From Hahella chejuensis KCTC 2396 (GTDB lineage: Bacteria > Pseudomonadota > Gammaproteobacteria > Pseudomonadales > Oleiphilaceae), in NCBI RefSeq assembly GCF_000012985.1, contig NC_007645.1, positions 5,602,581 to 5,666,580 on the forward strand: DNA of 64,000 nucleotides. The letters are read 5' to 3'. Each line of letters opens with the position of its first letter. Position 1 is the stretch's first letter. Below the pieces are notes generated by a model that saw nothing but the letters and a program-made list of their open reading frames with translations, was not told the DNA's origin and made no database searches. Both the position numbers and the translations under genes were made by a program. Positions 1 through 64,000 of the stretch are shown here, one piece after another.

Positions 1-1
1 G

Positions 2-505
2 AGGTTGTTCGCGACTCTGTTGTATAAAAACATTGATAGAGAAAAGCAGAGACGTCTGTATACCGAAAAGCAGAACTGGCTGGTCGGCGCCAATCCGGAT
101 CAAGTAGGCCCGTTCTGGGACAAATTCAGCCGTTACCTGTTCGATGTCCTGAGCGACTATATGGCCGCATATCGCAATGCGCTATATCTCCAGCCTTACA
201 ACAATGACAAAAACGCGCCGCCTCCGGTCGTCACCCTCGACCTGCGCGAAATGAACCTCCCCGATTACGCCAAACTGCGCAAGGAAGTCACCCTGGACAC
301 CGTCACCTACAGCGCCACACTGGGCCAGCTGTCCCATACGCCACTGACCGTCGCCTTCTACCTGGAACCCTATACTCAACGCTTCGGCAAGCAAGGCGTC
401 CTGACCAAAGGCGTCGTCATCTCCCCCGACTTTCCCAGCAAATACCTGTACGGGCACTTTAATGTGTTTAATCGGTATCCGGTGGAGCAGGAATTGAGGG
501 AGTAG
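2..505 (+). CDS. Hypothetical protein, 3' part only
   Basis: The reading frame is open to the left edge of the window and ends at a TAG at 503-505, so this is the C-terminal portion of a longer protein; the TTG at 5 is only the first in-window start-like codon. The visible 166 residues are soluble and rich in Tyr, Pro and Leu, with no signal peptide or membrane segment. I recognise no domain. The gene converges on the LysE-type exporter at 764-1402, and the hairpin repeat at 594-676 lies between them. Confidence 0.6.
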   Translation, partial: RLFATLLYKNIDREKQRRLYTEKQNWLVGANPDQVGPFWDKFSRYLFDVLSDYMAAYRNALYLQPYNNDKNAPPPVVTLDLREMNLPDYAKLRKEVTLDTVTYSATLGQLSHTPLTVAFYLEPYTQRFGKQGVLTKGVVISPDFPSKYLYGHFNVFNRYPVEQELRE

Positions 506-593
506 CGTCTAAGATTCATGACGATCAAATACGTGATGTCGTCTTCAAACCGGTTTAACGAAACCCACCAAGACATGTTTACTATTAATCAGG

Positions 594-676
594 CAGACAA
601 ATAGCTTCCTTCTATTTGTCTGCAACGACAGGGCCTGCACAGGTCAGGCCCTGTCTCCCGCGGCCAGCCGCCGCGC
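594..676. repeat. Dispersed triple-hairpin intergenic repeat, copy A
   Basis: Three perfect stem-loops lie in a row: an 11-bp stem (594-604 with 612-622, 7-nt loop), an 11-bp stem (627-637 with 645-655, 7-nt loop) and a 5-bp GC stem (660-664 with 667-671). A fourth 9-bp hairpin follows directly at 676-695 but is absent from the second copy. Nearly the same three-hairpin unit recurs at 13080-13168. Both copies sit between the 3' ends of convergent genes, so they may act as bidirectional terminators or mRNA end-protecting structures. Confidence 0.8.
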
Positions 677-699
677 AGGCGCATCCATGCGCCTGATGA

Positions 700-728
700 T
701 TAACATGCCAATATCATTGCCATATTAA
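700..728. repeat. 29-bp near-palindrome, copy 1
   Basis: Positions 700-730 are identical over 31 bases to the reverse complement of 21381-21411. The 29-bp core is itself an imperfect palindrome (TTAACATG...CATATTAA arms around a 3-nt centre), so it can fold on either strand. It lies 34 nt past the stop of the LysE-type gene at 764. The function is unknown. Confidence 0.8.
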
Positions 729-763
729 TACTAGGAATAGAGCGCGCATGTGCGCCTATTCCG

Positions 764-1402
764 CTACCCCCTCTGACTCAACAGCACCCCGCCGCCCATG
801 GTGATAAACAATCCGCCCGAGACTTTTGATATCTTCCGCTCGATATCCCGTGCGAGAAAACGTTGCCCGACTCGACTCATTAACATGGCGTAGCCCAGGT
901 GAACACAGGCGACTATCACGCATATTGAAACGTACATAACGCCAAACTGCTCCAAATGCGACCGCTCCGCATTGATGAACTGAGGTAGAAAGGCGGATAA
1001 GAATATCAATGTTTTAGGATTGCTTGCGGAGACAAGAAAAGCTTCAGTGTAGCGCTTTCGCGAGCTGAATTGGGTCTGCCGCCCCGTCTTATCCGGCAAA
1101 GACAGGTTAGACCTGCCATCAGCCCTTAAGCTTTTGAAACCAAGATAGATAAGATACGCCCCACCCAATACTTTCATTACGGTGAACCATATCGGAAGCT
1201 GCTCAAGGAGCTCTCCTACGCCAATTGCGACAAGGCATACGATCACAAACTGGCAGGATAGATTTCCCAGCACCGTCACAAACGCCGACTGCCATCCATA
1301 CTGGAAACTGTTCTTAACCACCAGCAGAACATTCGGCCCGGGTGATAATGTAGTGACCAAATAGGCCAACGAAAACATAAGCCAGACATCCAACCCCATC
1401 AT
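764..1402 (-). CDS. LysE/RhtB family amino-acid exporter
   Basis: The product is a 212-residue integral membrane protein of the usual LysE/RhtB length. It carries the family signature SPGPNVL near residues 20-27 and about six hydrophobic segments. Family members export amino acids or related metabolites by proton-motive force; the substrate cannot be read from the sequence. It is monocistronic and convergent with the edge fragment to its left. An aggagtgaATG context upstream (revcomp near 1403-1412) supports the start. A second, distinct LysE-type gene lies at 59763-60395. Confidence 0.88.
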   Translation of the reverse strand: MMGLDVWLMFSLAYLVTTLSPGPNVLLVVKNSFQYGWQSAFVTVLGNLSCQFVIVCLVAIGVGELLEQLPIWFTVMKVLGGAYLIYLGFKSLRADGRSNLSLPDKTGRQTQFSSRKRYTEAFLVSASNPKTLIFLSAFLPQFINAERSHLEQFGVMYVSICVIVACVHLGYAMLMSRVGQRFLARDIERKISKVSGGLFITMGGGVLLSQRG

Positions 1403-1721
1403 TCACTCCTTTATCACGCCATCATAGACGTACAACCTAAAAAAACAGGGCGAATCCACGCCGCCGGTCGATCAAGATAGTAGTTATTTCAATTAACTGA
1501 ATCCAATTGAGTTTTTAGCCTGTATAAATAAAAAAGGCGGCCCTCAAGCTATCGTTTTGAGAAGGAAACTCGCTGTTCTGGTTTGGCCGACAGTAGCCTT
1601 GCGGTTAAACTAAAGCTCGCGTTAGCAACTGCTACACATCTAATCAAAAGGCAATCCATCTGTAAATCATTGCTATGCAATACATGACGGCGCCTCCAAG
1701 CAAATCTAATAAGTCCTATCA
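1403..1721. other. Intergenic region, no recognised feature
   Basis: This 319-bp AT-leaning spacer separates the divergent LysE-type gene from the SUKH-type gene and must hold both promoters. I see no clear operator, RNA gene or repeat in it. Confidence 0.5.
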
Positions 1722-2369
1722 ATGCATGACATCTTAAACAAACTAGACAAGCTAAAAGAGCGCGACGCCAGCCTCAACGTGTTTGGAAGCAGCGCCCATA
1801 AGTACCTCTTAAATCCACCGCTAGCACTAGCGGATTTTGAATCAATTGAGAGGAAGTATCAGGTTACCTTTCCAGACGACTATAAAAACTTCATCACAAC
1901 TATTGGAAATGGCGGCGCAGGCCCTTTTTATGGGCTCTTTCCAATAGAAATGCAGGATAAAGGCTTCGACCTTTGTAACTGGGAAGTTGGAGGACTGATT
2001 GGGGACCTTCGTCAGCCTTTCCCTCATAGTGAAGCGTGGAATTTGCCACCTTCTTTCTGGGAGGGTGAACCCAATCCAGAGGAGGGGGACAGTGAGGAAA
2101 TGGAAGATGAGCTATGGGAAGCGTGGGACCAGAAACTCGAAGAGCAGTATTGGGCGGAGGCAATAATGAATGGCGCAATCCCTATCTGCCATGAGGGGTG
2201 CGCTATTCGCAACTGGATGGTCATAACCGGGGAACTCAAGGGAACTATTTGGGAAGATCTCAGGTGCGATAACCAAGGGATACGCCCACTAAAAGATGAT
2301 GAAGGGAATTTTGTTACATTCACAGACTGGTATTTAGGTTGGCTCGAACAGTCATTAGCCGAATGCTGA
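1722..2369 (+). CDS. SMI1/KNR4 (SUKH) family protein
   Basis: The product has 215 residues. Residues about 35-65 match the SUKH core: an acidic helix leading into FPDDYKNFITTIGNGG, the conserved Pro-Asp-Tyr and Gly-Gly positions of the family. The middle (about 115-135) is very acidic. SUKH proteins are cytoplasmic and many are immunity proteins that neutralise polymorphic or contact-dependent toxins. No cognate toxin gene lies directly beside it, but it opens an AT-rich pocket that also holds an unknown gene at 2854 and a broken peptidase gene. That setting is compatible with an orphan immunity gene. The function is inferred from the family only. Confidence 0.75.
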   Translation: MHDILNKLDKLKERDASLNVFGSSAHKYLLNPPLALADFESIERKYQVTFPDDYKNFITTIGNGGAGPFYGLFPIEMQDKGFDLCNWEVGGLIGDLRQPFPHSEAWNLPPSFWEGEPNPEEGDSEEMEDELWEAWDQKLEEQYWAEAIMNGAIPICHEGCAIRNWMVITGELKGTIWEDLRCDNQGIRPLKDDEGNFVTFTDWYLGWLEQSLAEC

Positions 2370-2428
2370 TCACTTAATCGCCCCTAACAAATATCAGCGC
2401 TTAACAGCCCAAAAAATCAGGAAACAAT

Positions 2429-2839
2429 ATGTACAAAGGAAGCTGCCTTTGCGGTCAGGTAAAAATTGAAATACAGGGGCCGATAGAGTCGATTATTCAT
2501 TGCCATTGTTCCAAGTGCAGGAAGAGCAGCGGTACGGCTTACGCCACTAATGGGTTTGTGAATACGGCTGATTTGATAGTTCAGGAGGGAGCGGAACACT
2601 TGGCCTTTTTTGAAATGGCGCCGGGCCGCAAACGCCACTTTTGCCGGACCTGCGCCTGCCCGGTACTCAGCTCAAATGATGCCGCGCCTGACCGGGTGAG
2701 ACTACGCTTGGGGATTCTGGATTCAGACATCCTCGAACGCCCTCTCTCCCACAATTTCGTCACATCCAAAGCAAACTGGGACGACCTGGACGCCCAGCTT
2801 CCCCGGTATGAAGCGCATGAGCCCGGGCGGGGCGGCTAG
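2429..2839 (+). CDS. GFA family (CENP-V/GFA domain) zinc-binding protein
   Basis: The product has 136 residues. The N-terminal CLCG pair, the central CHCSKC cluster and the later CRTCACP cluster are the cysteine set that binds zinc in the GFA fold, named after glutathione-dependent formaldehyde-activating enzyme. The ATG at 2429 has a purine-rich GGAAAC stretch upstream. Most small GFA-family proteins have no established activity, so a formaldehyde-detoxifying role should not be assumed. It stands alone between an immunity-like gene and an unknown gene. Confidence 0.85.
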   Translation: MYKGSCLCGQVKIEIQGPIESIIHCHCSKCRKSSGTAYATNGFVNTADLIVQEGAEHLAFFEMAPGRKRHFCRTCACPVLSSNDAAPDRVRLRLGILDSDILERPLSHNFVTSKANWDDLDAQLPRYEAHEPGRGG

Positions 2840-2853
2840 CTCAGGTATAGAGA

Positions 2854-3213
2854 ATGGTAAATGATAGTAATGTAGACAATCTAAAAACCGGCTTTATTGT
2901 GAGAGAAAAGCCTGAGCTAATAGAGTGGCTAAAAAGTCACTCTATTTCTGAATCAGACTATCACTTTATTCCAATAGTTTTGACTTCGGATATTCTAAAC
3001 CAGCCGTTAACACCGGGATCAACAATATTTATCCATCAAGACTTAAAAGCCTTTTTCATTCAGCATGAACTACCAACCTTAGTATTTGGACATGAGAACA
3101 TAGAAAAAATATTTGGCTCATTCGAATGCGAGCTTGATCTGTTTGACCGCTTTTGGAAGCTAGATGAAGTATTGTGTGTTGACGTACCTATAGAATACGA
3201 GATCAATCACTAA
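2854..3213 (+). CDS. Hypothetical protein
   Basis: The product is 119 residues, acidic and soluble. I do not recognise a domain. It begins 14 nt after the GFA-family gene but is much more AT-rich, which suggests separate acquisition. A good stem-loop follows at 3226-3250. Size, composition and the SUKH gene nearby fit an immunity-type protein, but nothing in the sequence proves it. Confidence 0.6.
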   Translation: MVNDSNVDNLKTGFIVREKPELIEWLKSHSISESDYHFIPIVLTSDILNQPLTPGSTIFIHQDLKAFFIQHELPTLVFGHENIEKIFGSFECELDLFDRFWKLDEVLCVDVPIEYEINH

Positions 3214-3225
3214 GCCGAAAAAATA

Positions 3226-3250
3226 AAAGGGAGCAAAAAGCACTCCCTTT
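3226..3250. terminator. Bidirectional intrinsic terminator
   Basis: An AAAGGGAG/CTCCCTTT stem with a 9-nt loop lies between the end of the gene at 3213 and the convergent end of the split peptidase gene at 3268. The flanking A and T tracts make it usable on both strands. Confidence 0.7.
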
Positions 3251-3707
3251 CCGTTAAAATTTATTATTTAATTCGGCAAAGCTCTTAAATTACGGAACTT
3301 GTATAAATCCGCCAGAAATAATCCCCAGTTATCCGCATTATTGAGTGGCGTCCGTTTATCAGATCCGAATGTCAGTTTGACGCACTCATACTCGCCATAT
3401 GCAGTATCTATGGTATCCAGGATTCGGTGGCTAAGTTCGTGGGCGACGCAACGGAATTTGAACCAGAGTTCGTCATTTCTATCATTCAAATCAAAGTTAC
3501 CACTCAAATAGCCTGGCGTCATGTAAATTCGCAGCCCGCTTTGAACATTGACGTAACCGCAGTTAGCTCTAAACGTGTCGGTAGTTTCTTTGACTGTATA
3601 CTTCTTGCTTTGCGGCGCGTTGTTATTGAGACGATGAAAGAAGTTATCATTGTTTCTATGGGAAGATTGTCCCAGTTGATTATCAAAGTCGGAATCGTAG
3701 GGATTTA

Positions 3708-4673
3708 GTAACTATCTCATAACCCCCACTTGAATTTTTTAACCTTTGCCGGTTCACTGAGGCGCCACTTCTCTGATAAGGAAACGTCATGTCACAAAAG
3801 GACTCAAGCGCCCCGTCCAGTAAATCGAAACCCCTGGACACTCTATGGGAAGTACCGGACGAGCTATGGCTACGAATCGAACCCATTTTAAAAGAAGACT
3901 GGCAACCCAGCGCCAAGGGTGGCCGCCCCATCGGCAACTGGAGGGGCTATTTGAACGGGATTATTTTTCGGATGCGTTCAGGCTGTCAGTGGAACCAGTT
4001 GCCCCGCCGATTTGGGGATGACGCCACGGTCCATCGCTGGTTTCAGCGCTGGAGTAAAAACGGCGTGATGGAGAAGATCTGGGCGAGTCTATTGCGAGAC
4101 TGCCAGGAACTGGAAGGGGTGGACTGGGAATGGCAAAGTGCGGACGGCTGGCTGGGGAAAGCCCGCTTTGGGGGGGGAGAATGTGGGGCCGAACCCGACA
4201 GACCGAGGCAAGAAGGGAACCAAGAAAAGCCTGCTGGTGGAAGCCGAGGGAGGCCCCTTGGGACTCGTCATCGCCGGAGCCAATGTCAACGACCATAAGC
4301 TGCTGGAAGCGACGCTGGAGTCGATTGTGGTAGAGCGTCCGGCTCCAACGGTGGAGGCGCGGCAGCATTTATGCCTGGATAAGGGGTATGACAATGTGGC
4401 GAGCGAAGACGTGGCAGCCCGGCATGACTACATACCGCATATCTGCCGAATTGGCGAGGAGGCGCAGCCAGCGGACCGTCATCCAAGTGGAAAGCCCCGG
4501 CGTTGGGTAGTGGAGCGCACGTTTGGTTGGCTGTCTAAGTGCCGTGCGTTACTGATTCGCTATGACAAAAAGGACAGCAACTATCTGGGATTGCTGCAAT
4601 TGGCATGTGGTCTGTTATGGTTTCGGCGGATGTGGCGGCTACAGGGGCGTCAATGAGGTTATGAGATAGTTAC
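3708..4673 (+). mobile_element. IS5-family insertion sequence
   Basis: The 966-bp element is bounded by 17-bp perfect terminal inverted repeats, GTAACTATCTCATAACC at 3708-3724 and its complement at 4657-4673. A 3-bp TTA duplication flanks it at 3705-3707 and 4674-4676. Size, TNA-type target and DDE transposase fit IS5-family subgroups. It lies inside, and opposite to, the peptidase gene at 3268-4977. The intact ends and exact target duplication indicate one simple, probably recent transposition. Confidence 0.93.
3789..4656 (+). CDS. IS5-family transposase, in two frames across a G8 tract
   Basis: The first frame (3789 to about 4177) carries the N-terminal DUF4096-like helix-turn-helix region (WLRIEPIL, RMRSGCQWNQLP, DDATVHRWFQRW). 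The second frame (open from 4138, ending 4656) carries the catalytic core: GPNPTDRGKKGTK, DKGYD and RRWVVERTFGWL. The frames meet at a run of eight G at 4170-4177. With seven G the protein would read KARFGGENVGPNPTDR continuously at about 288 residues. Either the copy has a 1-bp expansion that inactivates it, or it depends on slippage in the G tract. Confidence 0.85.
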
Positions 4674-4954
4674 TTAGTCCCACTTTAACCATCGGCCTGA
4701 CCCAGCCAATATAATTTTGGGGGTGCTTGGGCGCAGATACAAAGGTCAGGCTGGCGCACTTCCTTGTTAAATACTTATGCATATTATTTAAGCCTTCGGT
4801 AACAGCCTTGATATTACCTGCACCAAACCATTTGTTTATCATGCGGCATTTTGGGACAGCAATAGAGTCCGCCAATACTGACTCCAAAAGTCCCAATGAA
4901 TTGGTTATTTTTGTCTGTTCGTCATTATTAAAAGGGGTGGAGTCCCCCATGGAT

Positions 4955-5095
4955 TCAAATCTTACTGTGTAAGCCATGATTTAACTCTCCGAGTAGTTCT
5001 ATATTGTTATAGGTTCCGTACTCGAAGAAGCGACCTAAGCGAACAACACCCTTATAAGCAATAATGCCTAGTCCGCGACCTTTTTCAGCCGCCAC
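4955..5095 (-). CDS. Small ORF upstream of the split peptidase gene
   Basis: A GTG-started frame of 46 codons runs directly into, and overlaps, the start of the peptidase gene; its stop lies about 20 nt inside that gene. It reads as hydrophobic then Gly/Arg-rich (GRGLGIIAYKGVVRLGRFF). It could be a translationally coupled partner or the tail of a decayed larger gene. I recognise no family and the call is weak. Confidence 0.25.
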   Translation of the reverse strand: MAAEKGRGLGIIAYKGVVRLGRFFEYGTYNNIELLGELNHGLHSKI

Positions 5096-5181
5096 GATTA
5101 TGCCGATTAACTAAATCGTCATAACAGCAAGTATCAGGAGAGGCGCATCGCAACGTCGTCAGCAGAAATAAAAAGCCAAGT

Positions 5182-5211
5182 CATTGCGCCGCTGGCAAGG
5201 ACGGCGCAATG
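5182..5211 (-). terminator. Intrinsic terminator of the RND efflux operon
   Basis: A perfect 10-bp stem CATTGCGCCG/CGGCGCAATG with a 10-nt loop is followed on the minus strand by a T-rich tract. It lies just past the stop of the last operon gene at 5221. Confidence 0.85.
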
Positions 5212-5220
5212 CACTCTTAT

Positions 5221-5700
5221 TTATTCCTTATACTCAGGATTTCCCTCAATAAAACGCCGTAAATTTCTATCTGCGGTCGCCTGCACTTTATCCCGCAACA
5301 TTTGCGACCAGCCCAGCGCCCAGCCAGGTACGCCCAGTGCGTGACGGGACCAGCGCCAGAAGTCGAAGCGATCGCGGTGGCGATATATTTTGCCGTCTTT
5401 GAATTCAAACTCGGCGCGCAGCTTGTTGAGCACGTATCGCCCGGTCGTGGAAAAGGTATAGCCCGCGCGCCAGCGGGCGGAGCCGCGCTGCTCGTCGGCT
5501 TCGACATGATGATAGTGCAACGACAGGTCCGCCCCGCGTTCGCACAGCATATGCCACATGGCCCCGATTTCCTTGCCCTTGAGGGTGAACACTTCATCCT
5601 GAAACTCTGCCTCGTCGTGATAGCAGGCTTGCATGGTTCGATAATCTTTATCCTTAAAAGCGTCATAAAAACGGGTCACCAGTTCGGCGTTAGGGTGCAT
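5221..5700 (-). CDS. SnoaL/NTF2-like family protein
   Basis: I start the protein at the ATG at 5700 (MHPNAELVTRFYDAFKDKDY), which has AAAGGA upstream; this gives 159 residues. The opening helix, YHDEAEFQDEVFTLKGKEIGAMW and the antiparallel-strand pattern are typical of NTF2-like/SnoaL domains, a small cone-shaped fold that binds hydrophobic ligands or acts as a simple enzyme. It is the last gene of the efflux operon, 13 nt after the RND transporter gene, so it may act on the same compound. No catalytic residue assignment is possible. Confidence 0.75.
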   Translation of the reverse strand: MHPNAELVTRFYDAFKDKDYRTMQACYHDEAEFQDEVFTLKGKEIGAMWHMLCERGADLSLHYHHVEADEQRGSARWRAGYTFSTTGRYVLNKLRAEFEFKDGKIYRHRDRFDFWRWSRHALGVPGWALGWSQMLRDKVQATADRNLRRFIEGNPEYKE

Positions 5701-5713
5701 ACCTTTTGTCCTT

Positions 5714-8700
5714 TTATTCTTGTGTAAGCGGCGGCGGATGTTGCGCCGGCGCAAACTCCTCCTCGGGTTCGCCGGACACCGCCTTGGTCAGACCGAAGTC
5801 TTCAAGAATCGTATACACACAAGGGATGACAAACAATACCAAAAGTGTGGATGCGCCCACCCCGAACACAATACTGGTGGCCAAGGGAATCAGAATCTGC
5901 GCCTGTAAACTGGTTTCGAACAGCAGCGGCGTCATCCCCGCCATGGTGGTCAGGGAGGTCAGCAATACTGCGCGAAAGCGGTCGTGGCTCGCCTTCGCCG
6001 CAGCGTCATGCACATGCATGCCCTGCCGCACGCGCATCTTGACGAACTCCACCAGCAGTATGGAGTCGTTCACCACAATGCCCGCCAGCGACACAAAGCC
6101 CAGCAGCGACGGCATGGTGATATCCATTCCCATCACCACATGCCCCACAATGACGCCGATAAACGCCATCGGGATGTTGAGCATGACAATGACCGGCTCC
6201 ACGTAGGATTTGAACTGGAAGCTCAGCAGGATGAATATTCCCGCCAGCCCCATCAGAAAACCCAGTTTCATCGAACCCTGAGTGGCCGCGCCTTCTTTGA
6301 TTTCCCCCTCAATGCTCACATGAATATCAGGAAAGCGCTGCTGTAATTGCGGCAAAAACTGCTTCTGCAAATCGCCGATCACCGCCTTGGTGTTGTTCAG
6401 GCTGATGTCGACATCGCCGAACACCGTCACCGTACGCTGGCTGTCCACCCGGTTGATGCGCGAATAGCTGCGACTGGGGATAATTTCCGCCACGTTGGAG
6501 AGCGGAATCAGCGCCTTGCTGGCGGGATGCACGATGGGAAAGTTATCGAAGTCGGCCAGCTCGTCGCGGGATTCATCATCCAGACGCACCACCACGTCAT
6601 AGGTTTCCAGACCAACGCTCGACTCCAGCACGGTCACGCCCTGAAACGCGGCCCGCAGTTGCGCCGCAATGGTTTGGGCGTCCAGCCCCAGGTCATAAGC
6701 GCCGGACTTCAAGTGCAAGGTAAACTCCGGCTTGCCTGGGCGCAGATCGTCCAACAGGTTAATCACGCCGGGATATCCCGCGAGCCAGTTCTGCAACTCA
6801 TGGGACGCCAGCGACAACGACTCCAGATCGTCACCGCGCAGACGTATTTCAATCGCGCGCCCGCCCGGCCCGATCGTCGGCTCCTTGAACAGCACCGACC
6901 ATACATCCGGCGTCTCTCCGGCCAGTTCACGCCAGCGCGAGGTAAAGGCCTGCAAACTGAAATTGCGGCGCTCGGCGGTGAGCAGGTCGACGCTGATGGT
7001 GGCTAAATGAGGGCCAGTTTCAAAGGCGTCCGCATTCTGTCCGTAATTCACCGTTACAGCCCCTATCGCCGCTTCATCCTGCTCTTTGTTGAATTCGGAA
7101 GCGGTTTGCGTCAAGGCCTGCGTGTAATGCGCCACCATCGCTTCGGTGCGCGCTTGCGATGTCCCCGTAGGCATAATGAGACGCGCCTGCACGATATCCC
7201 CTTCAAGATCCGGGAACGCGGAGAACTTGATAACGCCCGAGGCCAGCAGACTGACGCACAGGATAAAGGTCGCGATAACGGCGCCGACAAAGCCGTAACG
7301 ATGCTTGATCAACACCGACACGCGACGATCAAGGCCTTGCCGGATCTTCTCAAAACGCTGTTCAAACGCCCTGCGAAAGCGGGAGTCCTCCTGCTTCTCC
7401 GCATGCGCAAGAGAGTGCTGTAAGTGGTGTGGCAGTATGAAAAACGCTTCGACCAATGAAATGGTGATCACCGAAATCAGCACGATAGGCACGACCACCA
7501 ATACCTGGCCGATGTCGCCCTCCAGGAACAACAGTCCGGTGAACATGCACAGGGTGGTGAGAAAGGACGAAAACACCCCTTTCGCCACCATCAGCGTACC
7601 GTCCACCGCCGCTTGCAGGGGGCGTTTGCCCTTGCGCATCTCCGTGCCGATGCTCTCGCTGATGACGATGGCGTCATCCATAAGAATCCCCAGCGCCAGC
7701 AGCAACGCCACCATAGAGAGCATGTTGATGCTCACTCCCATGTGCCCCAGCACAAATGCGCTGGCCAGGAACGACACCGGCAGCCCCATCACCACCCAAA
7801 ACGCATACCGGGCGCCGAAAAACAACCACATCACCGCGAACACCAGCAGCAGCCCCTGCCAGGCGTTGCTGCTCAACATACTGATGCGGTCCTTGACCAC
7901 GCTGGTGTAATCCTGGGTCAGACTCAAGGACACTTCCGGCGGCAAACGCCGGCTCTCTTCCGCAATGAAGGTCTCCACTTCCTGCAGAATACGCAGACTG
8001 TCATCACGGGTGTTTTTGGATATTTTTAAAAAAGCGGCGGGCTTACCGTCGAAGGTGGACTTACTCTCCTCCAGCTCAAACTCGTCAACAATGCTGGCGA
8101 TGTCGCCCAGGCGCACTTCCGCCCCATTGCCGCCCCGCAACACCACCAGGTTCTCCAGCTCCGTGACGGTGCGCCTTTCGTCGCTGAAGCGAATCTGATA
8201 ATCACGGCTGTCTGTCTTTACATCTCCTGCGGGGAGATCCACATCCTGCTTCGCCACCAGATTGGCGATGTCCTGCAAGCTCAGGCCGTACTGACGCAGA
8301 TTGCTTTCCGGCGCCTGAATCTGAAACTGTCGGTCAGAGAAGCCCTGCACTTCCACCAGAGGGATATCGGGATTGCGCAGGATGCGTTGCTTGACCTCTT
8401 CCGCCAGGGTTTTCAGCTCGCTACGGGGCAGGTCCGCCGTCAGGGCGATGGTCAACACGTTTTGCGTGCGTCCCAGCTCCTTGACCACCGGCTCCTCCGA
8501 CTGATCCGGCAGGGAGCTGATCTCATCCACGGCGCTTTTAACGTCATCGACGAAATCGTCGAAGTCGCCGTCCTCCAGCATTTTCAGAGTCATCAAGCCC
8601 AGGGAGTTACGAGCTTCGCAGCGCACCTCCTCCATGAAGCTGACGCCTTCCACGGCTTCTTCCAGCGGCTTGCACACAGACAGCTCGATATCCGTCGGCG

Positions 8701-8857
8701 TGGCGCCGGGATAAACGACTTTCACCTCGACTTCGTAGCTTTTCACTTCGGGAAAAGTTTCCCGCTTGATTTGCGGCAACGTCATCAAGCCGATGAACAG
8801 AAAGAAGCCCATCAGCAGGTTCGCCGCAGTAGGGTGCGTGGCGAAAAAGCGGATCAT
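5714..8857 (-). CDS. RND efflux transporter, inner-membrane permease
   Basis: The start is the ATG at 8857, which overlaps the stop of the adaptor gene as ATGA; this gives about 1047 residues, the usual RND length. Features are an N-terminal membrane helix (ANLLMGFFLFIGLMTLP), two large periplasmic porter loops, and the TM4 acidic pair in GILMDDAIVISES that relays protons. A second helix bundle follows after about residue 860. RND pumps of this type form trimers, join a periplasmic adaptor and an outer-membrane channel, and expel lipophilic compounds or signals. No outer-membrane channel gene is present here. The substrate is unknown. Confidence 0.93.
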   Translation of the reverse strand: MIRFFATHPTAANLLMGFFLFIGLMTLPQIKRETFPEVKSYEVEVKVVYPGATPTDIELSVCKPLEEAVEGVSFMEEVRCEARNSLGLMTLKMLEDGDFDDFVDDVKSAVDEISSLPDQSEEPVVKELGRTQNVLTIALTADLPRSELKTLAEEVKQRILRNPDIPLVEVQGFSDRQFQIQAPESNLRQYGLSLQDIANLVAKQDVDLPAGDVKTDSRDYQIRFSDERRTVTELENLVVLRGGNGAEVRLGDIASIVDEFELEESKSTFDGKPAAFLKISKNTRDDSLRILQEVETFIAEESRRLPPEVSLSLTQDYTSVVKDRISMLSSNAWQGLLLVFAVMWLFFGARYAFWVVMGLPVSFLASAFVLGHMGVSINMLSMVALLLALGILMDDAIVISESIGTEMRKGKRPLQAAVDGTLMVAKGVFSSFLTTLCMFTGLLFLEGDIGQVLVVVPIVLISVITISLVEAFFILPHHLQHSLAHAEKQEDSRFRRAFEQRFEKIRQGLDRRVSVLIKHRYGFVGAVIATFILCVSLLASGVIKFSAFPDLEGDIVQARLIMPTGTSQARTEAMVAHYTQALTQTASEFNKEQDEAAIGAVTVNYGQNADAFETGPHLATISVDLLTAERRNFSLQAFTSRWRELAGETPDVWSVLFKEPTIGPGGRAIEIRLRGDDLESLSLASHELQNWLAGYPGVINLLDDLRPGKPEFTLHLKSGAYDLGLDAQTIAAQLRAAFQGVTVLESSVGLETYDVVVRLDDESRDELADFDNFPIVHPASKALIPLSNVAEIIPSRSYSRINRVDSQRTVTVFGDVDISLNNTKAVIGDLQKQFLPQLQQRFPDIHVSIEGEIKEGAATQGSMKLGFLMGLAGIFILLSFQFKSYVEPVIVMLNIPMAFIGVIVGHVVMGMDITMPSLLGFVSLAGIVVNDSILLVEFVKMRVRQGMHVHDAAAKASHDRFRAVLLTSLTTMAGMTPLLFETSLQAQILIPLATSIVFGVGASTLLVLFVIPCVYTILEDFGLTKAVSGEPEEEFAPAQHPPPLTQE

Positions 8858-10245
8858 AGGGCTTGCCTTCCCTGCGCCCACTGCTCGATCAGCGCTTCGG
8901 CGTCCTTATCTTCCTGCGGCGTCACCAACATGCCCATTACGGCGGGAAACAGGTCAGTCGTGACGACCCGTTCGCCCTCATGAATCGCCTCGTCTCCCGT
9001 ATTGTCCTCCTGCCGGATCAACAGCATGGAACCCTGGGTTTTATAATGCGGTTTGATTCGACGCAGGCGGTTATCTTTGTCCACCACATACAACTCATGC
9101 TCGCGTAACACATCCCGAGGCAAAACTAAAAACGGCTGCGGCGCGCCTTCCAGCTCGACCTTGGCGTACATTCCTTCTATCAACGGCGGACGTGTTCCGG
9201 GGCGGGCGGTGCGATAAGGATTATCAACGCCGACGATGACTCCAAGGGTGCGCGAGGCCGCTTCCAGATTGTTGCTGATGCGCTCCACCCTGGCTTCCCA
9301 GCGCGTGTCGCCATCTTCCGCCAGAGCGACGCTGGCGGCGAGGTCCAGCTCGGTGAAAATATTGCTGGCGGCGTCCTGCTCCAGAAATTTCTGAAACAGG
9401 TTTTCCAGGTTGTCAAAACCCTCCGCCAGAATGCGGAACTGGCTCAACGGAAACTGGGCGTTGACCAGCACCTTATCAATGGTCTGAGCGCCATACAGCG
9501 AGGCGCCCACAGCGACAAACTGATTTTCCTCCACCGCCAGCCGGGTGATGCGGGCGTTGAAAGGCAAGCTGATGCGGGTCCGCTCCAGGTTGCGTTTCTG
9601 CGCCTCCACCGCGGCTTCGGCGATATCCTGTTTGGCCTGCAGCACCTGTAACTGATACGGTAAAGTCTGCAGTTGGTTACTCAGCGTCTGGGTTTCCTGC
9701 TTCAATTGCAGGACGGCGGACTGCTGCGCATCGTAGTTGGATTGCGAGGCGGAGCCTTTCTGCAGCAACCGTCCAATGCGCTCTTGCTCTTTCTTGGCGA
9801 TGGCCAGTTTTTCCCGCGCCAGTTCGAGATCCTGTTCGGTGTCCTCCACTGTCAGCCGCATCTCCTCCAGATTAGCGCGGCTGACCGCCAGATCCGCTTC
9901 CGCCTGTTTCAGCGCCAGCTGATAATCGCGATCGTCGATGCTGACCACCAGCGTCCCCGCCGGCAATATGGCCCCCTTCTTCAACAGCGGGTGTACGTAG
10001 GTCACTTTGCCTGACACTTCCGCCTTGCTGTCCAGCACCACATCCGGCGCCACTTCGCCAAACCCGGTAATGCGCGGCCTGACTTCATAACGCTTGGCGG
10101 ACACCACCTTCACCGCCGCAGGCAGCTGCGCTTTATCCACATGCTCCATCGCCGGACGACGCTTGATAATCGCCACCGCCACCGCGACGCCAATCGCGAC
10201 TACCAAGGGCAACGCCCATCGACGCTTCATCCAGGCCAGGCTCAT
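8854..10245 (-). CDS. RND efflux periplasmic adaptor (membrane fusion protein)
   Basis: The product has 463 residues. An N-terminal membrane anchor (about residues 10-27) is followed by a lipoyl-like half-motif (VSGKVTYVHPLLKKGAILPAG), a long coiled-coil hairpin (about 105-225) and beta-barrel and membrane-proximal domains. It bridges the permease and an outer-membrane channel. The stop overlaps the permease start by 4 nt, so the two are translationally coupled. It follows the tetR gene by about 27 nt in the same operon. Confidence 0.93.
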   Translation of the reverse strand: MSLAWMKRRWALPLVVAIGVAVAVAIIKRRPAMEHVDKAQLPAAVKVVSAKRYEVRPRITGFGEVAPDVVLDSKAEVSGKVTYVHPLLKKGAILPAGTLVVSIDDRDYQLALKQAEADLAVSRANLEEMRLTVEDTEQDLELAREKLAIAKKEQERIGRLLQKGSASQSNYDAQQSAVLQLKQETQTLSNQLQTLPYQLQVLQAKQDIAEAAVEAQKRNLERTRISLPFNARITRLAVEENQFVAVGASLYGAQTIDKVLVNAQFPLSQFRILAEGFDNLENLFQKFLEQDAASNIFTELDLAASVALAEDGDTRWEARVERISNNLEAASRTLGVIVGVDNPYRTARPGTRPPLIEGMYAKVELEGAPQPFLVLPRDVLREHELYVVDKDNRLRRIKPHYKTQGSMLLIRQEDNTGDEAIHEGERVVTTDLFPAVMGMLVTPQEDKDAEALIEQWAQGRQAL

Positions 10246-10272
10246 AGTGAGTCCTCTTTATATGTTGTCAGG

Positions 10273-10971
10273 TTAAGGTTGCGAGTTGGATTGCGGATTG
10301 GGTTGTGGACTGCACTTGGGCGCGGCTCCGCAACCCGACATAAACATCCGGTAGACATGCTCAATCCATTCATCGCTGCTCACCAGCTCATCGGACATAT
10401 CCCAGGCCCGCCTGCGCACGGGCCCGCCGATAAAAGGCGTGATAATCAGATTCACCAGTGAAAACGCCGCCCATTTGGGGTCCACATCCGCACGCAGATT
10501 TCCCTTTTTCTGTTCCGACTCCATCAGCTTAGGAAGAAACATGGCCATGCGCCGGGGCATTAGATCAATAAAGCGGTCCTGCAACCTGCCCCGCTCCGAC
10601 AGCACCTCATCGATGATGAACGTAATCAAAGGCGGACAGTCGACGATTCTGGTAATGGCGGCGCGGATAAACCCACGAATGGGGTCAGGCTGGGAAACCA
10701 CTTCGACAATGCGGCCGAACTGTTGTTCGCCGAGGCGCTCAATCAAGGCGATGAATAAATCTTCTTTACTGCCGAAGTAATAACTGATCATCGCGGACTT
10801 CATGCCCGCTTTTTCGGCGATATCGCGGATGGTGATGCTGCGGTAGCTTTTTTCCCGCAACAGTTCGAAGGCGGCGTCCAGCAGATCGTCTTTACGCTGC
10901 CGCTGCAATGCGGGGTCCAATGGTCGCCCGCGCTTGTTTTCAGGCTCTTGAGCCTCAGTTTTCTCACGCAT
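10273..10971 (-). CDS. TetR/AcrR family transcriptional regulator of the efflux operon
   Basis: The product has 232 residues. A basic N-terminal tail is followed by the TetR helix-turn-helix (ITIRDIAEKAGMKSAMISYYFGSKEDLF, split about residues 46-73) and an all-helical ligand domain. It is the first gene of the operon tetR-adaptor-permease-SnoaL-like. The nested palindrome at 10978-11026 lies only 7 bp before its start, so autorepression of the operon and relief by a pump substrate is the expected logic. Confidence 0.92.
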   Translation of the reverse strand: MREKTEAQEPENKRGRPLDPALQRQRKDDLLDAAFELLREKSYRSITIRDIAEKAGMKSAMISYYFGSKEDLFIALIERLGEQQFGRIVEVVSQPDPIRGFIRAAITRIVDCPPLITFIIDEVLSERGRLQDRFIDLMPRRMAMFLPKLMESEQKKGNLRADVDPKWAAFSLVNLIITPFIGGPVRRRAWDMSDELVSSDEWIEHVYRMFMSGCGAAPKCSPQPNPQSNSQP

Positions 10972-10977
10972 GAAAAG

Positions 10978-11026
10978 CCAATTAATTTATCAAACGATTA
11001 ATTTAATCGGATGATAAATTAATTGG
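10978..11026. promoter_or_regulatory. Nested palindromic operator upstream of the TetR-type gene
   Basis: A perfect 14-bp inverted repeat, CCAATTAATTTATC (10978-10991) and GATAAATTAATTGG (11013-11026), encloses a second perfect palindrome, CGATTAATTTAATCG (10995-11009). Both share the same centre at 11002. Position and symmetry fit a TetR-family binding site, possibly for two dimers. Confidence 0.75.
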
Positions 11027-11096
11027 TCGATTTCAGGAAGCGATTATTCTGAGAAAGAGATTCTCGCTAACGACGAAGCTTACCTGCCAGGAGGTT

Positions 11097-12034
11097 TTAT
11101 TCTGCAATCGCCTGTCGACCGGTCGGCGAGCCAGCGCGCGCCCCCTTGTCCGGCTGCGGCTTGCGCCGAAGAATTGCAGTATTGGCGAGAAGAATCAGTG
11201 CGATACCCACTGTTTGAGCCGCACTCAGCTCCATGTCATAGAACAGCATGTCCACGAGCAACGTGGTAATCGGATACAAAAACGACAGGATCGAAAGACG
11301 CTCCAGCGTCAAGTGCGAGATCGCAAAATACAAGAGTACGTACTGCGCGATGGAATTAAGCCCTCCAAGCAAACCCACATACTTCCAGTCCACCTGCGAC
11401 CAATCCGCGCCGTTCCACAACAGCCATGCTCCCAATAGCGGCAGGCAAAAACCTAGCTGCGCCGCCGCCATCGCCGCGGGGGAAACACCGGGCGCCTGAC
11501 GCGTAAAAATGGTGGCCAGGGCGTAAAAGAACGCAGCTCCCAACGCCAGCCCCATTCCTTGCAAAGCCTCGAATGAGGCGCCGCTAAAGCTGACTTCCGC
11601 CGCCAGGAAAACGCCGACGAACGCCATAAGCATCCAACCCCAGGTCGACCATTGCACGTTTTGCCGCAGGAAAATCGCGCACAGCAATAACAGAAAGAAG
11701 GGCTGCAGGTTGTAGATGACCGTGGCGACGGAAATATGGATGCTGTCGAATGAGGCGAACAGGAACAGCCAGTTGAGGCGAACAGGAACAGCCAGTTACA
11801 GATCAACGCCAGCCCCGCCAGACCAATCCAACCGATATTGCCGCGATTGACGCCACTGGGCGTTCCCCGCAACCGGCAATATAGCCATAGTCCGGCGCCG
11901 CCGATAAGGCAGCGGAAAAACACCACGGAGACGCTGTCCATATTGGAATGGTCCACGAACAGACCGATAAAGCTCGCCATCACCATCGCACTGATCATGG
12001 ATAAAGAGGCTTGCTGTTGGGTGGACGCATTCAT
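11097..12034 (-). pseudogene. EamA/DMT family permease, frameshifted by a 23-bp duplication
   Basis: The frame from ATG 12034 reads as an EamA (drug/metabolite transporter) N-terminal half up to ICNWLFLFAS, then becomes nonsense. The proper continuation (FDSIHISVATVIYN...) lies in another frame ending at 11097. The break is exactly at a 23-bp perfect tandem duplication (11752-11774 and 11775-11797). Removing one copy rejoins the halves into an ordinary permease of about 304 residues with ten helices. It is divergent from a LysR gene at 12159, a common regulator-exporter pairing. A sequencing error cannot be excluded, but a clean repeat is more typical of replication slippage. Confidence 0.87.
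11752..11797. repeat. 23-bp perfect tandem duplication inside the EamA gene
   Basis: Two adjacent identical 23-bp copies (starting GAGGCGAACAGG and ending GCCAGTT) occur inside a coding region. Because 23 is not a multiple of three, the extra copy shifts the frame. Loss of one copy would restore the gene. Confidence 0.95.
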
Positions 12035-12089
12035 CAGTGACTCCTTGCCATAGGGTGAACAAGCTGTTTCAATAATCGAACGAACGCCA

Positions 12090-12102
12090 CCAATTTAATT
12101 GG
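12090..12102. promoter_or_regulatory. Palindromic site in the LysR/EamA divergent promoter region
   Basis: The 13-bp perfect palindrome CCAATTTAATTGG lies between the divergent starts at 12034 and 12159. It is a possible LysR-type binding site. The evidence is its position and symmetry only. Confidence 0.35.
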
Positions 12103-12158
12103 CGTAAATGCCTGAAACCACTGAAATTAATAGAACCAATCATTCATAAATTCGAACA

Positions 12159-13067
12159 ATGAAAGAGCAAGCAGACCTTTTATACACGTTTCAGGCAATC
12201 GCACGCTGTGGCGGCGTAACCCAGGCGGCGCAGCAATTAGGCATCGCCAAGTCCACCGTCAGCGGACATTTGAGCAAGCTGGAGCAGATCTATGACGTCA
12301 AGCTGGTGCAACGCAGTTCACGTCAGTTCCAGTTGACGGCGGCGGGAGGAAAACTCCTTGAACACAGCCTGGAGCTGGTGCAACTGCTTACCCGCACTCG
12401 CACCTGTATGGCGGAATTCACCAAACAGATTAGCGGCGTCGTGCGCATCACTGCGCCGCTGGCCTCCGGCAATATGATCCTGCCGGAACTGTTGCATCAG
12501 TTTCGTCGTATTCATCCTGCAGTAACATTTGAATTGACCATGTCCAACGAGCAGCTGGATTTGTTGAAGAACAATATCGATGTAGCGTTTCGCGCCACAG
12601 CGTTAAACGACTCATCGCTCATTGGCCGTCGTCTGGGCTGGATTCGCGGCGTCATGGTCGCTTCTCCGGAGTTTTTGCGTCAAAACCCGCTGGGAGAGGA
12701 ATTACAGAGGCTGAGTGAACTCCCAGTCATCGCCTATCGCTCGGATGAACACTGGCGACTGGTGAATGCGCAAGGACATGAGCGGGAAATCAATATCCGC
12801 CCTATCGTCAGAGTGAATGGGCTGGAAAGCGCGCGTCAACTGGCCTTAAAGGGAGTAGGCGTTGCGTTGACGCCGGATTACATCGCCGCACCGGCGCTAC
12901 AGAGCAGCGAGCTAATTCATCTATTCAGCGACTGGCGCGGCCGCGCAACGCCTTACCACTTGGTCTACCCAAGCCGCCTGACGCCCTCCATCGCCGTCAA
13001 ACGGTTTATCGATTTTACGTTAGAGGCCTTTGAAAGCGGCTGCATGAAGGATGTGCTGGCGCGTTGA
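12159..13067 (+). CDS. LysR family transcriptional regulator
   Basis: The product has 302 residues. The N-terminal winged helix-turn-helix reads FQAIARCGGVTQAAQQLG...KSTVSGHLSKLE. The C-terminal periplasmic-binding-like effector domain includes FRATALNDSSLIGRRLG and MVASPEFL, as in the AaeR/DsdC-like group. It is divergent from the broken EamA exporter gene, which it probably controls. Its coding sequence looks intact, so the regulator may now lack its neighbour target. Confidence 0.93.
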   Translation: MKEQADLLYTFQAIARCGGVTQAAQQLGIAKSTVSGHLSKLEQIYDVKLVQRSSRQFQLTAAGGKLLEHSLELVQLLTRTRTCMAEFTKQISGVVRITAPLASGNMILPELLHQFRRIHPAVTFELTMSNEQLDLLKNNIDVAFRATALNDSSLIGRRLGWIRGVMVASPEFLRQNPLGEELQRLSELPVIAYRSDEHWRLVNAQGHEREINIRPIVRVNGLESARQLALKGVGVALTPDYIAAPALQSSELIHLFSDWRGRATPYHLVYPSRLTPSIAVKRFIDFTLEAFESGCMKDVLAR

Positions 13068-13079
13068 AGTACTATTACT

Positions 13080-13168
13080 CAGACAGCCAAATAGCTTCCT
13101 TCTATTTGTCTGCAGCGACAGGGCCCTGCGCATGTCAGGCTCTGTCTCCCGCGGCTAGCCGCCGCTCA
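13080..13168. repeat. Dispersed triple-hairpin intergenic repeat, copy B
   Basis: This unit is about 90% identical to 594-676 by eye. The first stem carries a short insertion, the second keeps pairing through G-T wobbles, and the third GCGGC/GCCGC stem has a changed loop base (TA for CA). It lies between the convergent ends of the LysR gene (13067) and the ABM gene (13166), overlapping the last bases of the latter. Confidence 0.8.
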
Positions 13169-13474
13169 GACGCCTTTTGTCCATACCGGAGTCAGCGATG
13201 TGACTTGCGGCGGGCCTGAAAGCAGCGATTCAACTTCTTCCAGATAAGCGGCGTAACTGTCCGTTTTTAAAAACGCCTGCGACGCCTCCGCGCTTACATA
13301 CTGCTGAAAGGCGTAAATTGAATCCGGCTCGGCATTATCAAAACAATAAAAGTAAGCGGTATGGCCAGGATTGGCGGAAACCGCAGGGGCCATGTGCTTT
13401 TCCCAAACCTTACGCACTTCGTCCCGCTTACCTGGTTGAGTCTTGTGCTTGATGATGATTGCAAATGAAGTCAT
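13166..13474 (-). CDS. ABM-domain putative monooxygenase
   Basis: The product is 102 residues, the normal size of a single ABM (antibiotic biosynthesis monooxygenase, YgiN-like) domain. The opening strand FAIIIKHKTQPGKRDEVRKVWEKHM and the AYFYCFDNAEPDSIYAFQQYVSAEA region match the ferredoxin-like fold with its conserved edge. Characterised relatives are cofactor-free quinol or polyketide monooxygenases acting as dimers in the cytosol. The substrate is not deducible. It has its own promoter region and a hairpin repeat at its 3' end. Confidence 0.8.
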   Translation of the reverse strand: MTSFAIIIKHKTQPGKRDEVRKVWEKHMAPAVSANPGHTAYFYCFDNAEPDSIYAFQQYVSAEASQAFLKTDSYAAYLEEVESLLSGPPQVTSLTPVWTKGV

Positions 13475-13592
13475 TCCCTTACCTCTGAAGTGTTGATTAC
13501 TTAGCGCCAGCGGAAGCCTACATTAAAGATTACAACGTCGGGTTTTAATCCCGCATTAAGAGCGGCCCTCAATAGCGGACATTCGGCCGCTA

Positions 13593-14096
13593 TCATTCCG
13601 CATATTTGACCACTTTTATATAAATATCCGACACCCAAAAGCCATCCTCAACGCTAGGGACGAATTTTTCAAAGCTGATATCGCCAAGCGCGCACTTTCG
13701 GTCTTTTAACTCTTCATTAATTTCTCTAAGGAGGGTGGTGGAAGCCAAAGCCTCTGGTATAACCGACTCCAACGGCTTGATCGTCGAACCTGTTTTTCCC
13801 GCGGGTGATTTCAGGTAGGCATCCAGCCTATCTGGATAGTTCTGTCGGTAAAATTCGCGCAATTCGTTCATCGTCTCCGCCGACATTCCGCCAACCAGAC
13901 GCATATTAAAAGGGCACTTGGGAATTTGCAGCGCCTTAAACGCCGCCTTCACTGGAACGCCATCTTTCTCCATCATGTAGAACTCCAGATAGTGCAAAGC
14001 GCCATAGTTTCTTAGCTCATGCACTCTCAACTCCGTCGAGTAGGAGAAAAGCGAGAGTAACAAAAGCCATAGGGCAAGCGTAAATTTCATGTTCAT
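13593..14096 (-). CDS. Secreted hypothetical protein
   Basis: The product has 167 residues with a clear N-terminal signal peptide (MNMKFTLALWLLLLSLFSYS, cleavage near residue 20). The mature part is mixed and contains two cysteines far apart (about 61 and 135). I do not recognise a domain. It lies 62 bp downstream of another secreted protein gene in the same direction, with AT-rich composition, so the two may form a small exported pair. Confidence 0.6.
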   Translation of the reverse strand: MNMKFTLALWLLLLSLFSYSTELRVHELRNYGALHYLEFYMMEKDGVPVKAAFKALQIPKCPFNMRLVGGMSAETMNELREFYRQNYPDRLDAYLKSPAGKTGSTIKPLESVIPEALASTTLLREINEELKDRKCALGDISFEKFVPSVEDGFWVSDIYIKVVKYAE

Positions 14097-14158
14097 CCCA
14101 ATCGAGTTTGCAATATAGGAGCGGCATGTTTATCCGTGGCGGGCTTATAACTGCTCCA

Positions 14159-14725
14159 TCACTCAACGTGGTAAGTGTCCACCCAAAGCCCTGAGGTGAC
14201 GTACTTAGGCTCATGCCCAAGCTGGGATTTAACATATTCATCAAGCTTTTCTGAATAATATAAATCACCAAACTTCTTTTTAAACTCAGGCTTACTTTTC
14301 TCGTATAAAACCGTATCTGAGATTTCCTGTTCCGTGACTTTTTTGCCTGTGGTCAATATGTTCCATGTCCAAGCGCCGCGCCCGACCCCCTTCCATCCAG
14401 AGCCGTCAGGACTGTAATAGGACACGCCAATCAATCTACCTTCCTGACATAGAGCGCGGTCTGGAGCTAAGTGCAGCGCAATTTTGATATCCGGCGAGAC
14501 GTTCTGGATATCCATAATCGCCTTCACCATCGTGTGCGCCCTCTCTTCTTTCCCTATCGCTTTAGATGCGACGCAAGAGAATATGTAGTCGTAATCGCCT
14601 TCGCTGATTTCTTCTTGGTTAACAACCTCGTAAGTAGCGGCCTTCGAGAAACCAATTGATGGCGGCGCGGCAAATGTAACGGAGGTTAGAAAGGCAGTTA
14701 ATGTAAAGGCAATTGCTCTATTCAT
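14159..14725 (-). CDS. Secreted hypothetical protein
   Basis: The product has 188 residues. MNRAIAFTLTAFLTSVTFAA is a signal peptide, with cleavage near residue 19. The mature part has a Gly-Asp-Tyr-Asp-Tyr segment, two cysteines (about 51 and 94) that could form a periplasmic disulfide, and a Trp-rich WKGVGRGAWTW stretch. I cannot assign a family with confidence. It precedes the other secreted gene at 13593. Confidence 0.6.
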   Translation of the reverse strand: MNRAIAFTLTAFLTSVTFAAPPSIGFSKAATYEVVNQEEISEGDYDYIFSCVASKAIGKEERAHTMVKAIMDIQNVSPDIKIALHLAPDRALCQEGRLIGVSYYSPDGSGWKGVGRGAWTWNILTTGKKVTEQEISDTVLYEKSKPEFKKKFGDLYYSEKLDEYVKSQLGHEPKYVTSGLWVDTYHVE

Positions 14726-15088
14726 TGTTGTTCCATGGATAAAAGATCAATGACAGGGCCACCAGCTTATAACATGTATCAGAGCGAATGCATTCATCTT
14801 GCCCACTGAAAGACAAATAGAGCCGCCAATACCGCGTCTTTAGCCCGCCAAAAACTCTTATTGCCGTCAGATCACACCAGCTTCAAAACGATAGATACAT
14901 CCGGGTTCCTATAAGCCCACCAATACCTCCCTCACACTCTAACCTTCTCAAAAGCTAAGCTATACTTACTCGATAGGCCCGCTGCGGCGGGTTCAGGCCA
15001 ATGGAGTGTGACAGGCCTCCGCCGGTGTCGGCGGCGCCAGACGGATTCAGGTTATCGTCCAGCGTCAGACAATTCCCGGAGGCTTTGC
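14726..15088. other. Intergenic region, divergent promoters
   Basis: This 363-bp spacer lies between the divergent secreted-protein gene and the solute-binding protein gene. A TATACT -10-like hexamer occurs near 14969, but no convincing -35 is seen. No RNA gene or repeat is recognised. Confidence 0.4.
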
Positions 15089-15841
15089 GTGCTCCGTTTG
15101 TGTGTTTTATTGATATTGTTCTTTCCTCACGCCGTTTGGGCCGAAACGGTGCTCGCCTTTACGCGGCTGGCTCCCTATCACTACAACGAAAACGACACGC
15201 CCCGAGGCATCAGCGTGGCGCTGGTGGAAGAGGCGTTCAGGCGTATGGATGAGCCGGTGAAGTTGATCGAGCTGTCCTGGAGCCGGGCGTTGCGCTACTT
15301 GGAGAACGGCGGGGTGGACGGCGTATTCGAACTGTTGAAAACGCCGGTGCGGGAGACTTACGCGGACTACTCGTCGCTGGTGTTGATGATGGAGAACGTC
15401 TCCCTGTTCGTGCCGGAGAACAGCGCTGTTCAATTCGACGGCGACCTGCAGCAACTGGCTCACTTACGCTTTGGCGGTCTGCAGGATTTCAGCTATGGCG
15501 AAAAATTCGATGCATTTCGCAGCACGGAACTGAACACGGAGTTCATCACCGCCGTGAGTCTGAACGACCTGTTTTTACGCCTGATCAACGACAACATAGA
15601 TATTATTATCGGCGATCAGCGCGGCGTTCTGTTGGAGTACCGGCGCCTGCAAGGCCTGAAAGTGCGCTCTCTGCCGCAGATCAAACGCCTGCAGCCGAAT
15701 GTGGAGGAAACGCCCAGCTACATCGCCTTCTCCAAAAAATCCCAGCGCGCCAATTTGCGTGAACGCTTCGATCAGGCGCTGGCGAATATGATTGCGGAAG
15801 GCGTGTACTCGAAAATCGTCGAGAACTGGGCGAACTACTGA
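15089..15841 (+). CDS. Periplasmic solute-binding protein, family 3 type
   Basis: I start at the GTG at 15089 because GGAGG (15078-15082) lies 6 nt before it. The result is a textbook signal peptide (MLRLCVLLILFFPHAVWA) instead of the basic tail given by an earlier GTG at 15008. The mature protein (about 232 residues) has the PBPb/SBP_bac_3 pattern: TRLAPYHYNENDTPRGISVALVEEA, RALRYLENGGVDGVF, a central hinge and DIIIGDQRG. No permease or ATPase gene accompanies it, so it may act as a stand-alone binding or sensory protein. The ligand is unknown. Confidence 0.8.
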   Translation: MLRLCVLLILFFPHAVWAETVLAFTRLAPYHYNENDTPRGISVALVEEAFRRMDEPVKLIELSWSRALRYLENGGVDGVFELLKTPVRETYADYSSLVLMMENVSLFVPENSAVQFDGDLQQLAHLRFGGLQDFSYGEKFDAFRSTELNTEFITAVSLNDLFLRLINDNIDIIIGDQRGVLLEYRRLQGLKVRSLPQIKRLQPNVEETPSYIAFSKKSQRANLRERFDQALANMIAEGVYSKIVENWANY

Positions 15842-15873
15842 ACGCAGTCCACGCGCCCCAAACAAGCCTCAGG

Positions 15874-16803
15874 CTACTCCAGCGTCCCTGACGCGAACTG
15901 CGTACTGATGCGGGCGCCAGCCTCTCCTGCAATCATGGCCTCAATGTCTCGCAGCGAACCAATCACCGCAGGTTTGCCAGTATTGCGGGCGAACTCGCAG
16001 GCGGCCTGAACTTTCGGCCCCATGGAGCCGGCGGGAAACGCATCCGGCTGCAAAGCGTCCGGGTGCGCCTTCGCAATCGGGCGGGAGTCAGGCGTTCCCC
16101 AATTTTGGTACACCGCGTCCACGTCGGTGGCGATAATCAAAAGATCCGCATCCAGTTGCTGCGCCAGCAAAGAGGAGCAAAGGTCTTTGTCGATCACCGC
16201 TTCCACGCCTTGTAACTTGCCTTCGCGGTTATACAGCGTAGGAATGCCGCCGCCACCGGCGCAAATCACCACCGTGTTTTTCTCCAACAGCCATTGAATA
16301 GGCCGGATTTCAAAAATTCGACGCGGCCGCGGACAGGGAACAACGCGGCGGAACTTGTCGCCGTCGCGGGCGATGCTCCATCCCTTCTCCGAGGCCAGCG
16401 CCTCGGCTTCCTTCTCTTCGTAGACGGGCCCGATAGGTTTGGTGGGATGCTGGAAAGCCGGGTCGTCCGGGTCCACTTCCACCTGGGTGAGAACCGTCGC
16501 CAGAGGCGCTTCCGCAGGCAGCAGATTGCCCAGCTCCTGTTCGATCATGTACCCGATCATGCCTTCGGTTTCCGCCCCCAACACATCCAAGGGGTAAGGC
16601 GACACTGACGCATAAGCCGCCGCCTGCAGCGCCAGCAACCCGACCTGCGGACCGTTACCGTGAGCGATCACCAACTCATTGCCCGGCGCCACCGCGGCCA
16701 GGCGCTCCGCCGCCAAGCGGACGTTGATACGCTGGTTGTCCGCCGTCAGAGGCTCCCCCCGGCGTAACAGGGCGTTGCCGCCCAGAGCCACTACTATCCT
16801 CAT
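15874..16803 (-). CDS. arcC: Carbamate kinase
   Basis: The product has 309 residues. It shows the amino-acid-kinase signatures VALGGNALL at the start and AHGNGPQVG near residue 50, plus the ICAGGGGIP loop. The enzyme converts carbamoyl phosphate and ADP to ATP, CO2 and ammonia, the energy-yielding last step of the arginine deiminase pathway in the cytosol. It is the last gene of arcDABC, 15 nt after arcB. Confidence 0.96.
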
Positions 16804-16818
16804 CGCCGTTTCTCCCGG

Positions 16819-17826
16819 TCAGACATCCGCCAGAGTGGAGACCAGCACCGCCTTGATGGTGTGCATCCGGTTTTCCGCCTGATCGAACACAATAGATGCT
16901 TCCGACTCGAACACATCATCAGTGACTTCCACGCCGTTGTGCAGGCCATATTGCTCGAATATCTGCGCGCCCACCTTGGTCTCCGCGTTGTGGATCGCCG
17001 GCAGACAATGCATGAACTTCACACGGGGATTATTGGCCGCCGCCAACAAAGCGGCGTTCACTTGAAACGGCAGCAGCATGTTGATGCGCTCGCCCCACTT
17101 CTCCGGCGCTTCACCCATGGACACCCATACGTCCGTGTGTATGAAATCCACGCCGCGGACGGCTTCCCTTGGCTTATCGGTTAACGTCATGCGGGCGCCG
17201 GTGCGGGCGGCGATCTCCCGGCACTGCTCGATCAGTTCATCCTTGGGCCATAACTCACGGGGAGCGCCCAGTCGCACGTCCATGCCAAGCTGGCAGCCAA
17301 TGATCAGCAGGGAGTTGCCCATGTTGTTGCGGGCGTCGCCGACATAAGCGTATGAAATGTCATGCAGCGGCTTGTCGCTGAACTCACGCATGGTCATGAC
17401 GTCCGCCAGCATCTGCGTGGGATGGTATTCGTCGGTGAGGCCGTTATAAACCGGCACGCCGGCGTACTGCGCCAGCTCTTCCACAGTATGCTGATGGAAG
17501 CCGCGGTATTCAATGGCGTCATACATGCGCCCCAGCACCCGCGCGGTGTCTTTCATGGTTTCCTTGTGCCCGATCTGCGATCCGGTCGGGTCGATGTAGG
17601 TCACATGCGCACCCTGATCGTAGGCCGCCACTTCGAAAGCGCAACGCGTGCGAGTGGAGGTCTTCTCGAATATCAACGCAATGTTTTTACCCTGAAGATG
17701 CTGACGCTCAGTGCCGGTGTACTTGGCCCGCTTCAGGTCCCTGGCCAGATCCAGCAGAAATTTCAGTTGTTGGGGAGTGAAATCCAACATACTGAGAAGA
17801 CTGCGGTTATGAATGTTACGCGCCAT
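16819..17826 (-). CDS. arcB: Ornithine carbamoyltransferase, catabolic
   Basis: The product has 335 residues. The carbamoyl-phosphate site STRTR follows FEKT near residue 55, the HPTQ and DARNNMGNS motifs are present, and HCLPA binds ornithine near residue 272. It phosphorolyses citrulline to ornithine and carbamoyl phosphate. The operon position between arcA and arcC marks it as the catabolic rather than the biosynthetic enzyme. Confidence 0.96.
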
Positions 17827-17859
17827 AAGAAATCTCCTTGTTAACTTGAAAATTAACGC

Positions 17860-19110
17860 CTAAACCGGATCGCGAATAATGGGGCAAGTCATGCAATGGC
17901 CGCCGCCTCTGCCGCGTCCCAATTCGCCGGCGGTGATGGTGATAACCTCCACGCCGGCTTTACGCAGCAAAGTATTGGTGTAGGTGTTGCAGTCATAGGC
18001 GATGACCACGCCCGGCTCCAGCGCCACCACGTTATTGCCGTCATCCCATTGCTCCCGCTCTTGTTCGTAGCTGTCGCCGCCAGTCTGCACCGTGCGCAGC
18101 CTGGGCAAACCCAGCGCTTCTCCAACCACATCTACAAAAGGGGCTTTTTCCGGGCGAATATCCAGACGTCCATCCGCGCCGTTATCGCCGGGCCGGATTG
18201 AAAAAGTGTCGATGCGGTTGACCACCTCTGGAAACACCGTCACCAAATCGCGATCGCAGAAAGTGAAAACCGTGTCCAGGTGCATGGCGGAACGCAGCTT
18301 GGGCAAGCCTGCGACGATGACTCTTTCCGCCGCGCCATGGCGGAACAGGGACTGCGCCACCAATGCAATCGCCTGTCGTGAAGTGCGCTCTCCCATACCG
18401 ATCAACACGACGCCATTGCCCACCGGCATAACATCGCCGCCTTCCAGCGTCGCCGCGCCGTGATCTTTTTCCGGATCGCCCCACCAGACTTCGAAGTCCG
18501 CATTAGCGAAGTCCAGATGAAATCGATAAATCGAGGCCGCCAGCAGGGTCTCCTGTCTGCGCGCTGGCCAGAACATCGGATTCAGGGTGACGCCGCCGTA
18601 AATCCAGCAACTGGTGTCACGGGTGAATATGGAATTGGGCAGCGGAGGAATCACGAATCCGGAGCGTCCCATAAACTCACGGAACAACGCCATTTCCCGG
18701 CTATCAAAATCTTCCGGCAGATCACCGCCGACCACGCCGCCCAGCAGTAGTTCAGCCAGAGACGCAGCAGACAGTTCGCTCATCCAGGCGCGCACGTCGT
18801 CCGCCAGCCCAACCCCCACGTTTTCGTCAGTGATTTTGCGATCCAGCAGCCACTGACGGGCGTCAGGCAGCGCCATGGTCTGCGCCAGCAAGTCATGCAT
18901 ATCCACGACCTCTACGCCGCGGTCCTGCATCTTGCTGATGAAGTCATAGTGGTCCCGCTTCGCCTGCTGCACCCAGATCACATCATCGTAAAGCAGTTCT
19001 TCGCAGTTGCCCGGCGTAAGGCGCAAATGCGCCAGCCCTGGACGACATACCATCACCTTGCGTAACTTGCCCACTTCCGAGAAAACACCCAGGCGCGTTG
19101 CAGCAGTCAT
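17860..19110 (-). CDS. arcA: Arginine deiminase
   Basis: The product has 416 residues, the normal length. It has FTRDTSCWI, the MGERTSRQA guanidine-binding region and the C-terminal [13 protein letters not shown] containing the nucleophilic cysteine. It hydrolyses arginine to citrulline and ammonia, generating alkali and feeding ATP synthesis under low oxygen. It is the second gene of arcDABC. Confidence 0.97.
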
Positions 19111-19170
19111 AGCCTTTCCTTCCTTCGTTTACCCATTGATTTGTAAAGGCGAACTCTATTGATCACGCCG

Positions 19171-20607
19171 CTACAGCGACAGATATCCCATATACAGCCC
19201 AGCTATTCCCGCCAGAGCCGCCATAATTAAGACAACCAGCACCCCGGTTTCAAGGGGAGTAAATACGCGTTCGCCCTGTTCTCTCCTGGCGATGGCGAAA
19301 ACCACCGCGCCCGGCGCATAAAGAATCGAGCTGAGCAGCAGGTATTTCACGCCACCTGCGTACACCAGCCAAAGGCTGTACAGCACGGCGACCAGCGCGA
19401 TGGCGAAGTCTTTTCCGCGCACGCGATCATTGTCGCCATAGGTTTCTCCCCGCAGACACAGCATCAAGGCATAAAACGCGGTCCAGAAATAAGGCAGCAG
19501 AATCATGGAAGAGCCGAGGTACAGCAGGTCCAGATAGGTGCCCGAAGAGTACAGAGTGATGATGAGAAACAGTTGAATCAGGCTGTTGCTGAGCCATAGC
19601 GCGCCCCGTGGCGAACCACGAGAATTGGTGCGCGCCAATGCCTTCGGCATAGCGCCGTCTTTCGCCGCGACGCAGAGAATCTCCGCGCTCAGCATCGTCC
19701 AGCTCAACAAAGCGCCGCACAATGAGATGATCAGGCCGACATTGATCAGCTTGGCCCCCCAGGCGCCGACGACCACTTCCAGCACGCCCGCCATGGAGGG
19801 GTTTTTCAATCCGGCCAGCTCTGCGCGACTGAGTATGCCCATGGACAGTACATTCACCATCACCAGCAGCGCGAGTACGCCGACAAAGCCAAGCACCGTC
19901 GCCTTGCCGACATCTGCGCGATTCTGCGCGCGGGATGAATAAACGCTGGCGCCTTCTATACCGATAAACACCCACACCGTCACCAGCATCATGTTGCGCA
20001 CCTGGTCCAGTACGGACCCCAGCGCAGGCTCCTCGCCGCCCCAGATGTCAATGCTGAACAGATCCGCCTTGAACCCCACCAGCGCCAGCACGACGAACAT
20101 AATCAAAGGCACAATTTTGGCGACAGTAGTGATAATGTTGATAAAAGCGGCCTGGCGCACGCCGGAGAGCACCATGGCGTGCACCAGCCAGAGCAATACG
20201 GACGCGCAGATCACAGCGGCGGGCGTATTACCCTCGCCGAAAACAGGAAAGAAAAATCCTAAAGAGCTGAACAGCAACACGAAATAACTGACGTTGCCAA
20301 TCCAGGCGCAAATCCAATATCCCCAGGCGGAGTTGAATCCCATATAAGCGCCGAAGCCCGCCTTGGCGTAGGCGTAAACTCCCGCGTCCAGTTCCGGTTT
20401 ACGTCGCGACAGCGTCTGAAACACAAACGCCAACGCCAGCATACCGACGCCGGTCACCAACCAGCCCAACAGCACAGCTCCGGCTCCGGCGCTCGTGGCG
20501 ATGTTCTGCGGTAACGAGAATATCCCCCCGCCGATCATCGACCCCACCACCAATGCGATCAACGCGCCAAGCCTCAGCCGTTGCGGCTGCTTATCCGACA
20601 CAGTCAT
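19171..20607 (-). CDS. arcD: Arginine/ornithine antiporter
   Basis: I start at the ATG at 20607 (MTVSDKQPQRLRLGALIALVVG), which has a GGGAGGGG ribosome site just upstream; the frame is open 19 codons further. The product has 478 residues with about 12-13 helices and the APC-superfamily N-terminal GSMIGGGIFSLPQN motif. It exchanges external arginine for ornithine across the inner membrane. It is first in the operon, followed by arcA 61 nt later. Confidence 0.94.
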   Translation of the reverse strand: MTVSDKQPQRLRLGALIALVVGSMIGGGIFSLPQNIATSAGAGAVLLGWLVTGVGMLALAFVFQTLSRRKPELDAGVYAYAKAGFGAYMGFNSAWGYWICAWIGNVSYFVLLFSSLGFFFPVFGEGNTPAAVICASVLLWLVHAMVLSGVRQAAFINIITTVAKIVPLIMFVVLALVGFKADLFSIDIWGGEEPALGSVLDQVRNMMLVTVWVFIGIEGASVYSSRAQNRADVGKATVLGFVGVLALLVMVNVLSMGILSRAELAGLKNPSMAGVLEVVVGAWGAKLINVGLIISLCGALLSWTMLSAEILCVAAKDGAMPKALARTNSRGSPRGALWLSNSLIQLFLIITLYSSGTYLDLLYLGSSMILLPYFWTAFYALMLCLRGETYGDNDRVRGKDFAIALVAVLYSLWLVYAGGVKYLLLSSILYAPGAVVFAIARREQGERVFTPLETGVLVVLIMAALAGIAGLYMGYLSL

Positions 20608-20688
20608 TAACCCCTCCCCCTCACGGGCATTAACCTCGCCAAGTGTGGCGACACCAATAGACACAAGCCAGCGCGACCCGCCGGCAAA

Positions 20689-20702
20689 TTGAGGCAGATC
20701 AT
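20689..20702. promoter_or_regulatory. Candidate ANR/FNR box for arcDABC
   Basis: TTGAGGCAGATCAT matches 8 of 10 defined bases of the FNR/ANR consensus TTGAT-N4-ATCAA, with the two mismatches placed symmetrically. Its centre lies about 88 bp before the arcD start. Oxygen-limited induction of arc operons by ANR is established in pseudomonads; here it is inferred. Confidence 0.45.
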
Positions 20703-20765
20703 ACGGATTTCGGAAACCCGATACAAAAACTCTATAAAATCAGGGGCGTGGGGTGTTTTTTATAC

Positions 20766-20794
20766 AAAAAAGCCCGTCACGGAAGGTGACGGGC
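20766..20794 (-). terminator. Intrinsic terminator of the CsbD-family gene
   Basis: A perfect 9-bp stem GCCCGTCAC/GTGACGGGC (20772-20780 and 20786-20794) with a 5-nt loop is followed on the minus strand by six T. It separates the CsbD-family gene from the downstream arc operon. Confidence 0.92.
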
Positions 20795-20856
20795 AAGCAT
20801 GTCTGGGGGCGCCGCGCTACTGCGCGGCCACAACCGGGGGGGCTGGGGGACGCCGG

Positions 20857-21054
20857 TTATAACTTCTTGGCGAAGTCGTCAACTTCACGCTCGGCCTGAT
20901 CTTTCGCCATGCCGTAACGCTCTTGAATACGGCCGGCAAGTTCGGTGCGGCGACCGCGGATAACATCGAGATCATCGTCCGTCAATTTGCCCCATTTCTG
21001 CTGGGCTTTACCTTTAAACTGATCCCATTTGCCTTCAATTTGGTCCCAATTCAT
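20857..21054 (-). CDS. CsbD family stress-response protein
   Basis: The true start is the ATG at 21054, preceded by AAGGAGA, giving 65 residues (MNWDQIEGKWDQFKGKAQQK...). The IEGKWDQFKGKAQQKWGKLTDDD pattern (split at residue 20) and the Glu/Lys/Asp-rich amphipathic composition are diagnostic of CsbD. These are small cytosolic proteins induced by general stress with no known catalytic role. It is monocistronic with its own terminator. Confidence 0.93.
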   Translation of the reverse strand: MNWDQIEGKWDQFKGKAQQKWGKLTDDDLDVIRGRRTELAGRIQERYGMAKDQAEREVDDFAKKL

Positions 21055-21382
21055 AGTCTTTCTCCTTAGCTGGTTCTCGAAAAACCGCTTTGCATATATC
21101 TCTGCAAAGCTCTCACCCCTACTACAGCAGAATGCGAGCCAACTCAATCTAATCTATTGATTTATATGAAAACAAACCAAAATAAGAGTAAAAAATAAGC
21201 GCCAATATTCAGTGCAGAAAAGGCGCTTTCTACAAAGCTGTTGTAAAAAATACGCCGGAAGTTCAGAGAGGCGAGATCATGAAACCTCGTTGCTTTCCTG
21301 TTCGATCAATTTGGCGCAATGCTTCATCAATAGCCAGCTTCCCGTTCCACCCACAATCACAGTGAAAGGAAGCATTTTATTA

Positions 21383-21411
21383 TTAATATGGCAATGATAT
21401 TGGCATGTTAA
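21383..21411. repeat. 29-bp near-palindrome, copy 2
   Basis: This is the exact inverted copy of 700-728, within a 31-base identity. It lies 16 nt past the stop of the gene at 21427. It folds into a long imperfect hairpin with a 3-nt loop. Confidence 0.8.
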
Positions 21412-21426
21412 CAATTCCGGTTCCGG

Positions 21427-21921
21427 CTATATTTCCATGCTTTGCATTGCGTTCGGAGCATACATCGGGGGAGGTAGCGGGGTAAATTCCAAGGTCGATT
21501 CCATATAGGCGGCGAAAGCTCTGTAAGGCGCTTCGAATACGCTGCTCAGGCAACATTCGCTGGTTGCCTGCAGGCCAAATTGGTCGTGAAAGCGTTTATC
21601 CGCACCTATATATATACGCCCCGGTCCATCGATAAACTGATCCGCCGTGATATCGACGATCAGCCCTTCCATTTCCAGCCAGGCGTGCGGCTCTTCGCCG
21701 CGCAGACCGCTGACGAAGGTCACATTGTCATAACCATGCGCCGTCAACCATGTACCGAGTATGTCGCTCGCCGCGCGGCAGGCGCAGCAGGGAAAGCGTC
21801 CCAAATAGATGTCGCTGATTTCCCGGCCATGGGCTTCAAATACGGTTCTGGCTTTACAAACTTGTTCTTTTAATTTTTCTAAGTTCACAGAAACCTCAAC
21901 AAGCGTTTGCAATAGAGTCAT
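21427..21921 (-). CDS. Hypothetical protein with transglutaminase-like Cys-His-Asp pattern
   Basis: The product is up to 164 residues from ATG 21921; a GTG at 21888 with GAGG upstream is an alternative start. The order of FPCCACRA (Cys 45/46/48), GEEPHAWLE (His 79) and GLIVDITADQF (Asp 90) is the spacing expected of a papain/transglutaminase-like fold (Cys, then His in HAWLE, then Asp in hhDhT). Such enzymes cleave or crosslink amide bonds. I recognise no named family. The gene is isolated, and its substrate and role are unknown. Confidence 0.55.
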   Translation of the reverse strand: MTLLQTLVEVSVNLEKLKEQVCKARTVFEAHGREISDIYLGRFPCCACRAASDILGTWLTAHGYDNVTFVSGLRGEEPHAWLEMEGLIVDITADQFIDGPGRIYIGADKRFHDQFGLQATSECCLSSVFEAPYRAFAAYMESTLEFTPLPPPMYAPNAMQSMEI

Positions 21922-22400
21922 TCAGCTTGCCAGCGGCTTTCCCATTCCTCCTTGAGGCCGACGCTTAGACGCTCTCAGTCAGCGCCCAGCCTCCGGAAAA
22001 GCCACGCTCCGTCGTCGCCTGTCCTTACCTCTGGTCAGACGCAACGCTCCATCAACATAACCTGACTCACCCTGTCATTCATCCCGTTTTCATGGGATTT
22101 TGCGAAAATGCGCTCTTCGTCATATTTATGCATATCGCGCCGATAAACCGCATCGAAAAACCACTGGAGACAAGCCCCGACATGGGCTGACGCGATCGTT
22201 TACAGACAAAGAGGACGGACTCTATGGATCTGCCGGATGAATAGTTTTGACCTCGGACAATAAAGCCTGCGTTAGGCCCGCGCCGAGAATATAACTTTGA
22301 CTCTCAATTGTTTTCCCAGGCCATATTCGTAAGAATATCCCCTTTTCCATTCGCACCGTCCGGACAGGCGCGTCATTTCCATTGCGCAGATGTTTCAGCC
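21922..22400. other. Intergenic region before the AAA+ operon
   Basis: This 479-bp spacer lies upstream of the three-ATPase operon. The frame of the first ATPase stays open from 22308, but the residues there look non-native. I searched for a sigma-54 GG-N10-GC element and found none with the right spacing. A TATAAC hexamer near 22290 is the only -10-like site. No RNA gene is seen. Confidence 0.4.
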
Positions 22401-25400
22401 ATGAGTAAACAGTTTAGTTTCCCCTTCTATAACACCATTCTCACCCACGAAAGCGGCGTCACACTCACCCTTCCAGGCAATATGACCGAAATTGCATGGC
22501 TGAACGCTCCCAGCGCCCATGTGGCCCGCCAGTTTCAAAAGCGTGCGCAGCGTAAACTACTGAAACAGGGCGAATATGTTGAGCTGCTGCACTATCTGCC
22601 GGAAGGCGAAACGGAAGTGCGTGAGGTGAAAGTCAAGGTCCCTGCCTCCAGAGAAGGCGGCTATACAGGACATGAGATCACGTTCGAGGCCGTAATCTGG
22701 CGCTTGCGCCAAGGGGAAATCCTCGGCGTGGTTCCAGCCTTGGCCGTCGCCTGCCTCTGCTGGGACGAAGAACAGATCATGCAGCGGGTCAGCGAATGCA
22801 TTCAGCTGGAAATGCTGCGTAATAAGCGCTTCGGCAGCGCACGCTCGCTGATCGCCTGTCAGTGGTATGCGCCCCCCAAAGTCGTGCGTGAGGAGGTGAT
22901 GCTGGAGTTCTACACGCCAGCCGAACTGGCGGACCTGCGTCGCCAGCAGGACGAGCCGGTGATCGCGAAAACCGCGCGGCGCATGCATCGCAGCCGCGCC
23001 AGCGTGTTTGGTCTGGACGCTTATGTCGACACGTTAAATCGCAACCTGCTGGGCGAGTTCCGCCAAAGCGTGCTGGTGGTTGGCCCCAGCGGCTGCGGCA
23101 AGACCGCGCTCATCAACGAGTTTGTGAAGCGCCACTTCACCGGCGTAAACAGCAACAAGATTCCCTGGCGCACCACCGCAGCGCAAATGCTGCAAGCTCT
23201 GACCCAACAGGGCGGCTGGCGTCACGCTCTGGGCCTGTGGGTGCGAGAAGCCCGCACCAACGGCGAAATCATATACCTGGGCAACCTCAGCGAACTATTT
23301 GAAGTTGGACAGTACCAGGGCAATAGCGTCAGTATCGCCGAAGCCCTGCGTGATCCACTATCCCGCAATGAAGTCACTCTCATCGCGGAAGTAACCGAAG
23401 AACAGTTGGCCGCCATTGATTTACGCGCTCCCGGCTACAGCCAGTTGTTCCATATCGTGCGTTTCACCGAACGCGGCGAGGAGGAGGAAAACCAGATCGC
23501 GCGGCAGGCCATTCAAGCCCAGGCCGACCTTTTCAATATTCGCATCGCCCCCAACGCCATTGAACGCATTATCCTGCTGCAACGCCGCTATGCGCCCTAT
23601 TCCGGCTATCCAGGCAAGATCATCCGCTTCTTTGAAAACATGATTCTGGCGGCCCGCAAAGACAATGGCGCCATCAGTGAGAATGAAGCCATATCCGCCT
23701 CTTGTGAAGAGAGCGGCATGCCGCGTTTTCTGGTGGACCATCAGGCGCGCCTGGACGCGGATAAAGTCCGCGAACATTTCCGTCGCCGCATCGTCGGTCA
23801 GACTCAGGCGGTGGAGGCTCTGGTGCGCGCCATCATTACCGTCAAAGCCGGTCTGGCGCCCCGCGGCAAACCCATAGCATCGCTGTTGTTTGTGGGCCCT
23901 ACCGGCGTCGGCAAAACGGAAATGGCGAAAACCCTGGCGCAGTTTATGTTCGGAGATGAGAAACGCCTGTTGCGCTTCGATATGAGCGAATACAGCGACC
24001 CTTACTCCGTCACCCGACTGACCGCCACCGGCGAGGCCAGTCTGGTGACCAAGGTGCGCCAGCAACCCTTCTCCGTATTGCTGTTCGACGAAATAGAAAA
24101 AGCCGACCCGGCGTTCTATGACCTGCTACTGCAGGTGCTGGGGGAAGGACGACTTACCGATGACCACGGCGAGTCCGCCAATTTTTGTAGCGCGCTGATT
24201 ATCATGACTTCCAATCTTGGCGCTCAGCAGTTCATGCAAAACAGCGTCGGCTTCAGCACGGAAGATAAAACTGACGCCGCCGCCCAACGCCATTTCGAAC
24301 AGACGGCGGCGAAATACTTCCGCCCGGAACTGTTCAACCGCATCGATCAGGTCGCGCCGTTCTTCGCCCTGACGCAAGCAGAACAAATGATCGTGCTGCA
24401 GAAAGAAATGCGTCGCTTACAGGGCGCCGCCGGGCTAAGCAATCGTCAGGTCAGTTTAAACTTTGAAGACCCGGTCTGGAGCCATCTGAACAACCTGCCC
24501 TCGGACCCGCGCTACGGCGCCCGCTCCGTGCAGCGGCTCTTGCGCAAGCATGTCACCGCCCACCTGGCGCCGGCGCTCAGCGCCCGCCCCCACGAAGATC
24601 CCCTGGAGATCACCGCCACCGTCAGCGCAGACGCACTGAGCTTCGACGCCCGCGTCACCCACCAGGAGAAACGCGCCAGAGGCTATTTCATGGAGCTGAC
24701 CGAGAAGGTCGCCGCCCATCGCCGCGATCTGCAGGCGCTGCAGGAAAGTCCCACCTGGATCTCCTGCCTCAGCGAGCTTGATCAGATGGACGCGCGCAAA
24801 CGTCGCAAGCGTAATTCGTTTTGGGAGGACCCGGAGCAAACCCGGCGCTATGGTGAGTTGTTCAACCTGCGCGAGGCGCTTACACAACGCATAGACGACG
24901 CCTACGCACTGGAAAATGAGTGCCTCGGGCAATTACTCGATCAACACAGCGCCATGCGCGCGGAAGACTATGAAGAGGCGTTGCGCGAACTACAGACGCG
25001 CTTTGACGACTTCCTGATCGAAATCGAGAGCACGCTCAACCCGCACTACAATCGACATCTTTTGTTCGTGTACGGCGGCCAGCCTCAACTCGACCGTCTG
25101 TCCCTGTGGTACGAACGCTGGTTCGAAAAATTAGACCATGACTACACCCGGGTATGGATCTATTTAGACCCCGACTTGGACGCCAATCCGATAACGGAGG
25201 CCGTCCCCCACGGCGAGTTTGTCGAGCTGGTGACGTTGCCGCCCTATAAAGTCAGTAAAGACATGCTCACTCAGGAAGAACTGCCTCTGATCGGTATGGG
25301 CTGGGTTTTATCCGGCGCCTGCGTGCAGTATTTCTGGCGTCATGACCACGGCAAAGTGGACTGGGCCACGGAAGAAGACAAAAACGCGCCGATGTACATC

Positions 25401-25706
25401 GATTTCAACGACGCCAAGCTGGACGAATATGAGGTTCCCGCCGGCATTCACCGCATGAAGTTTTACAAAGACATGAAAGCCCATCGCAAAGTCCGCGAGG
25501 AAGAGTATCAGGACGAACGCTTCGGCGATCCGCAGACCTATCAGGACCTTTTCGGGCATTCAGAGCGGGTCAAACACAAAGCCGCCCGCTCCCTGCAGGA
25601 AAAGCTGCTGGCCCGACTCGTCATCCGCCAGGAAAAGAAACCGGAAGACAAAAAGCGCGGCGCTAAATCCGCCTATGACGACGCCGCAGGAGGACTGCAG
25701 GAATGA
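22401..25706 (+). CDS. ClpA/ClpB-like double AAA+ ATPase with release-factor-like C-terminus (AAA+ 1)
   Basis: I start at ATG 22401 (MSKQFSFPFYN), giving 1101 residues. Order: an unfamiliar N-domain (1-200); AAA+ D1 with Walker A GPSGCGKT (228-235) but a broken Walker B (IIYLGN, 290-295) and no arginine finger; AAA+ D2 with GPTGVGKT (499-506), LLFDE (560-564), sensor TSN (603-605), FNRID and GARSVQRLL; then an extension (about 760-1020). The extension resembles the N-terminal half of RF1/RF2: FWEDPEQ near 807, an acidic helical hairpin, GGQPQLDRLSLWYERW near 892 and AGIHRMKF near 1014. D2 therefore drives ATP hydrolysis; the C-terminus may touch ribosomes or RNA. The gene overlaps the next one as ATGA. 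Confidence 0.8.
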   Translation: MSKQFSFPFYNTILTHESGVTLTLPGNMTEIAWLNAPSAHVARQFQKRAQRKLLKQGEYVELLHYLPEGETEVREVKVKVPASREGGYTGHEITFEAVIWRLRQGEILGVVPALAVACLCWDEEQIMQRVSECIQLEMLRNKRFGSARSLIACQWYAPPKVVREEVMLEFYTPAELADLRRQQDEPVIAKTARRMHRSRASVFGLDAYVDTLNRNLLGEFRQSVLVVGPSGCGKTALINEFVKRHFTGVNSNKIPWRTTAAQMLQALTQQGGWRHALGLWVREARTNGEIIYLGNLSELFEVGQYQGNSVSIAEALRDPLSRNEVTLIAEVTEEQLAAIDLRAPGYSQLFHIVRFTERGEEEENQIARQAIQAQADLFNIRIAPNAIERIILLQRRYAPYSGYPGKIIRFFENMILAARKDNGAISENEAISASCEESGMPRFLVDHQARLDADKVREHFRRRIVGQTQAVEALVRAIITVKAGLAPRGKPIASLLFVGPTGVGKTEMAKTLAQFMFGDEKRLLRFDMSEYSDPYSVTRLTATGEASLVTKVRQQPFSVLLFDEIEKADPAFYDLLLQVLGEGRLTDDHGESANFCSALIIMTSNLGAQQFMQNSVGFSTEDKTDAAAQRHFEQTAAKYFRPELFNRIDQVAPFFALTQAEQMIVLQKEMRRLQGAAGLSNRQVSLNFEDPVWSHLNNLPSDPRYGARSVQRLLRKHVTAHLAPALSARPHEDPLEITATVSADALSFDARVTHQEKRARGYFMELTEKVAAHRRDLQALQESPTWISCLSELDQMDARKRRKRNSFWEDPEQTRRYGELFNLREALTQRIDDAYALENECLGQLLDQHSAMRAEDYEEALRELQTRFDDFLIEIESTLNPHYNRHLLFVYGGQPQLDRLSLWYERWFEKLDHDYTRVWIYLDPDLDANPITEAVPHGEFVELVTLPPYKVSKDMLTQEELPLIGMGWVLSGACVQYFWRHDHGKVDWATEEDKNAPMYIDFNDAKLDEYEVPAGIHRMKFYKDMKAHRKVREEEYQDERFGDPQTYQDLFGHSERVKHKAARSLQEKLLARLVIRQEKKPEDKKRGAKSAYDDAAGGLQE

Positions 25707-28700
25707 CCTTACTGCGACTGGAATTTCCCACCCTGGTGGAAAGCCGCAACGGCGAGTTCACCCTGACGCCACTGCTGACGGAGGGCTTTATTGTCAGTCG
25801 ACGCCGCTATGGAGACGCCCTGCGCAGCTATCAATCCTCGCTCAAAAAAACCTTCGACGATCGACGCCTGGACCGGGACAGCGTGGAGCATTTGCTCTGG
25901 CTGTGCTTCCAGCCGGACTATCGGTTCGAGTTGATCCACCTGAGGTTCAAGTCCGGCATGCACTTGGTGGACGGCTTGTTTGCAGTGGCGCAATATCAGG
26001 TGCGCGAGCATCGCTACCTCTGTCTTCCCAAGCTGAATTACCAGACGCTGCTCATCCCTGACGACGTGGAGACGCGCCCACAGCTGATTGAATTTCTGGC
26101 AGGGAGAATCGGCGTGTATATTCGCAGTCAGCGCAAAGCGGATGAATCCTTCGACATCAAGCGGCTGTATTCTCAGGCCGGCGATTCCGCCACCACCATC
26201 GGCGTTTCCGTGAATGTCGAGCAAAGCGACTTTCCCTTCGAACAAAGCGCAGCGTCGCTATTTTCCTTTTTCTCCGCCAGCCGCGAGTTCAGCGGCGCCT
26301 ACGAACTGAAAAAGACAGCGGAAGATCTCGCCCAATTTTATCCAGATGATCTGGAAGGCTCGCTGCATCGCGAGAGTGAAACCGTCTGGCTGGAACGCGC
26401 CCTGTTCTCCGGCAAACCGCAACCCGTAGTTATCGTCGGCGCGCCCGGCGTCGGCAAAAGCAACCTGATCCAGCACACGCTGGCCCAGTACATGGCGAAC
26501 AGCGACGTCAAAGCGCCGGAGCGACTGCAAAAACTCTGGCTGCTTGATCCATTACGAGTAATCGCCGGGATGAGCGTGGTGGGCGAATGGGAGCGGCGCT
26601 TTGAAGCGATTCTCAGCTGGGTTAAAAAGCGCCTGCAGGAGACCTACGGCATCCGCACTCCGGACGTGCTCTACATCGACAATCCCGTGGCGCTATTCCG
26701 CATCGGTAAGAGCTCGCAAACCAGCCTTACGCTTAGTCATGTGCTAAAGCCCTATCTGGAGCGCCGGGAAATCGGACTGGTGTTGGAAGCGACGCCCTAT
26801 GAATGGCGCCGTATTCAACAACTGGACCGCGGCTTCGCCGACCTGTTTCAGGTATTGCGACTGGAGCCGCTGCCAGCGGAAAAGCTGTCGCAAATTTATG
26901 TGCGCCGACGCGCGCAATGGGAACGTGAATACAACTGTGAAATCGCCTCCCAGGCGCTGCTTACCCTGCTGGGACTGGAGCCAGGTTTTCGCGGCGACAG
27001 CGCCCTGCCCGGCTCGGTATTGAGCGTCCTGCGCGACATCGCCGTGAAGCATCAAGGCAGACGCGCCGACGAGCAGGCAGTGTATGAGGCGTTCCAAACC
27101 AACTTCCATTTCCGCAAAACCTTGATCGACAAAAACGCCACGCTACAGGAAAACGAAGTACGCCGTTTCTTCGAACAGCGTCTGGTAGGTCAACCCCAGG
27201 CGCAGGACGTGCTGACGGATACCGTGATGACCATCAAGGCGCAACTGACGCCCTTGGGCAAACCGCTCAATACCCTGCTGTTCATCGGCCCCACCGGCGT
27301 GGGAAAAACCGAAGCGGCGAAGCTGCTCACACAACGATTATTCAATAACAGCGACTGCCTGGTGCGCATTGACCTGAACGAGTTCGTCGACGCCGGCGCC
27401 GTGCATCGCCTGATCGGCGACGGCATGGGCCAGGGCGGTTTACTGACAGAGCGAGTGCGTTATCAGAAAGCCTGCGTGCTGTTGCTGGATGAAATCGAAA
27501 AAGCGCATCCCAAGGTCCATGACCTGCTGCTGCAATTGCTGGATGACGGTCGTCTTACCGACGCCATGGGCAAGACCACCGACTTCACCCAGACCGTCGT
27601 GATCATGACCTCCAACATCGGCGCCAAAGAGGCCGCGTCGCGGTTTGGCTTCAGCCATCATAGCGACGACAACGCGGCGACTTATCGCAAGAGCGTGGAG
27701 CAGTTTTTCCGCCCGGAAATGATCAACCGCATCAACGACATCGTTGTCTTTAACCCACTGCAACACAGCGACATGCAAAGGCTCGCGCAACTGCACATGC
27801 AACGCCTGTTGGAGCGGGACGGCTTTATTCGTCGCAGCACGATTTTGAACATAGACCCGGCCTGTCTTAACCGGCTGGCGGACGCAAGCTTTGATCCCCT
27901 GTTGGGCGCGCGTGCGCTGAAACGCAATCTGGAGCGGGTTATCACGCATCTGACGGCGCAACGGCTGGCGGAACTGGACAGCCTGGACCCGATCATGCTG
28001 ACCCTGTTCGACGGCCCGCATAGCGTTGACAGCCGCATTACCCGCTTCCGCCACCAGTCCGTCATAGCGGGCGCATTGCCGCGTCCAGAGCAGGACTACA
28101 CTCTGCCGGACTACCAAAGAATGGTCGCCGCGCTGCAGGCGCTGGATGAGCGCCTGCACCAGCCACAAAGTCTGCTGCATCCCGGCAGAGACTATGAGGA
28201 TTACTGGCGCTGGCACCTTAGCGACGCTCTGCGCGAATTGCTGGAGCCCCTGCAAACCTATACCTGGGAAAGCGAGGAGCGCAGCAGAACCCAGCGCCTG
28301 CAGGCCAATATGCCTTTCCGCACCTCGGCGCGGCCGCGCGATGGCTGGCGTTCCATACGTCTGGATTTTTCAGCGCTGGCGGCGCAGAACGACCTGCGTG
28401 ACTACCTCAATGGCCTCTACCAGAAAGCGGAGGATTTCGTCGATTACAACATGGGCGACTGCCTCCAGCTCGGCGTCGATTTCAGCTTCGTGCTGTTTAT
28501 CGCGCATTCTTATCTGAACCGGGGGCTGGATCAGGGCTGTCTGGTAATCCGCTCCCTGGTGACGGAAAAAGGTCAAATGGGCGTGCGCTTCCTGACTAAC
28601 GCCTATGAGCAAGCGCTGGGACGGCTGGGCGAGGTGCAGGACAGCCGCATCAGCGACGACTGCGTGGCGCTGGCGCTGCGCGGCCCAGGGCTGCAGCGTT

Positions 28701-28984
28701 ATTTCAGCTATGAACAGGGAGTACACCTCTTTATCGAAGAATCCAATCTGCAAGTGCCCGTGACCGTGGCGTTTTACCCGGGATTATCTGCGGAAGAAGG
28801 CCGTCTACGCCGTCTGGAGCAGGACCACCAGGGCGACCTGGATATCCTGCGTCTTTACACCACGCCCACCGCTACCCAGCGAGAATTCGGGGTCACTGAT
28901 CTGCGCACCGGACTGATGTTGAACGGCTCCCCCATGCTCGCCGATTGGCGCCTATTGATAAGCCCCGCCTGCAAAGGAGACTGA
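25703..28984 (+). CDS. ClpA/ClpB-like double AAA+ ATPase with release-factor-like C-terminus (AAA+ 2)
   Basis: The product has 1093 residues. D1 has Walker A GAPGVGKS (246-253), a ClpB-like VVGEWERRFEAIL segment and an altered Walker B (VLYIDN, 322-327: Glu replaced by Asn). Its arginine-finger position is lost (GFADLFQV). D2 is canonical: GPTGVGKT (529-536), LLLDEIEKAHP, MTSNIGA, FRPEMINRIND and GARALKRNLE. After about residue 790 an extension includes LRGPGLQRYFSYEQGVHLF, which resembles the SGxGxxxxLxxExGVHR strand-loop of class-I release factors. There is no GGQ catalytic domain. Translation is coupled to AAA+ 1, and 4 nt separate it from AAA+ 3. Three paralogues in one operon suggest a mixed ring or three sequential unfoldases. 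Confidence 0.8.
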   Translation: MTLLRLEFPTLVESRNGEFTLTPLLTEGFIVSRRRYGDALRSYQSSLKKTFDDRRLDRDSVEHLLWLCFQPDYRFELIHLRFKSGMHLVDGLFAVAQYQVREHRYLCLPKLNYQTLLIPDDVETRPQLIEFLAGRIGVYIRSQRKADESFDIKRLYSQAGDSATTIGVSVNVEQSDFPFEQSAASLFSFFSASREFSGAYELKKTAEDLAQFYPDDLEGSLHRESETVWLERALFSGKPQPVVIVGAPGVGKSNLIQHTLAQYMANSDVKAPERLQKLWLLDPLRVIAGMSVVGEWERRFEAILSWVKKRLQETYGIRTPDVLYIDNPVALFRIGKSSQTSLTLSHVLKPYLERREIGLVLEATPYEWRRIQQLDRGFADLFQVLRLEPLPAEKLSQIYVRRRAQWEREYNCEIASQALLTLLGLEPGFRGDSALPGSVLSVLRDIAVKHQGRRADEQAVYEAFQTNFHFRKTLIDKNATLQENEVRRFFEQRLVGQPQAQDVLTDTVMTIKAQLTPLGKPLNTLLFIGPTGVGKTEAAKLLTQRLFNNSDCLVRIDLNEFVDAGAVHRLIGDGMGQGGLLTERVRYQKACVLLLDEIEKAHPKVHDLLLQLLDDGRLTDAMGKTTDFTQTVVIMTSNIGAKEAASRFGFSHHSDDNAATYRKSVEQFFRPEMINRINDIVVFNPLQHSDMQRLAQLHMQRLLERDGFIRRSTILNIDPACLNRLADASFDPLLGARALKRNLERVITHLTAQRLAELDSLDPIMLTLFDGPHSVDSRITRFRHQSVIAGALPRPEQDYTLPDYQRMVAALQALDERLHQPQSLLHPGRDYEDYWRWHLSDALRELLEPLQTYTWESEERSRTQRLQANMPFRTSARPRDGWRSIRLDFSALAAQNDLRDYLNGLYQKAEDFVDYNMGDCLQLGVDFSFVLFIAHSYLNRGLDQGCLVIRSLVTEKGQMGVRFLTNAYEQALGRLGEVQDSRISDDCVALALRGPGLQRYFSYEQGVHLFIEESNLQVPVTVAFYPGLSAEEGRLRRLEQDHQGDLDILRLYTTPTATQREFGVTDLRTGLMLNGSPMLADWRLLISPACKGD

Positions 28985-28988
28985 CGCC

Positions 28989-31253
28989 ATGGCGATTGAA
29001 GAATTTCCCGTAGCCTGCTGGACCTTGGAAAGCGGCGATGTGATCGGCGTGATTCTGGGCACGGAACTGGTAGTGATGGAGTCGCATCCATCCAAGATAC
29101 GCAACGCCGCGTCAGAGTGTCTGGCCAAGGCCATCAAACAGGGAGAATGCCTGTACAGCCCGGAGATCAGCAGCCCGCAAATCAGCTTCCATACGATTAA
29201 TGCGTTGTTGTCCTATCGTTCGGATCAGGGCGTGTATCCGCTTTCGGCGCCCAGCGCTTTCCGCATTGCGGCGGTGCATAGCCGCGACCCCAACAGGGGT
29301 TTCGGCGAATGCTTTCTGCCGTTTCTACAGCGCTCGTTTTACTACTATGACGAAGTGCAGCTGAAAACGCTGATCGAGCATTTTTCACTGCAAGTGTTGA
29401 ATAACGTCACGCCGGAAGAAGCCTATCGCTACGTCATGCCTTCCGAACCCTGGCTGGAAGTGGTCAGTTTCGACCGCGGCAAGGTACGTCCTTCTCTACA
29501 ACAGCATAACAGCGCCGCGATGGAGTACATGCTGACAGTGTCGGATCAGGCGCCATTGCCGAAGCGCGTCAAACGCCAGGTCAGCCGCCTCCCGGAAGTC
29601 GCCTGGGAGCGAGGCGAGATGATCCAGCGACTGGCGGAGGAATTACTGGAAGGACGCAGCAGTTGCCTGCTGATCGGCGAACAAGGCGTCGGCAAGAGCG
29701 TGCTTTGGCAGGAACCCGTGCGGGTGGCCGCGCGCCTCAGCAAATCAGGCGAAGCGCCCCTCACCTTCTGGCGCTCCACGCCGCAACGCATCATCGCCAA
29801 GGCCAAGTATCTTGGGGAGTGGCAGGAAGTGTGCGATGAAGTGGTGGAGTCTCTGGCGCAAGTCAACGGCGTGCTCTGGCTCAATGATTTCATCAGCCTG
29901 CTGTCCATCGGCGGCGAAGGCCAGGAAGACTCCATGGCGGCCTACCTGCGCTCCTATCTCGCCAAAGGCCAGATCCGCATTATCGGCGAGCTGCGCCCGC
30001 AAGAACTGGAAGCGGCGCGTAATAAGCTGCCGGGGTTCCTGCATTTATTTGAACAGATCAACGTCACGGAACTATCCGGCCGCTCCGCGCAACGGGTGGT
30101 GCAGGCTTACGCCAATTACGCCGCCTCCAACTTCGCCATCGACACCCGCGACGATGCGCTGGAGACGGTATCGCAATTAGTCAGACGCTATATCAAATAC
30201 GAGAGAGCGCCGGGCAATCTGGTGCGCTTTTATCACCACTGCGTCAAAAACGCCTTTGAACAAAAGCAGGCGACCATCACCCGTGATCAGGTCATCGCCG
30301 ACTTTGTCGCCTACACCGGGTTGCCGGAGCTGTTTCTGCGGGATGAACAGGCGCTGTCTCAGCAAGCGCTACTGGACTACTTCAAAACCCGCATCATCGG
30401 TCAGGACAGCATCCTCGAACAGTTATGCCGGGTCATTCAGATCTTCAAAGCGGGCCTCAACGACCCGCAAAAGCCGATAGCGACATTGCTGTTCGCCGGC
30501 CCTACCGGCGTTGGCAAGACCGCCGCCACCAAAGCGCTGGCGGATTATTTCTTCAGCGCAGGTCAGAGTAAAAATCCGCTGTTCCGGCTCGATATGAGCG
30601 AGTTCCAGCACCCCGGACACATTGAGCGTCTGATAGGCGGCGAGGGTAAACCCAGCCCACTGGTGCAGCATGTGCGCGCCAACCCGTTTTCCGTAGTATT
30701 GCTGGATGAGATTGAAAAAGCCGACGACAGCGTCTTTGACGCCCTGCTCTCAACGCTGGATGAAGGTCTGCTGACTGATCGCTTCGGCCGCACCACCGAC
30801 TTCCGCAACACCATCATCATCATGACCACGAACCTGGGCGTTAATACCGGCGGCGGCGTGGGCTTCTCCGCAACGGAAAAACGCGGGCAGGTCTCGATGA
30901 GCGGTATTCGCGACTTCTTCCGTCCCGAGTTCATCAACCGTATCGACGCCATTCTCTGCTTCAATCCGCTTGATCGCGACAGCATCTTAAGCATCGCCCG
31001 GCGCGAGCTGGAGTTGCTAAACCAGCGCGAACGCATCCGGGAGCAAAAGCTCAAGCTCAGCTTCAGCGACGCGTTGGTGGCGCATGTCGCAGAGGCGGGA
31101 TTCAGCGAGCTTTACGGCGCGCGTCCGATTCAACGCGCCATCGAGCAACGGGTCGTGGCGGAGCTGGCGTCATATCTGGTGACGCGGGAACATACGCCGT
31201 CGCATATCCACTTGGATGCAATCGACGGCGCAGTGGTCATTCGCGACGAGTAG
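28989..31253 (+). CDS. ClpA/ClpB-like double AAA+ ATPase (AAA+ 3)
   Basis: The product has 754 residues, without the C-terminal extension of its two neighbours. An N-domain (1-200) precedes D1, which has Walker A GEQGVGKS (230-237), a ClpB-type pore-loop relic AKYLGEWQEV (272-281), an inverted Walker B (VLWLND, 295-300) and no arginine finger. D2 has GPTGVGKT (504-511), VVLLDEIEKAD (569 on), MTTNLG, FRPEFINRIDAI and GARPIQRAIEQ. As in the other two, only D2 looks able to hydrolyse ATP. No ClpB middle domain and no obvious ClpP-binding loop are seen. It is the last gene of the operon, convergent with the acylase gene 12 bp away. Confidence 0.82.
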   Translation: MAIEEFPVACWTLESGDVIGVILGTELVVMESHPSKIRNAASECLAKAIKQGECLYSPEISSPQISFHTINALLSYRSDQGVYPLSAPSAFRIAAVHSRDPNRGFGECFLPFLQRSFYYYDEVQLKTLIEHFSLQVLNNVTPEEAYRYVMPSEPWLEVVSFDRGKVRPSLQQHNSAAMEYMLTVSDQAPLPKRVKRQVSRLPEVAWERGEMIQRLAEELLEGRSSCLLIGEQGVGKSVLWQEPVRVAARLSKSGEAPLTFWRSTPQRIIAKAKYLGEWQEVCDEVVESLAQVNGVLWLNDFISLLSIGGEGQEDSMAAYLRSYLAKGQIRIIGELRPQELEAARNKLPGFLHLFEQINVTELSGRSAQRVVQAYANYAASNFAIDTRDDALETVSQLVRRYIKYERAPGNLVRFYHHCVKNAFEQKQATITRDQVIADFVAYTGLPELFLRDEQALSQQALLDYFKTRIIGQDSILEQLCRVIQIFKAGLNDPQKPIATLLFAGPTGVGKTAATKALADYFFSAGQSKNPLFRLDMSEFQHPGHIERLIGGEGKPSPLVQHVRANPFSVVLLDEIEKADDSVFDALLSTLDEGLLTDRFGRTTDFRNTIIIMTTNLGVNTGGGVGFSATEKRGQVSMSGIRDFFRPEFINRIDAILCFNPLDRDSILSIARRELELLNQRERIREQKLKLSFSDALVAHVAEAGFSELYGARPIQRAIEQRVVAELASYLVTREHTPSHIHLDAIDGAVVIRDE

Positions 31254-31265
31254 GCGCCCTACGCT

Positions 31266-33746
31266 CTAATTGATATCCAGCTTAATGCGCAGCTCCGACT
31301 GCGTATTGGCTGCGATATCCTGCTCGCGGAAGCGCAGTGGACGCAATCGCGGCTGCTGCGAATAAAACTCCGTCTGGTCAAGATAATACGGCGACTCTGG
31401 ATTGGCGGACTGGGAGTATGTCAAAAGCCCTTCCGCGACCGGCCCATTAACGGTAAAGCTTACCGCCATCATCCAGCTCGATCCGTGACTAAGGTGATAC
31501 CCTATGGCCTCCGCGCTGATTTTTGATCCCGGTAAGTAAGGATAAATATGCCGGGGCAACAGGGTTCCGTCTGATTTAATCCAGGGATTGAACACATTGA
31601 AGCCGCCTTCTATGTGGGCGGCGCCGCTCCACGGGAAACGGACGCCGCTCGGTGAACCGTCAAGCGTACTCATTTCGACAAACTGCGCTTCGCCAAGAGT
31701 CGTTTCCAGGGACAGTCCCGCCGCCTGCACATATCCTATCGCCGTCGCCAATTGCTCCAGCACCTTATCGTTCGGGTCCAGTCTGTTGGGCGTATTGAGA
31801 GGGTCCTGAGGAGAGAATGGCTTGCGCCATTGCGGGTCCTGATCAAACTGCCAGGCGAACTCCCGAAACAATACCCCGCCCCGGCTCTCCGCGTTCATCA
31901 CGCCATCCCACAAACTCAACGCATAACAGCCCTCACTGATGTCCACCGGTTCGCCGTTGACGATGACCGGCTCATCGCCTCGCGCCCTGCAGGCGGCCAA
32001 CAGATCCTCCAATATTTCCTCACCTAAATAAGAACGATTGTTCAGGAGCGCTTCTTTCAGTTCAGGCAAAGTGAAACGCCCATCCCAACCAGCGGTGTCG
32101 GTCAGCAACCGTTGCCCCATACGTGAACGCCATGACTGTTCATTATCCACCGCCCCATACAAAGTGGAGACGCCCCGTATCGGGCTGGCGGGATTGGTCA
32201 ACCAATAGCTGTCATTGGAGTTTTGCACAAAATCGAAGCGCATGAGTTTCGGCGCTTTGGAAAAAGGAGACGGTCCCTTAAAGTCATAGACCGAGGCGTC
32301 GCCCGGCAGGATGGTGAACTCAAGCTGCTCCCGTAACTTTCTCCACTTGGTGTCAGTAGTCAGCGCGGTCTCGGCTTCAGGGCTCAGCTCGGGAACCGTT
32401 GAATCATCAATGTAAAATGCGTCGCCTGCTTCGTCCACCACCATCGTGTTATTGAAGATGACGCCGTCGAACTGCTTGAATACCTTACGGACGTCCGACA
32501 TGTCGCGGGCCAGGTTCAAGCCCAGCCAGGTATCGATCAGATCGAAATTCGCGCGGTTGGCGTCTTTGATGCTATAGGCTACAAAGCTTCCTTCCGAAGC
32601 CTCTCCCCACGGCAACACGTCAGGATGAGCAACCATGGGGCCATAGTCGCTGACATACAGGTCTTTACTCAGCGCAAACACAGCATCTGGAGCCACTTTC
32701 ACATCAATGACATAACTGCGTTTCCGGATGCGACGACGCTCGCCATCCACAAGGTAGGTCATCCCCGTCGGATCTTCCTGATCCAGCTTCAATTCGTAGA
32801 CAATAAAATGCTCTGCAGTGGAATAGGTGTGCGTCCAGGCGACATGCTCATTGAAGCCGATGTTCACCACACCCGGCATGCCCGCCACCGACGCGCCCAT
32901 CACATTCATGGCGCCGGGTATCGTCAGATGCTGTTGCCAGAATCGCAAATTGCCCGTGAATGGAAAATGCGGGTTGGCCAGTAACATGCCCTTGCCATTG
33001 GCGGTTTTGCGCTTGCCCAAAGCCCAGCCGTTAGAGCCCAACCCCAATCTGGACTTATTAGGCAGAGCAGCCAGCTCAACAGGAGCGCTATTGTTGGAAG
33101 CCCAAGGCGGCGACAGCCCACTGTCCGCCATCTGCGGCAAATAGCTCTCGCCCGGCGGCGCAGCGACATAGATCTGCGTCAAGAAGCCTGAAGAGCTCGA
33201 CATCAGCGCCAATCCGAGGGAGTAAGTCAGCAAATCCACATCCGAAATAGGACGCACCCAGGGCTGACCTGCGCAAGCAGGGTCGATATGGTCGACGCCC
33301 ACTTCCGCCAGATACTTGTTGTAGCCGCTGGCGTATCCCGATAACAACGCCCGGCTGGCGTCGCTCATGGCGTCCAGCCCCTCCTCCGCCTGCTTGCGAA
33401 GCTCCAGAGCCAGGTAACCGAAATCGTTAATGAGGTTTTGTGAATCGCCGGAGCCTGAAACCTGGTCCGGTCCGAAAAAGCGAGAGCGTTGACTGTTATA
33501 TTTGATGATCTGGTCAGCCAGGATGCAGATATTATCCTGAGCGAAAGCGTATCCCGAACCAAATGCGAGGCTTTGCAGGTTATCCGCTTCGATGTGCGGC
33601 GCGCCGAACTCCGTGCGGCGGATGCGCGCCTCCAGCACCCCATCATCGTCAAAGGCGACGGGTTGTTCGAAACACCCCGTCAGTCCCAGGGCCAGCATCA
33701 GTACGACGCCGCGATAACCCCGTGGCCATTTTCCCAAATGCAACAT
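31266..33746 (-). CDS. Penicillin/AHL acylase family Ntn-hydrolase, lipoprotein
   Basis: The product has 826 residues. A type-II signal peptide ends in a lipobox (LGLTGC, Cys25), so the enzyme should be membrane-anchored facing the periplasm. The N-terminal alpha-chain region ends before the autocatalytic nucleophile Ser238 in GLGSNGWALGKRKT, the Ser-Asn-x-Trp signature of the penicillin G acylase/AHL acylase superfamily. Conserved ANPHFPF and NIGFNEHVAWTHTYS follow. The family hydrolyses amide bonds of acyl homoserine lactones, cyclic lipopeptides or beta-lactams; which one is unknown. It lies between the AAA+ trio and rtcR but has its own promoter region, and nothing ties it to either. Confidence 0.88.
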   Translation of the reverse strand: MLHLGKWPRGYRGVVLMLALGLTGCFEQPVAFDDDGVLEARIRRTEFGAPHIEADNLQSLAFGSGYAFAQDNICILADQIIKYNSQRSRFFGPDQVSGSGDSQNLINDFGYLALELRKQAEEGLDAMSDASRALLSGYASGYNKYLAEVGVDHIDPACAGQPWVRPISDVDLLTYSLGLALMSSSSGFLTQIYVAAPPGESYLPQMADSGLSPPWASNNSAPVELAALPNKSRLGLGSNGWALGKRKTANGKGMLLANPHFPFTGNLRFWQQHLTIPGAMNVMGASVAGMPGVVNIGFNEHVAWTHTYSTAEHFIVYELKLDQEDPTGMTYLVDGERRRIRKRSYVIDVKVAPDAVFALSKDLYVSDYGPMVAHPDVLPWGEASEGSFVAYSIKDANRANFDLIDTWLGLNLARDMSDVRKVFKQFDGVIFNNTMVVDEAGDAFYIDDSTVPELSPEAETALTTDTKWRKLREQLEFTILPGDASVYDFKGPSPFSKAPKLMRFDFVQNSNDSYWLTNPASPIRGVSTLYGAVDNEQSWRSRMGQRLLTDTAGWDGRFTLPELKEALLNNRSYLGEEILEDLLAACRARGDEPVIVNGEPVDISEGCYALSLWDGVMNAESRGGVLFREFAWQFDQDPQWRKPFSPQDPLNTPNRLDPNDKVLEQLATAIGYVQAAGLSLETTLGEAQFVEMSTLDGSPSGVRFPWSGAAHIEGGFNVFNPWIKSDGTLLPRHIYPYLPGSKISAEAIGYHLSHGSSWMMAVSFTVNGPVAEGLLTYSQSANPESPYYLDQTEFYSQQPRLRPLRFREQDIAANTQSELRIKLDIN

Positions 33747-33889
33747 AGAAAACTCCTTTTCTTGTTATAGCGCCCCTGGATAGCTCACAGGCTCTCCCCT
33801 TGGCGATGTTCCACTCTCCTTCGCAACACCTTCTATGCTCAGGCTGGACAAGCCATTTATACTCCCGCCGCCGTTAAATGTACACGGCG

Positions 33890-35524
33890 CTACCAGGCGT
33901 TTTTTATCTGGTCGAAATGCAGGCCGTACTTGTCCAGAATCGCCGCCACGCGCTGGCTGTCATTCAAACGCCGCTTCTTCAGACGCGAGGCGGCAAACAA
34001 CCGCCTACCCGCCTCCGCAGCGGAACTACTGTCCCGGCAAGCGCGCACCACGGCTTCCAATTGCACCTGATCCAGGTGATCCATTTCCTCTATCTGCTCT
34101 GGCGACAACAGGTTTTCCAGCAGAATGGCCTCCACCTGCTGAGTGGTTGAGCGCAGCTCCATCCCCCAGAGATACCCCAGACGCTCCATCTCCGACTCCA
34201 CTAGCGCCACATCGATCTCTCCTGCTTCCGCCAATGTCGCCATGCGCGTAACGCTGGCGTTGAGGTCGCGAAAGTTGCCTTTCCACAACGCACTGAGAGA
34301 GCAGGCGAACTTGAGATAGCGCTTGCGGCTTTCCTGACTGAAGCGCACGCGAATCCCGTTTTCACGCTCAAAGCGCTGCAATTCATAGTCGAGATTAGGT
34401 TCGATATCTTCATGCCGCTCCGCCAGCCCCGGCAAACGATATGTCCACAGGTTGATGCGCGAGAACAAATCTTCCCGGAAGCGTCCGTCGATAACATCCT
34501 TGCGCAAGTCTCTGTTAGTGCCGGCGATGAGTTGAAAGTCGCTGTTTTCTTCTTTATCCGCTCCCAGAGGGAAAAAGCGTTTATCCTCTATGGCCCGTAG
34601 CAGCATCGCCTGCTCGTCCAACGGCAGCTCACCGATCTCATCCAGAAACAACACGCCGCCATCGGCCTCCTTCAACAAGCCGTCCCGCTTCTCAACCGCT
34701 CCCGTAAAGGCGCCCTTGCGATGCCCAAACAATGCGGACATGGCGTTATCCCCACGCAAGGTGGCGCAGTTGACCTCCACAAAAGCGCCTTTCACATCCT
34801 GACGCTTGCGCTTCAGTTCGTAGATACGAGAGCCCAGCCGTGATTTACCGGCGCCGGTCGGTCCCGTAATCAAAATCGGCGCGCGAGTGCGAATCGCCAC
34901 GGTCTCAATCTGCTTTATCAACTGATTGAAATCCGCATTACGGGTATCGATGCCGGATTTCAAATAATCGGTGTCGCGCTTGCGCGATTGACTGAATATT
35001 TCCGCCACGGAGCGCGGCGCGTTATCCAGATCGATCACTTCCACCTTGCTGCCGCCTTCATGATCCCGGCTCGGCGCGGTTTGCAGCAGCTTGCCGGGGA
35101 AATAGCGGGCGCCCACAGACAAAAAGATAGATATCTGCTGAATGTGGGAGCCGGTGGTGATATGAAAGAAGTACTCCTCCTTCTCCGTATCAAAGGGGTA
35201 GCCATCAATAAACTGATACAGCTTGGGGAATACCTTATGCAGATCCCAGGGCGCATCGAAATCCAGTTGCTGCAGATCCACCTGAAGCTTGGGCGCCACG
35301 TCGCCAATATCGGCGATCACTTCGTCCGCCAGTTCGCGATCCTGCGGGTTATATAGCAACACTAAGCGATCGACAGGAAACGCTTCTGGATGTTGCGCAA
35401 TGGACACGGTAGGCCGCCAGCGTTGCCAGCGCTTTTCGTATTTGCCCCGGCGCCGTGACACGGCGTCCATAGTGGAGCCTAAAAATCCAAACACCACTTT
35501 ATGTTTACGTTTCCTGATCGCCAC
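33890..35524 (-). CDS. rtcR: RNA repair transcriptional activator RtcR (CARF + sigma-54 AAA+)
   Basis: The product has 544 residues from GTG 35524. An N-terminal CARF domain (1-180, VVFGFLGS and [13 protein letters not shown]) senses an RNA end ligand in characterised RtcR. The AAA+ activator domain has Walker A GPTGAGKS (221-228), the sigma-54 contact motif GAFTGA (271-276) and Walker B VLFLDE (291-296). A Fis-like DNA-binding helix-turn-helix lies at about 485-535. In Escherichia coli and Salmonella RtcR activates rtcBA or an RNA-repair operon after tRNA damage. Here no rtcA or rtcB is present. The divergent sigma-54 promoter at 35723-35738 faces a tRNA/HNH operon, the likely target. Confidence 0.95.
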
Positions 35525-35606
35525 GCCGCTCTACCCATTCCGCAATAGACTTAATGGTGGGAATTCTAGATGAAAACTTCTTTTTTTCGAACGCTTGATT
35601 CAAAAA

Positions 35607-35627
35607 TAAGAAAATTCTCTTTTCTTA
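35607..35627. promoter_or_regulatory. Candidate RtcR enhancer (upstream activating sequence)
   Basis: A perfect 8-bp inverted repeat TAAGAAAA/TTTTCTTA with a 5-bp spacer lies between the rtcR start and the sigma-54 promoter. It is centred about 107 bp before the -24 element, a normal distance for a bacterial enhancer-binding protein. Confidence 0.5.
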
Positions 35628-35722
35628 AAGATATCCATCACCATGCAACAAAATCCCCGCTCACACTCCTCAGCCCCCGGAAAATATAGCGAACGTAGAT
35701 TTCTTCATCGCAAACAAAAAGT

Positions 35723-35738
35723 TGGCACAACTAGTGCT
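35723..35738 (+). promoter_or_regulatory. Sigma-54 promoter of the tRNA/HNH operon
   Basis: TGGCACAACTAGTGCT has the invariant GG (35724-35725) and GC (35736-35737) ten bases apart, and the near-consensus TGGCAC. Transcription should start near 35749. It points away from rtcR toward the tRNA array. Confidence 0.88.
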
Positions 35739-35784
35739 TACTTACGGGCAACCTAAATTTAACGCCTCCATTGCGGATAACGAC

Positions 35785-35958
35785 ATGTTCTTCATGATCA
35801 AGCACTTCAATCAACAACCAGGACAGATACTGAGCCAGCCAATAAGTAACGGCTTAGTGGCCTGCCTGCGCCATAACGATTGGTATTGCGGTTATTCCAG
35901 CGACTGGAGCAAATCAAACGATCTCGGCGAATCAAAGGCGAACCCCACCCTTCGATGA
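35785..35958 (+). CDS. Small ORF, first in the RtcR-controlled leader
   Basis: This is a 57-codon frame starting with ATG about 36 nt after the predicted start site, followed 9 nt later by a strong hairpin. The frame extends upstream only through the promoter itself. The ribosome site (GCGGA) is weak. The product is rich in Asn, Ser, Trp and Cys and matches no family I know. It may be a short leader peptide or chance. Confidence 0.3.
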   Translation: MFFMIKHFNQQPGQILSQPISNGLVACLRHNDWYCGYSSDWSKSNDLGESKANPTLR

Positions 35959-35967
35959 CGTAATCAC

Positions 35968-35996
35968 GTCCGGAGGGAAGCAAACGCCCTCCGGAC
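35968..35996 (+). other. Stable GC-rich hairpin in the operon leader
   Basis: A perfect 10-bp stem GTCCGGAGGG/CCCTCCGGAC (35968-35977 and 35987-35996) with a 9-nt loop and no T tract. It sits 23 nt before the terminator hairpin and could be an antiterminator partner or an RNA end-protecting element. Confidence 0.6.
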
Positions 35997-36019
35997 ACTC
36001 TCCCCTCACAAGGAACGAG

Positions 36020-36052
36020 AACCCGGCGGGCGAAAGCTCACCGGGTTTTTTT
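36020..36052 (+). terminator. Intrinsic terminator between the sigma-54 promoter and the tRNA genes
   Basis: A stem AACCCGG/CCGGGTT is continued by GGGC/GCTC and capped by a GAAA tetraloop (36032-36035), followed by seven T. Its form is textbook. It would end most transcripts from the sigma-54 promoter before the tRNA genes unless it is bypassed, which hints at attenuation or at a separate short leader RNA. Confidence 0.9.
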
Positions 36053-36108
36053 ATGTGTTTTTTTCGAGCAGCGCGGTAAAAACGTCGCGTGACGAAAGAG
36101 AGCACATA

Positions 36109-36232
36109 ACAAAGAACGGTTACCTGGAGCGATTGCACAGGCACATCAAGCTCCAACATTTTTGTACTGCGTTCTTTGTATGAAACGCCTGCAATCGGGA
36201 CTAAGGAGCAAGCAGAGATTGCATGAAAGAAC
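36109..36232 (+). ncRNA. Candidate two-state structured RNA element preceding the tRNA array
   Basis: Three short strands each have two complementary partners. GTTCTTT (36171-36177) can pair with AAAGAAC at 36111-36117 or at 36226-36232. GCAATC (36191-36196) can pair with GATTGC at 36131-36136 or at 36218-36223. GCTCC (36150-36154) can pair with GGAGC at 36126-36130 or at 36205-36209. The upstream set gives a 10-bp stem (36109-36118 with 36170-36179), an inner hairpin and a loop-to-downstream helix (36130-36142 with 36187-36197), making a pseudoknot. Two members of the downstream set nest neatly, ending 3 nt before the first tRNA. The function is inferred. Confidence 0.5.
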
Positions 36233-36235
36233 AAA

Positions 36236-36323
36236 GGTAGGCTGGCCGAATGGTAAGGCAGCGAGTTGCTAACTCGTCGAACCCCTTGGGGTTCTGCAGG
36301 TTCGAGTCCTGCGCCTACCGCCA
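36236..36323 (+). tRNA. tRNA-Ser (GCU anticodon)
   Basis: An 88-nt class-II cloverleaf. The acceptor stem GGTAGGC/GCCTACC is perfect, the discriminator is G, and CCA is encoded. The anticodon loop TTGCTAA gives GCU. A long variable arm (AACCCC/GGGGTT) and T loop TTCGAGT are present. It is the first tRNA of the RtcR-linked array. Confidence 0.95.
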
Positions 36324-36351
36324 CCTTTTAGACATAGGAAGTCATAGAAAC

Positions 36352-36438
<87 letters not shown>

Positions 36439-36466
36439 GATATTTTGACGACGAAAAAACGAACAC

Positions 36467-36541
36467 GGCCTGTTGGTCCAATGGCGAAGACGCCGGGTTG
36501 TCTCCCCGGAAACAAGAGTTCAATTCTCTTACAGGCCGCCA
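36467..36541 (+). tRNA. tRNA-Asp (GUC anticodon), divergent
   Basis: A 75-nt cloverleaf: acceptor GGCCTGT/ACAGGCC, anticodon stem CCGGG/CCCGG, loop TTGTCTC (anticodon GUC), T arm AAGAG-TTCAATT-CTCTT, discriminator G and encoded CCA. Position 37 is U, where tRNAs almost always carry a purine (A in ordinary tRNA-Asp), so the decoding loop is unusual. It is spaced 28 nt after the previous tRNA. Confidence 0.9.
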
Positions 36542-36562
36542 TTTATAGCGAGGTAAACAAGC

Positions 36563-36781
36563 ATGTACAGCAATCAATTAGCGGAAGGTTTCGCCGCTAA
36601 TCAGGCGGCTTACCTCAAACAGAGATTAGACCGCCGCCTGGGCCATGACCGGACTCAAATCCGGGTAGATCAAAATGATCTGATCGTGGTTTTGGAAAGA
36701 AGCGACTTGATCCGCATCGCCGCCGGCGACATCCCCACACGCATCGGGGAGTTGCGAGTGAAGGCGAAGCTGACAGGTTAA
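36563..36781 (+). CDS. 72-residue protein encoded inside the tRNA array
   Basis: ATG 36563 has GAGGT 8 nt upstream, and the frame ends 8 nt before the next tRNA. The sequence (MYSNQLAEGFAANQAAYLKQ...) begins as an amphipathic helix and continues with RLDRRLGHDRTQIRVDQNDL and a hydrophobic/basic tail. It is probably a small soluble, possibly RNA-associated protein, but I recognise no family. Its position between tRNA genes means tRNA processing would cut its mRNA free. Confidence 0.65.
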   Translation: MYSNQLAEGFAANQAAYLKQRLDRRLGHDRTQIRVDQNDLIVVLERSDLIRIAAGDIPTRIGELRVKAKLTG

Positions 36782-36789
36782 TGAATCAC

Positions 36790-36876
36790 GCGTTCGTGAT
36801 GGAAATGGCAGACATACCTGGCTTAGAACCAGGCGCCGTAATCGGCATGCGAGTTCGAGTCTCGCCGAACGCACCA
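36790..36876 (+). tRNA. tRNA-Leu (UAG anticodon)
   Basis: An 87-nt class-II cloverleaf with a perfect acceptor GCGTTCG/CGAACGC, discriminator A as required for leucine, and encoded CCA. The anticodon loop CTTAGAA in stem CCTGG/CCAGG gives UAG. The variable arm is GCCG-TAAT-CGGC and the T arm GCGAG-TTCGAGT-CTCGC. Confidence 0.95.
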
Positions 36877-36922
36877 CATTTACTAGCGATCTAAAAAACA
36901 CTTATCGCTTAAAACGTATTAC

Positions 36923-36998
36923 AGCCCGGTAGCTTAACTGGCAGAGCAGCGGCTTCCAAACCCGCCAGGTGATGGTTCGAATCCGTCCCGGGTTGCCA
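36923..36998 (+). tRNA. tRNA-Trp (CCA anticodon)
   Basis: A 76-nt cloverleaf: acceptor AGCCCGG/CCGGGTT (A1-U72, one G-U), discriminator G and encoded CCA. With loop TTCCAAA the anticodon is CCA, and the anticodon stem GCGGC/CCCGC has a C31-C39 mismatch next to the loop. Shifting the loop to read UCC (Gly) destroys the stem and conflicts with the discriminator G, so Trp is preferred. The mismatch is unusual and could mark altered function. Confidence 0.85.
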
Positions 36999-37037
36999 AT
37001 TTGATTAACGAAATAGACCAGAAAAGAGGAAAAGGTC

Positions 37038-37085
37038 ATGGAAAACGAGTTCGACGAACGAGTCGTCGTCCCCAGCAACAATTAA
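37038..37085 (+). CDS. Possible 15-residue microprotein between tRNA genes
   Basis: ATG 37038 follows AGAGGAAAAGG with good spacing and encodes MENEFDERVVVPSNN, then a stop. It is acidic. A strong ribosome site before so short a frame in an otherwise tRNA-packed operon is suggestive but not proof of translation. Confidence 0.35.
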   Translation: MENEFDERVVVPSNN

Positions 37086-37144
37086 AAACCGTCATTCTTA
37101 CTGGCGATACCGCCTCAAGGATGACCTCGATTTACCCTCACCCC

Positions 37145-37219
37145 TGCCCCGTAGCTTAATTGGTAAAGCACCGGACTTTGACTCCGGGAACCCTGGTTCG
37201 AATCCAGGCGGGGCGGCCA
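37145..37219 (+). tRNA. tRNA-Gln (UUG anticodon)
   Basis: A 75-nt cloverleaf. Acceptor TGCCCCG/CGGGGCG has a U1-G72 wobble; a weak first pair is an identity feature of tRNA-Gln. Discriminator is G and CCA is encoded. Anticodon stem CCGGA/TCCGG with loop CTTTGAC gives UUG. T arm is CCTGG-TTCGAAT-CCAGG. It is the last tRNA before the HNH gene. Confidence 0.94.
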
Positions 37220-37279
37220 ATTTCAACCAGATAAACCTTAAAAAATCAGAACATGTAGACAGATAGAAGAGATGTAGTC

Positions 37280-37840
37280 ATGAGCACCCCTCGCATACTT
37301 AGATTAGACAAAACCGGCCAACCCATGCAGTGGATGAGCCAGGAAGAAGCGGCCACGCTAATCTGCAACGACCGCGTACTCTGGAGCGCCGGCGATAACG
37401 TCATTGTTTTGCGAGGCGGAACAGGACGTGACGGGCAACGGTCCACCCTTGAAATCCCAACCATCATCGCTTCCGAAGGACGCGACAAACATGTGATGGA
37501 AACTCCGCCGCTGACCAACAAATACCTGTTCCGGCGGGATGACAGCACCTGCATGTACTGTGGATTGACGTTCCCTTATGAACTGCTCAGTCGGGATCAC
37601 ATCATGCCGGTGTCGCGGGGTGGTAGGGATATCTGGAAAAACGTCGTTTGCGCCTGCATCCGGTGCAACAACTTCAAAAGAGACCGCACACCGGAAGAAG
37701 CCGGCATGCCTCTTCTAGCCGTGCCATTCGTACCCAGCCGGTACGAATATCTGTATCTGGCCAACAGAAACATTCTGGGAGACCAAATGGAGTTTCTACG
37801 TAAAGGTTTCAGTCGCCACCTGCTAGCGAGAATAGCCTGA
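37280..37840 (+). CDS. HNH endonuclease, last gene of the tRNA array
   Basis: The product has 186 residues. The C-terminal HNH/zinc finger is complete: C91-x2-C94, SRDHIMPVSRGG (Asp106-His107), W119-x-N121, C126-x2-C129-N130 and then KRDRTPEEAGM. The N-terminal 80 residues carry the ILRLDKTGQPMQWMSQEEA region seen in a widespread proteobacterial HNH group of unknown role. HNH domains cut DNA, and some act on RNA. It is 60 nt after tRNA-Gln and is followed by a UUCG terminator, so it shares the transcript. It may be a selfish passenger, or a nuclease working with the damage response. Confidence 0.88.
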   Translation: MSTPRILRLDKTGQPMQWMSQEEAATLICNDRVLWSAGDNVIVLRGGTGRDGQRSTLEIPTIIASEGRDKHVMETPPLTNKYLFRRDDSTCMYCGLTFPYELLSRDHIMPVSRGGRDIWKNVVCACIRCNNFKRDRTPEEAGMPLLAVPFVPSRYEYLYLANRNILGDQMEFLRKGFSRHLLARIA

Positions 37841-37854
37841 ACCACCTCACCCTT

Positions 37855-37878
37855 AGCGGCCTTCGGGTCGCTTTTTTT
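37855..37878 (+). terminator. Terminator of the tRNA/HNH operon
   Basis: The stem AGCGGCC/GGTCGCT (one G-U) is capped by a TTCG tetraloop and followed by seven T. It closes the unit that starts at the sigma-54 promoter. Confidence 0.92.
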
Positions 37879-38123
37879 CACTCAGATAGAAGCATCAGCA
37901 GCAATAAATAAACGAGCCAGATGGGAAGAAAGGCGCCAGGCGGTGTATAGTCTCTATATGTTTATTTTTGCCAAAAAATGCACTCGTACGTTTTTTCTTG
38001 AATGAGTTAGCTCGAATTTCCACGTCTTTTACACTAGAGCCAGCGGACTGGAAGACGTATTTCTTCTAAGCTCGGAAACAGAAGTTCACGCGTGCAATAT
38101 CTAAAGGTTTACGCAAATCCAGA

Positions 38124-38645
38124 ATGAAGATAGCACTCATATTTTTAGCTTTCTTAACACTTGCATCATGCTCAACGCCACCAGACCTTGATGCCATACA
38201 AACACGATTCGAGACTGATACCACCCCCTATGAAAAGCTCACAGCGATGGTTACCGAAGATTTTCAAGGAGAGTATTGTTTTAGCGTCGGAGTAAATATT
38301 ATCGGAGACTTTAGGGAATATTCTGATGGATGGAGTCATACAAAGGACTACGAGAGTAAATTAAGTCTTTCGCAGGTTTTAAAAGACGTCAGTATTTCTG
38401 AGAATAGATATAAGTCATATTTAGCGCTGTTTAAAACCACACAAAGCGAACGCATTACTTTTTGTCCGCCATCCAAATACTACATTATGGCCCATCGCTC
38501 GGGGCTGGGTATTTCTGGATGTTTATTAGATATAGTGAAAGGCGTCACTCCTCCCGCTGCATATGGTAAGCGGAACAACGGAGAGGACTTCATGGAAGTT
38601 AGAGTGTTAAATAATGAATGGTGGATGGAGTATAAATGCACCTGA
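38124..38645 (+). CDS. Hypothetical lipoprotein
   Basis: The product has 173 residues with a short type-II signal peptide and lipobox LASC (Cys16), so it should be lipid-anchored at the cell envelope. The mature part has three further cysteines and several aromatic residues. I recognise no domain. It is AT-rich relative to its neighbours and monocistronic, with no visible link to the tRNA operon. Confidence 0.65.
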   Translation: MKIALIFLAFLTLASCSTPPDLDAIQTRFETDTTPYEKLTAMVTEDFQGEYCFSVGVNIIGDFREYSDGWSHTKDYESKLSLSQVLKDVSISENRYKSYLALFKTTQSERITFCPPSKYYIMAHRSGLGISGCLLDIVKGVTPPAAYGKRNNGEDFMEVRVLNNEWWMEYKCT

Positions 38646-39028
38646 ATCTGAATAACGAATTACTGAACGCTTGCACATACTGCTGCACTTATTGGTTAAA
38701 CCCAAGAATCACAGCGCTACAAAGCGGCCAGCGCTACCTTTCCCGCCTATATAAACAAGGAAAACAATAACAATGAGGAACGCATATACGCCCCCCAAAA
38801 TAATAGCAACTTAATACTCCTCACCCCAAAAACTGATATCTTTTCAACAACAAATGTATATTTAATGCATGAATATTTATTTCCACCCTTATAATCATAT
38901 AACCAACATTAAAACACCCATAAATTAAATAGTAAGTATTTAATACGGATGAAGTTTAAAACAGCCATGGTATGTTGTAGCTCGACAAAATTTAATTAAA
39001 ATATATTTTGCAATTAAAGGGAGTTATT
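38646..39028. other. AT-rich intergenic region
   Basis: This 383-bp stretch is very AT-rich (long A/T runs near 38860-39010), the kind of curved DNA bound by nucleoid silencers. I see no RNA gene. A 13-codon frame at about 38773 is too short to call. It must contain the promoter of the phosphotransferase-like gene. Confidence 0.4.
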
Positions 39029-41317
39029 GTGATTTATTCTTTTTCGTCACTACCAGAAGAAAAAACAGAGGTAGGCGGCAAGGCTTATATGCTGGCGATG
39101 ATGACGCAAATGGGAATACGCGTCCCCGAAGGTTTTATCTTAGACGCAAAACCCAGCCAGGAAGAGCTTGCAACCATTTACCAAACATTGGGAAATCAGT
39201 TTTGCGTCGCCGTGCGCAGTTCCGCAACCGGAGAGGATTCCAAAGAACACAGCTTCGCCGGGCAAAACTCCACGTTTCTATTTATCAGAACTCGGGAAGA
39301 CCTGGTCAACGCCATTAACAACTGCTTTGACTCTATCCTCAAAGAGTCTTCCACCACTTATCGCAAACACTTCCTCGGCTCCGCCAAAGCCGTCCCCATG
39401 AATGTCGTGATCCAGCAAATGATCGACGCCAAATACGCCGGCGTCTTCTTCACCAAAGATCCCAGAGATGAAGACAAAGGCTGGCTGCTGGAATATATCA
39501 GCGGCGTCGGGGAAGATCTTGTTTCCGGCAAAAAAACGCCCAGACAAATTCATGAAAACAGCGGCAGCGACGACATCAAACCAGAACAGGTCGAGGAGAT
39601 CGTCAACGTCTCCCGGCAGCTGGAAGCAAAATACCATCAGGACTTCGATATCGAGTGGGCGATTGACGACAAGGGCGTCGTCTACCTGCTGCAAGCGCGT
39701 CCCATCACCGCCAAGAACTCCATCTCGCAGATCAAAAAATTCGGTTTGGAAGAACTGGAGCGTCTGAAAACCCAATACAGCAAAGACACCACTTGGGATG
39801 GGCAAACTTTCGCCGAGCTTTCAATCAACCCGAGCATTTTCTCCACGGAGCTTTGGAGCGACTCGTTCAAGAAAAACGCCGCCTTCGACAAAGCGCTGCA
39901 GAAGATCGGCTATCTGGGCTTTCGCGACATGAAAGAAGGCGAGTCGATTCTGGATAACGTCTTCGGCAAGAATTACGTCAACCTCACCCGACTGGCGCCG
40001 CTCTATTTCGGACCCATGCCCTACTCCATCGAGCCGCTGCCCAGACCGCACCTGAAATTCCATGTCTCCAAGATCAACCTGAAAACCATTCTCTACACTC
40101 CCAAGACCGTGTTCAAAATGGTCTCGGCGGGGCTGAGCGTGAACACTCACAGAAAAGAGTTCATCAATCTCGCCAGCAAGGATCTGATAAGTTTTTCCAC
40201 CGTCATGGACCGGCCCAACGACCTCAGCTATTACCGATCCTGGAGCGACGACGACCTGAAAGGCCGCCTGTTGAAAGAGATGATCGTTTTTACCCGCGAC
40301 ACGCTGGTATGGCCGTACATTCTGATTTCTCTGACAGAAACCACTATCCAAACCCTGCACTCCCTGTTGGCGAATATCTTTAACGATCAGAAAGCCGCAG
40401 AGCTGATACGACAGTGGACCGGTAACGGAATCAGAACTGAAACCTTTGAGATGGCTCGCTATTTTAAAAAGGCCTGCGCCAAGCCCGAGTTGCGGGGCAT
40501 GTTTCTGGAGAAATACGGCCATCGCGGCCCGGGCGAATTAGACCTGATATCCAAACGCTGGATCGAACTGGGCGAGGACGCCTTTTACGATCTCAGCGTG
40601 GAGGATTATGAGAAGGGCAAAAACAACCACACCTTTATCGACGTCGAAGAAGAAATAAACCAGTTTAAAACCTTCAAGAAAACGCTGGTTCTTGAAGAAT
40701 GGCGGCTTCTGAAAGAGCTTCTGGAGCTGCGGGAAAAATGGAAAATGGCGATCCTCAAACCTTTCGCCCATTTCCGCTATATCCTGCTGGAATTCGGCCA
40801 GCGTTATGAATTGCCTTCCAACGATATTTTCTGGCTGAACGCGGAAGAAATTATCCACTTCGACAAAGCCGCGTATGCATCGCGAATTGAAGAACGCAAA
40901 CTCAAATCCAAACTGTTCAAGCATTTCAATTTTTCCGCCGTCACCTCCATTCAGGAAATCGAGAATGTCCTGAATAACCGGCAACCGCAGAACGACAACC
41001 TGAAGGGCGAAGGCATTTCTCCCGGGCTGGTCAAAGGAGAAGTGCTGGTTATCAACGATCCGAACAAATGGAAGAACATCAAGTGGCCGGCGAACCCGAT
41101 TGTGGTGGCGGAGTCCACTGATCCGGGCTGGACGCCGATCTTCATCAAAGCCAAGGGCATTATTGTTTCAAAAGGCGGCGTGCTGTCGCACTGCGCCATC
41201 GTTGCGAGAGAAATGGGAATTCCTGCAGTGAGTGGAATCATCAACTGCCATAACAAATTTAAAGGAGGAGAGAATGTTTGGCTTGACGGAAATGATGGAA
41301 CTATCCGCATCATCTAA
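39029..41317 (+). CDS. PEP-synthase-like phosphotransferase (rifampin phosphotransferase/PigC-like architecture)
   Basis: I start at GTG 39029, with GGGAG upstream, giving about 762 residues. Residues 1-240 form the PPDK N-terminal ATP-grasp domain (VGGKAYMLAMM, AVRSSATGED, the QARPIT end). The centre (240-640) is a substrate domain with GHRGPGELDL, as in rifampin phosphotransferases. The C-terminal swivelling domain carries the phosphorylatable histidine in GGVLSHCAIVARE (about residue 721). The PEP/pyruvate barrel of true PEP synthase is absent. Such enzymes split ATP and pass phosphate through His to a small molecule, or drive condensations (PigC). The substrate is unknown. It overlaps the next gene by 44 nt. 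Confidence 0.8.
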   Translation: MIYSFSSLPEEKTEVGGKAYMLAMMTQMGIRVPEGFILDAKPSQEELATIYQTLGNQFCVAVRSSATGEDSKEHSFAGQNSTFLFIRTREDLVNAINNCFDSILKESSTTYRKHFLGSAKAVPMNVVIQQMIDAKYAGVFFTKDPRDEDKGWLLEYISGVGEDLVSGKKTPRQIHENSGSDDIKPEQVEEIVNVSRQLEAKYHQDFDIEWAIDDKGVVYLLQARPITAKNSISQIKKFGLEELERLKTQYSKDTTWDGQTFAELSINPSIFSTELWSDSFKKNAAFDKALQKIGYLGFRDMKEGESILDNVFGKNYVNLTRLAPLYFGPMPYSIEPLPRPHLKFHVSKINLKTILYTPKTVFKMVSAGLSVNTHRKEFINLASKDLISFSTVMDRPNDLSYYRSWSDDDLKGRLLKEMIVFTRDTLVWPYILISLTETTIQTLHSLLANIFNDQKAAELIRQWTGNGIRTETFEMARYFKKACAKPELRGMFLEKYGHRGPGELDLISKRWIELGEDAFYDLSVEDYEKGKNNHTFIDVEEEINQFKTFKKTLVLEEWRLLKELLELREKWKMAILKPFAHFRYILLEFGQRYELPSNDIFWLNAEEIIHFDKAAYASRIEERKLKSKLFKHFNFSAVTSIQEIENVLNNRQPQNDNLKGEGISPGLVKGEVLVINDPNKWKNIKWPANPIVVAESTDPGWTPIFIKAKGIIVSKGGVLSHCAIVAREMGIPAVSGIINCHNKFKGGENVWLDGNDGTIRII

Positions 41318-42677
41318 TACCCTCAGTGAAGGTTATCAATACGCTATAGTTCCAACTGTATTATTGCCCCTGGCCTTTTTGGGAACCGCCCTCAGCGTCG
41401 TCGCCACCTTCATTGCAGGGATGTTCGGCGTGAAGCTGAAAGCCGAAGGTCCCAAAAAGCTGCTGGAACTGCTGCTCAAGCCAAAAGTGCTGCTCGCCGC
41501 CGTCGCGCTGAATCTGGCGATTTACGGGGGCTATCTTGGCGTTGATTACGTGAAAAACGGTCCAGTGCCGCAGACAGTGCAAAAGCTCGCTAATTCGGAC
41601 ACCACCTACCACCAGAAAGCCATGCAGGGCGACCGGGCGCTTTGGAAGCAATCCCTGGAAGGCGAAGGAATATTCGCACGGGGAACCATCGTCAACGGCG
41701 AGCTGTTCTTTGGCACCAATGAGGGTTACCTATACGTCGCCGACGCCGATACCGGCGCACTCAAAAACAAACTGTTCTTCGGCAAATTTCTCTCTCCCAG
41801 CCCCACGCTTTATAAGGGCTTTCTGTATTTCGGAGAAGGCTTGCATCAATCTCACAGTATGGGCGTGTATAAATTCGACCCGGAGAAAAAACAGGTTGTT
41901 TCGCACTTCAGGACCAACGGCCACACAGAAATTTTTCCCGTATTCACCAATAGCGATGGCAAGGATTACCTGCTGCAGACCGCAGGTGAAGACGGCCTTT
42001 ACGCCATTAATCCAGACACAATGGAGAAAATCTGGCAGTTCAAAGGCGGTCACATGGACGGTTTCGCGCTGGTGCAAGGCGACTATGTCTATATCGGCAG
42101 CGGCATTCCCAGGGAAGGCTTCAGCATAAACAGACCGTTCGCCTACAAATTGAACCTGAAAGACGGATCTATCGTCTGGAAAAAAGAGCTGCCCCTGTCT
42201 GCCTGGTACGGCCCCGTTCAAGTACAGGACGATGTCTGCTTTATCCAGGGGGAAATTCATATCGACACCCATGTGGGCGGGCTGTCCTGTTTCACACAAG
42301 CCGGTGAAAGAGCGCACTCCCTCGTTATCAATTACCCCGTGGTGGGAAAACCCATCGTTAAAAACGACACCATTTACTTCAACGATTACTACGGCAACCT
42401 CTACGCCTGGGACGCCATCAATAACAAACTCAAATGGGAAATCGAATCGGAGATCAAAAAAGGCGCCTACTCCTCCCTGCAATTTTATAACGAGAAGGAA
42501 ATCATCTACGCCAAACGCACCGGCGGCGTCCTCATCATTAATATGGAAAGCGGCGAAGTCCGGGAAAACATAGACTTCGCCCAAGACGAACTCATCTACG
42601 CAGACCCCCTCGTCAAAGAAGACGCTTTCTACCTGTTTGGCATGAAAGGGAGTATTTTTAAGTCGGCGAAGATCTAA
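41274..42677 (+). CDS. Membrane-anchored PQQ-type beta-propeller protein
   Basis: I start at ATG 41274, directly after AGGAGGAGAG inside the end of the previous gene; this gives 467 residues. Two N-terminal helices (about 25-51 and 70-92) precede a seven- to eight-bladed PQQ-like repeat region. It has recurring blades such as GTNEGYLYVADADTGALKNK, DGLYAINPDTMEKIWQFKG and GNLYAWDAINNKLKWEIESE. No cytochrome or PQQ-ligand motif is evident, so it is more likely a binding scaffold than a dehydrogenase. The 44-nt overlap with the phosphotransferase-like gene suggests a joint membrane-linked function. Confidence 0.78.
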   Translation: MFGLTEMMELSASSNTLSEGYQYAIVPTVLLPLAFLGTALSVVATFIAGMFGVKLKAEGPKKLLELLLKPKVLLAAVALNLAIYGGYLGVDYVKNGPVPQTVQKLANSDTTYHQKAMQGDRALWKQSLEGEGIFARGTIVNGELFFGTNEGYLYVADADTGALKNKLFFGKFLSPSPTLYKGFLYFGEGLHQSHSMGVYKFDPEKKQVVSHFRTNGHTEIFPVFTNSDGKDYLLQTAGEDGLYAINPDTMEKIWQFKGGHMDGFALVQGDYVYIGSGIPREGFSINRPFAYKLNLKDGSIVWKKELPLSAWYGPVQVQDDVCFIQGEIHIDTHVGGLSCFTQAGERAHSLVINYPVVGKPIVKNDTIYFNDYYGNLYAWDAINNKLKWEIESEIKKGAYSSLQFYNEKEIIYAKRTGGVLIINMESGEVRENIDFAQDELIYADPLVKEDAFYLFGMKGSIFKSAKI

Positions 42678-42690
42678 CCCTCTCTCTGGA

Positions 42691-42715
42691 GGAGCTTGAC
42701 CTGCAAGCTCCTTTT
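42691..42715 (+). terminator. Terminator after the beta-propeller gene
   Basis: GGAGCTTG/CAAGCTCC 8-bp stem with a 5-nt loop followed by four T, 13 nt past the stop at 42677. Confidence 0.82.
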
Positions 42716-42795
42716 GTCTGGCGGCTTGGTTAGTAGCTATCCTGAATAGAGTCCACCCCGCATAACCAAGGTGACACAGACGCCCAGGAGGCGCG

Positions 42796-43710
42796 ATGAG
42801 CAATCTGACCAAACAGAACGAATATGAGTGTGACGTCAAAGACTCTTGCGGCGCTATCCAGTTGATCATCGAACCCAGGGAGAAAGATCTCGGCGGCTTT
42901 TCGGTGCGCAGGACATTGCCTACCGCCAAACGCAAAATGGTGGGGCCGTGGATTTTCTTCGATCATATGGGGCCGGCCAATTTCCCCGCAGGAGATGGCG
43001 TCAACGTCCGCCCACACCCCCATATTGGCATCGCCACCGTGACCTATCTGTTTGATGGCGAAATACTGCACCGGGATTCCCTGGGAAGCGTCCAGCCAAT
43101 CCAGCCTGGCGATATAAATCTCATGGTCGCAGGACGAGGCATTGTGCATTCAGAGCGTGAAAGACCGGAAATCCGCAATAAGGATCACAGCGTACATGGG
43201 CTACAACTTTGGCTGACCCTGCCAGTAGACCAAGAGGAAATCGAGCCGGCTTTTTACCATTATCCCGGCGCAAGCATTCCACAGGTCACCGTTGACGGCG
43301 TCGACGTGCGGGTAATGATGGGAAGCGCATGCGGCGTCGCCTCCCCGGTAAAAGTCTTTGCAGAAACCTTATATCTGGAGGCCCACCTGCAACCCGGACA
43401 AACCTTCACACTACCACAGACGGAAGAGCGCGCCGTTTATGTGGCGCAGGGCGAACTGAAAGCCAGGGATAACTTGCTTCCACAATACGCCATGGCGTTC
43501 TTCTCCAACGAACCCGACGTCACCGTGGAAGCGACTCAGGACACTCGTCTCGTTCTTATCGGCGGCGAGTCATTCAATAAACGCTTCATCGACTGGAACT
43601 TTGTTTCCAGCCGCAAAGAGCGTATTGAACTAGCTAAACAAGACTGGAAAAACGGACGTTTTCCGCAGGTTCCAGGGGATGAAGATGATTTTATTCCATT
43701 GCCGGAATAG
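42796..43710 (+). CDS. Pirin family protein
   Basis: The product has 304 residues, a double cupin. The first cupin has the pirin signature RPHPHIGIATVTYLFDGEI with metal-binding histidines, followed by MVAGRGIVHSER. The second cupin (about 185-250) is degenerate. Bacterial pirins are cytosolic iron-binding proteins, some with quercetinase activity and some regulating enzymes. It is monocistronic, with an upstream terminator at 42691 and its own at 43727. Confidence 0.93.
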   Translation: MSNLTKQNEYECDVKDSCGAIQLIIEPREKDLGGFSVRRTLPTAKRKMVGPWIFFDHMGPANFPAGDGVNVRPHPHIGIATVTYLFDGEILHRDSLGSVQPIQPGDINLMVAGRGIVHSERERPEIRNKDHSVHGLQLWLTLPVDQEEIEPAFYHYPGASIPQVTVDGVDVRVMMGSACGVASPVKVFAETLYLEAHLQPGQTFTLPQTEERAVYVAQGELKARDNLLPQYAMAFFSNEPDVTVEATQDTRLVLIGGESFNKRFIDWNFVSSRKERIELAKQDWKNGRFPQVPGDEDDFIPLPE

Positions 43711-43726
43711 CAAGGGAATAATCTCT

Positions 43727-43751
43727 GCGGCGTTATAAATTCGCCGCTTTT
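43727..43751 (+). terminator. Terminator after the pirin gene
   Basis: GCGGCG/CGCCGC 6-bp stem with a 9-nt loop and four T, overlapping the 3' end of the convergent gene at 43733. Confidence 0.6.
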
Positions 43752-44152
43752 AACTCATCAGGAATACGCCACTTCGAACCTTCAGGCTCCGCGCTTTCCT
43801 GTGGCGGTTGATAGGGGATCAAGTTGGTAGCGAAATCATTATTGAGCAAGCGCTTTTCAATAGCTTTCATTAGCTTAAACGCTTTCTTCTGATGACTGTC
43901 GTCGATGTTTTTTTCTGATGCATACTGGGTGAAATAGTCAGGCGCAAACCCCCAATAGATTTGCAAGGCGCTACCGCGATCCAGCTTTTCGTCTTTAATC
44001 AGTCTGGCGAGCTTCCTGTAACCCAACTCCTCTTCCGTATCCCAATCAATCTCATCAAGCCGCCCCTGCAAGCCATAACAAGGCTGCGTGTGGAGCCGAA
44101 TAAGCTCCACGATATCAATCCCAAACTCGTCTCTGAGAATTTCCGCCGCCAC
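43733..44152 (-). CDS. Hypothetical protein, possibly DUF4274-like
   Basis: The product has 139 residues, acidic, soluble and helical. The segment KLARLIKDEKLDRGSALQIYWGFAPDYF resembles the 'charged helix, Asp/Gly-x-Ala-Leu-x-Ile-Tyr-Trp' core I associate with DUF4274, a domain common in immunity-type proteins; the match is by eye. It follows the phosphopantetheinyl transferase gene by 17 nt in the same direction, possibly in one transcript. Confidence 0.5.
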   Translation of the reverse strand: MAAEILRDEFGIDIVELIRLHTQPCYGLQGRLDEIDWDTEEELGYRKLARLIKDEKLDRGSALQIYWGFAPDYFTQYASEKNIDDSHQKKAFKLMKAIEKRLLNNDFATNLIPYQPPQESAEPEGSKWRIPDELKAANL

Positions 44153-44169
44153 AGAGGATTAAACTTACA

Positions 44170-44904
44170 CTACCTCAAACGAATGATTGAAGTCAGCACG
44201 CCCATTTGCAGATACTCAAAACCCCCTTCAAAACGCAATCCTTGGCGCAAAGCAGGAGTCAGTTCCTGAGCCAGCTCGACTTGGAAGCTTCCTTCCCTTT
44301 CGTCAATAGACACCATATTGGCCGCGTCAAAACCAAAATAATATCCCACGTCGGAATACAGCGATTTAAACAGGCTTTCTTTTGCTGAAAAGATCAGGGT
44401 GAGCATGCGCGGGTCTGGATGAGAAGAACTGCCGACAAACTGGTAATCCTCCTCGGTGAGAATAGATCCAACAATATCAGCAGCCACTTTTTCGCTGAGC
44501 ATATTCTCCACATCAATGCCGACGCTTTTTACTCGATCACTATCAGCCACGGCGCAAATAGCCATGTCCTGCGCATGACTGATTGATCCGGTGAATGACT
44601 CAGGCCAAACAGGCGCGCGGTTCTCGCCAATCCCGACAGAAAGATCAGTCGCCCCTAATGTCATTAACGCACGCCGCGCCACATAACGTCCCGCAACAAA
44701 CTCGGCTCTGCGTTTCGCCACCGCCCTGTTCATTGAGTCAGGCAAATCCGTTCCAAGAAAATGATTCACCATGTCATCTGAATAGCGATCCACGGAAAAC
44801 TCACATTGAAAGCATACCCCCGGAAACCCGGGAATTTTTCGCTCAGAGAGATGCTTGATATACAGGTCAGTTGAATCGCTCAACACGCGGTCATTCACTT
44901 CCAT
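44170..44904 (-). CDS. 4'-phosphopantetheinyl transferase, EntD/Sfp type
   Basis: The product has 244 residues. All key motifs are present: AKRRAEFVAGRYVARRAL, TGSISHAQD, GIDVE (magnesium-binding Asp and Glu) and FSAKESLFKSLY. The enzyme moves the phosphopantetheine arm from CoA to a serine of carrier proteins, switching on fatty-acid-like, polyketide or peptide synthases. No carrier protein is encoded in the window, so it probably serves clusters elsewhere. Whether it also serves the ketosynthase operon at 48.2 kb is open. Confidence 0.92.
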   Translation of the reverse strand: MEVNDRVLSDSTDLYIKHLSERKIPGFPGVCFQCEFSVDRYSDDMVNHFLGTDLPDSMNRAVAKRRAEFVAGRYVARRALMTLGATDLSVGIGENRAPVWPESFTGSISHAQDMAICAVADSDRVKSVGIDVENMLSEKVAADIVGSILTEEDYQFVGSSSHPDPRMLTLIFSAKESLFKSLYSDVGYYFGFDAANMVSIDEREGSFQVELAQELTPALRQGLRFEGGFEYLQMGVLTSIIRLR

Positions 44905-45185
44905 GCCCCTTGGCCATACAAAAGCGCCATGATACTAGCCGGCTTCACTCATAGCGACTTTCGTTAGCGCGACCTGCAAAAAACAAGTTGGCCAAGAATT
45001 AATCCATATAGCCTAACCCCCATGCCCAATTTCAGAAATCGGTGAATCGAATAAAATTTCATCCAATTTTCCTTAGGGATGAGGCGCCGAACCTGCCCAG
45101 CCAAGAGCTATCACTGCAATCCCCCACGGCTGTCTCATCAACTTGTTAATCTTTTTTTATTGATACTTAACAGGAATGTTTGCAG

Positions 45186-46370
45186 ATGAGTTTTGACAGT
45201 CAAGCCCGCTTCGGCATCGCCCCTTTCGCTCCCCAGAAACCCTTGAGACAAGGTGGTCAGCAAGGTGAATTCATAATCTTTAGCAAAGAGACTCAGGGAA
45301 AATCAGGCCGAAAGGTTTTCATCAATACAGGCCTAATCCCAGTCTTCATGACCCTTATTAATCCTGACACTTTTGACGGCACAGCAATTACTAAGCAAAT
45401 AGTCGCGCTTAAAGGAATAGCCGGAGGCTTGCAAAGCTGTAGCAATCTCAAAAGCGCATTTGAGCATATGATCCTAATCAAACACGTCCAAATTTTTTAC
45501 AAGATAATACAGGATGGGCCTGTTAAAGCTGGCGTTTACATTACAAATATTCGTCCTGCTTACTCTCGAGACACTAACCAAGCCGGACTATATAATGTAA
45601 ACCCTCTGTCAGGATCATCACACGCATCCATAACTCATTGCCCTAATAGCTACATAGATAGCAAATATAATTTTGCGGCAATAAATGGCGCAAGCGAGGG
45701 AATAGAAGAAGCCGCCAACAACATATATAAAACGAATATTCCAAAGACAGACTATGGTGATAAGCAAGGGTTCAGCCTATTTTACAACCCTACACATTTT
45801 GTAAACGACCTTGGGGTTTGGATAACTCCAGCCTTAAAAACTCACGACCCTGAGTCTGCAGCCAAGAAACTAGTAGAGGTATTCATAGATACTTCAAAGC
45901 ACAGACGGATTATGGGAAAAAGTAAAAAGCTAAGTTGGCTTATTTTTGGCAACGGAGTTAAGTTGCTTGAAATGGCCCTAAACAGCATCCCGGCTGGCCT
46001 TTCTGAAAGAAAGGATCTGCTTGAACAGCATAAATTTCAAATAGTAGATCCTAGTACAGATCCCGGCTTAGTCCTAAGAAGGCTCAATAAGCTTGGTGCA
46101 CAATTTGACGACCAACCAGTCCTAGCAACAAGCAAAATGTCTCGCGCAAGCGCCATCAATATGGCCATTTCCAGAAATAATATATCTGGTGAGATCAAAG
46201 AGCTTAGTAAAAGTCAAAATAAGGACTATAGTGGAGCAGCACTATCGTTCTTAAACGGCACACACGATGCAAGCAAAACCTTTAGCAAAGCCCACAACTC
46301 AATGCACCTGCCAAGACATTACACTTTTGAGGAAATTGTAAAACAAGCAAAAGGAATGTATAAATGGTAA
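45186..46370 (+). CDS. Putative toxin-like protein of unknown family
   Basis: I start at ATG 45186 (MSFDSQARFGIAPF); another ATG lies 6 nt earlier. The product has about 394 residues with no signal peptide, and its coding sequence is AT-rich. An N-terminal Gln/Gly-rich stretch is followed by an alpha/beta-looking body containing QGFSLFYNPTHFVNDLGVW. I do not recognise a catalytic motif. The gene overlaps a smaller, more acidic downstream gene by 7 nt, the usual layout of secreted-effector/immunity pairs. That is the only basis for the guess; delivery type is unknown. Confidence 0.5.
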   Translation: MSFDSQARFGIAPFAPQKPLRQGGQQGEFIIFSKETQGKSGRKVFINTGLIPVFMTLINPDTFDGTAITKQIVALKGIAGGLQSCSNLKSAFEHMILIKHVQIFYKIIQDGPVKAGVYITNIRPAYSRDTNQAGLYNVNPLSGSSHASITHCPNSYIDSKYNFAAINGASEGIEEAANNIYKTNIPKTDYGDKQGFSLFYNPTHFVNDLGVWITPALKTHDPESAAKKLVEVFIDTSKHRRIMGKSKKLSWLIFGNGVKLLEMALNSIPAGLSERKDLLEQHKFQIVDPSTDPGLVLRRLNKLGAQFDDQPVLATSKMSRASAINMAISRNNISGEIKELSKSQNKDYSGAALSFLNGTHDASKTFSKAHNSMHLPRHYTFEEIVKQAKGMYKW

Positions 46371-47056
46371 ACTTAGGCCCAATTTCAGGCCCAGACTATA
46401 AGAATGCGCCAATAACAACTATTGACGCCTCGGATATAGCTATAACGTTTAGACTGCCAGAAAGGCTTTCCAATAGTCACCCATACATTGCATCTCACAT
46501 TGATTTGTCGTGCGATTCAGATTTTGAAAGTCACGCTAGTATCGGGTTTTCTTCATTAGAGCTAGTAGACGCTAATTGGGAGTATCGTTTCATAAACAGT
46601 GACTTATTAGCAGGGAGTTTCATGCTCGGCATGAATCTATGGAAAGTAGATATCAGTCAGCATAACTTGAAAAGTCTATTAGTCCCCCAAGACTACCAAA
46701 AGTGGCTATTGAACTATTTTGAAGCTATATTTCAAAGTGCAGGCGAAGGCAGTCCATCTTTTTGGCGCCCCACCAGCGGCGATGATTTAAAGGCATTTAA
46801 AAAAGACGGAATGCCTTGGTTGAAAGGGCGATTTGGAAGTCTGGATATTCACCGCCTTTATTACTGGGTAAACACGCCTATCACCAGTGATCTATGCCTC
46901 CACTTTACAATCATACTTTCCGGTTTTGTAGAAGACCATATAGCCCCAAAGGAAGAAGTGGACAAAATGCTGGATGGCTATATTGATGACTTCCTCGAGC
47001 ACTTCCACATCCAATATTCCCCAGAAACTCTGGCGGAGATGGATCAGTATAAGTAA
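46364..47056 (+). CDS. Putative immunity partner of the upstream gene
   Basis: The product has 230 residues, acidic and soluble, with Trp- and Tyr-rich segments (DANWEYRFINSD, DIHRLYYWVNTP) and an acidic C-terminal helix. No family is recognised. It overlaps the 396-codon frame by 7 nt, so the two are co-translated, and a strong terminator follows. The role is inferred from layout alone. Confidence 0.5.
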   Translation: MVNLGPISGPDYKNAPITTIDASDIAITFRLPERLSNSHPYIASHIDLSCDSDFESHASIGFSSLELVDANWEYRFINSDLLAGSFMLGMNLWKVDISQHNLKSLLVPQDYQKWLLNYFEAIFQSAGEGSPSFWRPTSGDDLKAFKKDGMPWLKGRFGSLDIHRLYYWVNTPITSDLCLHFTIILSGFVEDHIAPKEEVDKMLDGYIDDFLEHFHIQYSPETLAEMDQYK

Positions 47057-47061
47057 CTTCA

Positions 47062-47089
47062 AACGGCGCATTGCTTGATGCGCCGTTTT
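47062..47089 (+). terminator. Terminator of the toxin/immunity-like pair
   Basis: A perfect 10-bp stem AACGGCGCAT/ATGCGCCGTT with a 6-nt loop ending in four T, 5 nt past the stop at 47056. Confidence 0.9.
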
Positions 47090-47291
47090 CATTCTTCTCT
47101 CTCAAACCCGCCCCCCCATCCCAGCTCGCTTAACCTTTAGTCCGACAGGGTTAATGCTTAGATCATATGTCTAATTATCCAGACAGTTAGCGGGCTTTAT
47201 AGTGTTTCCACAGCTATTATTTAATCAGGCGACTACTACGGATACTTAGAGCATTGCCTGACGTTTTTGAGCAGTTAACAAGGGTAAAGCC

Positions 47292-47780
47292 ATGTCATCG
47301 CAAACGACGGATAAACGACAACTGACGCTGCAGTTTCTCGCAGAGCCCACTGACGTCAACTTCGGGGGCAAAGTGCACGGCGGCGTGGTGATGAAATGGA
47401 TTGACCTCGCCGGCTACGCCTGTGCGGCGGGATGGAGCGGACGTTACTGCGTGACGGCTTATGTGGGCGGCATTCGTTTTATTTGTCCCATCCATATCGG
47501 CATGCTGGTGGAAGTGCAAGCCAAGGTGATTTATACCGGCCAGAGCAGCATGCACCTCGCTATCGACGTTTATTGCCGCGACCCCATCGAGCAGGAGCGC
47601 AAGAAAGCCACGCACTGCATCATGATCTTCGTCGCCATTGATCGTGACGGCAAACCGGTGAGAGTGCCCACTTGGGAGCCGAAAACCAAGAAGGACGTCA
47701 AGCTACGCGACTACGCTCTGAAGCTGATGAGTCTGCGCCAGGAAATCGACGAGGAAATGAAAGATTACTTCAACGAGTAA
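47292..47780 (+). CDS. Acyl-CoA thioesterase, hotdog fold (YciA/ACOT type)
   Basis: The product has 162 residues. NFGGKVHGGVVMKWIDLAGYACA is the hotdog-helix signature of the YciA/BFIT-like acyl-CoA hydrolases, and YVGGIRFICPIHIGMLVEVQAKV is the following strand. It hydrolyses acyl-CoA to free acid and CoA in the cytosol. It lies 436 bp before the ketosynthase operon and has its own upstream region; a link to that operon is possible but not shown. Confidence 0.9.
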   Translation: MSSQTTDKRQLTLQFLAEPTDVNFGGKVHGGVVMKWIDLAGYACAAGWSGRYCVTAYVGGIRFICPIHIGMLVEVQAKVIYTGQSSMHLAIDVYCRDPIEQERKKATHCIMIFVAIDRDGKPVRVPTWEPKTKKDVKLRDYALKLMSLRQEIDEEMKDYFNE

Positions 47781-48216
47781 CCCTCCCAAGGCTCCTCAAC
47801 AGACCGGCCGCCAACCAGCGCTGGTCTCAACGCCTCCCCAACTCCTTCGTCATCTCAACAATCCCTAACACTTTCACTGTAATTTTGCTGTTTCGGCCCC
47901 CTCGGTTTTCCACTAATATGCCCGCCCGGGCCACACTCTGTCATAATGTCTGAAACTTGCCGGCCGGCGTGGGATTGGACCTCATTCAGGCTTGCGGCGC
48001 AGGAGTTTTGGCGCAACATCTTCAACGTCAATATCGCTTAATTTCTCGACAGTTTCGCAAAAATCAAGTATGGATGAGGACTTATCGGCCAAGCATGGCG
48101 GGTGGTCGCCACCGAAACAGGAGTTTAAAGACAAAGGGTACACTGACGCGGAATACCGGATTCGGTAGAAAGGTGTTTGTACGTGGTTTCTCAAAACACT
48201 TTGCACGAGATTTAAG
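47781..48216. other. Intergenic region before the ketosynthase operon
   Basis: This 436-bp spacer presumably holds the promoter of the seven-gene operon at 48217. I see no clear sigma-54 site, operator palindrome, RNA gene or repeat. Confidence 0.4.
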
Positions 48217-49203
48217 ATGTCATTTGTTATACGGTCCAGCGCCTGTTATCTCCCTCAGGGCAAGGTTTCAGCGGAAGAACTGGATCAACGTTTAAGCCTG
48301 GAGCCTGGAACCTGCCGTAGACGCTACGGCGTGGATTACCGTCATTACGCCTCCCCGAGCGAAACCGCGCTGTTTATGGGAGCGGAAGCCGCCAGGGCGG
48401 CCCTGGACAGGGCCGAATTACAATGGGCGGATATCGACTTACTGGTTTGCGCCAGCGGCACCCCGCATCAGGCCCTTCCTTACAACGCCGCGGGCATCCT
48501 CGCTGAACTGCAGATTGCTGAGCCTTTAGCCACGATGGACGTCAACGCCAGTTGCCTGTCGTTTCTGGCGGCGCTGGAGTTCAGTCATTGCGCCATCGCC
48601 AGCGGCCGCTATCGACGAGTGATGATCGTCTCCAGCGAAGTGGCCAAAATCGGCGTCCAGGACGTCAAACCTGAAACCGCCACCCTGTTCGCAGACGGCG
48701 CCGCCGCCTTTGTACTGGAAGCCTCCAAGAACAGCGCAGGGTTGCTAACCAGTCTGTTTCAGACTTACCCAGAGGGATATTCCCTATGCCAGATTCGCGC
48801 TGGCGGCAGCGGCTTGCATCCCACCCGCAACCCCATGGAGGCTGTCGCCGAGGGCAGCTACTTCGAAATGCACGGCAAAGCGCTCTACAAAATGGTTTCC
48901 AAACTCGCGCCGGACTTCATCCGCCACGGCCTGGGAAAAGCACAGCTCACGCTCTCCGACATCGCCCATATCGTACCGCACCAGGCCAGCCACGCCGGAC
49001 TGGCGCATTTAGTTCACCGGCTTGGTTTGGATAACGACAAGGTAGTCAACCTGTTTGCGACCATGGGCAACCAGGTCGCTGCGTCTCTACCTATCGCCTT
49101 GGACCATCTGCTGCGCAACAAACGCGTCGCCCGCGGTGAGCAGGTGATGTTGTTCGGCTCGGCGGCGGGCCTGTCGCTGGGGCTGGGAGTGCTGAGCCTG
49201 TGA
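48217..49203 (+). CDS. FabH/OleA-like 3-oxoacyl-ACP synthase III
   Basis: The product has 328 residues of thiolase fold. The catalytic triad is complete: Cys113 in DVNASCLSF, His255 in IVPHQASH and Asn285 in ATMGNQVAAS. GSAAGLSLGLG closes the C-terminus. KAS-III-type enzymes condense an acyl starter with malonyl-ACP, or two acyl-CoAs in OleA, to a beta-keto product. As first gene of a seven-gene operon containing a reductase and a ligase it probably makes the carbon skeleton. The stop overlaps the next start as GTGA. Confidence 0.88.
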   Translation: MSFVIRSSACYLPQGKVSAEELDQRLSLEPGTCRRRYGVDYRHYASPSETALFMGAEAARAALDRAELQWADIDLLVCASGTPHQALPYNAAGILAELQIAEPLATMDVNASCLSFLAALEFSHCAIASGRYRRVMIVSSEVAKIGVQDVKPETATLFADGAAAFVLEASKNSAGLLTSLFQTYPEGYSLCQIRAGGSGLHPTRNPMEAVAEGSYFEMHGKALYKMVSKLAPDFIRHGLGKAQLTLSDIAHIVPHQASHAGLAHLVHRLGLDNDKVVNLFATMGNQVAASLPIALDHLLRNKRVARGEQVMLFGSAAGLSLGLGVLSL

Positions 49204-50180
49204 AGATTCTGGTGACCGGCGGCACCGGCATGTTAGGCCAGTCTATCGTGCGCAACTATCAGGGCCGTTTCGACATCCGTTTTATGGGCCGGAATCAAAC
49301 TCTGGGAGCGCGCATCGCCTCGGAGACTGGCGCTATATTTTTCCCTGCGGCCCTGCAACAGCAGGCGCTTCTGCATGAAGCCTGCAAAGGCGTGGACGCA
49401 GTGATCCACTGCGCGGCGTTATCGAGCCCCTGGGGAGCGCGCGAGGAGTTCGAAACAGCGAATGTCGACGGAACCATTAATATCCTGGCGGCGGCGGAGG
49501 CCAACGGCGTGCGGAAGTTCGTGCACATCTCCACCCCCAGTCTGTATTTTCAGTTCCGCGACGCCCTGAATATTCCGGAAACCCAGCCTCTTGGTCCTCG
49601 TTTCTGTAATGACTACGCCGCCACCAAAGCCCGTGCGGAGCATCTTGTTACCGCCAGTCCGCTGCATACTGTCATCCTGCGTCCACGGGGCATATTCGGC
49701 CCCCATGACAACGCTATCCTGCCGCGGATTATCGGCGCTGTGCGCAAAGGCGTTCTCTGGCTGCCTTCCGGCCGAAATCCAGAAATAGACCTTACCTATG
49801 TAGACAACGTGGCCGACGCCGCGATGCTGGCGTTGCAGCAGCCGGTCGAACGCGGCGCCGTCTTCAACATCAGCAACGGCGAGCCAGTGCGCCTGCTGGA
49901 TGTGCTGACCCAGCTATTCATCGCCATGGGCCGTCCCACGCCTATCAAAACGCTGCCTTATGGGGCGTTGGCGCCGGTGATCGCCGGCGCGGAGTGGCTG
50001 CGCGCCCATCTGCCTGGGCGGCCAGAACCCAAGTTGACCCGCTACAGCGCGGGACTGTTTCACTATCATCAAACCCTGGATATTTCCAAAGCGCGGACCC
50101 AGCTTGGCTATGCGCCCGCCGTATCCATTGCTGAAGGAATTGAGCGCTATGTCCACTGGCGTCAGAGTCAGGCTGTTTGA
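49200..50180 (+). CDS. NAD-dependent epimerase/dehydratase (OleD/3-beta-HSD-like)
   Basis: The product has 326 residues from a GTG overlapping the ketosynthase stop. Rossmann motif TGGTGMLG (about 6-13), the YxxxK pair in NDYAATKARAEHL and LRPRGIFGPHD match extended short-chain dehydrogenases, especially the OleD/3-beta-hydroxysteroid dehydrogenase group. It probably reduces the beta-keto group made upstream. It overlaps the next gene by 32 nt. Confidence 0.87.
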   Translation: MKILVTGGTGMLGQSIVRNYQGRFDIRFMGRNQTLGARIASETGAIFFPAALQQQALLHEACKGVDAVIHCAALSSPWGAREEFETANVDGTINILAAAEANGVRKFVHISTPSLYFQFRDALNIPETQPLGPRFCNDYAATKARAEHLVTASPLHTVILRPRGIFGPHDNAILPRIIGAVRKGVLWLPSGRNPEIDLTYVDNVADAAMLALQQPVERGAVFNISNGEPVRLLDVLTQLFIAMGRPTPIKTLPYGALAPVIAGAEWLRAHLPGRPEPKLTRYSAGLFHYHQTLDISKARTQLGYAPAVSIAEGIERYVHWRQSQAV

Positions 50181-51015
50181 GGCCGGCCATTGCGTCCACC
50201 CCGGCTTTATGGTGAAACCGGGACTGGGCTTGGCGCCGCGCAAATTTCCCGCCGGCGTCGCCTTGGTGGAGCACCCCCAGGAAGGCGCACTGCTGTTTGA
50301 CACCGGCTATCACCAGCGCTTTTCCCAATGCACCCAGCAGTATCCTGAGCGATTCTACGCCCTGGCGACGCCCTGTTCACTGCAACACGGCGAGAGCCTG
50401 AAAGAGCAGCTGGCGATTCAAAATATTACTGCCGATCAGGTCAGGCATGTGGTGCTGTCCCACTTTCACGCCGACCACATCGCCGGCGTCTGCGACTTTG
50501 AAAAGGCTACCCTGCACTGCCATCCCGCCGGCCATCGCTTTTTGACGCAAACCGGACGACTGCGTCGATTACGCAAAGGCTATTTGAGAGATTTACTTCC
50601 CGCCCAGGCGGAAGCGCGCCTGTCATTCACAGAGAGTTTTCCGTTGGATCTGGGCGATATTCTGGACATGCCGACGCGACCTCTCGGGTTGGGCGCCCGC
50701 GATCTGTTCGGCGATCAGACGCTGTATCTGGTCGCCCTGCCCGGCCATGCCGCCGGCCAGATGGGATTACTCGTTCGTTTGCAGGACAAGTTCCTGTTTC
50801 TGCTCGCGGACGCCTGCTGGCTGGTGGACAACCTTCGCGATGGCGTAGATCAGCATTGGCTGGCGAACATCATCTGCGACGACCGCAAGGCCTATCGCGA
50901 CACGCTGCAAAAATTGCGTCGCTGCTATCGCGATATGGCGGACAAAGTCATATTCGCGCCGTCCCATTGCCAGGACACGCTTGGCCCGCTGATACAACAA
51001 GGCTGGATCAGTTAA
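50149..51015 (+). CDS. MBL-fold metallo-hydrolase
   Basis: I start at ATG 50149 (MSTGVRVRLFEAGH), giving 288 residues; the frame is open 15 codons earlier. LSHFHADHIAG is the HxHxDH dinuclear zinc site, with further ligands in the CHPAGH, LPGHAAGQMG and FLLADACW regions. The domain usually cleaves esters, thioesters or lactones. Within this operon it could release or hydrolyse an acyl intermediate. Confidence 0.87.
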   Translation: MSTGVRVRLFEAGHCVHPGFMVKPGLGLAPRKFPAGVALVEHPQEGALLFDTGYHQRFSQCTQQYPERFYALATPCSLQHGESLKEQLAIQNITADQVRHVVLSHFHADHIAGVCDFEKATLHCHPAGHRFLTQTGRLRRLRKGYLRDLLPAQAEARLSFTESFPLDLGDILDMPTRPLGLGARDLFGDQTLYLVALPGHAAGQMGLLVRLQDKFLFLLADACWLVDNLRDGVDQHWLANIICDDRKAYRDTLQKLRRCYRDMADKVIFAPSHCQDTLGPLIQQGWIS

Positions 51016-51025
51016 AGGCGCGCAG

Positions 51026-52276
51026 ATGGAAAAACTCATCATACTCCGCCACTTTATCGCCAGCCGCTATCGACGCTTTCAGTCCCGAGAGCAGCTGGAG
51101 TCCTGGCAGTCGCGACGACTGCGCCGCCATTTGGACTGGGTGTGCCGCCATGCGCCGTTCTATCAGGGGTATTTAGGCAAACCACTGCAGGATTTTCCCA
51201 TCATGTCCAAAGGGCTGATGATGGACAACTTTGATCAGCTGAATACACGCAGCTTGCAACGGGACCATCTGTTCGATATCGCGCTTGAAGCGGAGCAAAG
51301 TCGGGACTTCAGCCGGTCGCAACTGGGCGACGTCACTGTGGGACTGTCTTCTGGAACATCCGGCCGGCGCGGACTGTTTCTGGCTTCCCGTGCAGAGCGT
51401 TTGGAATGGGCCGGCGTCATCTTCGCCAAACTCTTGCCAAGCCTGCTGGGACGCCATCGCATCGCCTTGCTGTTACGGGCGGACAGTCCGCTGTATCAGA
51501 CCGTCGGCCGGGGCCGCATCCAGTTCCACTATGCCGATCTGACGCAACCGCAGGAGCAATGGCTGGCGGCGCTGGAAGCGTTTCGGCCCACCCTGCTGGT
51601 GGGCAGCGCCCAGGCGTTGCAGCTATGTGCGCAGTATGGCGACAGGCTGCAGCCGGAATTGATTATCTCCGGCGCGGAAGTGCTCACGCCTTCCGACAGA
51701 GGACTGCTGCAACAACGGTTCGCCTGTCCGATCAAAGAGATTTACCAATGTACGGAAGGCTTCCTCGCCTGCACGCAACAGGACGGCGTACTGCGCTGGA
51801 ACGAGGATTTCGTGCATATCGAGCCGCGCTGGCTGAATCCGGAGAAGACGCACTTTTCACCAATCATTACCGATTTCCGCCGCCGCACGCAGCCCATCAT
51901 CCGCTACCTGTTGGATGATGTGATTGAAGCTGGCGATGAGCCCGGCGTGTTTCGCGCCATCCGCAGCATCGGCGGCCGTACAGGCGATGTACTGCAACTG
52001 CCGGGGGCGACTTCCACGGTGACGGTTTTACCCGATTTATTATATCGCGCCGCCGCGCTGGCCAGCCCGGAGCCCTTGGATTACCGCATCAGCCAGATTG
52101 AGGCGGCGCGCTTACGCATAGAAAGCGACCGCCGCCACGGCGAGATCGAGCACGCCATACGCGCCGCGCTGGCAAAGTTGGGCGTGATCGAAGCGCTCAG
52201 TTTTGAGCACAGTCCGCGTCCACAATGGACGCCCTCACAGAAGCAACGCAGGGTAGTCAATTTATGGTCGTCCTGA
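51026..52276 (+). CDS. F390-synthetase/phenylacetate-CoA-ligase-like adenylate-forming enzyme
   Basis: The product has 416 residues. VGLSSGTSGRRGLFL is the phosphate-binding loop of adenylate-forming enzymes, followed by LIISGAEVL, IYQCTEGFLACTQQ and DFRRRTQPIIRYLLDD, the pattern of the F390-synthetase-related group. It should activate a carboxylate as acyl-AMP for transfer to an amine, alcohol or thiol. It sits mid-operon, 10 nt after the MBL gene. Confidence 0.85.
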   Translation: MEKLIILRHFIASRYRRFQSREQLESWQSRRLRRHLDWVCRHAPFYQGYLGKPLQDFPIMSKGLMMDNFDQLNTRSLQRDHLFDIALEAEQSRDFSRSQLGDVTVGLSSGTSGRRGLFLASRAERLEWAGVIFAKLLPSLLGRHRIALLLRADSPLYQTVGRGRIQFHYADLTQPQEQWLAALEAFRPTLLVGSAQALQLCAQYGDRLQPELIISGAEVLTPSDRGLLQQRFACPIKEIYQCTEGFLACTQQDGVLRWNEDFVHIEPRWLNPEKTHFSPIITDFRRRTQPIIRYLLDDVIEAGDEPGVFRAIRSIGGRTGDVLQLPGATSTVTVLPDLLYRAAALASPEPLDYRISQIEAARLRIESDRRHGEIEHAIRAALAKLGVIEALSFEHSPRPQWTPSQKQRRVVNLWSS

Positions 52277-53424
52277 TCACTGGCGCCCGCGCCCCCGTCG
52301 CGCTGGATTGGGCCCGCATCGCGATAAAATCCGGTCATCAGGTCTGGCTCGCGGATAACCTGCGCTGGCCTTTGGGACGTTACCTGCAAGGGGTGCAGGG
52401 CTATTTGCGTCTGCCGCCGCCCAAAGGCGACCTGAGCGCTTACGCCCGCGCGTTGGAGCGTCTGCTGCGGGAACACAAGGTCGATCTGCTGATCCCTACC
52501 TGCGAAGAGATTTTTTATCTGGCCCAGGCGCGTCCCCATGTACAGGCTGACGCTCATTGGTTCATGCCGGAAACGGAGCTGTTGTTCCGCCTGCACAGCA
52601 AGCTGGACAGTCTGTCGATCATGCATGGGCTTGGCGAAGTGCAAGCGCCGGAAACCTACCTGCGTTGCAGTCCTGATGAAATCGAAAATAATCCCGATAC
52701 TATTTTAAAACCGGTGTACTCCCGCTTCGGCCGTCAGGTGATCCGCATTCCGCATCAGGCGGCGCTTACGCCCTCACAGATCAGCGCCGCCCGCCCCTGG
52801 GTGCAGCAGCGCAAAATTGTCGGTCAGGCCATCTGCAACTACGCGCTTTTCGATCAGGGCAAGCTGATCGCGCATCAGGCTTATCTGCCGGAATACTGCT
52901 TTAATCAGGCCGCCGCCAGTTACTTTGAGCCCTATACGGACCCACGTCTGGAAGAATTCGCCCGCCAGTTCGGCCACAACACAGGGTATCACGGACAGGC
53001 CGCGTTTGACTTTATTGAGGAGGCCGGGCAGCTCTTCGTGCTGGAGTGCAACCCGCGCGCCACCAGTGGACTGCATTTATTGCGACAAACCCTGCGCATT
53101 GATGAGCAGGGACGATTTGCACACACACCGGGTCCAGCTCAACCATTTCGCATCGGCGCCACGCTGCCTCTGTTTTTTGGCGCGTCTTCCCTGCTGCAAG
53201 GCAAGTTCGGTCGTTTGCTGCATGACTACCGCCGCGCCCAGGACGCCCTCGCTGATGAACAGACACCGTTGTTGCAACGTGCGCAATGGCTGGCGCTGAC
53301 GGAGATGTTTTATCGCTCCGCCCGTTTTAGGCGTCCATTAACCGACGCCAGCACTTTCGACATTGAATGGGATGGCCCTGACGCCAACGTCGACGCAGAT
53401 CCCGCGCAGGACGCCCCATGCTAG
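52264..53424 (+). CDS. ATP-grasp ligase
   Basis: I start at ATG 52264 (MVVLITGARAPVALDWARIA), giving 386 residues; it overlaps the ligase gene by 13 nt. It has a preATP-grasp N-domain, then ILKPVYSRFGRQVIR, the AFDFIEEAGQLFVLECNPRATSGLHLL metal-binding region (split near NPRAT) and the C-terminal cap. ATP-grasp enzymes join a carboxylate to an amine through acyl phosphate. With the adenylating enzyme next door, this implies two separate activation steps in the pathway. Confidence 0.87.
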   Translation: MVVLITGARAPVALDWARIAIKSGHQVWLADNLRWPLGRYLQGVQGYLRLPPPKGDLSAYARALERLLREHKVDLLIPTCEEIFYLAQARPHVQADAHWFMPETELLFRLHSKLDSLSIMHGLGEVQAPETYLRCSPDEIENNPDTILKPVYSRFGRQVIRIPHQAALTPSQISAARPWVQQRKIVGQAICNYALFDQGKLIAHQAYLPEYCFNQAAASYFEPYTDPRLEEFARQFGHNTGYHGQAAFDFIEEAGQLFVLECNPRATSGLHLLRQTLRIDEQGRFAHTPGPAQPFRIGATLPLFFGASSLLQGKFGRLLHDYRRAQDALADEQTPLLQRAQWLALTEMFYRSARFRRPLTDASTFDIEWDGPDANVDADPAQDAPC

Positions 53425-54497
53425 AGGCCAATGAGCTGCATCGCCGCTTTGTCGAGCTGATGCAGCAACCCGGACTGATCCGCAATCTCACTACGGATAT
53501 TATCGCCTACGAACAGAACGGCGTGGTGGCGCCCGCCAGCGTCAACGACTATCACCCGCAGAATTGCTATGTGGTTTCGCCACTGACGCAGATTATCTAT
53601 TACGCCCGCGACGAGCTGCCGAAAGTGGAATCCGCGCTGTTACGTTATTTCTGCTTCGGCCTCACGCATTTGCTGGAGTGGCCGTTCAGGCTGGCGCGAC
53701 TGGACCGGCTGCAGGTGCTCAACAATCAATGTCTCTCCACTAATTTTTACAGCGCCAACTGGCGCGAGCTGAACCTATCCGCACTACGCGAGCAGGCCCT
53801 GCGTCGCTTTCCCCAACACGCGCTGATGTTACGCTCGCTAAATGCCCGACAGCACCCTGACATCATCGCGCAAGCGCGTCAGGACGACTGGCTGCCGATC
53901 ATTAGTCGTCAGGTGTATTTGTTTCTTGATCGCGAACACTGGTGGAACCGCAACAACGCCCGCGCAGACGATCGTTTGCTGCGTCAACCGAACTGGTCGT
54001 TCAAAGAGTTGGACCCGGATGACGATACCCAGATGGCGCGAGCGGAGCAGCTTTACAATCAGCTCTATCTGGAAAAGTACAGCCTCCATAATGTGCGTTT
54101 TAGCGCCAACTATCTGAGCGTATTCAGTCGCAGCGGTTTGCTGAAGCTGTTCGGCCTGTTTCACCAGAATGAACTGTTAGGCGTGGCGGGCCTGTTCGGC
54201 GTCGACCAAACCCTGACTGCGCCCGTTGTCGGCTATGACACCCGTTCGCCCGCCAAAATGGCGTTATATCGGCGTCTCATGGCGTTCGTGATCCGCTACG
54301 CCATGGATAATAATCTGGAACTCAATCTCAGCTCCGGCGCGCCGGGCTTCAAAAAACTGCGAGGGGCTGAGGCGGCGATCGAATACAGTTATGTCTACGT
54401 CGCTCATCTTGGGCCTTATCAGCGCGCAGTTTGGCGCGGCTTGTCTCTGCTGACGGAGAAGCTCTATCGCCCCATTCTGGAGAAGTTCGAGTTATGA
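53418..54497 (+). CDS. GNAT-fold (acyl-CoA N-acyltransferase-like) protein
   Basis: The product has 359 residues. Residues about 215-330 (RAEQLYNQLYLEKYS, FGLFHQNELLGVAGLFG, MALYRRLMAFVIRYAMDN, NLSSGAPGFKKLRGA) fit the GNAT/N-acyltransferase layout used by FemAB- and peptidogalycan-like transferases. The N-terminal half is not recognised. It could attach an acyl or amino-acyl group in the pathway. It overlaps both neighbours by a few bases. Confidence 0.6.
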   Translation: MLEANELHRRFVELMQQPGLIRNLTTDIIAYEQNGVVAPASVNDYHPQNCYVVSPLTQIIYYARDELPKVESALLRYFCFGLTHLLEWPFRLARLDRLQVLNNQCLSTNFYSANWRELNLSALREQALRRFPQHALMLRSLNARQHPDIIAQARQDDWLPIISRQVYLFLDREHWWNRNNARADDRLLRQPNWSFKELDPDDDTQMARAEQLYNQLYLEKYSLHNVRFSANYLSVFSRSGLLKLFGLFHQNELLGVAGLFGVDQTLTAPVVGYDTRSPAKMALYRRLMAFVIRYAMDNNLELNLSSGAPGFKKLRGAEAAIEYSYVYVAHLGPYQRAVWRGLSLLTEKLYRPILEKFEL

Positions 54498-55501
54498 GCG
54501 CGCCTGAGGGTTTTCCTTATTCCGGCGTCACTGACGGCTGGTTCCCTTTGCTGCCTGCGGCGAAGTTGCGGAACAAGCCGATAGCGGCGAGTTTGCTGGG
54601 TGAAGCGTTGGTCCTGGCGCGACTGGAAGGCATGGCCTGCGCATTTCAGGACCGTTGCCCCCATCGTTTGATCCCGTTGTCGCAGGGAAACATCTGCAAT
54701 AATCGTCTGGCCTGCCGCTATCATGGTTGGGAATTCGACGCGACGGGACGCCTGCGCCACACCCCTGGCGCAGCAGAGTGCGGCGCGCGCGCGACACTGC
54801 AAAGCTATGCTCTGCAGGAGCGGGACGGATTGATATGGGGCAGCTTGAAACCTGCGTCAGCCGAATCTCTGGTCGGCTTTTCCGAGCTGCCCGGCTATGT
54901 CTGGACCCAGGCTTATCGCCGCATCCACTGCAGCCTGTTTCATACCATTGAGAATTTTCTCGACCCCTGTCATACCCCTTATATCCATCAAGGCTTACTG
55001 CGCAGTCAGGGGCCTCAGCAAATGCAGATCGAGCAGACGGTCAGCGCCGATGGTTTTGATACCCATTACAAGCTGACGCAAAAGCAGAATGGCTGGATCA
55101 ACCGGCTGTTCGACCCCGGGGTGGATCAGAACGTCGCACGCTTCAAACTTCCCGGTCTGGTGGAATTGGACTATCTCAAGAACGGTCGTCTGTTGTTTCG
55201 CTCCGCACTTTATTTTGTTCCCCATAGCGCAGAGGTCACGGGAATATTCGTCAGGCTCTACGCACCCCGCTCATGGATGCCCGCCGCCCTGCGTTTTGCG
55301 CTGTTCAAGCCCTTCGCTCACATGCTCTATCTCCAGGACAAACAAATACTGGAGCAACAACAACTCGCGCAGCAGACCCATGGCGAGCGCTATCTCTTTT
55401 CCCACACTGATGTGGCTGCGCGCGCTCTGTGGGCGTTGCTGCATGGTCAATCGCCCAGCCCCTCCGCACTAAAAGAGTTGAACTTCCAAACGACTCCCTG
55501 A
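54494..55501 (+). CDS. Rieske non-heme iron oxygenase
   Basis: The start ATG 54494 overlaps the previous stop as ATGA; the product has 335 residues. The Rieske cluster is Cys55-x-His57 and Cys74-x2-His77 (DRCPHRL and CRYHGWEF). The mononuclear iron site is in ENFLDPCHTPYIH. Such oxygenases hydroxylate, demethylate or desaturate small molecules with electrons from a separate reductase, which is not encoded here. It is the last gene of the operon and probably a late tailoring step. Confidence 0.92.
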   Translation: MSAPEGFPYSGVTDGWFPLLPAAKLRNKPIAASLLGEALVLARLEGMACAFQDRCPHRLIPLSQGNICNNRLACRYHGWEFDATGRLRHTPGAAECGARATLQSYALQERDGLIWGSLKPASAESLVGFSELPGYVWTQAYRRIHCSLFHTIENFLDPCHTPYIHQGLLRSQGPQQMQIEQTVSADGFDTHYKLTQKQNGWINRLFDPGVDQNVARFKLPGLVELDYLKNGRLLFRSALYFVPHSAEVTGIFVRLYAPRSWMPAALRFALFKPFAHMLYLQDKQILEQQQLAQQTHGERYLFSHTDVAARALWALLHGQSPSPSALKELNFQTTP

Positions 55502-55617
55502 TCCAAACAAAAGTGGTCATTGAATAAGCTTAACTATCTAATTTCCGCTTGGGATATTAGCCTGAGCAACGCAGTCATAGCGCAAAAACCGGGCGTCAAA
55601 CAAAGGAGAGGATAAGG

Positions 55618-56229
55618 ATGAACTACGATAAGCAGCTGATTATTGTGTTGTTAACTGAGCCCAAGGATAACCTGCGGTCTTTTGGGAGAAATCTCTATCG
55701 GAAACACCCCGACAAATCGGAGCTGGTGGAGTATGACGTGGCGAGCAAAACCCACGTCGTCATCAATAGCGCCGGCTTGGGCGCACTGACGGAGAATTCA
55801 CGCATCCAGATCGTCGGACACGGCGACTTGAACGGCGTGTCCTGCGCAGGGAAATACGGCAAGGCGCTGGCGACTTTCATCGCCAATAAAGCCGCGCCCG
55901 GGCTGAAGCAAATCAAGAAAATCAGTCTGACCGTCTGTTACGCCGCCGGCAACGCCACCCAGCCAAACTTCGATCCCGCCAATAGCTTCGCGGCGGCGTT
56001 TCATTATTCGCTAAAACAGGAGCACGGGGTTATAGCGGACGTCACCGCCCGCCCGGCGACTATGATCGTCAACGCGCAGGGACAGAAGGAAACCCGCTTT
56101 AACTACGGTGGATTTGGAGAGCGTTACCAGCATCAAGGCGATAACACCAAGTATTTGTTTCACTGGAACGGCAGTTCACAGGTTATCACCAATGTGCGGG
56201 AGCCTGTCGATATGATGGAAATATGTTGA
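55618..56229 (+). CDS. C80-like cysteine peptidase domain candidate
   Basis: The product has 203 residues, with AAAGGAGAGG before ATG 55618. IQIVGHGDLNG (His68) and LKQIKKISLTVCYAAG (Cys107), with a Lys-Ala-Leu-Ala helix between, match the His-Cys layout of the C80 domain, the self-cleaving cysteine protease of MARTX/RTX toxins and a caspase-fold member. Here the domain stands alone with no toxin attached, and starts 116 bp after the biosynthetic operon. It could be a free-standing effector or a processing protease; activity is unproven. Confidence 0.6.
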   Translation: MNYDKQLIIVLLTEPKDNLRSFGRNLYRKHPDKSELVEYDVASKTHVVINSAGLGALTENSRIQIVGHGDLNGVSCAGKYGKALATFIANKAAPGLKQIKKISLTVCYAAGNATQPNFDPANSFAAAFHYSLKQEHGVIADVTARPATMIVNAQGQKETRFNYGGFGERYQHQGDNTKYLFHWNGSSQVITNVREPVDMMEIC

Positions 56230-56249
56230 GCCGCCTCCGGCTAATCACA

Positions 56250-56975
56250 TCAGAACAGCTCCGCCTGCTCGAACTGATTCAGCTTTTCATCTCTGACGGT
56301 TGTGTTGATCGGCTGGATGGCGTCGCTGCTTTTGTTGGCGGCGGCGCCGATTGAAGAATTAATGGGTATGATTTCCCAGTCGCTCAAATCGCGCGGAACC
56401 AGCATCGCGCGGACTTCACTCAATGGCGTCGCAGGATCGATCCAGGCGTCGAACTGATCCGGCGATAACAACGCCGGCATTCTGTCATGGAGCCAGCGGA
56501 TGGAGTCGCTGGCTTCGGTAGTGATAATGGCGCAGGTCTCCAGATAGTGCTCTTCTTTCAACCAGACATCCCAAAGCGCGGCGAAATAGCAGTTCCCCGA
56601 GGCGGGTTTTAGATAGTAGGGCTGCTTAACGCCCTTCTCTGTTCGCCACTCGATAAATCCCGACGCAGGAATCACGCCGCGTCGATATTTGAATGGTCCG
56701 CTGAACGCCCGACTTTTCTCCAGTGTCTCCGCCCTGGCGTTGAACATGCTGAACTTATTGGAAATTTCCGACGCCCAATGCGGCGTCAACCACCAGCGCA
56801 TCTCCCGTAAATAGCGCTTGCCACCTTCCTGAATCGCCACCATCACCGCTTCCGTCGGCGCAATATTAAACATATCGCCAAACCAGCGTTTACGCAGCCC
56901 GGTGGCGTCAAAACCAAAACTTTCCATCGCCGCAACAATTTCAGCGGAGGCGGTGGCGTTGAATCTGCCGCACAT
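56250..56975 (-). CDS. SRAP domain protein (SOS response-associated peptidase, HMCES/YedK-like)
   Basis: The functional start is ATG 56975, since the family requires Cys2 at the mature N-terminus (MCGRFN); AAGGAG precedes it. This gives 241 residues. It has NIAPTEAVMV, ASGFIEW and LHDRMPALL, which supply the Asn, Glu and His around Cys2. SRAP proteins form a thiazolidine crosslink with abasic sites in single-stranded DNA, shielding replication forks. No LexA box is seen upstream. Confidence 0.92.
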   Translation of the reverse strand: MCGRFNATASAEIVAAMESFGFDATGLRKRWFGDMFNIAPTEAVMVAIQEGGKRYLREMRWWLTPHWASEISNKFSMFNARAETLEKSRAFSGPFKYRRGVIPASGFIEWRTEKGVKQPYYLKPASGNCYFAALWDVWLKEEHYLETCAIITTEASDSIRWLHDRMPALLSPDQFDAWIDPATPLSEVRAMLVPRDLSDWEIIPINSSIGAAANKSSDAIQPINTTVRDEKLNQFEQAELF

Positions 56976-57065
56976 GAGGTACGATCTCCTTGTTGAAACT
57001 TTTCGACAATCGCTCTCCTTTGACACTGAGAACCGCATAGATACTTGAGCAGACTGATACCTAAG

Positions 57066-57476
57066 CTATTTTAGCCAGGGTAATAACAGCATGATAAGTA
57101 TAAAGACGATAAAACCTATTACAGCTACAGCAAAAACCCAAGGTTTTACAGACGTCTCAGTGTTTTCGACATACTTTATCTCCTTCCCAGAGACACTTTT
57201 ATCCGGCCCCATCCGCCAAAATACAAACAAAATAATTCCGAAAGAGATTATGAGTAAGTAGGCCTTACTTATATATTTCTCAGCAGCCAGATTGATCCAG
57301 GGAATGGTCACGAAATATATCAGCAACGCCATTTTGCGTTTATTGTACTGATGAGGATCAACCACCTTATCTTCTATTCGAAGGTGCGCACGACAAGCTG
57401 GACAATGGAATGACATGACTTTCCACCACCTTACTTCGATGTTCGCGCCACATTCTGGACATGGGAGCATTTCCAT
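57066..57476 (-). CDS. Membrane protein with N-terminal zinc ribbon
   Basis: The product has 136 residues. CPECGAN and CPACRAH, 19 residues apart, form a zinc-ribbon-like four-cysteine cluster. Three hydrophobic segments follow (about 50-66, 71-88 and 112-133). The function is unknown. It lies 21 nt after another small membrane protein gene in the same direction, suggesting a two-gene unit. Confidence 0.65.
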   Translation of the reverse strand: MEMLPCPECGANIEVRWWKVMSFHCPACRAHLRIEDKVVDPHQYNKRKMALLIYFVTIPWINLAAEKYISKAYLLIISFGIILFVFWRMGPDKSVSGKEIKYVENTETSVKPWVFAVAVIGFIVFILIMLLLPWLK

Positions 57477-57497
57477 CAGCCGCTCCTTCTACCTCAA

Positions 57498-57791
57498 CTA
57501 CAAAGAGCCATTCAATTTAGTCGCCGCCGTCATAAATACTCCCAGAAAATACATATTGCCGAGTTTAAACTCCCGGTCGAGCCCCTTGAGAAACAGCCCG
57601 ACCAGCACAAGGCATGCGGGAAGAATAACGACCCCCGCCAGGAATTTAGAACCTGCGACGGCAAGTATATAGCTTGCGTCCTCCGCCCCCCAGGCGACCC
57701 TGCATGCCCATGCTAAGGGGAGAATATGCACGCCAAGCAATAGGATGATTATGAACAGGGGCACATCTGATTCGAATAGTTTTTTGAGCAT
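57498..57791 (-). CDS. Small membrane protein
   Basis: The product has 97 residues with two to three hydrophobic segments (PLFIIILLLGVHILPLAWA, AGVVILPACLVLVGLFL). I recognise no family. It is directly upstream of the zinc-ribbon membrane protein gene and is probably cotranscribed with it. Confidence 0.55.
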   Translation of the reverse strand: MLKKLFESDVPLFIIILLLGVHILPLAWACRVAWGAEDASYILAVAGSKFLAGVVILPACLVLVGLFLKGLDREFKLGNMYFLGVFMTAATKLNGSL

Positions 57792-57842
57792 TCACATCCT
57801 CTATTATTGGTATTGAGGTCGCTGATTGTGATTTTGCGTTAT

Positions 57843-58733
57843 TTATGCCACCAACATCCCCATTAGCCAATCCCGAAACTTCTTCACTTTCGGCCAGTCC
57901 GCCCGTTCATAGGGGGTGGCGAAGTAGTAGGTGAAGGGGGCGGGGATTGGGTCTGCGTCCAGGGCGATGAGGCTGCCGTTGGCGATGGCGTCGGCGACGA
58001 TGTAGGTGCGGCCGAGCGCCACGCCCTGGCCCGCCTGGGCGGCTTGCAGCACCAGTTCAGTCCGGCTGAAATAAATAATATCTTTGCTGACATTGACGCC
58101 TGCACGCTGCGACCATTGCTCCCAGCTTTTCATGCAGTTATCGGAGCCGTCATTGGCGGTGGCCAGCAAAGTGGCCTGCTGCAGCATCTGAGCCCCGCTT
58201 AAATCGGGATACTGCTGAAATAACAGCGGGCTGCAGACCGGGAAAATCTGTTCCGTTCCCAGCGCCTGACTGTAAAACCCGCTTGGCGGCGCTGACGCGA
58301 AACGCAGCATCACATCCGCATCGCTTGATCCGGCGGGACGAATGCTCTCTTCCGTATTCAGGTACACGCGGATGCCGGGATGCAGTTTGTGAAATTCCGG
58401 CAAGCGAGGTAATAGCCAGTACATCCCGAAGGTGGCGAAAGTCTCCACTCGCAGCACGCCCTCTTCCCGCTCGCTATGGATCTGGTCCAGCGCGCCTTTG
58501 ATCTCGCCCAGGGCTTTACGCACGCCAAGCAGCAGGCGCTCGCCCTGGGGCGTAAATCGCATGCGACGGGTGGTTCTCTCCAACAGAGGAAAGCCAAGCT
58601 GAGTCTCCATACGCTTGATGCTCTGACTGATGGCGCTCTGGCTGACGCCCATGGCGGAAGCGGCGGCGGTGAAGCTTTGCTGCTCCGCAATCGCCTCCAG
58701 ATACAGCAGGTCAGCGAGAAGTTGCTTGTCCAT
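57843..58733 (-). CDS. LysR family transcriptional regulator
   Basis: The product has 296 residues. The N-terminal helix-turn-helix includes FTAAASAMGVSQSAISQSIKR, followed by a substrate-binding domain with VMLRFASAPPSGF and QAGQGVALGRTYI, as in the GcvA/DsdC-type group that regulates divergent genes. It is divergent from the phzF-like/LysE pair at 58902, its most likely target; the two starts are 168 bp apart. Confidence 0.93.
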   Translation of the reverse strand: MDKQLLADLLYLEAIAEQQSFTAAASAMGVSQSAISQSIKRMETQLGFPLLERTTRRMRFTPQGERLLLGVRKALGEIKGALDQIHSEREEGVLRVETFATFGMYWLLPRLPEFHKLHPGIRVYLNTEESIRPAGSSDADVMLRFASAPPSGFYSQALGTEQIFPVCSPLLFQQYPDLSGAQMLQQATLLATANDGSDNCMKSWEQWSQRAGVNVSKDIIYFSRTELVLQAAQAGQGVALGRTYIVADAIANGSLIALDADPIPAPFTYYFATPYERADWPKVKKFRDWLMGMLVA

Positions 58734-58901
58734 CGTGTCAGGCTCCGGGATTTGATCAGTATGTCGCCATTTATTTATAAGCCTTGCTAATAAGTATATC
58801 GTTCGATAACGCTATCGGCTCGTCCCATAATCCTCTCAAAACCGCTCCGTAGAGCGCAAACTTTTTATTAATCCTATTTTTTGTATAGCGGAGGCGAACC
58901 G

Positions 58902-59759
58902 ATGAATCATTCAGTCAAATTAATAAGTTCCTTCGTCGATAACGGCGTTGGCGGCAATCCCGCCGGCGTCGTGCTGCAAGCGGACGGCATGGCGGAAGCG
59001 GAAATGCAACGCCTAGCCAGCATAGCGGGTTATCCGGAAACCGCATTCGTATCACACTCTGATATCGCCACAGTGAAGCTGGACTTTTTCACTCCCACCA
59101 AGCGTATCCCCCACTGCGGACACGCCACGGTGGCGGCTTTTTCCGTCCTCGCGCAACAAGGCAAAGTCGGCCAGGGGGCGCATAGCAAAGAGACCATAGA
59201 CGGGCCTCGCCATATCCGCATCGAAGGCGACAAAGCTTATCTGGAACAGATCCGTCGGCATGTCACGCCTATTACGGCAGAGCAACAGGCGGCGGCAGCC
59301 CATGCTCTAGGACTGGAGGCAGAGCAGGTAAACGCACTGGCGACGCCCCATGTAGCCAATGTCGGCGTCTCGTTTCTGGTGATCGCATTGCCGACTATGG
59401 GGAATCTGCGCAGTCTCAGACCTGATAGGGAGAGCATCGCCACCTTAAGCGAAGCGCTCGGCGTTATCGGTTTTTATGTTATCAGCCCGGAAACGGAAGT
59501 GAGCGGCCGCACCATCAGCGCTCGCATGTTCGCCCCTTATTATGGGATTGATGAGGAATCAGCTACCGGAATGGGCGCCGGCTGCGCTTCGATATATCTG
59601 TATGAAGTTCTGGGCCATAAGAGCGAGCATTACCTCATTGAACAGGGCCGCTTGATGACGCCTCGCTCCCCCAGCCTGATAGAGGCCGAACTGGAAGTCA
59701 CTGACGGCTTGCCGCATCGTCTCTGGATCGGCGGCGTCGCCAAAATACTGGAGGGCTGA
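58902..59759 (+). CDS. PhzF family isomerase/epimerase
   Basis: I start at ATG 58902, preceded by GGAGGCGAACCG, giving 285 residues. GGNPAGVVL, GYPETAFVS (catalytic Glu), RIPHCGHATVAAF and the C-terminal GIDEESATGMGAGCA are the PhzF half-repeats of the diaminopimelate-epimerase fold. The family catalyses proton shifts on small metabolites. It forms a two-gene operon with the LysE-type exporter 3 nt downstream. Confidence 0.92.
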   Translation: MNHSVKLISSFVDNGVGGNPAGVVLQADGMAEAEMQRLASIAGYPETAFVSHSDIATVKLDFFTPTKRIPHCGHATVAAFSVLAQQGKVGQGAHSKETIDGPRHIRIEGDKAYLEQIRRHVTPITAEQQAAAAHALGLEAEQVNALATPHVANVGVSFLVIALPTMGNLRSLRPDRESIATLSEALGVIGFYVISPETEVSGRTISARMFAPYYGIDEESATGMGAGCASIYLYEVLGHKSEHYLIEQGRLMTPRSPSLIEAELEVTDGLPHRLWIGGVAKILEG

Positions 59760-59762
59760 GCC

Positions 59763-60395
59763 ATGAGCAATGATTTGCTCTCCGCCGAACTGATTCAGGT
59801 CAGCATGATCGCCATTTTTATGGCGATCAGCCCCGGCGCGGACTTCGCCATGGTCACCCGCAACAGCCTGTTCTACTCCCGTCGCGCCGGCCTGTTGGCG
59901 GCGCTCGGCGTCGCCAGCGCCACCTGGGTGCATACCGCCTATACCCTCGCCGGACTGGTCGTCTTGATGGCGAGTTCGGTATGGGTGTTTACGGCGGTGA
60001 AGTGGATGGGCGGGCTTTATCTGGTTTATATCGGTTGGAAAACCTGGAAAAGCCGCCTGGAAATCCCACAACAGCATGAGCTTTCGAACAGCGCAAAATC
60101 AGACTGGGCGTATTTCCGCCAGGGTTTCATCACCAACGCCACGAATCCCAAAACCACCCTTTTCTACCTGAGTATTTTTACCCAGGTAGTGAACCCGGAC
60201 ACCTCATTGGCGGTGCAGCTACTCTATGGACTGATCATCAGCCTGGCGCACGGACTGTGGTTCTCGATCCTGGCAATCGGCATTACGCACCAGCGCGTGT
60301 TGGAAAAATTGCGGGCAGGCGGACGCCATATCGGTCGCGCCCTGGGTGGAGCCCTCATGGCGATGGGCGTGGGCCTGATGGCGTCTCACCGGTAA
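59763..60395 (+). CDS. LysE family translocator
   Basis: The product has 210 residues with six hydrophobic segments. The family motif appears as ISPGADFAMV near residues 21-30, with the NPKTTLFYLSIF loop. It exports an amino acid or related compound. Being 3 nt after the PhzF-family gene, it probably exports the product of that enzyme or protects against its substrate. Confidence 0.9.
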   Translation: MSNDLLSAELIQVSMIAIFMAISPGADFAMVTRNSLFYSRRAGLLAALGVASATWVHTAYTLAGLVVLMASSVWVFTAVKWMGGLYLVYIGWKTWKSRLEIPQQHELSNSAKSDWAYFRQGFITNATNPKTTLFYLSIFTQVVNPDTSLAVQLLYGLIISLAHGLWFSILAIGITHQRVLEKLRAGGRHIGRALGGALMAMGVGLMASHR

Positions 60396-60405
60396 GCCGT
60401 CTCTA

Positions 60406-60753
60406 TCAACCCGGGTGGACAGCGCGGCTGTCCTCCGGCGCCTGCGTCCGCTCTGTCATGCCGTAATCTCTGACCACCGCAGCGACCCGCAGTCGATAAT
60501 CAGAGAATACATCCACCCGACCGCACTGCTGCGCCATGCGGTGCTCCACCTGATTGCGCCAGACTTTCACCGCCTCTTCATCCCGCCAGAAAGACAGGGA
60601 CAACAGTTTTTCCGGCTGGCTCAGGCTTTGAAAACGCTCAATGGAAATAAAGCCTTCGATCGTCTCCAGCAGCGGCTTGAGGTCTGCGGCGAGGCGCAAA
60701 TACTGGGCTTTTCTGTCCGGCTTGGGCTCCAACTCGAAGATAACCACAACCAT
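60406..60753 (-). CDS. ABM-domain putative monooxygenase
   Basis: The product has 115 residues, a single dimeric alpha-beta barrel domain: VVVIFELEPKPDRKAQYLRLA, FISIERFQSLSQPEKLLSLSFW, then a helix and last strand. Relatives are cofactor-free monooxygenases or haem-degrading enzymes, but many are uncharacterised. The start directly abuts the stop of the NIPSNAP gene, so the two dimeric-barrel proteins are co-translated. Confidence 0.8.
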   Translation of the reverse strand: MVVVIFELEPKPDRKAQYLRLAADLKPLLETIEGFISIERFQSLSQPEKLLSLSFWRDEEAVKVWRNQVEHRMAQQCGRVDVFSDYRLRVAAVVRDYGMTERTQAPEDSRAVHPG

Positions 60754-61104
60754 TCAACTCACCTTTTCCCGCGCCCCAGCGCTCAACTTCAATAGGGTAT
60801 CCGGCGCTGCAGTGAGAAACGTGCGACGCTCCTGCAGGATAAACTTATGTCGCTGTGCGAACTGAAAGTTGTCCCGTCCGGCGGGATCGCTTTTCAGTCG
60901 GGTGCGGTAGGCTTCATAGGCGGCCAGACTGTCGAAGCCAATAAGCCCGTAGGCGACATAGTTGGTCCCCTCGTGGGGAAGGAAATAACCGATCAGTTCC
61001 CCGCCGCACTCCGGAATAATACGCCCCCAATTTTCCGCATAGGTTCTGAATGCGTCCAACTGGAAAGGATCGATGTTGTATTCAATAAAGCAGATCAGGT
61101 TCAT
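60754..61104 (-). CDS. NIPSNAP family protein
   Basis: The product has 116 residues. [21 protein letters not shown] and [29 protein letters not shown] (split at GLIGF) are the NIPSNAP pattern, another dimeric alpha-beta barrel. The family has no settled biochemical role. It is first of a two-gene unit with the ABM protein and divergent from an ArsR-type regulator at 61192, which may control it. Confidence 0.87.
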
Positions 61105-61191
61105 CGTCGTTGTCTCTCTTTAGGTTTTCCGGCAGTCTAACCACACCAGAAAGCCATGCTTCGACGCTCATCTAACTGTCAGTGATCCGCT

Positions 61192-61941
61192 ATGTCGAAC
61201 GACCCTTATTTCAGTCAAGCCCCCAGAATATCCCAAGCTCCTGATATAGCTAGTGTTCCTGATATAACAAAGGTCGCAGCGCTGCTAGGCGAGGCCGCCC
61301 GCGCCAACATGCTCATCGCCTTGCTGGGAGGTAAAGCCCTGACGGCGACGGAATTGGCCGCTGAAGCAGACATCACCGCGGCCACCGCCAGCAGTCACCT
61401 GAAAAAGCTGACAGACGCCCATTTGGTGATCGCGCAGAAGCAAGGGCGTCATAAATACTTCCAGTTACGCAGCCGCGAAATCGCCGAATTCCTGGAAACG
61501 CTGCTGAACGTTTCCGCTACGGTGGAGCACAGTCGCACTCTTACCGGGCCGAAAGATCCAGCACTGCGATATGCCCGCGTCTGTTACGACCACTTGGCGG
61601 GAGAGACTGGCGTCCGCCTGCTCGACGGCCTCAAAAGCAATGGCGTATTGATCGAGCAGGATCAGCAACTGCTCCTGTCGCCAAGCGGTCGCAATCTGTT
61701 TAACTCACTGGGCGCGGATGTCGGCGGCCTGGAGAAGCTGCGTAGACCAGTATGTAAAAACTGTTTGGACTGGAGCGAACGTCGACATCACCTGGCGGGC
61801 TCACTTGGGCAATGGGTTTTACAGGATATTCTCAACCGGGGCTGGGCCCGGAAAGATCTGGATTCACGGGTCATCCGGTTTACGCCCGGTGGCCTGCAGG
61901 CACTGCGCAAGCGCTACGCGCTGACAGATCTTCCCGCCTGA
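61192..61941 (+). CDS. ArsR/SmtB-type winged-helix regulator
   Basis: The product has 249 residues. Residues 20-110 are an ArsR winged helix: GEAARANMLIALLGGKALTATELA, SSHLKKLTDAHLV and GRHKYFQL. The longer C-terminal domain includes VCKNCLDWSERRHHLAGSLG, with a Cys-x2-Cys and His pair. This extended group is usually annotated as ArsR-family regulators of neighbouring barrel or monooxygenase genes. It is divergent from the NIPSNAP/ABM pair, with 87 bp between starts. Confidence 0.88.
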   Translation: MSNDPYFSQAPRISQAPDIASVPDITKVAALLGEAARANMLIALLGGKALTATELAAEADITAATASSHLKKLTDAHLVIAQKQGRHKYFQLRSREIAEFLETLLNVSATVEHSRTLTGPKDPALRYARVCYDHLAGETGVRLLDGLKSNGVLIEQDQQLLLSPSGRNLFNSLGADVGGLEKLRRPVCKNCLDWSERRHHLAGSLGQWVLQDILNRGWARKDLDSRVIRFTPGGLQALRKRYALTDLPA

Positions 61942-62015
61942 ATTTTCATCCTGGCATAAAGCTTGTAGCAACTTAATCGATCATCGTTCTCACCTATGAC
62001 AGATGGAGAAACGCT

Positions 62016-62273
62016 ATGAGTAAGCAATCGAAGGATAACGAAGCGAACGCCACTGCAAGTAAAGAAAAAAAGGAAGAGATCGACGCCGTCGATGAATTAT
62101 CGGATCAGTCCTTCCCGGCCAGCGATCCGCCCTCTTTCACGCCAGTGGACCACTCCGGCCCGCCACGCCATGAAGAGAAAAAGGAAGAGGTAGAGGTAGA
62201 TGAGGAAAAGGAAGACAAGTCCCAGAAACGAAACTCCACCTCCCGACCTAAGGCGGATACCGCCAACTCTTGA
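62016..62273 (+). CDS. Small disordered protein with SFPASDPPSF motif
   Basis: The product has 85 residues, almost entirely Lys, Glu, Asp, Ser and Pro, predicted to be unfolded. The one conserved island is DELSDQSFPASDPPSF (about residues 27-42), a motif seen in many small bacterial proteins of unknown, often stress-linked, function. ATG 62016 is preceded by GGAGAAACGCT. Confidence 0.65.
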   Translation: MSKQSKDNEANATASKEKKEEIDAVDELSDQSFPASDPPSFTPVDHSGPPRHEEKKEEVEVDEEKEDKSQKRNSTSRPKADTANS

Positions 62274-62291
62274 GCGCTTATCGCGTTGTCG

Positions 62292-62310
62292 GTTTGTAAT
62301 TTTTACAAAC
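62292..62310. promoter_or_regulatory. Palindrome in the intergenic region
   Basis: A perfect 8-bp inverted repeat GTTTGTAA/TTACAAAC with a 3-bp spacer. It could be an operator or part of a terminator for the gene at 62016; no T tract follows. Confidence 0.35.
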
Positions 62311-62343
62311 GAAAATCTGTGACGGATACGTCGAATAACGAGA

Positions 62344-62365
62344 GACGGACCTCGCAAGGTCCGTC
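62344..62365. terminator. Hairpin between convergent genes
   Basis: A perfect 9-bp stem GACGGACCT/AGGTCCGTC with a 4-nt loop, between the convergent ends at 62273 and 62397. There is no clear T tract, so it may be a Rho-assisted or mRNA-stabilising hairpin. Confidence 0.5.
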
Positions 62366-62396
62366 CCGGGAGCCAGGGATACGTGGTTTTTCATAG

Positions 62397-63458
62397 TCAG
62401 TAGATCGTGATGCTTCTGGGCATCTCCATATAGTTATTGCTTTCAACCGCTTCGGATATCGCATTATTCGGATCGACGATAAACCCGAGCCAGTAGGTTC
62501 CCGGCGCCACCGTGGTGGGGATATACAACGTACGGCTGAATGTGCCGGTGAAGCCCTCGGAGCCCCAGGCGCCGTAGTTGGAGCCTAGATAAGTGTCTCC
62601 TGTGCTGATGTAATCATTGGTGGAAAGATAGAAGCTGATATCAAACGACTTGGTCGCCGTACTTTGATTGCTGAACGTGAACTGGATAGTGACGTTGGTA
62701 CCGCGATAAGCATATGTGGGGCTGGACACCAGTCCGGATGTGCCTGTGCCGGTGCGTTTAAATGCCGAGCCGGCGATGTCGGTTTCTGTGGTGCTGTCGG
62801 GATAGATCACCCTCGATCCAAGACGATCGTCCGCCAAGGGGTCCCATTCCTTATAGTGGCCGAGCGGGCCGCTGTTCGGGTAATAGGAGTTCATGGTGGC
62901 CATCCAGCGGTTTTCATGCAGGAGCCCCAGGGCGTGCCCTAACTCATGCAGGGCGACGCTTTCAAAGCTGTATGGCGACCCCAGGTTGGAATAATTCAGG
63001 CTGCCCAGGTTCCAACTGATGTTGTTATTGAACCCAATGTCAGTCTCATCAATGCCGTACTGATAACCAAACAGCCAGTAGCAGTGGTAGCGAGTCACCG
63101 TCACCGCCAGGACGCCGCCGCCAAGACTGTTATCAAGATAGACTTCATTACGCCCGTTATTATCGTTATGGCTGCCATCCGTATCACGGTTGACGTAATA
63201 CAAAAACCGGGAGCCTTTTACGTTATTCCAGTGCCACATAGCGTTCTGCAGCCGCGAATCCCAAGTACTGCCCGCCGGGAATGAAGTGGTGCTGATATAC
63301 ATCGTGGTCTGGTTGCCGTTCCATTTGATCGCATTACCGTCGCAAGTGCGGTAGGTGTAGGCTCCTGCGAAAGGCGTCGCAAAGCATAGCGTCGCCAGCA
63401 AGACCAGCCGGGCGTCGCTCAGCCCCGATAGAAGTTTGTGAATAGCTTGACGATACAT
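62397..63458 (-). CDS. Secreted matrixin-type zinc metalloprotease with CARDB-like domain
   Basis: The product has 353 residues; AAGGAGG lies 7 nt before the ATG. A signal sequence (about 1-33) is followed by a metzincin catalytic domain with HELGHALGLLHE (about residues 170-181), the HExxHxxGxxH zinc site. A C-terminal Ig-like domain (about 240-350) is typical of CARDB: VTIQFTFSNQSTATKSFDISFYLS and PNNAISEAVESNN. It should be an exported protease. It is downstream of the edge gene at 63530 in the same direction. Confidence 0.87.
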   Translation of the reverse strand: MYRQAIHKLLSGLSDARLVLLATLCFATPFAGAYTYRTCDGNAIKWNGNQTTMYISTTSFPAGSTWDSRLQNAMWHWNNVKGSRFLYYVNRDTDGSHNDNNGRNEVYLDNSLGGGVLAVTVTRYHCYWLFGYQYGIDETDIGFNNNISWNLGSLNYSNLGSPYSFESVALHELGHALGLLHENRWMATMNSYYPNSGPLGHYKEWDPLADDRLGSRVIYPDSTTETDIAGSAFKRTGTGTSGLVSSPTYAYRGTNVTIQFTFSNQSTATKSFDISFYLSTNDYISTGDTYLGSNYGAWGSEGFTGTFSRTLYIPTTVAPGTYWLGFIVDPNNAISEAVESNNYMEMPRSITIY

Positions 63459-63529
63459 AGAAAGTCCTCCTTCTAAACGTACCTGTCTTCGAATAGCCGC
63501 TCGTGACCGGTCAGCGCGTTAACGCATCA

Positions 63530-64000
63530 TCAGTCCCGGTCCATGGACGACCTTGCCCCCTGCTGGGTTCTGCGGGGCAATGCGGAGGCGGCGGATTCAT
63601 CGCTCATGCTGCTGGCGGACGCGCCTGAGCCTGCATCGCGGCCTTTACGTTCAAGCGCCTGCCCCACTTTCACAGAGCGTAACTCCTGAGCGAATGCGCG
63701 CGATTGCGCCTGCTGCCGCAACATGCCAAGAAAGCGGTCCGCACTCATTGGCGCGCCTTTGGCCTCCTGCGGCGCCAACATCGCTGCGCCGCCGTCAGAA
63801 CGACCGGCGCTGGCTTTCGCCTGAGCGCTGCTGGAATTGGTCAAATGGGCGGAGCTGGCTATCTGCGCGCGTTGAGCGTGGCGATTCGCCTTCAGAATCT
63901 CGCCTTTTTCGCCGACGCCATAAACCTCATTACCCACATCGTCGGTGACGATAGCCGCGCCGCGATCATTGTTTTGCAGGCGGAAAACGCCCTGCCCCCA
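63530..64000 (-). CDS. Hypothetical protein, C-terminal part, running off the window edge
   Basis: The minus-strand frame is open to the last base of the window (upstream residues read GQGVFRLQNNDRGAAIVTDD), so the start lies outside. The visible end is Ala-, Ser-, Gln- and Arg-rich with low complexity. I recognise no domain. It precedes the matrixin gene by 71 nt and may be cotranscribed with it. Confidence 0.6.
   Translation of the reverse strand, partial: WGQGVFRLQNNDRGAAIVTDDVGNEVYGVGEKGEILKANRHAQRAQIASSAHLTNSSSAQAKASAGRSDGGAAMLAPQEAKGAPMSADRFLGMLRQQAQSRAFAQELRSVKVGQALERKGRDAGSGASASSMSDESAASALPRRTQQGARSSMDRD

Follow-up and report, generated by a model that had tools for sequence, protein, structure and literature searches.

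RtcR is best known as a switch for RNA ligation, which raises the question of why one of its genes in Hahella chejuensis KCTC 2396 faces a cluster of tRNA genes. The locus lies in a 64,000-nucleotide stretch of contig NC_007645.1, the whole of which is referred to here as the window. An earlier note had described an intact rtcR divergent from a sigma-54 promoter and six CCA-encoding tRNA genes, and had proposed that the locus answers tRNA damage by replacement rather than by ligation. The anatomy was borne out by ARAGORN, Rfam and Pfam: ARAGORN returned the same six tRNAs and no others, Rfam RF00005 matched all of them (E 1.3e-12 to 1.8e-08), CCA ends are encoded in 6/6, and the small ORFs, HNH gene and closing terminator that had been listed after the promoter are all present (Table 1). 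The RtcR product matches the Pfam families RtcR (PF06956, E 5.8e-68) and Sigma54_activat (PF00158, E 2e-50), whereas a Pfam search with the 72-residue ORF gave zero matches. No match to the Y RNA family YrlA was found in the window, which at the Rfam gathering threshold matches RF00005 alone.

Table 1. Features of the rtcR-tRNA array locus (positions in the window).
Feature	Position	Strand	Basis or remark
RtcR, array-type group: CARF, AAA+ sigma-54 activator, C-terminal HTH; 544 aa, GTG start	33890..35524	-	Pfam; HTH by eye
Candidate upstream activator site, perfect 8-bp inverted repeat TAAGAAAA-n5-TTTTCTTA	35607..35627	.	weak evidence
Sigma-54 (-24/-12) promoter TTGGCACAACTAGTGCT	35722..35738	+	
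Upstream ORF (uORF), 57 codons, or 54 from second ATG at 35794	35785..35958	+	stop TGA 35956-35958
Attenuator stem 1:2, GTCCGGAGGG / CCCTCCGGAC	35968..35996	+	
Alternative antiterminator pairing 2:3, CGCCCTCCGG with CCGGCGGGCG	35985..36032	+	9/10 pairs
Attenuator terminator 3:4, AACCCGG / CCGGGTT, then T-run	36020..36052	+	
Post-terminator hairpin	36051..36109	+	predicted fold
tRNA-Ser(GCU)	36236..36323	+	ARAGORN, RF00005
tRNA-Ser(UGA)	36352..36438	+	ARAGORN, RF00005
tRNA-Asp(GUC), anticodon loop TTGTCTC	36467..36541	+	ARAGORN, RF00005
72-aa ORF within array	36563..36781	+	97% identity in L078, 100% in L079
tRNA-Leu(UAG)	36790..36876	+	ARAGORN, RF00005
tRNA-Trp(CCA)	36923..36998	+	ARAGORN, RF00005
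15-aa ORF MENEFDERVVVPSNN	37038..37085	+	sequence reading alone; similar peptide MEYDSDIDYVAVLSNN in L084, by eye
tRNA-Gln(UUG)	37145..37219	+	ARAGORN, RF00005
HNH endonuclease (HNH_5), 186 aa	37280..37840	+	Pfam HNH_5, E 8.9e-16
Intrinsic terminator closing array, stem 37855-37872 then T-run	37855..37880	+	

The genome encodes three RtcRs, one adjoining rtcBA and two diverging from tRNA arrays, the second array being a Met-Cys-Glu cluster at C1:1725 kb opposite its own RtcR. Array-type RtcR is present in at least one copy in 6 of 7 same-genus genomes, a second family also has an array-type RtcR of its own, and in a 63-row tree the array RtcRs cluster in a single group of 15 rows with a support of 100/100. 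The RtcR of the window has the conserved CARF motif, and the Walker A and GAFTGA positions are invariant or nearly so across 11 RtcRs. When genomes were searched for RtcR facing at least three tRNA genes, as had been suggested, the RtcR/sigma-54/tRNA-array layout recurred at independent loci: divergent arrays of this size stand at 8 of 23 RtcR loci in 58 genomes (our own included) and, outside the order, at 1 of 27 named RtcR loci among the matches listed. These 27 were accepted as RtcR, by identity and matched length, from 80 listed matches; the other 53 were dropped as other sigma-54 activators that the alignment had matched on AAA+ motifs. We counted arrays only from three tRNAs upward because, at canonical Rtc loci, several of the unusual ‘tRNAs’ that occur singly or in pairs have undefined anticodons and resemble the tRNA-like modules of Y RNAs, and one such module (L113) matches Rfam YrlA. 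Locus L255, with three tRNA calls of which one is undefined, was left out by judgement as Y-RNA-like.

In the canonical RtcR-rtcBA operon (E. coli; PMC7790460, PMC9650030, each consulted in part) a regulator of the same family faces a divergent sigma-54 promoter and operon RNA genes, whereas here tRNA genes replace rtcBA behind two of the three RtcRs, and a uORF-attenuator and a separate RtcR group are found. As had been noted earlier, the window holds no rtcB, and thus no rtcB behind the promoter as in that operon; both rtcB genes of the genome lie elsewhere. At the orthologue L078 and at L036, the 6.5 kb searched in the divergent direction contained neither rtcB nor rtcA. The contention that replacement operates rather than ligation was not supported, for this genome also has a locus where RtcR, rtcB and rtcA occur together, with rtcA adjoining the first of the two rtcB genes, and in two relatives (L091 and L242) rtcB, rtcA, tRNAs and HNH stand behind one RtcR. 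Because these two loci join rtcB and rtcA to tRNAs, we read the arrangement as ‘replace and repair’ and not ‘instead of’: for damaged tRNAs the cell may have both options, replacement and repair.

Another reading, already put forward for phage and mycobacterial tRNA arrays, is that such an array is cargo with a selfish or anti-defence role, in which case its link to RtcR would be incidental. Mycobacterial array units (PMC12803027, PMC5966550) and Salicola phage SCTP-2 likewise combine clustered tRNAs with an HNH gene, which in M. avium units is a single conserved one accompanied by redundant anticodons (PMC12803027), as in the window. The SCTP-2 protein is the closest phage HNH found (48% identity) and lies among 9 tRNA genes unannotated in the record, a setting that would also suit a phage-type role; in G001, moreover, an integrase island targets the array tRNA-Ser. 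However, those arrays are plasmid- or phage-borne, and a link to RtcR or sigma-54 was not seen in the parts of the sources consulted. The HNH family alone is common, occurring in 171 of 369 class genomes (E up to 1e-20) with no tRNA beside it at 28 of 30 fetched loci, and for this reason HNH was rejected as an array marker. Within a collection of 50,697 phage records HNH was matched in 1 and RtcR in 3, and in the one of these three that was examined rtcA and rtcB adjoin RtcR and zero tRNAs are listed. Promoter, leader and RtcR type are, on the other hand, co-conserved across species and in another family, and arrays are also located behind rtcB and rtcA, leaving cargo an unlikely account of the locus.

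The promoter TTGGCACAACTAGTGCT has GG and GC at canonical spacing and one mismatch to TGGCACN5TTGCW. Sigma-54-like sites with up to 2 mismatches number 26 in the 64 kb versus 38.8 expected (3 have 1 mismatch), and by count alone they are not special; this site stands out because of its place and its conservation, being retained in L078, L079 and L080. The Met-Cys-Glu array likewise has such a site ahead of it, ~75 bp from tRNA-Met and without an intervening attenuator in 4/4 copies found (our own included). The genome has rpoN. The inverted repeat sits 94 bp before the promoter, was equalled by 1 of 60 shuffles, and is also found in L078, L079 (RtcR side) and L080; such activator-site repeats are weak and are missing at several loci.

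It had been feared that this promoter drives only a short RNA ending at 36052. The strong hairpin and T-run do exist there, ahead of the first tRNA, yet they are better read otherwise, and the hairpin looks like a ribosome-controlled attenuator. Its leaders carry a uORF of 51-58 codons that ends ahead of stem 1:2, with 6-12 nt separating the two; a uORF of at least 30 codons stopping 3-15 nt before arm 1 was found at 16 of 18 elements versus 407 of 11000 random places. The alternative stem 2:3 covaries and competes with terminator 3:4, so that the leader combines a uORF end near arm 1 with a competing antiterminator and terminator. Across 5 divergent leaders, the window’s included, pairing 2:3 reached -16.0 kcal/mol with own partners versus -10.3 with swapped ones, and shuffles were beaten by 13/13 parsed elements of the 18 given, the window’s element being among the 5 unparsed. 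Leader folds gave z of -5.9, -6.9 and -4.7. Zero covariation was found between uORF tail and arm 1, and a helix between them was rejected. Weak matches of the leader model (3 adjoin tmRNA, many have nothing near) were not used in our conclusions; the 11 best matches include G280 and G080, neither of which is accounted for.

Were the short-RNA reading correct, the product would be a regulatory RNA or small peptide, and the tRNAs would be silent or served by an unrecognised promoter. The conserved uORF and leader RNA would suit it, as would the terminator’s persistence when the complete leader is modelled. Against this, structure continues past the T-run, no sigma-70-like site was found on the + strand between 35520 and 38100, and at the Met-Cys-Glu loci the promoter directly precedes tRNAs. 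In G185, G260 and G002, elements resembling this one lie ahead of tRNAs on the same strand at sites not adjoining RtcR, and in G001, where the island splits the first array tRNA, the array side keeps its own promoter, uORF and attenuator. We therefore hold a free-standing short RNA to be quite unlikely.

Ribosome-mediated attenuators of the trp/his type and antibiotic-responsive ones have a uORF, competing 1:2, 2:3 and 3:4 stems and a terminator. The leader here differs from both in that tRNA genes would be controlled, a sigma-54 promoter lies upstream and the uORF ends ahead of arm 1. In the model, with arm 4 not yet transcribed, a 13-nt mask from the stop raised P(2:3) from <0.3 to 0.67-0.99 in 4 of 6 leaders; the G005arr leader did not switch (P23 0.02) and that of G183 favoured 2:3 even without a ribosome. 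Complete leaders stay terminated in the model with and without the mask (P34 0.99-1.00, 6/6), and read-through would therefore have to be kinetic. In a codon test, 7 uORFs matched the tRNA array following each of them more closely than they matched permuted arrays (0.0008, or 0.033 once the two strongest were removed), foreign arrays also being somewhat fitted (mean permuted sum 6.3 versus 14.2); the G185 uORF does not fit its own array, and that of G359 was excluded because its tRNAs are on the other strand.

The array tRNAs are additional to the housekeeping set, as expected of a stress operon: every isotype has other copies in the genome, with 57-78% identity to the best housekeeping isoacceptors, which upholds the idea that they are redundant and divergent. 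Of 9 array tRNAs, 7 have a differing anticodon loop, which is no more than compatible with cleavage resistance. The opposite role, that of easily cut bait or amplifier whose halves feed RtcR, finds some encouragement in the presence of Leu(UAG) in the window and in the G006/G003, G183, G184 and L119 arrays, but Leu(UAG) is missing from the Met-Cys-Glu and L091 arrays and the window’s six are complete tRNA structures with encoded CCA, making bait improbable. If sigma-54 drove an operon serving growth phase or codon supply, unlinked to damage, the duplicated isotypes would be explained, but this is highly improbable given an activator that is RtcR with a conserved CARF motif, not a nutrient sensor, and the linkage to rtcB and rtcA.

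The best explanation, and in our judgement probably the right one, is an RNA-damage-response operon supplying replacement tRNAs. The CARF domain would bind broken tRNA ends with 2',3'-cyclic phosphate and RtcR would oligomerise, as published for Salmonella RtcR (PMC7790460, consulted in part), and conserved sites suggest that RtcR then activates sigma-54 RNA polymerase at 35722-35738. Under free-running translation stem 1:2 and terminator 3:4 would form in the conserved, covarying leader, whereas a ribosome delayed at the uORF end would cover the start of arm 1 and favour 2:3, letting polymerase read on into the genes for six additional tRNAs of divergent sequence, the small ORFs and the HNH gene. 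The array would work alongside the RtcBA repair system encoded at another place in the genome, without supplanting it. Counting against this explanation, the array layout is rare beyond the order, and E. coli RtcR requires RtcA and RtcB (PMC9650030, consulted in part), which at the window locus could act only in trans. Since RtcR would sense broken tRNA and the attenuator slow ribosomes, two conditions would gate the array. A fuller version, which we put forward tentatively and rate a little below even, is that the RtcR group senses broken tRNA, that the codon-matched uORF senses ribosomes stalling for lack of array tRNAs, and that both open an attenuator of a wider class that also governs RNA ligases, HNH genes and tRNA arrays lacking an adjacent RtcR.

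A published link between RtcR and tRNA arrays was not found in the literature searched, as far as its text was accessible, and an earlier mention may exist. RtcR-like regulators of CoCoNuT and restriction systems (PMC11090510, PMC4012209, both in part) show that the family also serves operons other than rtcBA, where broken (t)RNA is the suggested signal, but they target defence nucleases in place of tRNA genes. From its reported behaviour, the trn operon of Anabaena PCC 7120 (PMC10272220) is a functional analogue: a silent extra-tRNA array induced by translation stress, with rtcB and HNH genes in the regulon, but under the RHH repressor TrcR, without RtcR, and with no uORF-attenuator named in the portion consulted. 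If our array reading is true, damage sensing also controls tRNA supply, stress-induced tRNA arrays gain a concrete trigger, and the reason bacteria keep extra, divergent tRNAs becomes directly testable. The attenuator class, of which similar elements are found ahead of further tRNA arrays, of RNA ligases and of HNH genes, would then be usable for finding tRNA-linked stress operons.

The six tRNA genes that the earlier note had claimed for the window were found in place and confirmed with Rfam. Its RtcR carries detectable CARF and sigma-54 activation domains, the nuclease gene gives an HNH_5 match, and both the sigma-54 promoter (a -24/-12 site) and the closing terminator of the array are present. 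The proposed control of the window array by RtcR and sigma-54 is likely, and replacement of damaged tRNAs is a fairly probable purpose for it. Coordinates and listed features are collected below (G-handles are genomes, G000 being that of H. chejuensis; L-handles are fetched loci; C1 is its contig).

Coordinates and distribution of RtcR-linked arrays, targets of the best leader-model matches and associated features
Feature	Genome or locus	Coordinates
-24/-12 promoter site	window	35722-35738
tRNA-Asp of the array	window	36467-36541
RtcR divergent from Met-Cys-Glu tRNAs	G000	C1:1724852
Second rtcB	G000 (L002)	C1:5218700-5219812
Nine tRNA genes (ARAGORN)	Salicola phage SCTP-2 (L330)	303398-311952
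Window-type array	G000, G004	
Met-Cys-Glu-type array	4 genomes	
9-10-tRNA-type array	G006, G003	
Best leader match, same-strand tRNA genes	G000, G183, G185, G184	
Best leader match, HNH then RNA ligase	G105 (L306)	
Best leader match, RNA-ligase gene	G305 (L304), G359 (L305)	
Best leader match, HNH	G160	
Best leader match, EF-G-like gene directly downstream	G359	L305:9031-9113
Best leader match, without identified target	G280, G080	

The window lies in a single 7,215,267-base contig with Pfam RtcR matches in three places: one adjoining rtcB and rtcA on the same strand as both, one divergent from tRNA-Met(CAU), Cys(GCA) and Glu(UUC), and the window copy. Between the second RtcR and its tRNA genes lies TTGGCACGCCGCTCGCT, with the promoter ~75 bp upstream of tRNA-Met; promoter and tRNAs are conserved in all four copies found (own genome, G005, G001 and G004). 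We see in this locus the clearest indication that tRNA genes can be driven by RtcR with sigma-54. The leader model described below found no attenuator at the Met-Cys-Glu loci, giving only a weak, distant match in L036. The second rtcB of the genome stands away from all three RtcR matches.

Across a set of 58 genomes (own included) RtcR occurs in 12, at 23 loci, eight of which have at least three divergent tRNA genes within 1.5 kb. The window-type array has shifted 6.6 kb away in G005 and ~36 kb away in G001, and the seventh genome of the genus, G002, holds only a canonical RtcR. An order-wide draw placed RtcR in 34 of 390 genomes; 20 of these loci were fetched with long flanks and joined 3 from an earlier fetch, nine more were viewed with 1.5 kb flanks only, and two weak matches were left out. 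New arrays were L236 (G183, from another family), with Ser, Ile, Leu, Pro, Trp and Gln tRNAs and no rtcB, and L242 (G184), where rtcB, rtcA, tRNAs and HNH stand together, a combined layout also seen at L091 (G051). Outside the order RtcR-linked arrays are rare. Among the matches listed for named genomes were 27 RtcR loci. In 24 of them tblastn matches RtcB on the divergent side, for some at no more than 25-39% identity; two come with hardly any flanking sequence; and one, L119 from an alphaproteobacterial MAG, has at least three tRNAs. A class draw gave RtcR above the cut-off in 13 of 369 genomes, and one of 12 loci inspected with 1.5 kb flanks (L255) showed three tRNA-like calls, which were judged Y-RNA-like, and it was dropped as an array. 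The phylum draw gave 25 of 378 genomes, with a single tRNA in 3 of 16 new loci.

For the RtcR tree, 66 loci minus two without an ORF and two of odd length, plus the window, made 63 rows. All nine RtcRs of arrays without rtcB fall within one 15-row group (support 100/100, a rough value because the bootstrap had not settled), which also takes in the G005, G001 and G015 orthologues and L231-L233, RtcRs that precede rtcB plus tRNA-Met.

From promoter to array, the window leader contains a uORF, stem 1:2, terminator 3:4 and one more hairpin, and arm 2 has an alternative partner in arm 3. Folding was much more stable than in shuffled sequences, with z -5.9 here, -6.9 in L236 and -4.7 in L085. Over five divergent leaders, mean 2:3 pairing was -16.0 kcal/mol with own partners versus -10.3 with swapped ones, the own partner being best in 5/5 columns and 4/5 rows; stems 1:2 (-16.8 / -13.2) and 3:4 (-12.1 / -9.3) also favour own partners, and for the uORF tail with arm 1 own partners were no better than swapped (-9.1 / -9.4; five leaders). 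A covariance model of stems 1:2 and 3:4, built from 7 leaders with no tRNA or uORF information, matched 28 of 390 genomes; the best 11 matches (E up to 4.6e-5) contain two training sequences, G000 and G183. Of 18 elements submitted to a shuffle test 13 were parsed, the window element being among the unparsed, and in 13/13 the 2:3 duplex was better than mononucleotide shuffles (p 0.002-0.010). The model consensus pulls matches toward the 2:3 sequence, a bias that does not explain joint departures such as GCCTTCC/GGAAGGC. The predicted attenuator with its uORF is probably real.

The leader-model match just upstream of the EF-G-like gene suggests that this attenuator type is not restricted to tRNA arrays. 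In G305 and G359 the tRNAs are on the opposite strand, behind weaker matches (E 0.0012). Matches facing an RNA_ligase gene occur in L304-L307 (G305, G359, G105 and G185) with tRNA genes nearby, together with an HD + AAA_33 protein in L305 and HNH in L306 and L307; a Wadjet JetD-like gene close by in L304 hints at a defence island. In L283 a match and a 52-codon uORF precede an 11-tRNA array in G260, a genome without RtcR among the order-wide search matches listed.

In 16 of 18 elements an ORF that starts with ATG and spans 30 codons or more has its stop 3-15 nt before arm 1, versus 407 of 11000 random places; near-copies in the set of elements lower the independence of this count. A ribosome covers ~13 nt from a stop codon, and was modelled by masking 13 nt from that of the uORF. 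The probability of 2:3 pairing before arm 4 is made, masked and unmasked respectively, was 0.87 and 0.29 in G000, 0.02 and 0.02 in G005arr, 0.97 and 0.02 in G015, 0.67 and 0.00 in G006, 0.99 and 0.05 in G003, and 0.83 and 1.00 in G183; in the model, therefore, four leaders are switch-like and two are not. Complete leaders with the mask are predicted to be terminated at equilibrium. The proposed direction of the attenuator's response is less certain, at somewhat better than even odds. Codons of 7 uORFs match their own downstream arrays above permuted arrays (0.0008; 0.0056 when either G183 or G260 is left out, 0.033 when both are); G359 is excluded for having its tRNAs on the other strand, and an 8-uORF version including it gives 0.0032. 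Single leaders are uneven, from p 6e-06 (G183) to 0.19 (G006), and the G260 codon background is 159 codons only.

In G001 (L080 and L303) an island breaks the first array tRNA-Ser and sets RtcR and array ~36 kb apart. On the RtcR side the promoter, uORF, attenuator and first 37 nt of tRNA-Ser are retained, the fragment ending in the anticodon loop and adjoining a phage-type integrase gene; on the array side a complete tRNA-Ser comes with a separate, diverged set of promoter, uORF and attenuator. We read the island, from its sequence, as an element that would have brought along a control region, which argues that control region and array belong together. A second control copy is also present in G005, where the RtcR side is without a tRNA start.

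All isotypes of both own-genome arrays have further copies elsewhere in the genome. Compared with the best housekeeping gene of the same anticodon, the nine array tRNAs show 57-78% identity, and 7/9 differ from it in the anticodon loop, Ser-UGA and Met being the exceptions. Position 37 of the loop is usually a purine; the window tRNA-Asp has U. The tRNA-Met of the Met-Cys-Glu array has no encoded CCA. This divergence fits, but does not show, anticodon-nuclease resistance. Leu(UAG) and Gln(UUG) co-occur in the window, G006/G003, G183, G184 and L119 arrays, and the pair is absent from the Met-Cys-Glu and L091 arrays.

Salmonella RtcR is described as binding 5' tRNA halves with a cyclic phosphate, Leu(UAG) being best among three tested (PMC7790460), and E. 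coli RtcR as requiring RtcA and RtcB (PMC9650030). RtcR-like regulators are reported beside CoCoNuT and restriction systems (PMC11090510, PMC4012209), so a role for RtcR outside rtcBA loci is in itself nothing new. The Anabaena trn operon is presented as a tRNA array that stays silent until translation stress induces it, and its repressor TrcR as governing rtcB and HNH genes too (PMC10272220). For M. avium, tRNA arrays are described that carry a single HNH gene and whose anticodons are redundant (PMC12803027). The tRNA genes of phage SCTP-2, unannotated in its record, surround an HNH homologue with 48% identity.
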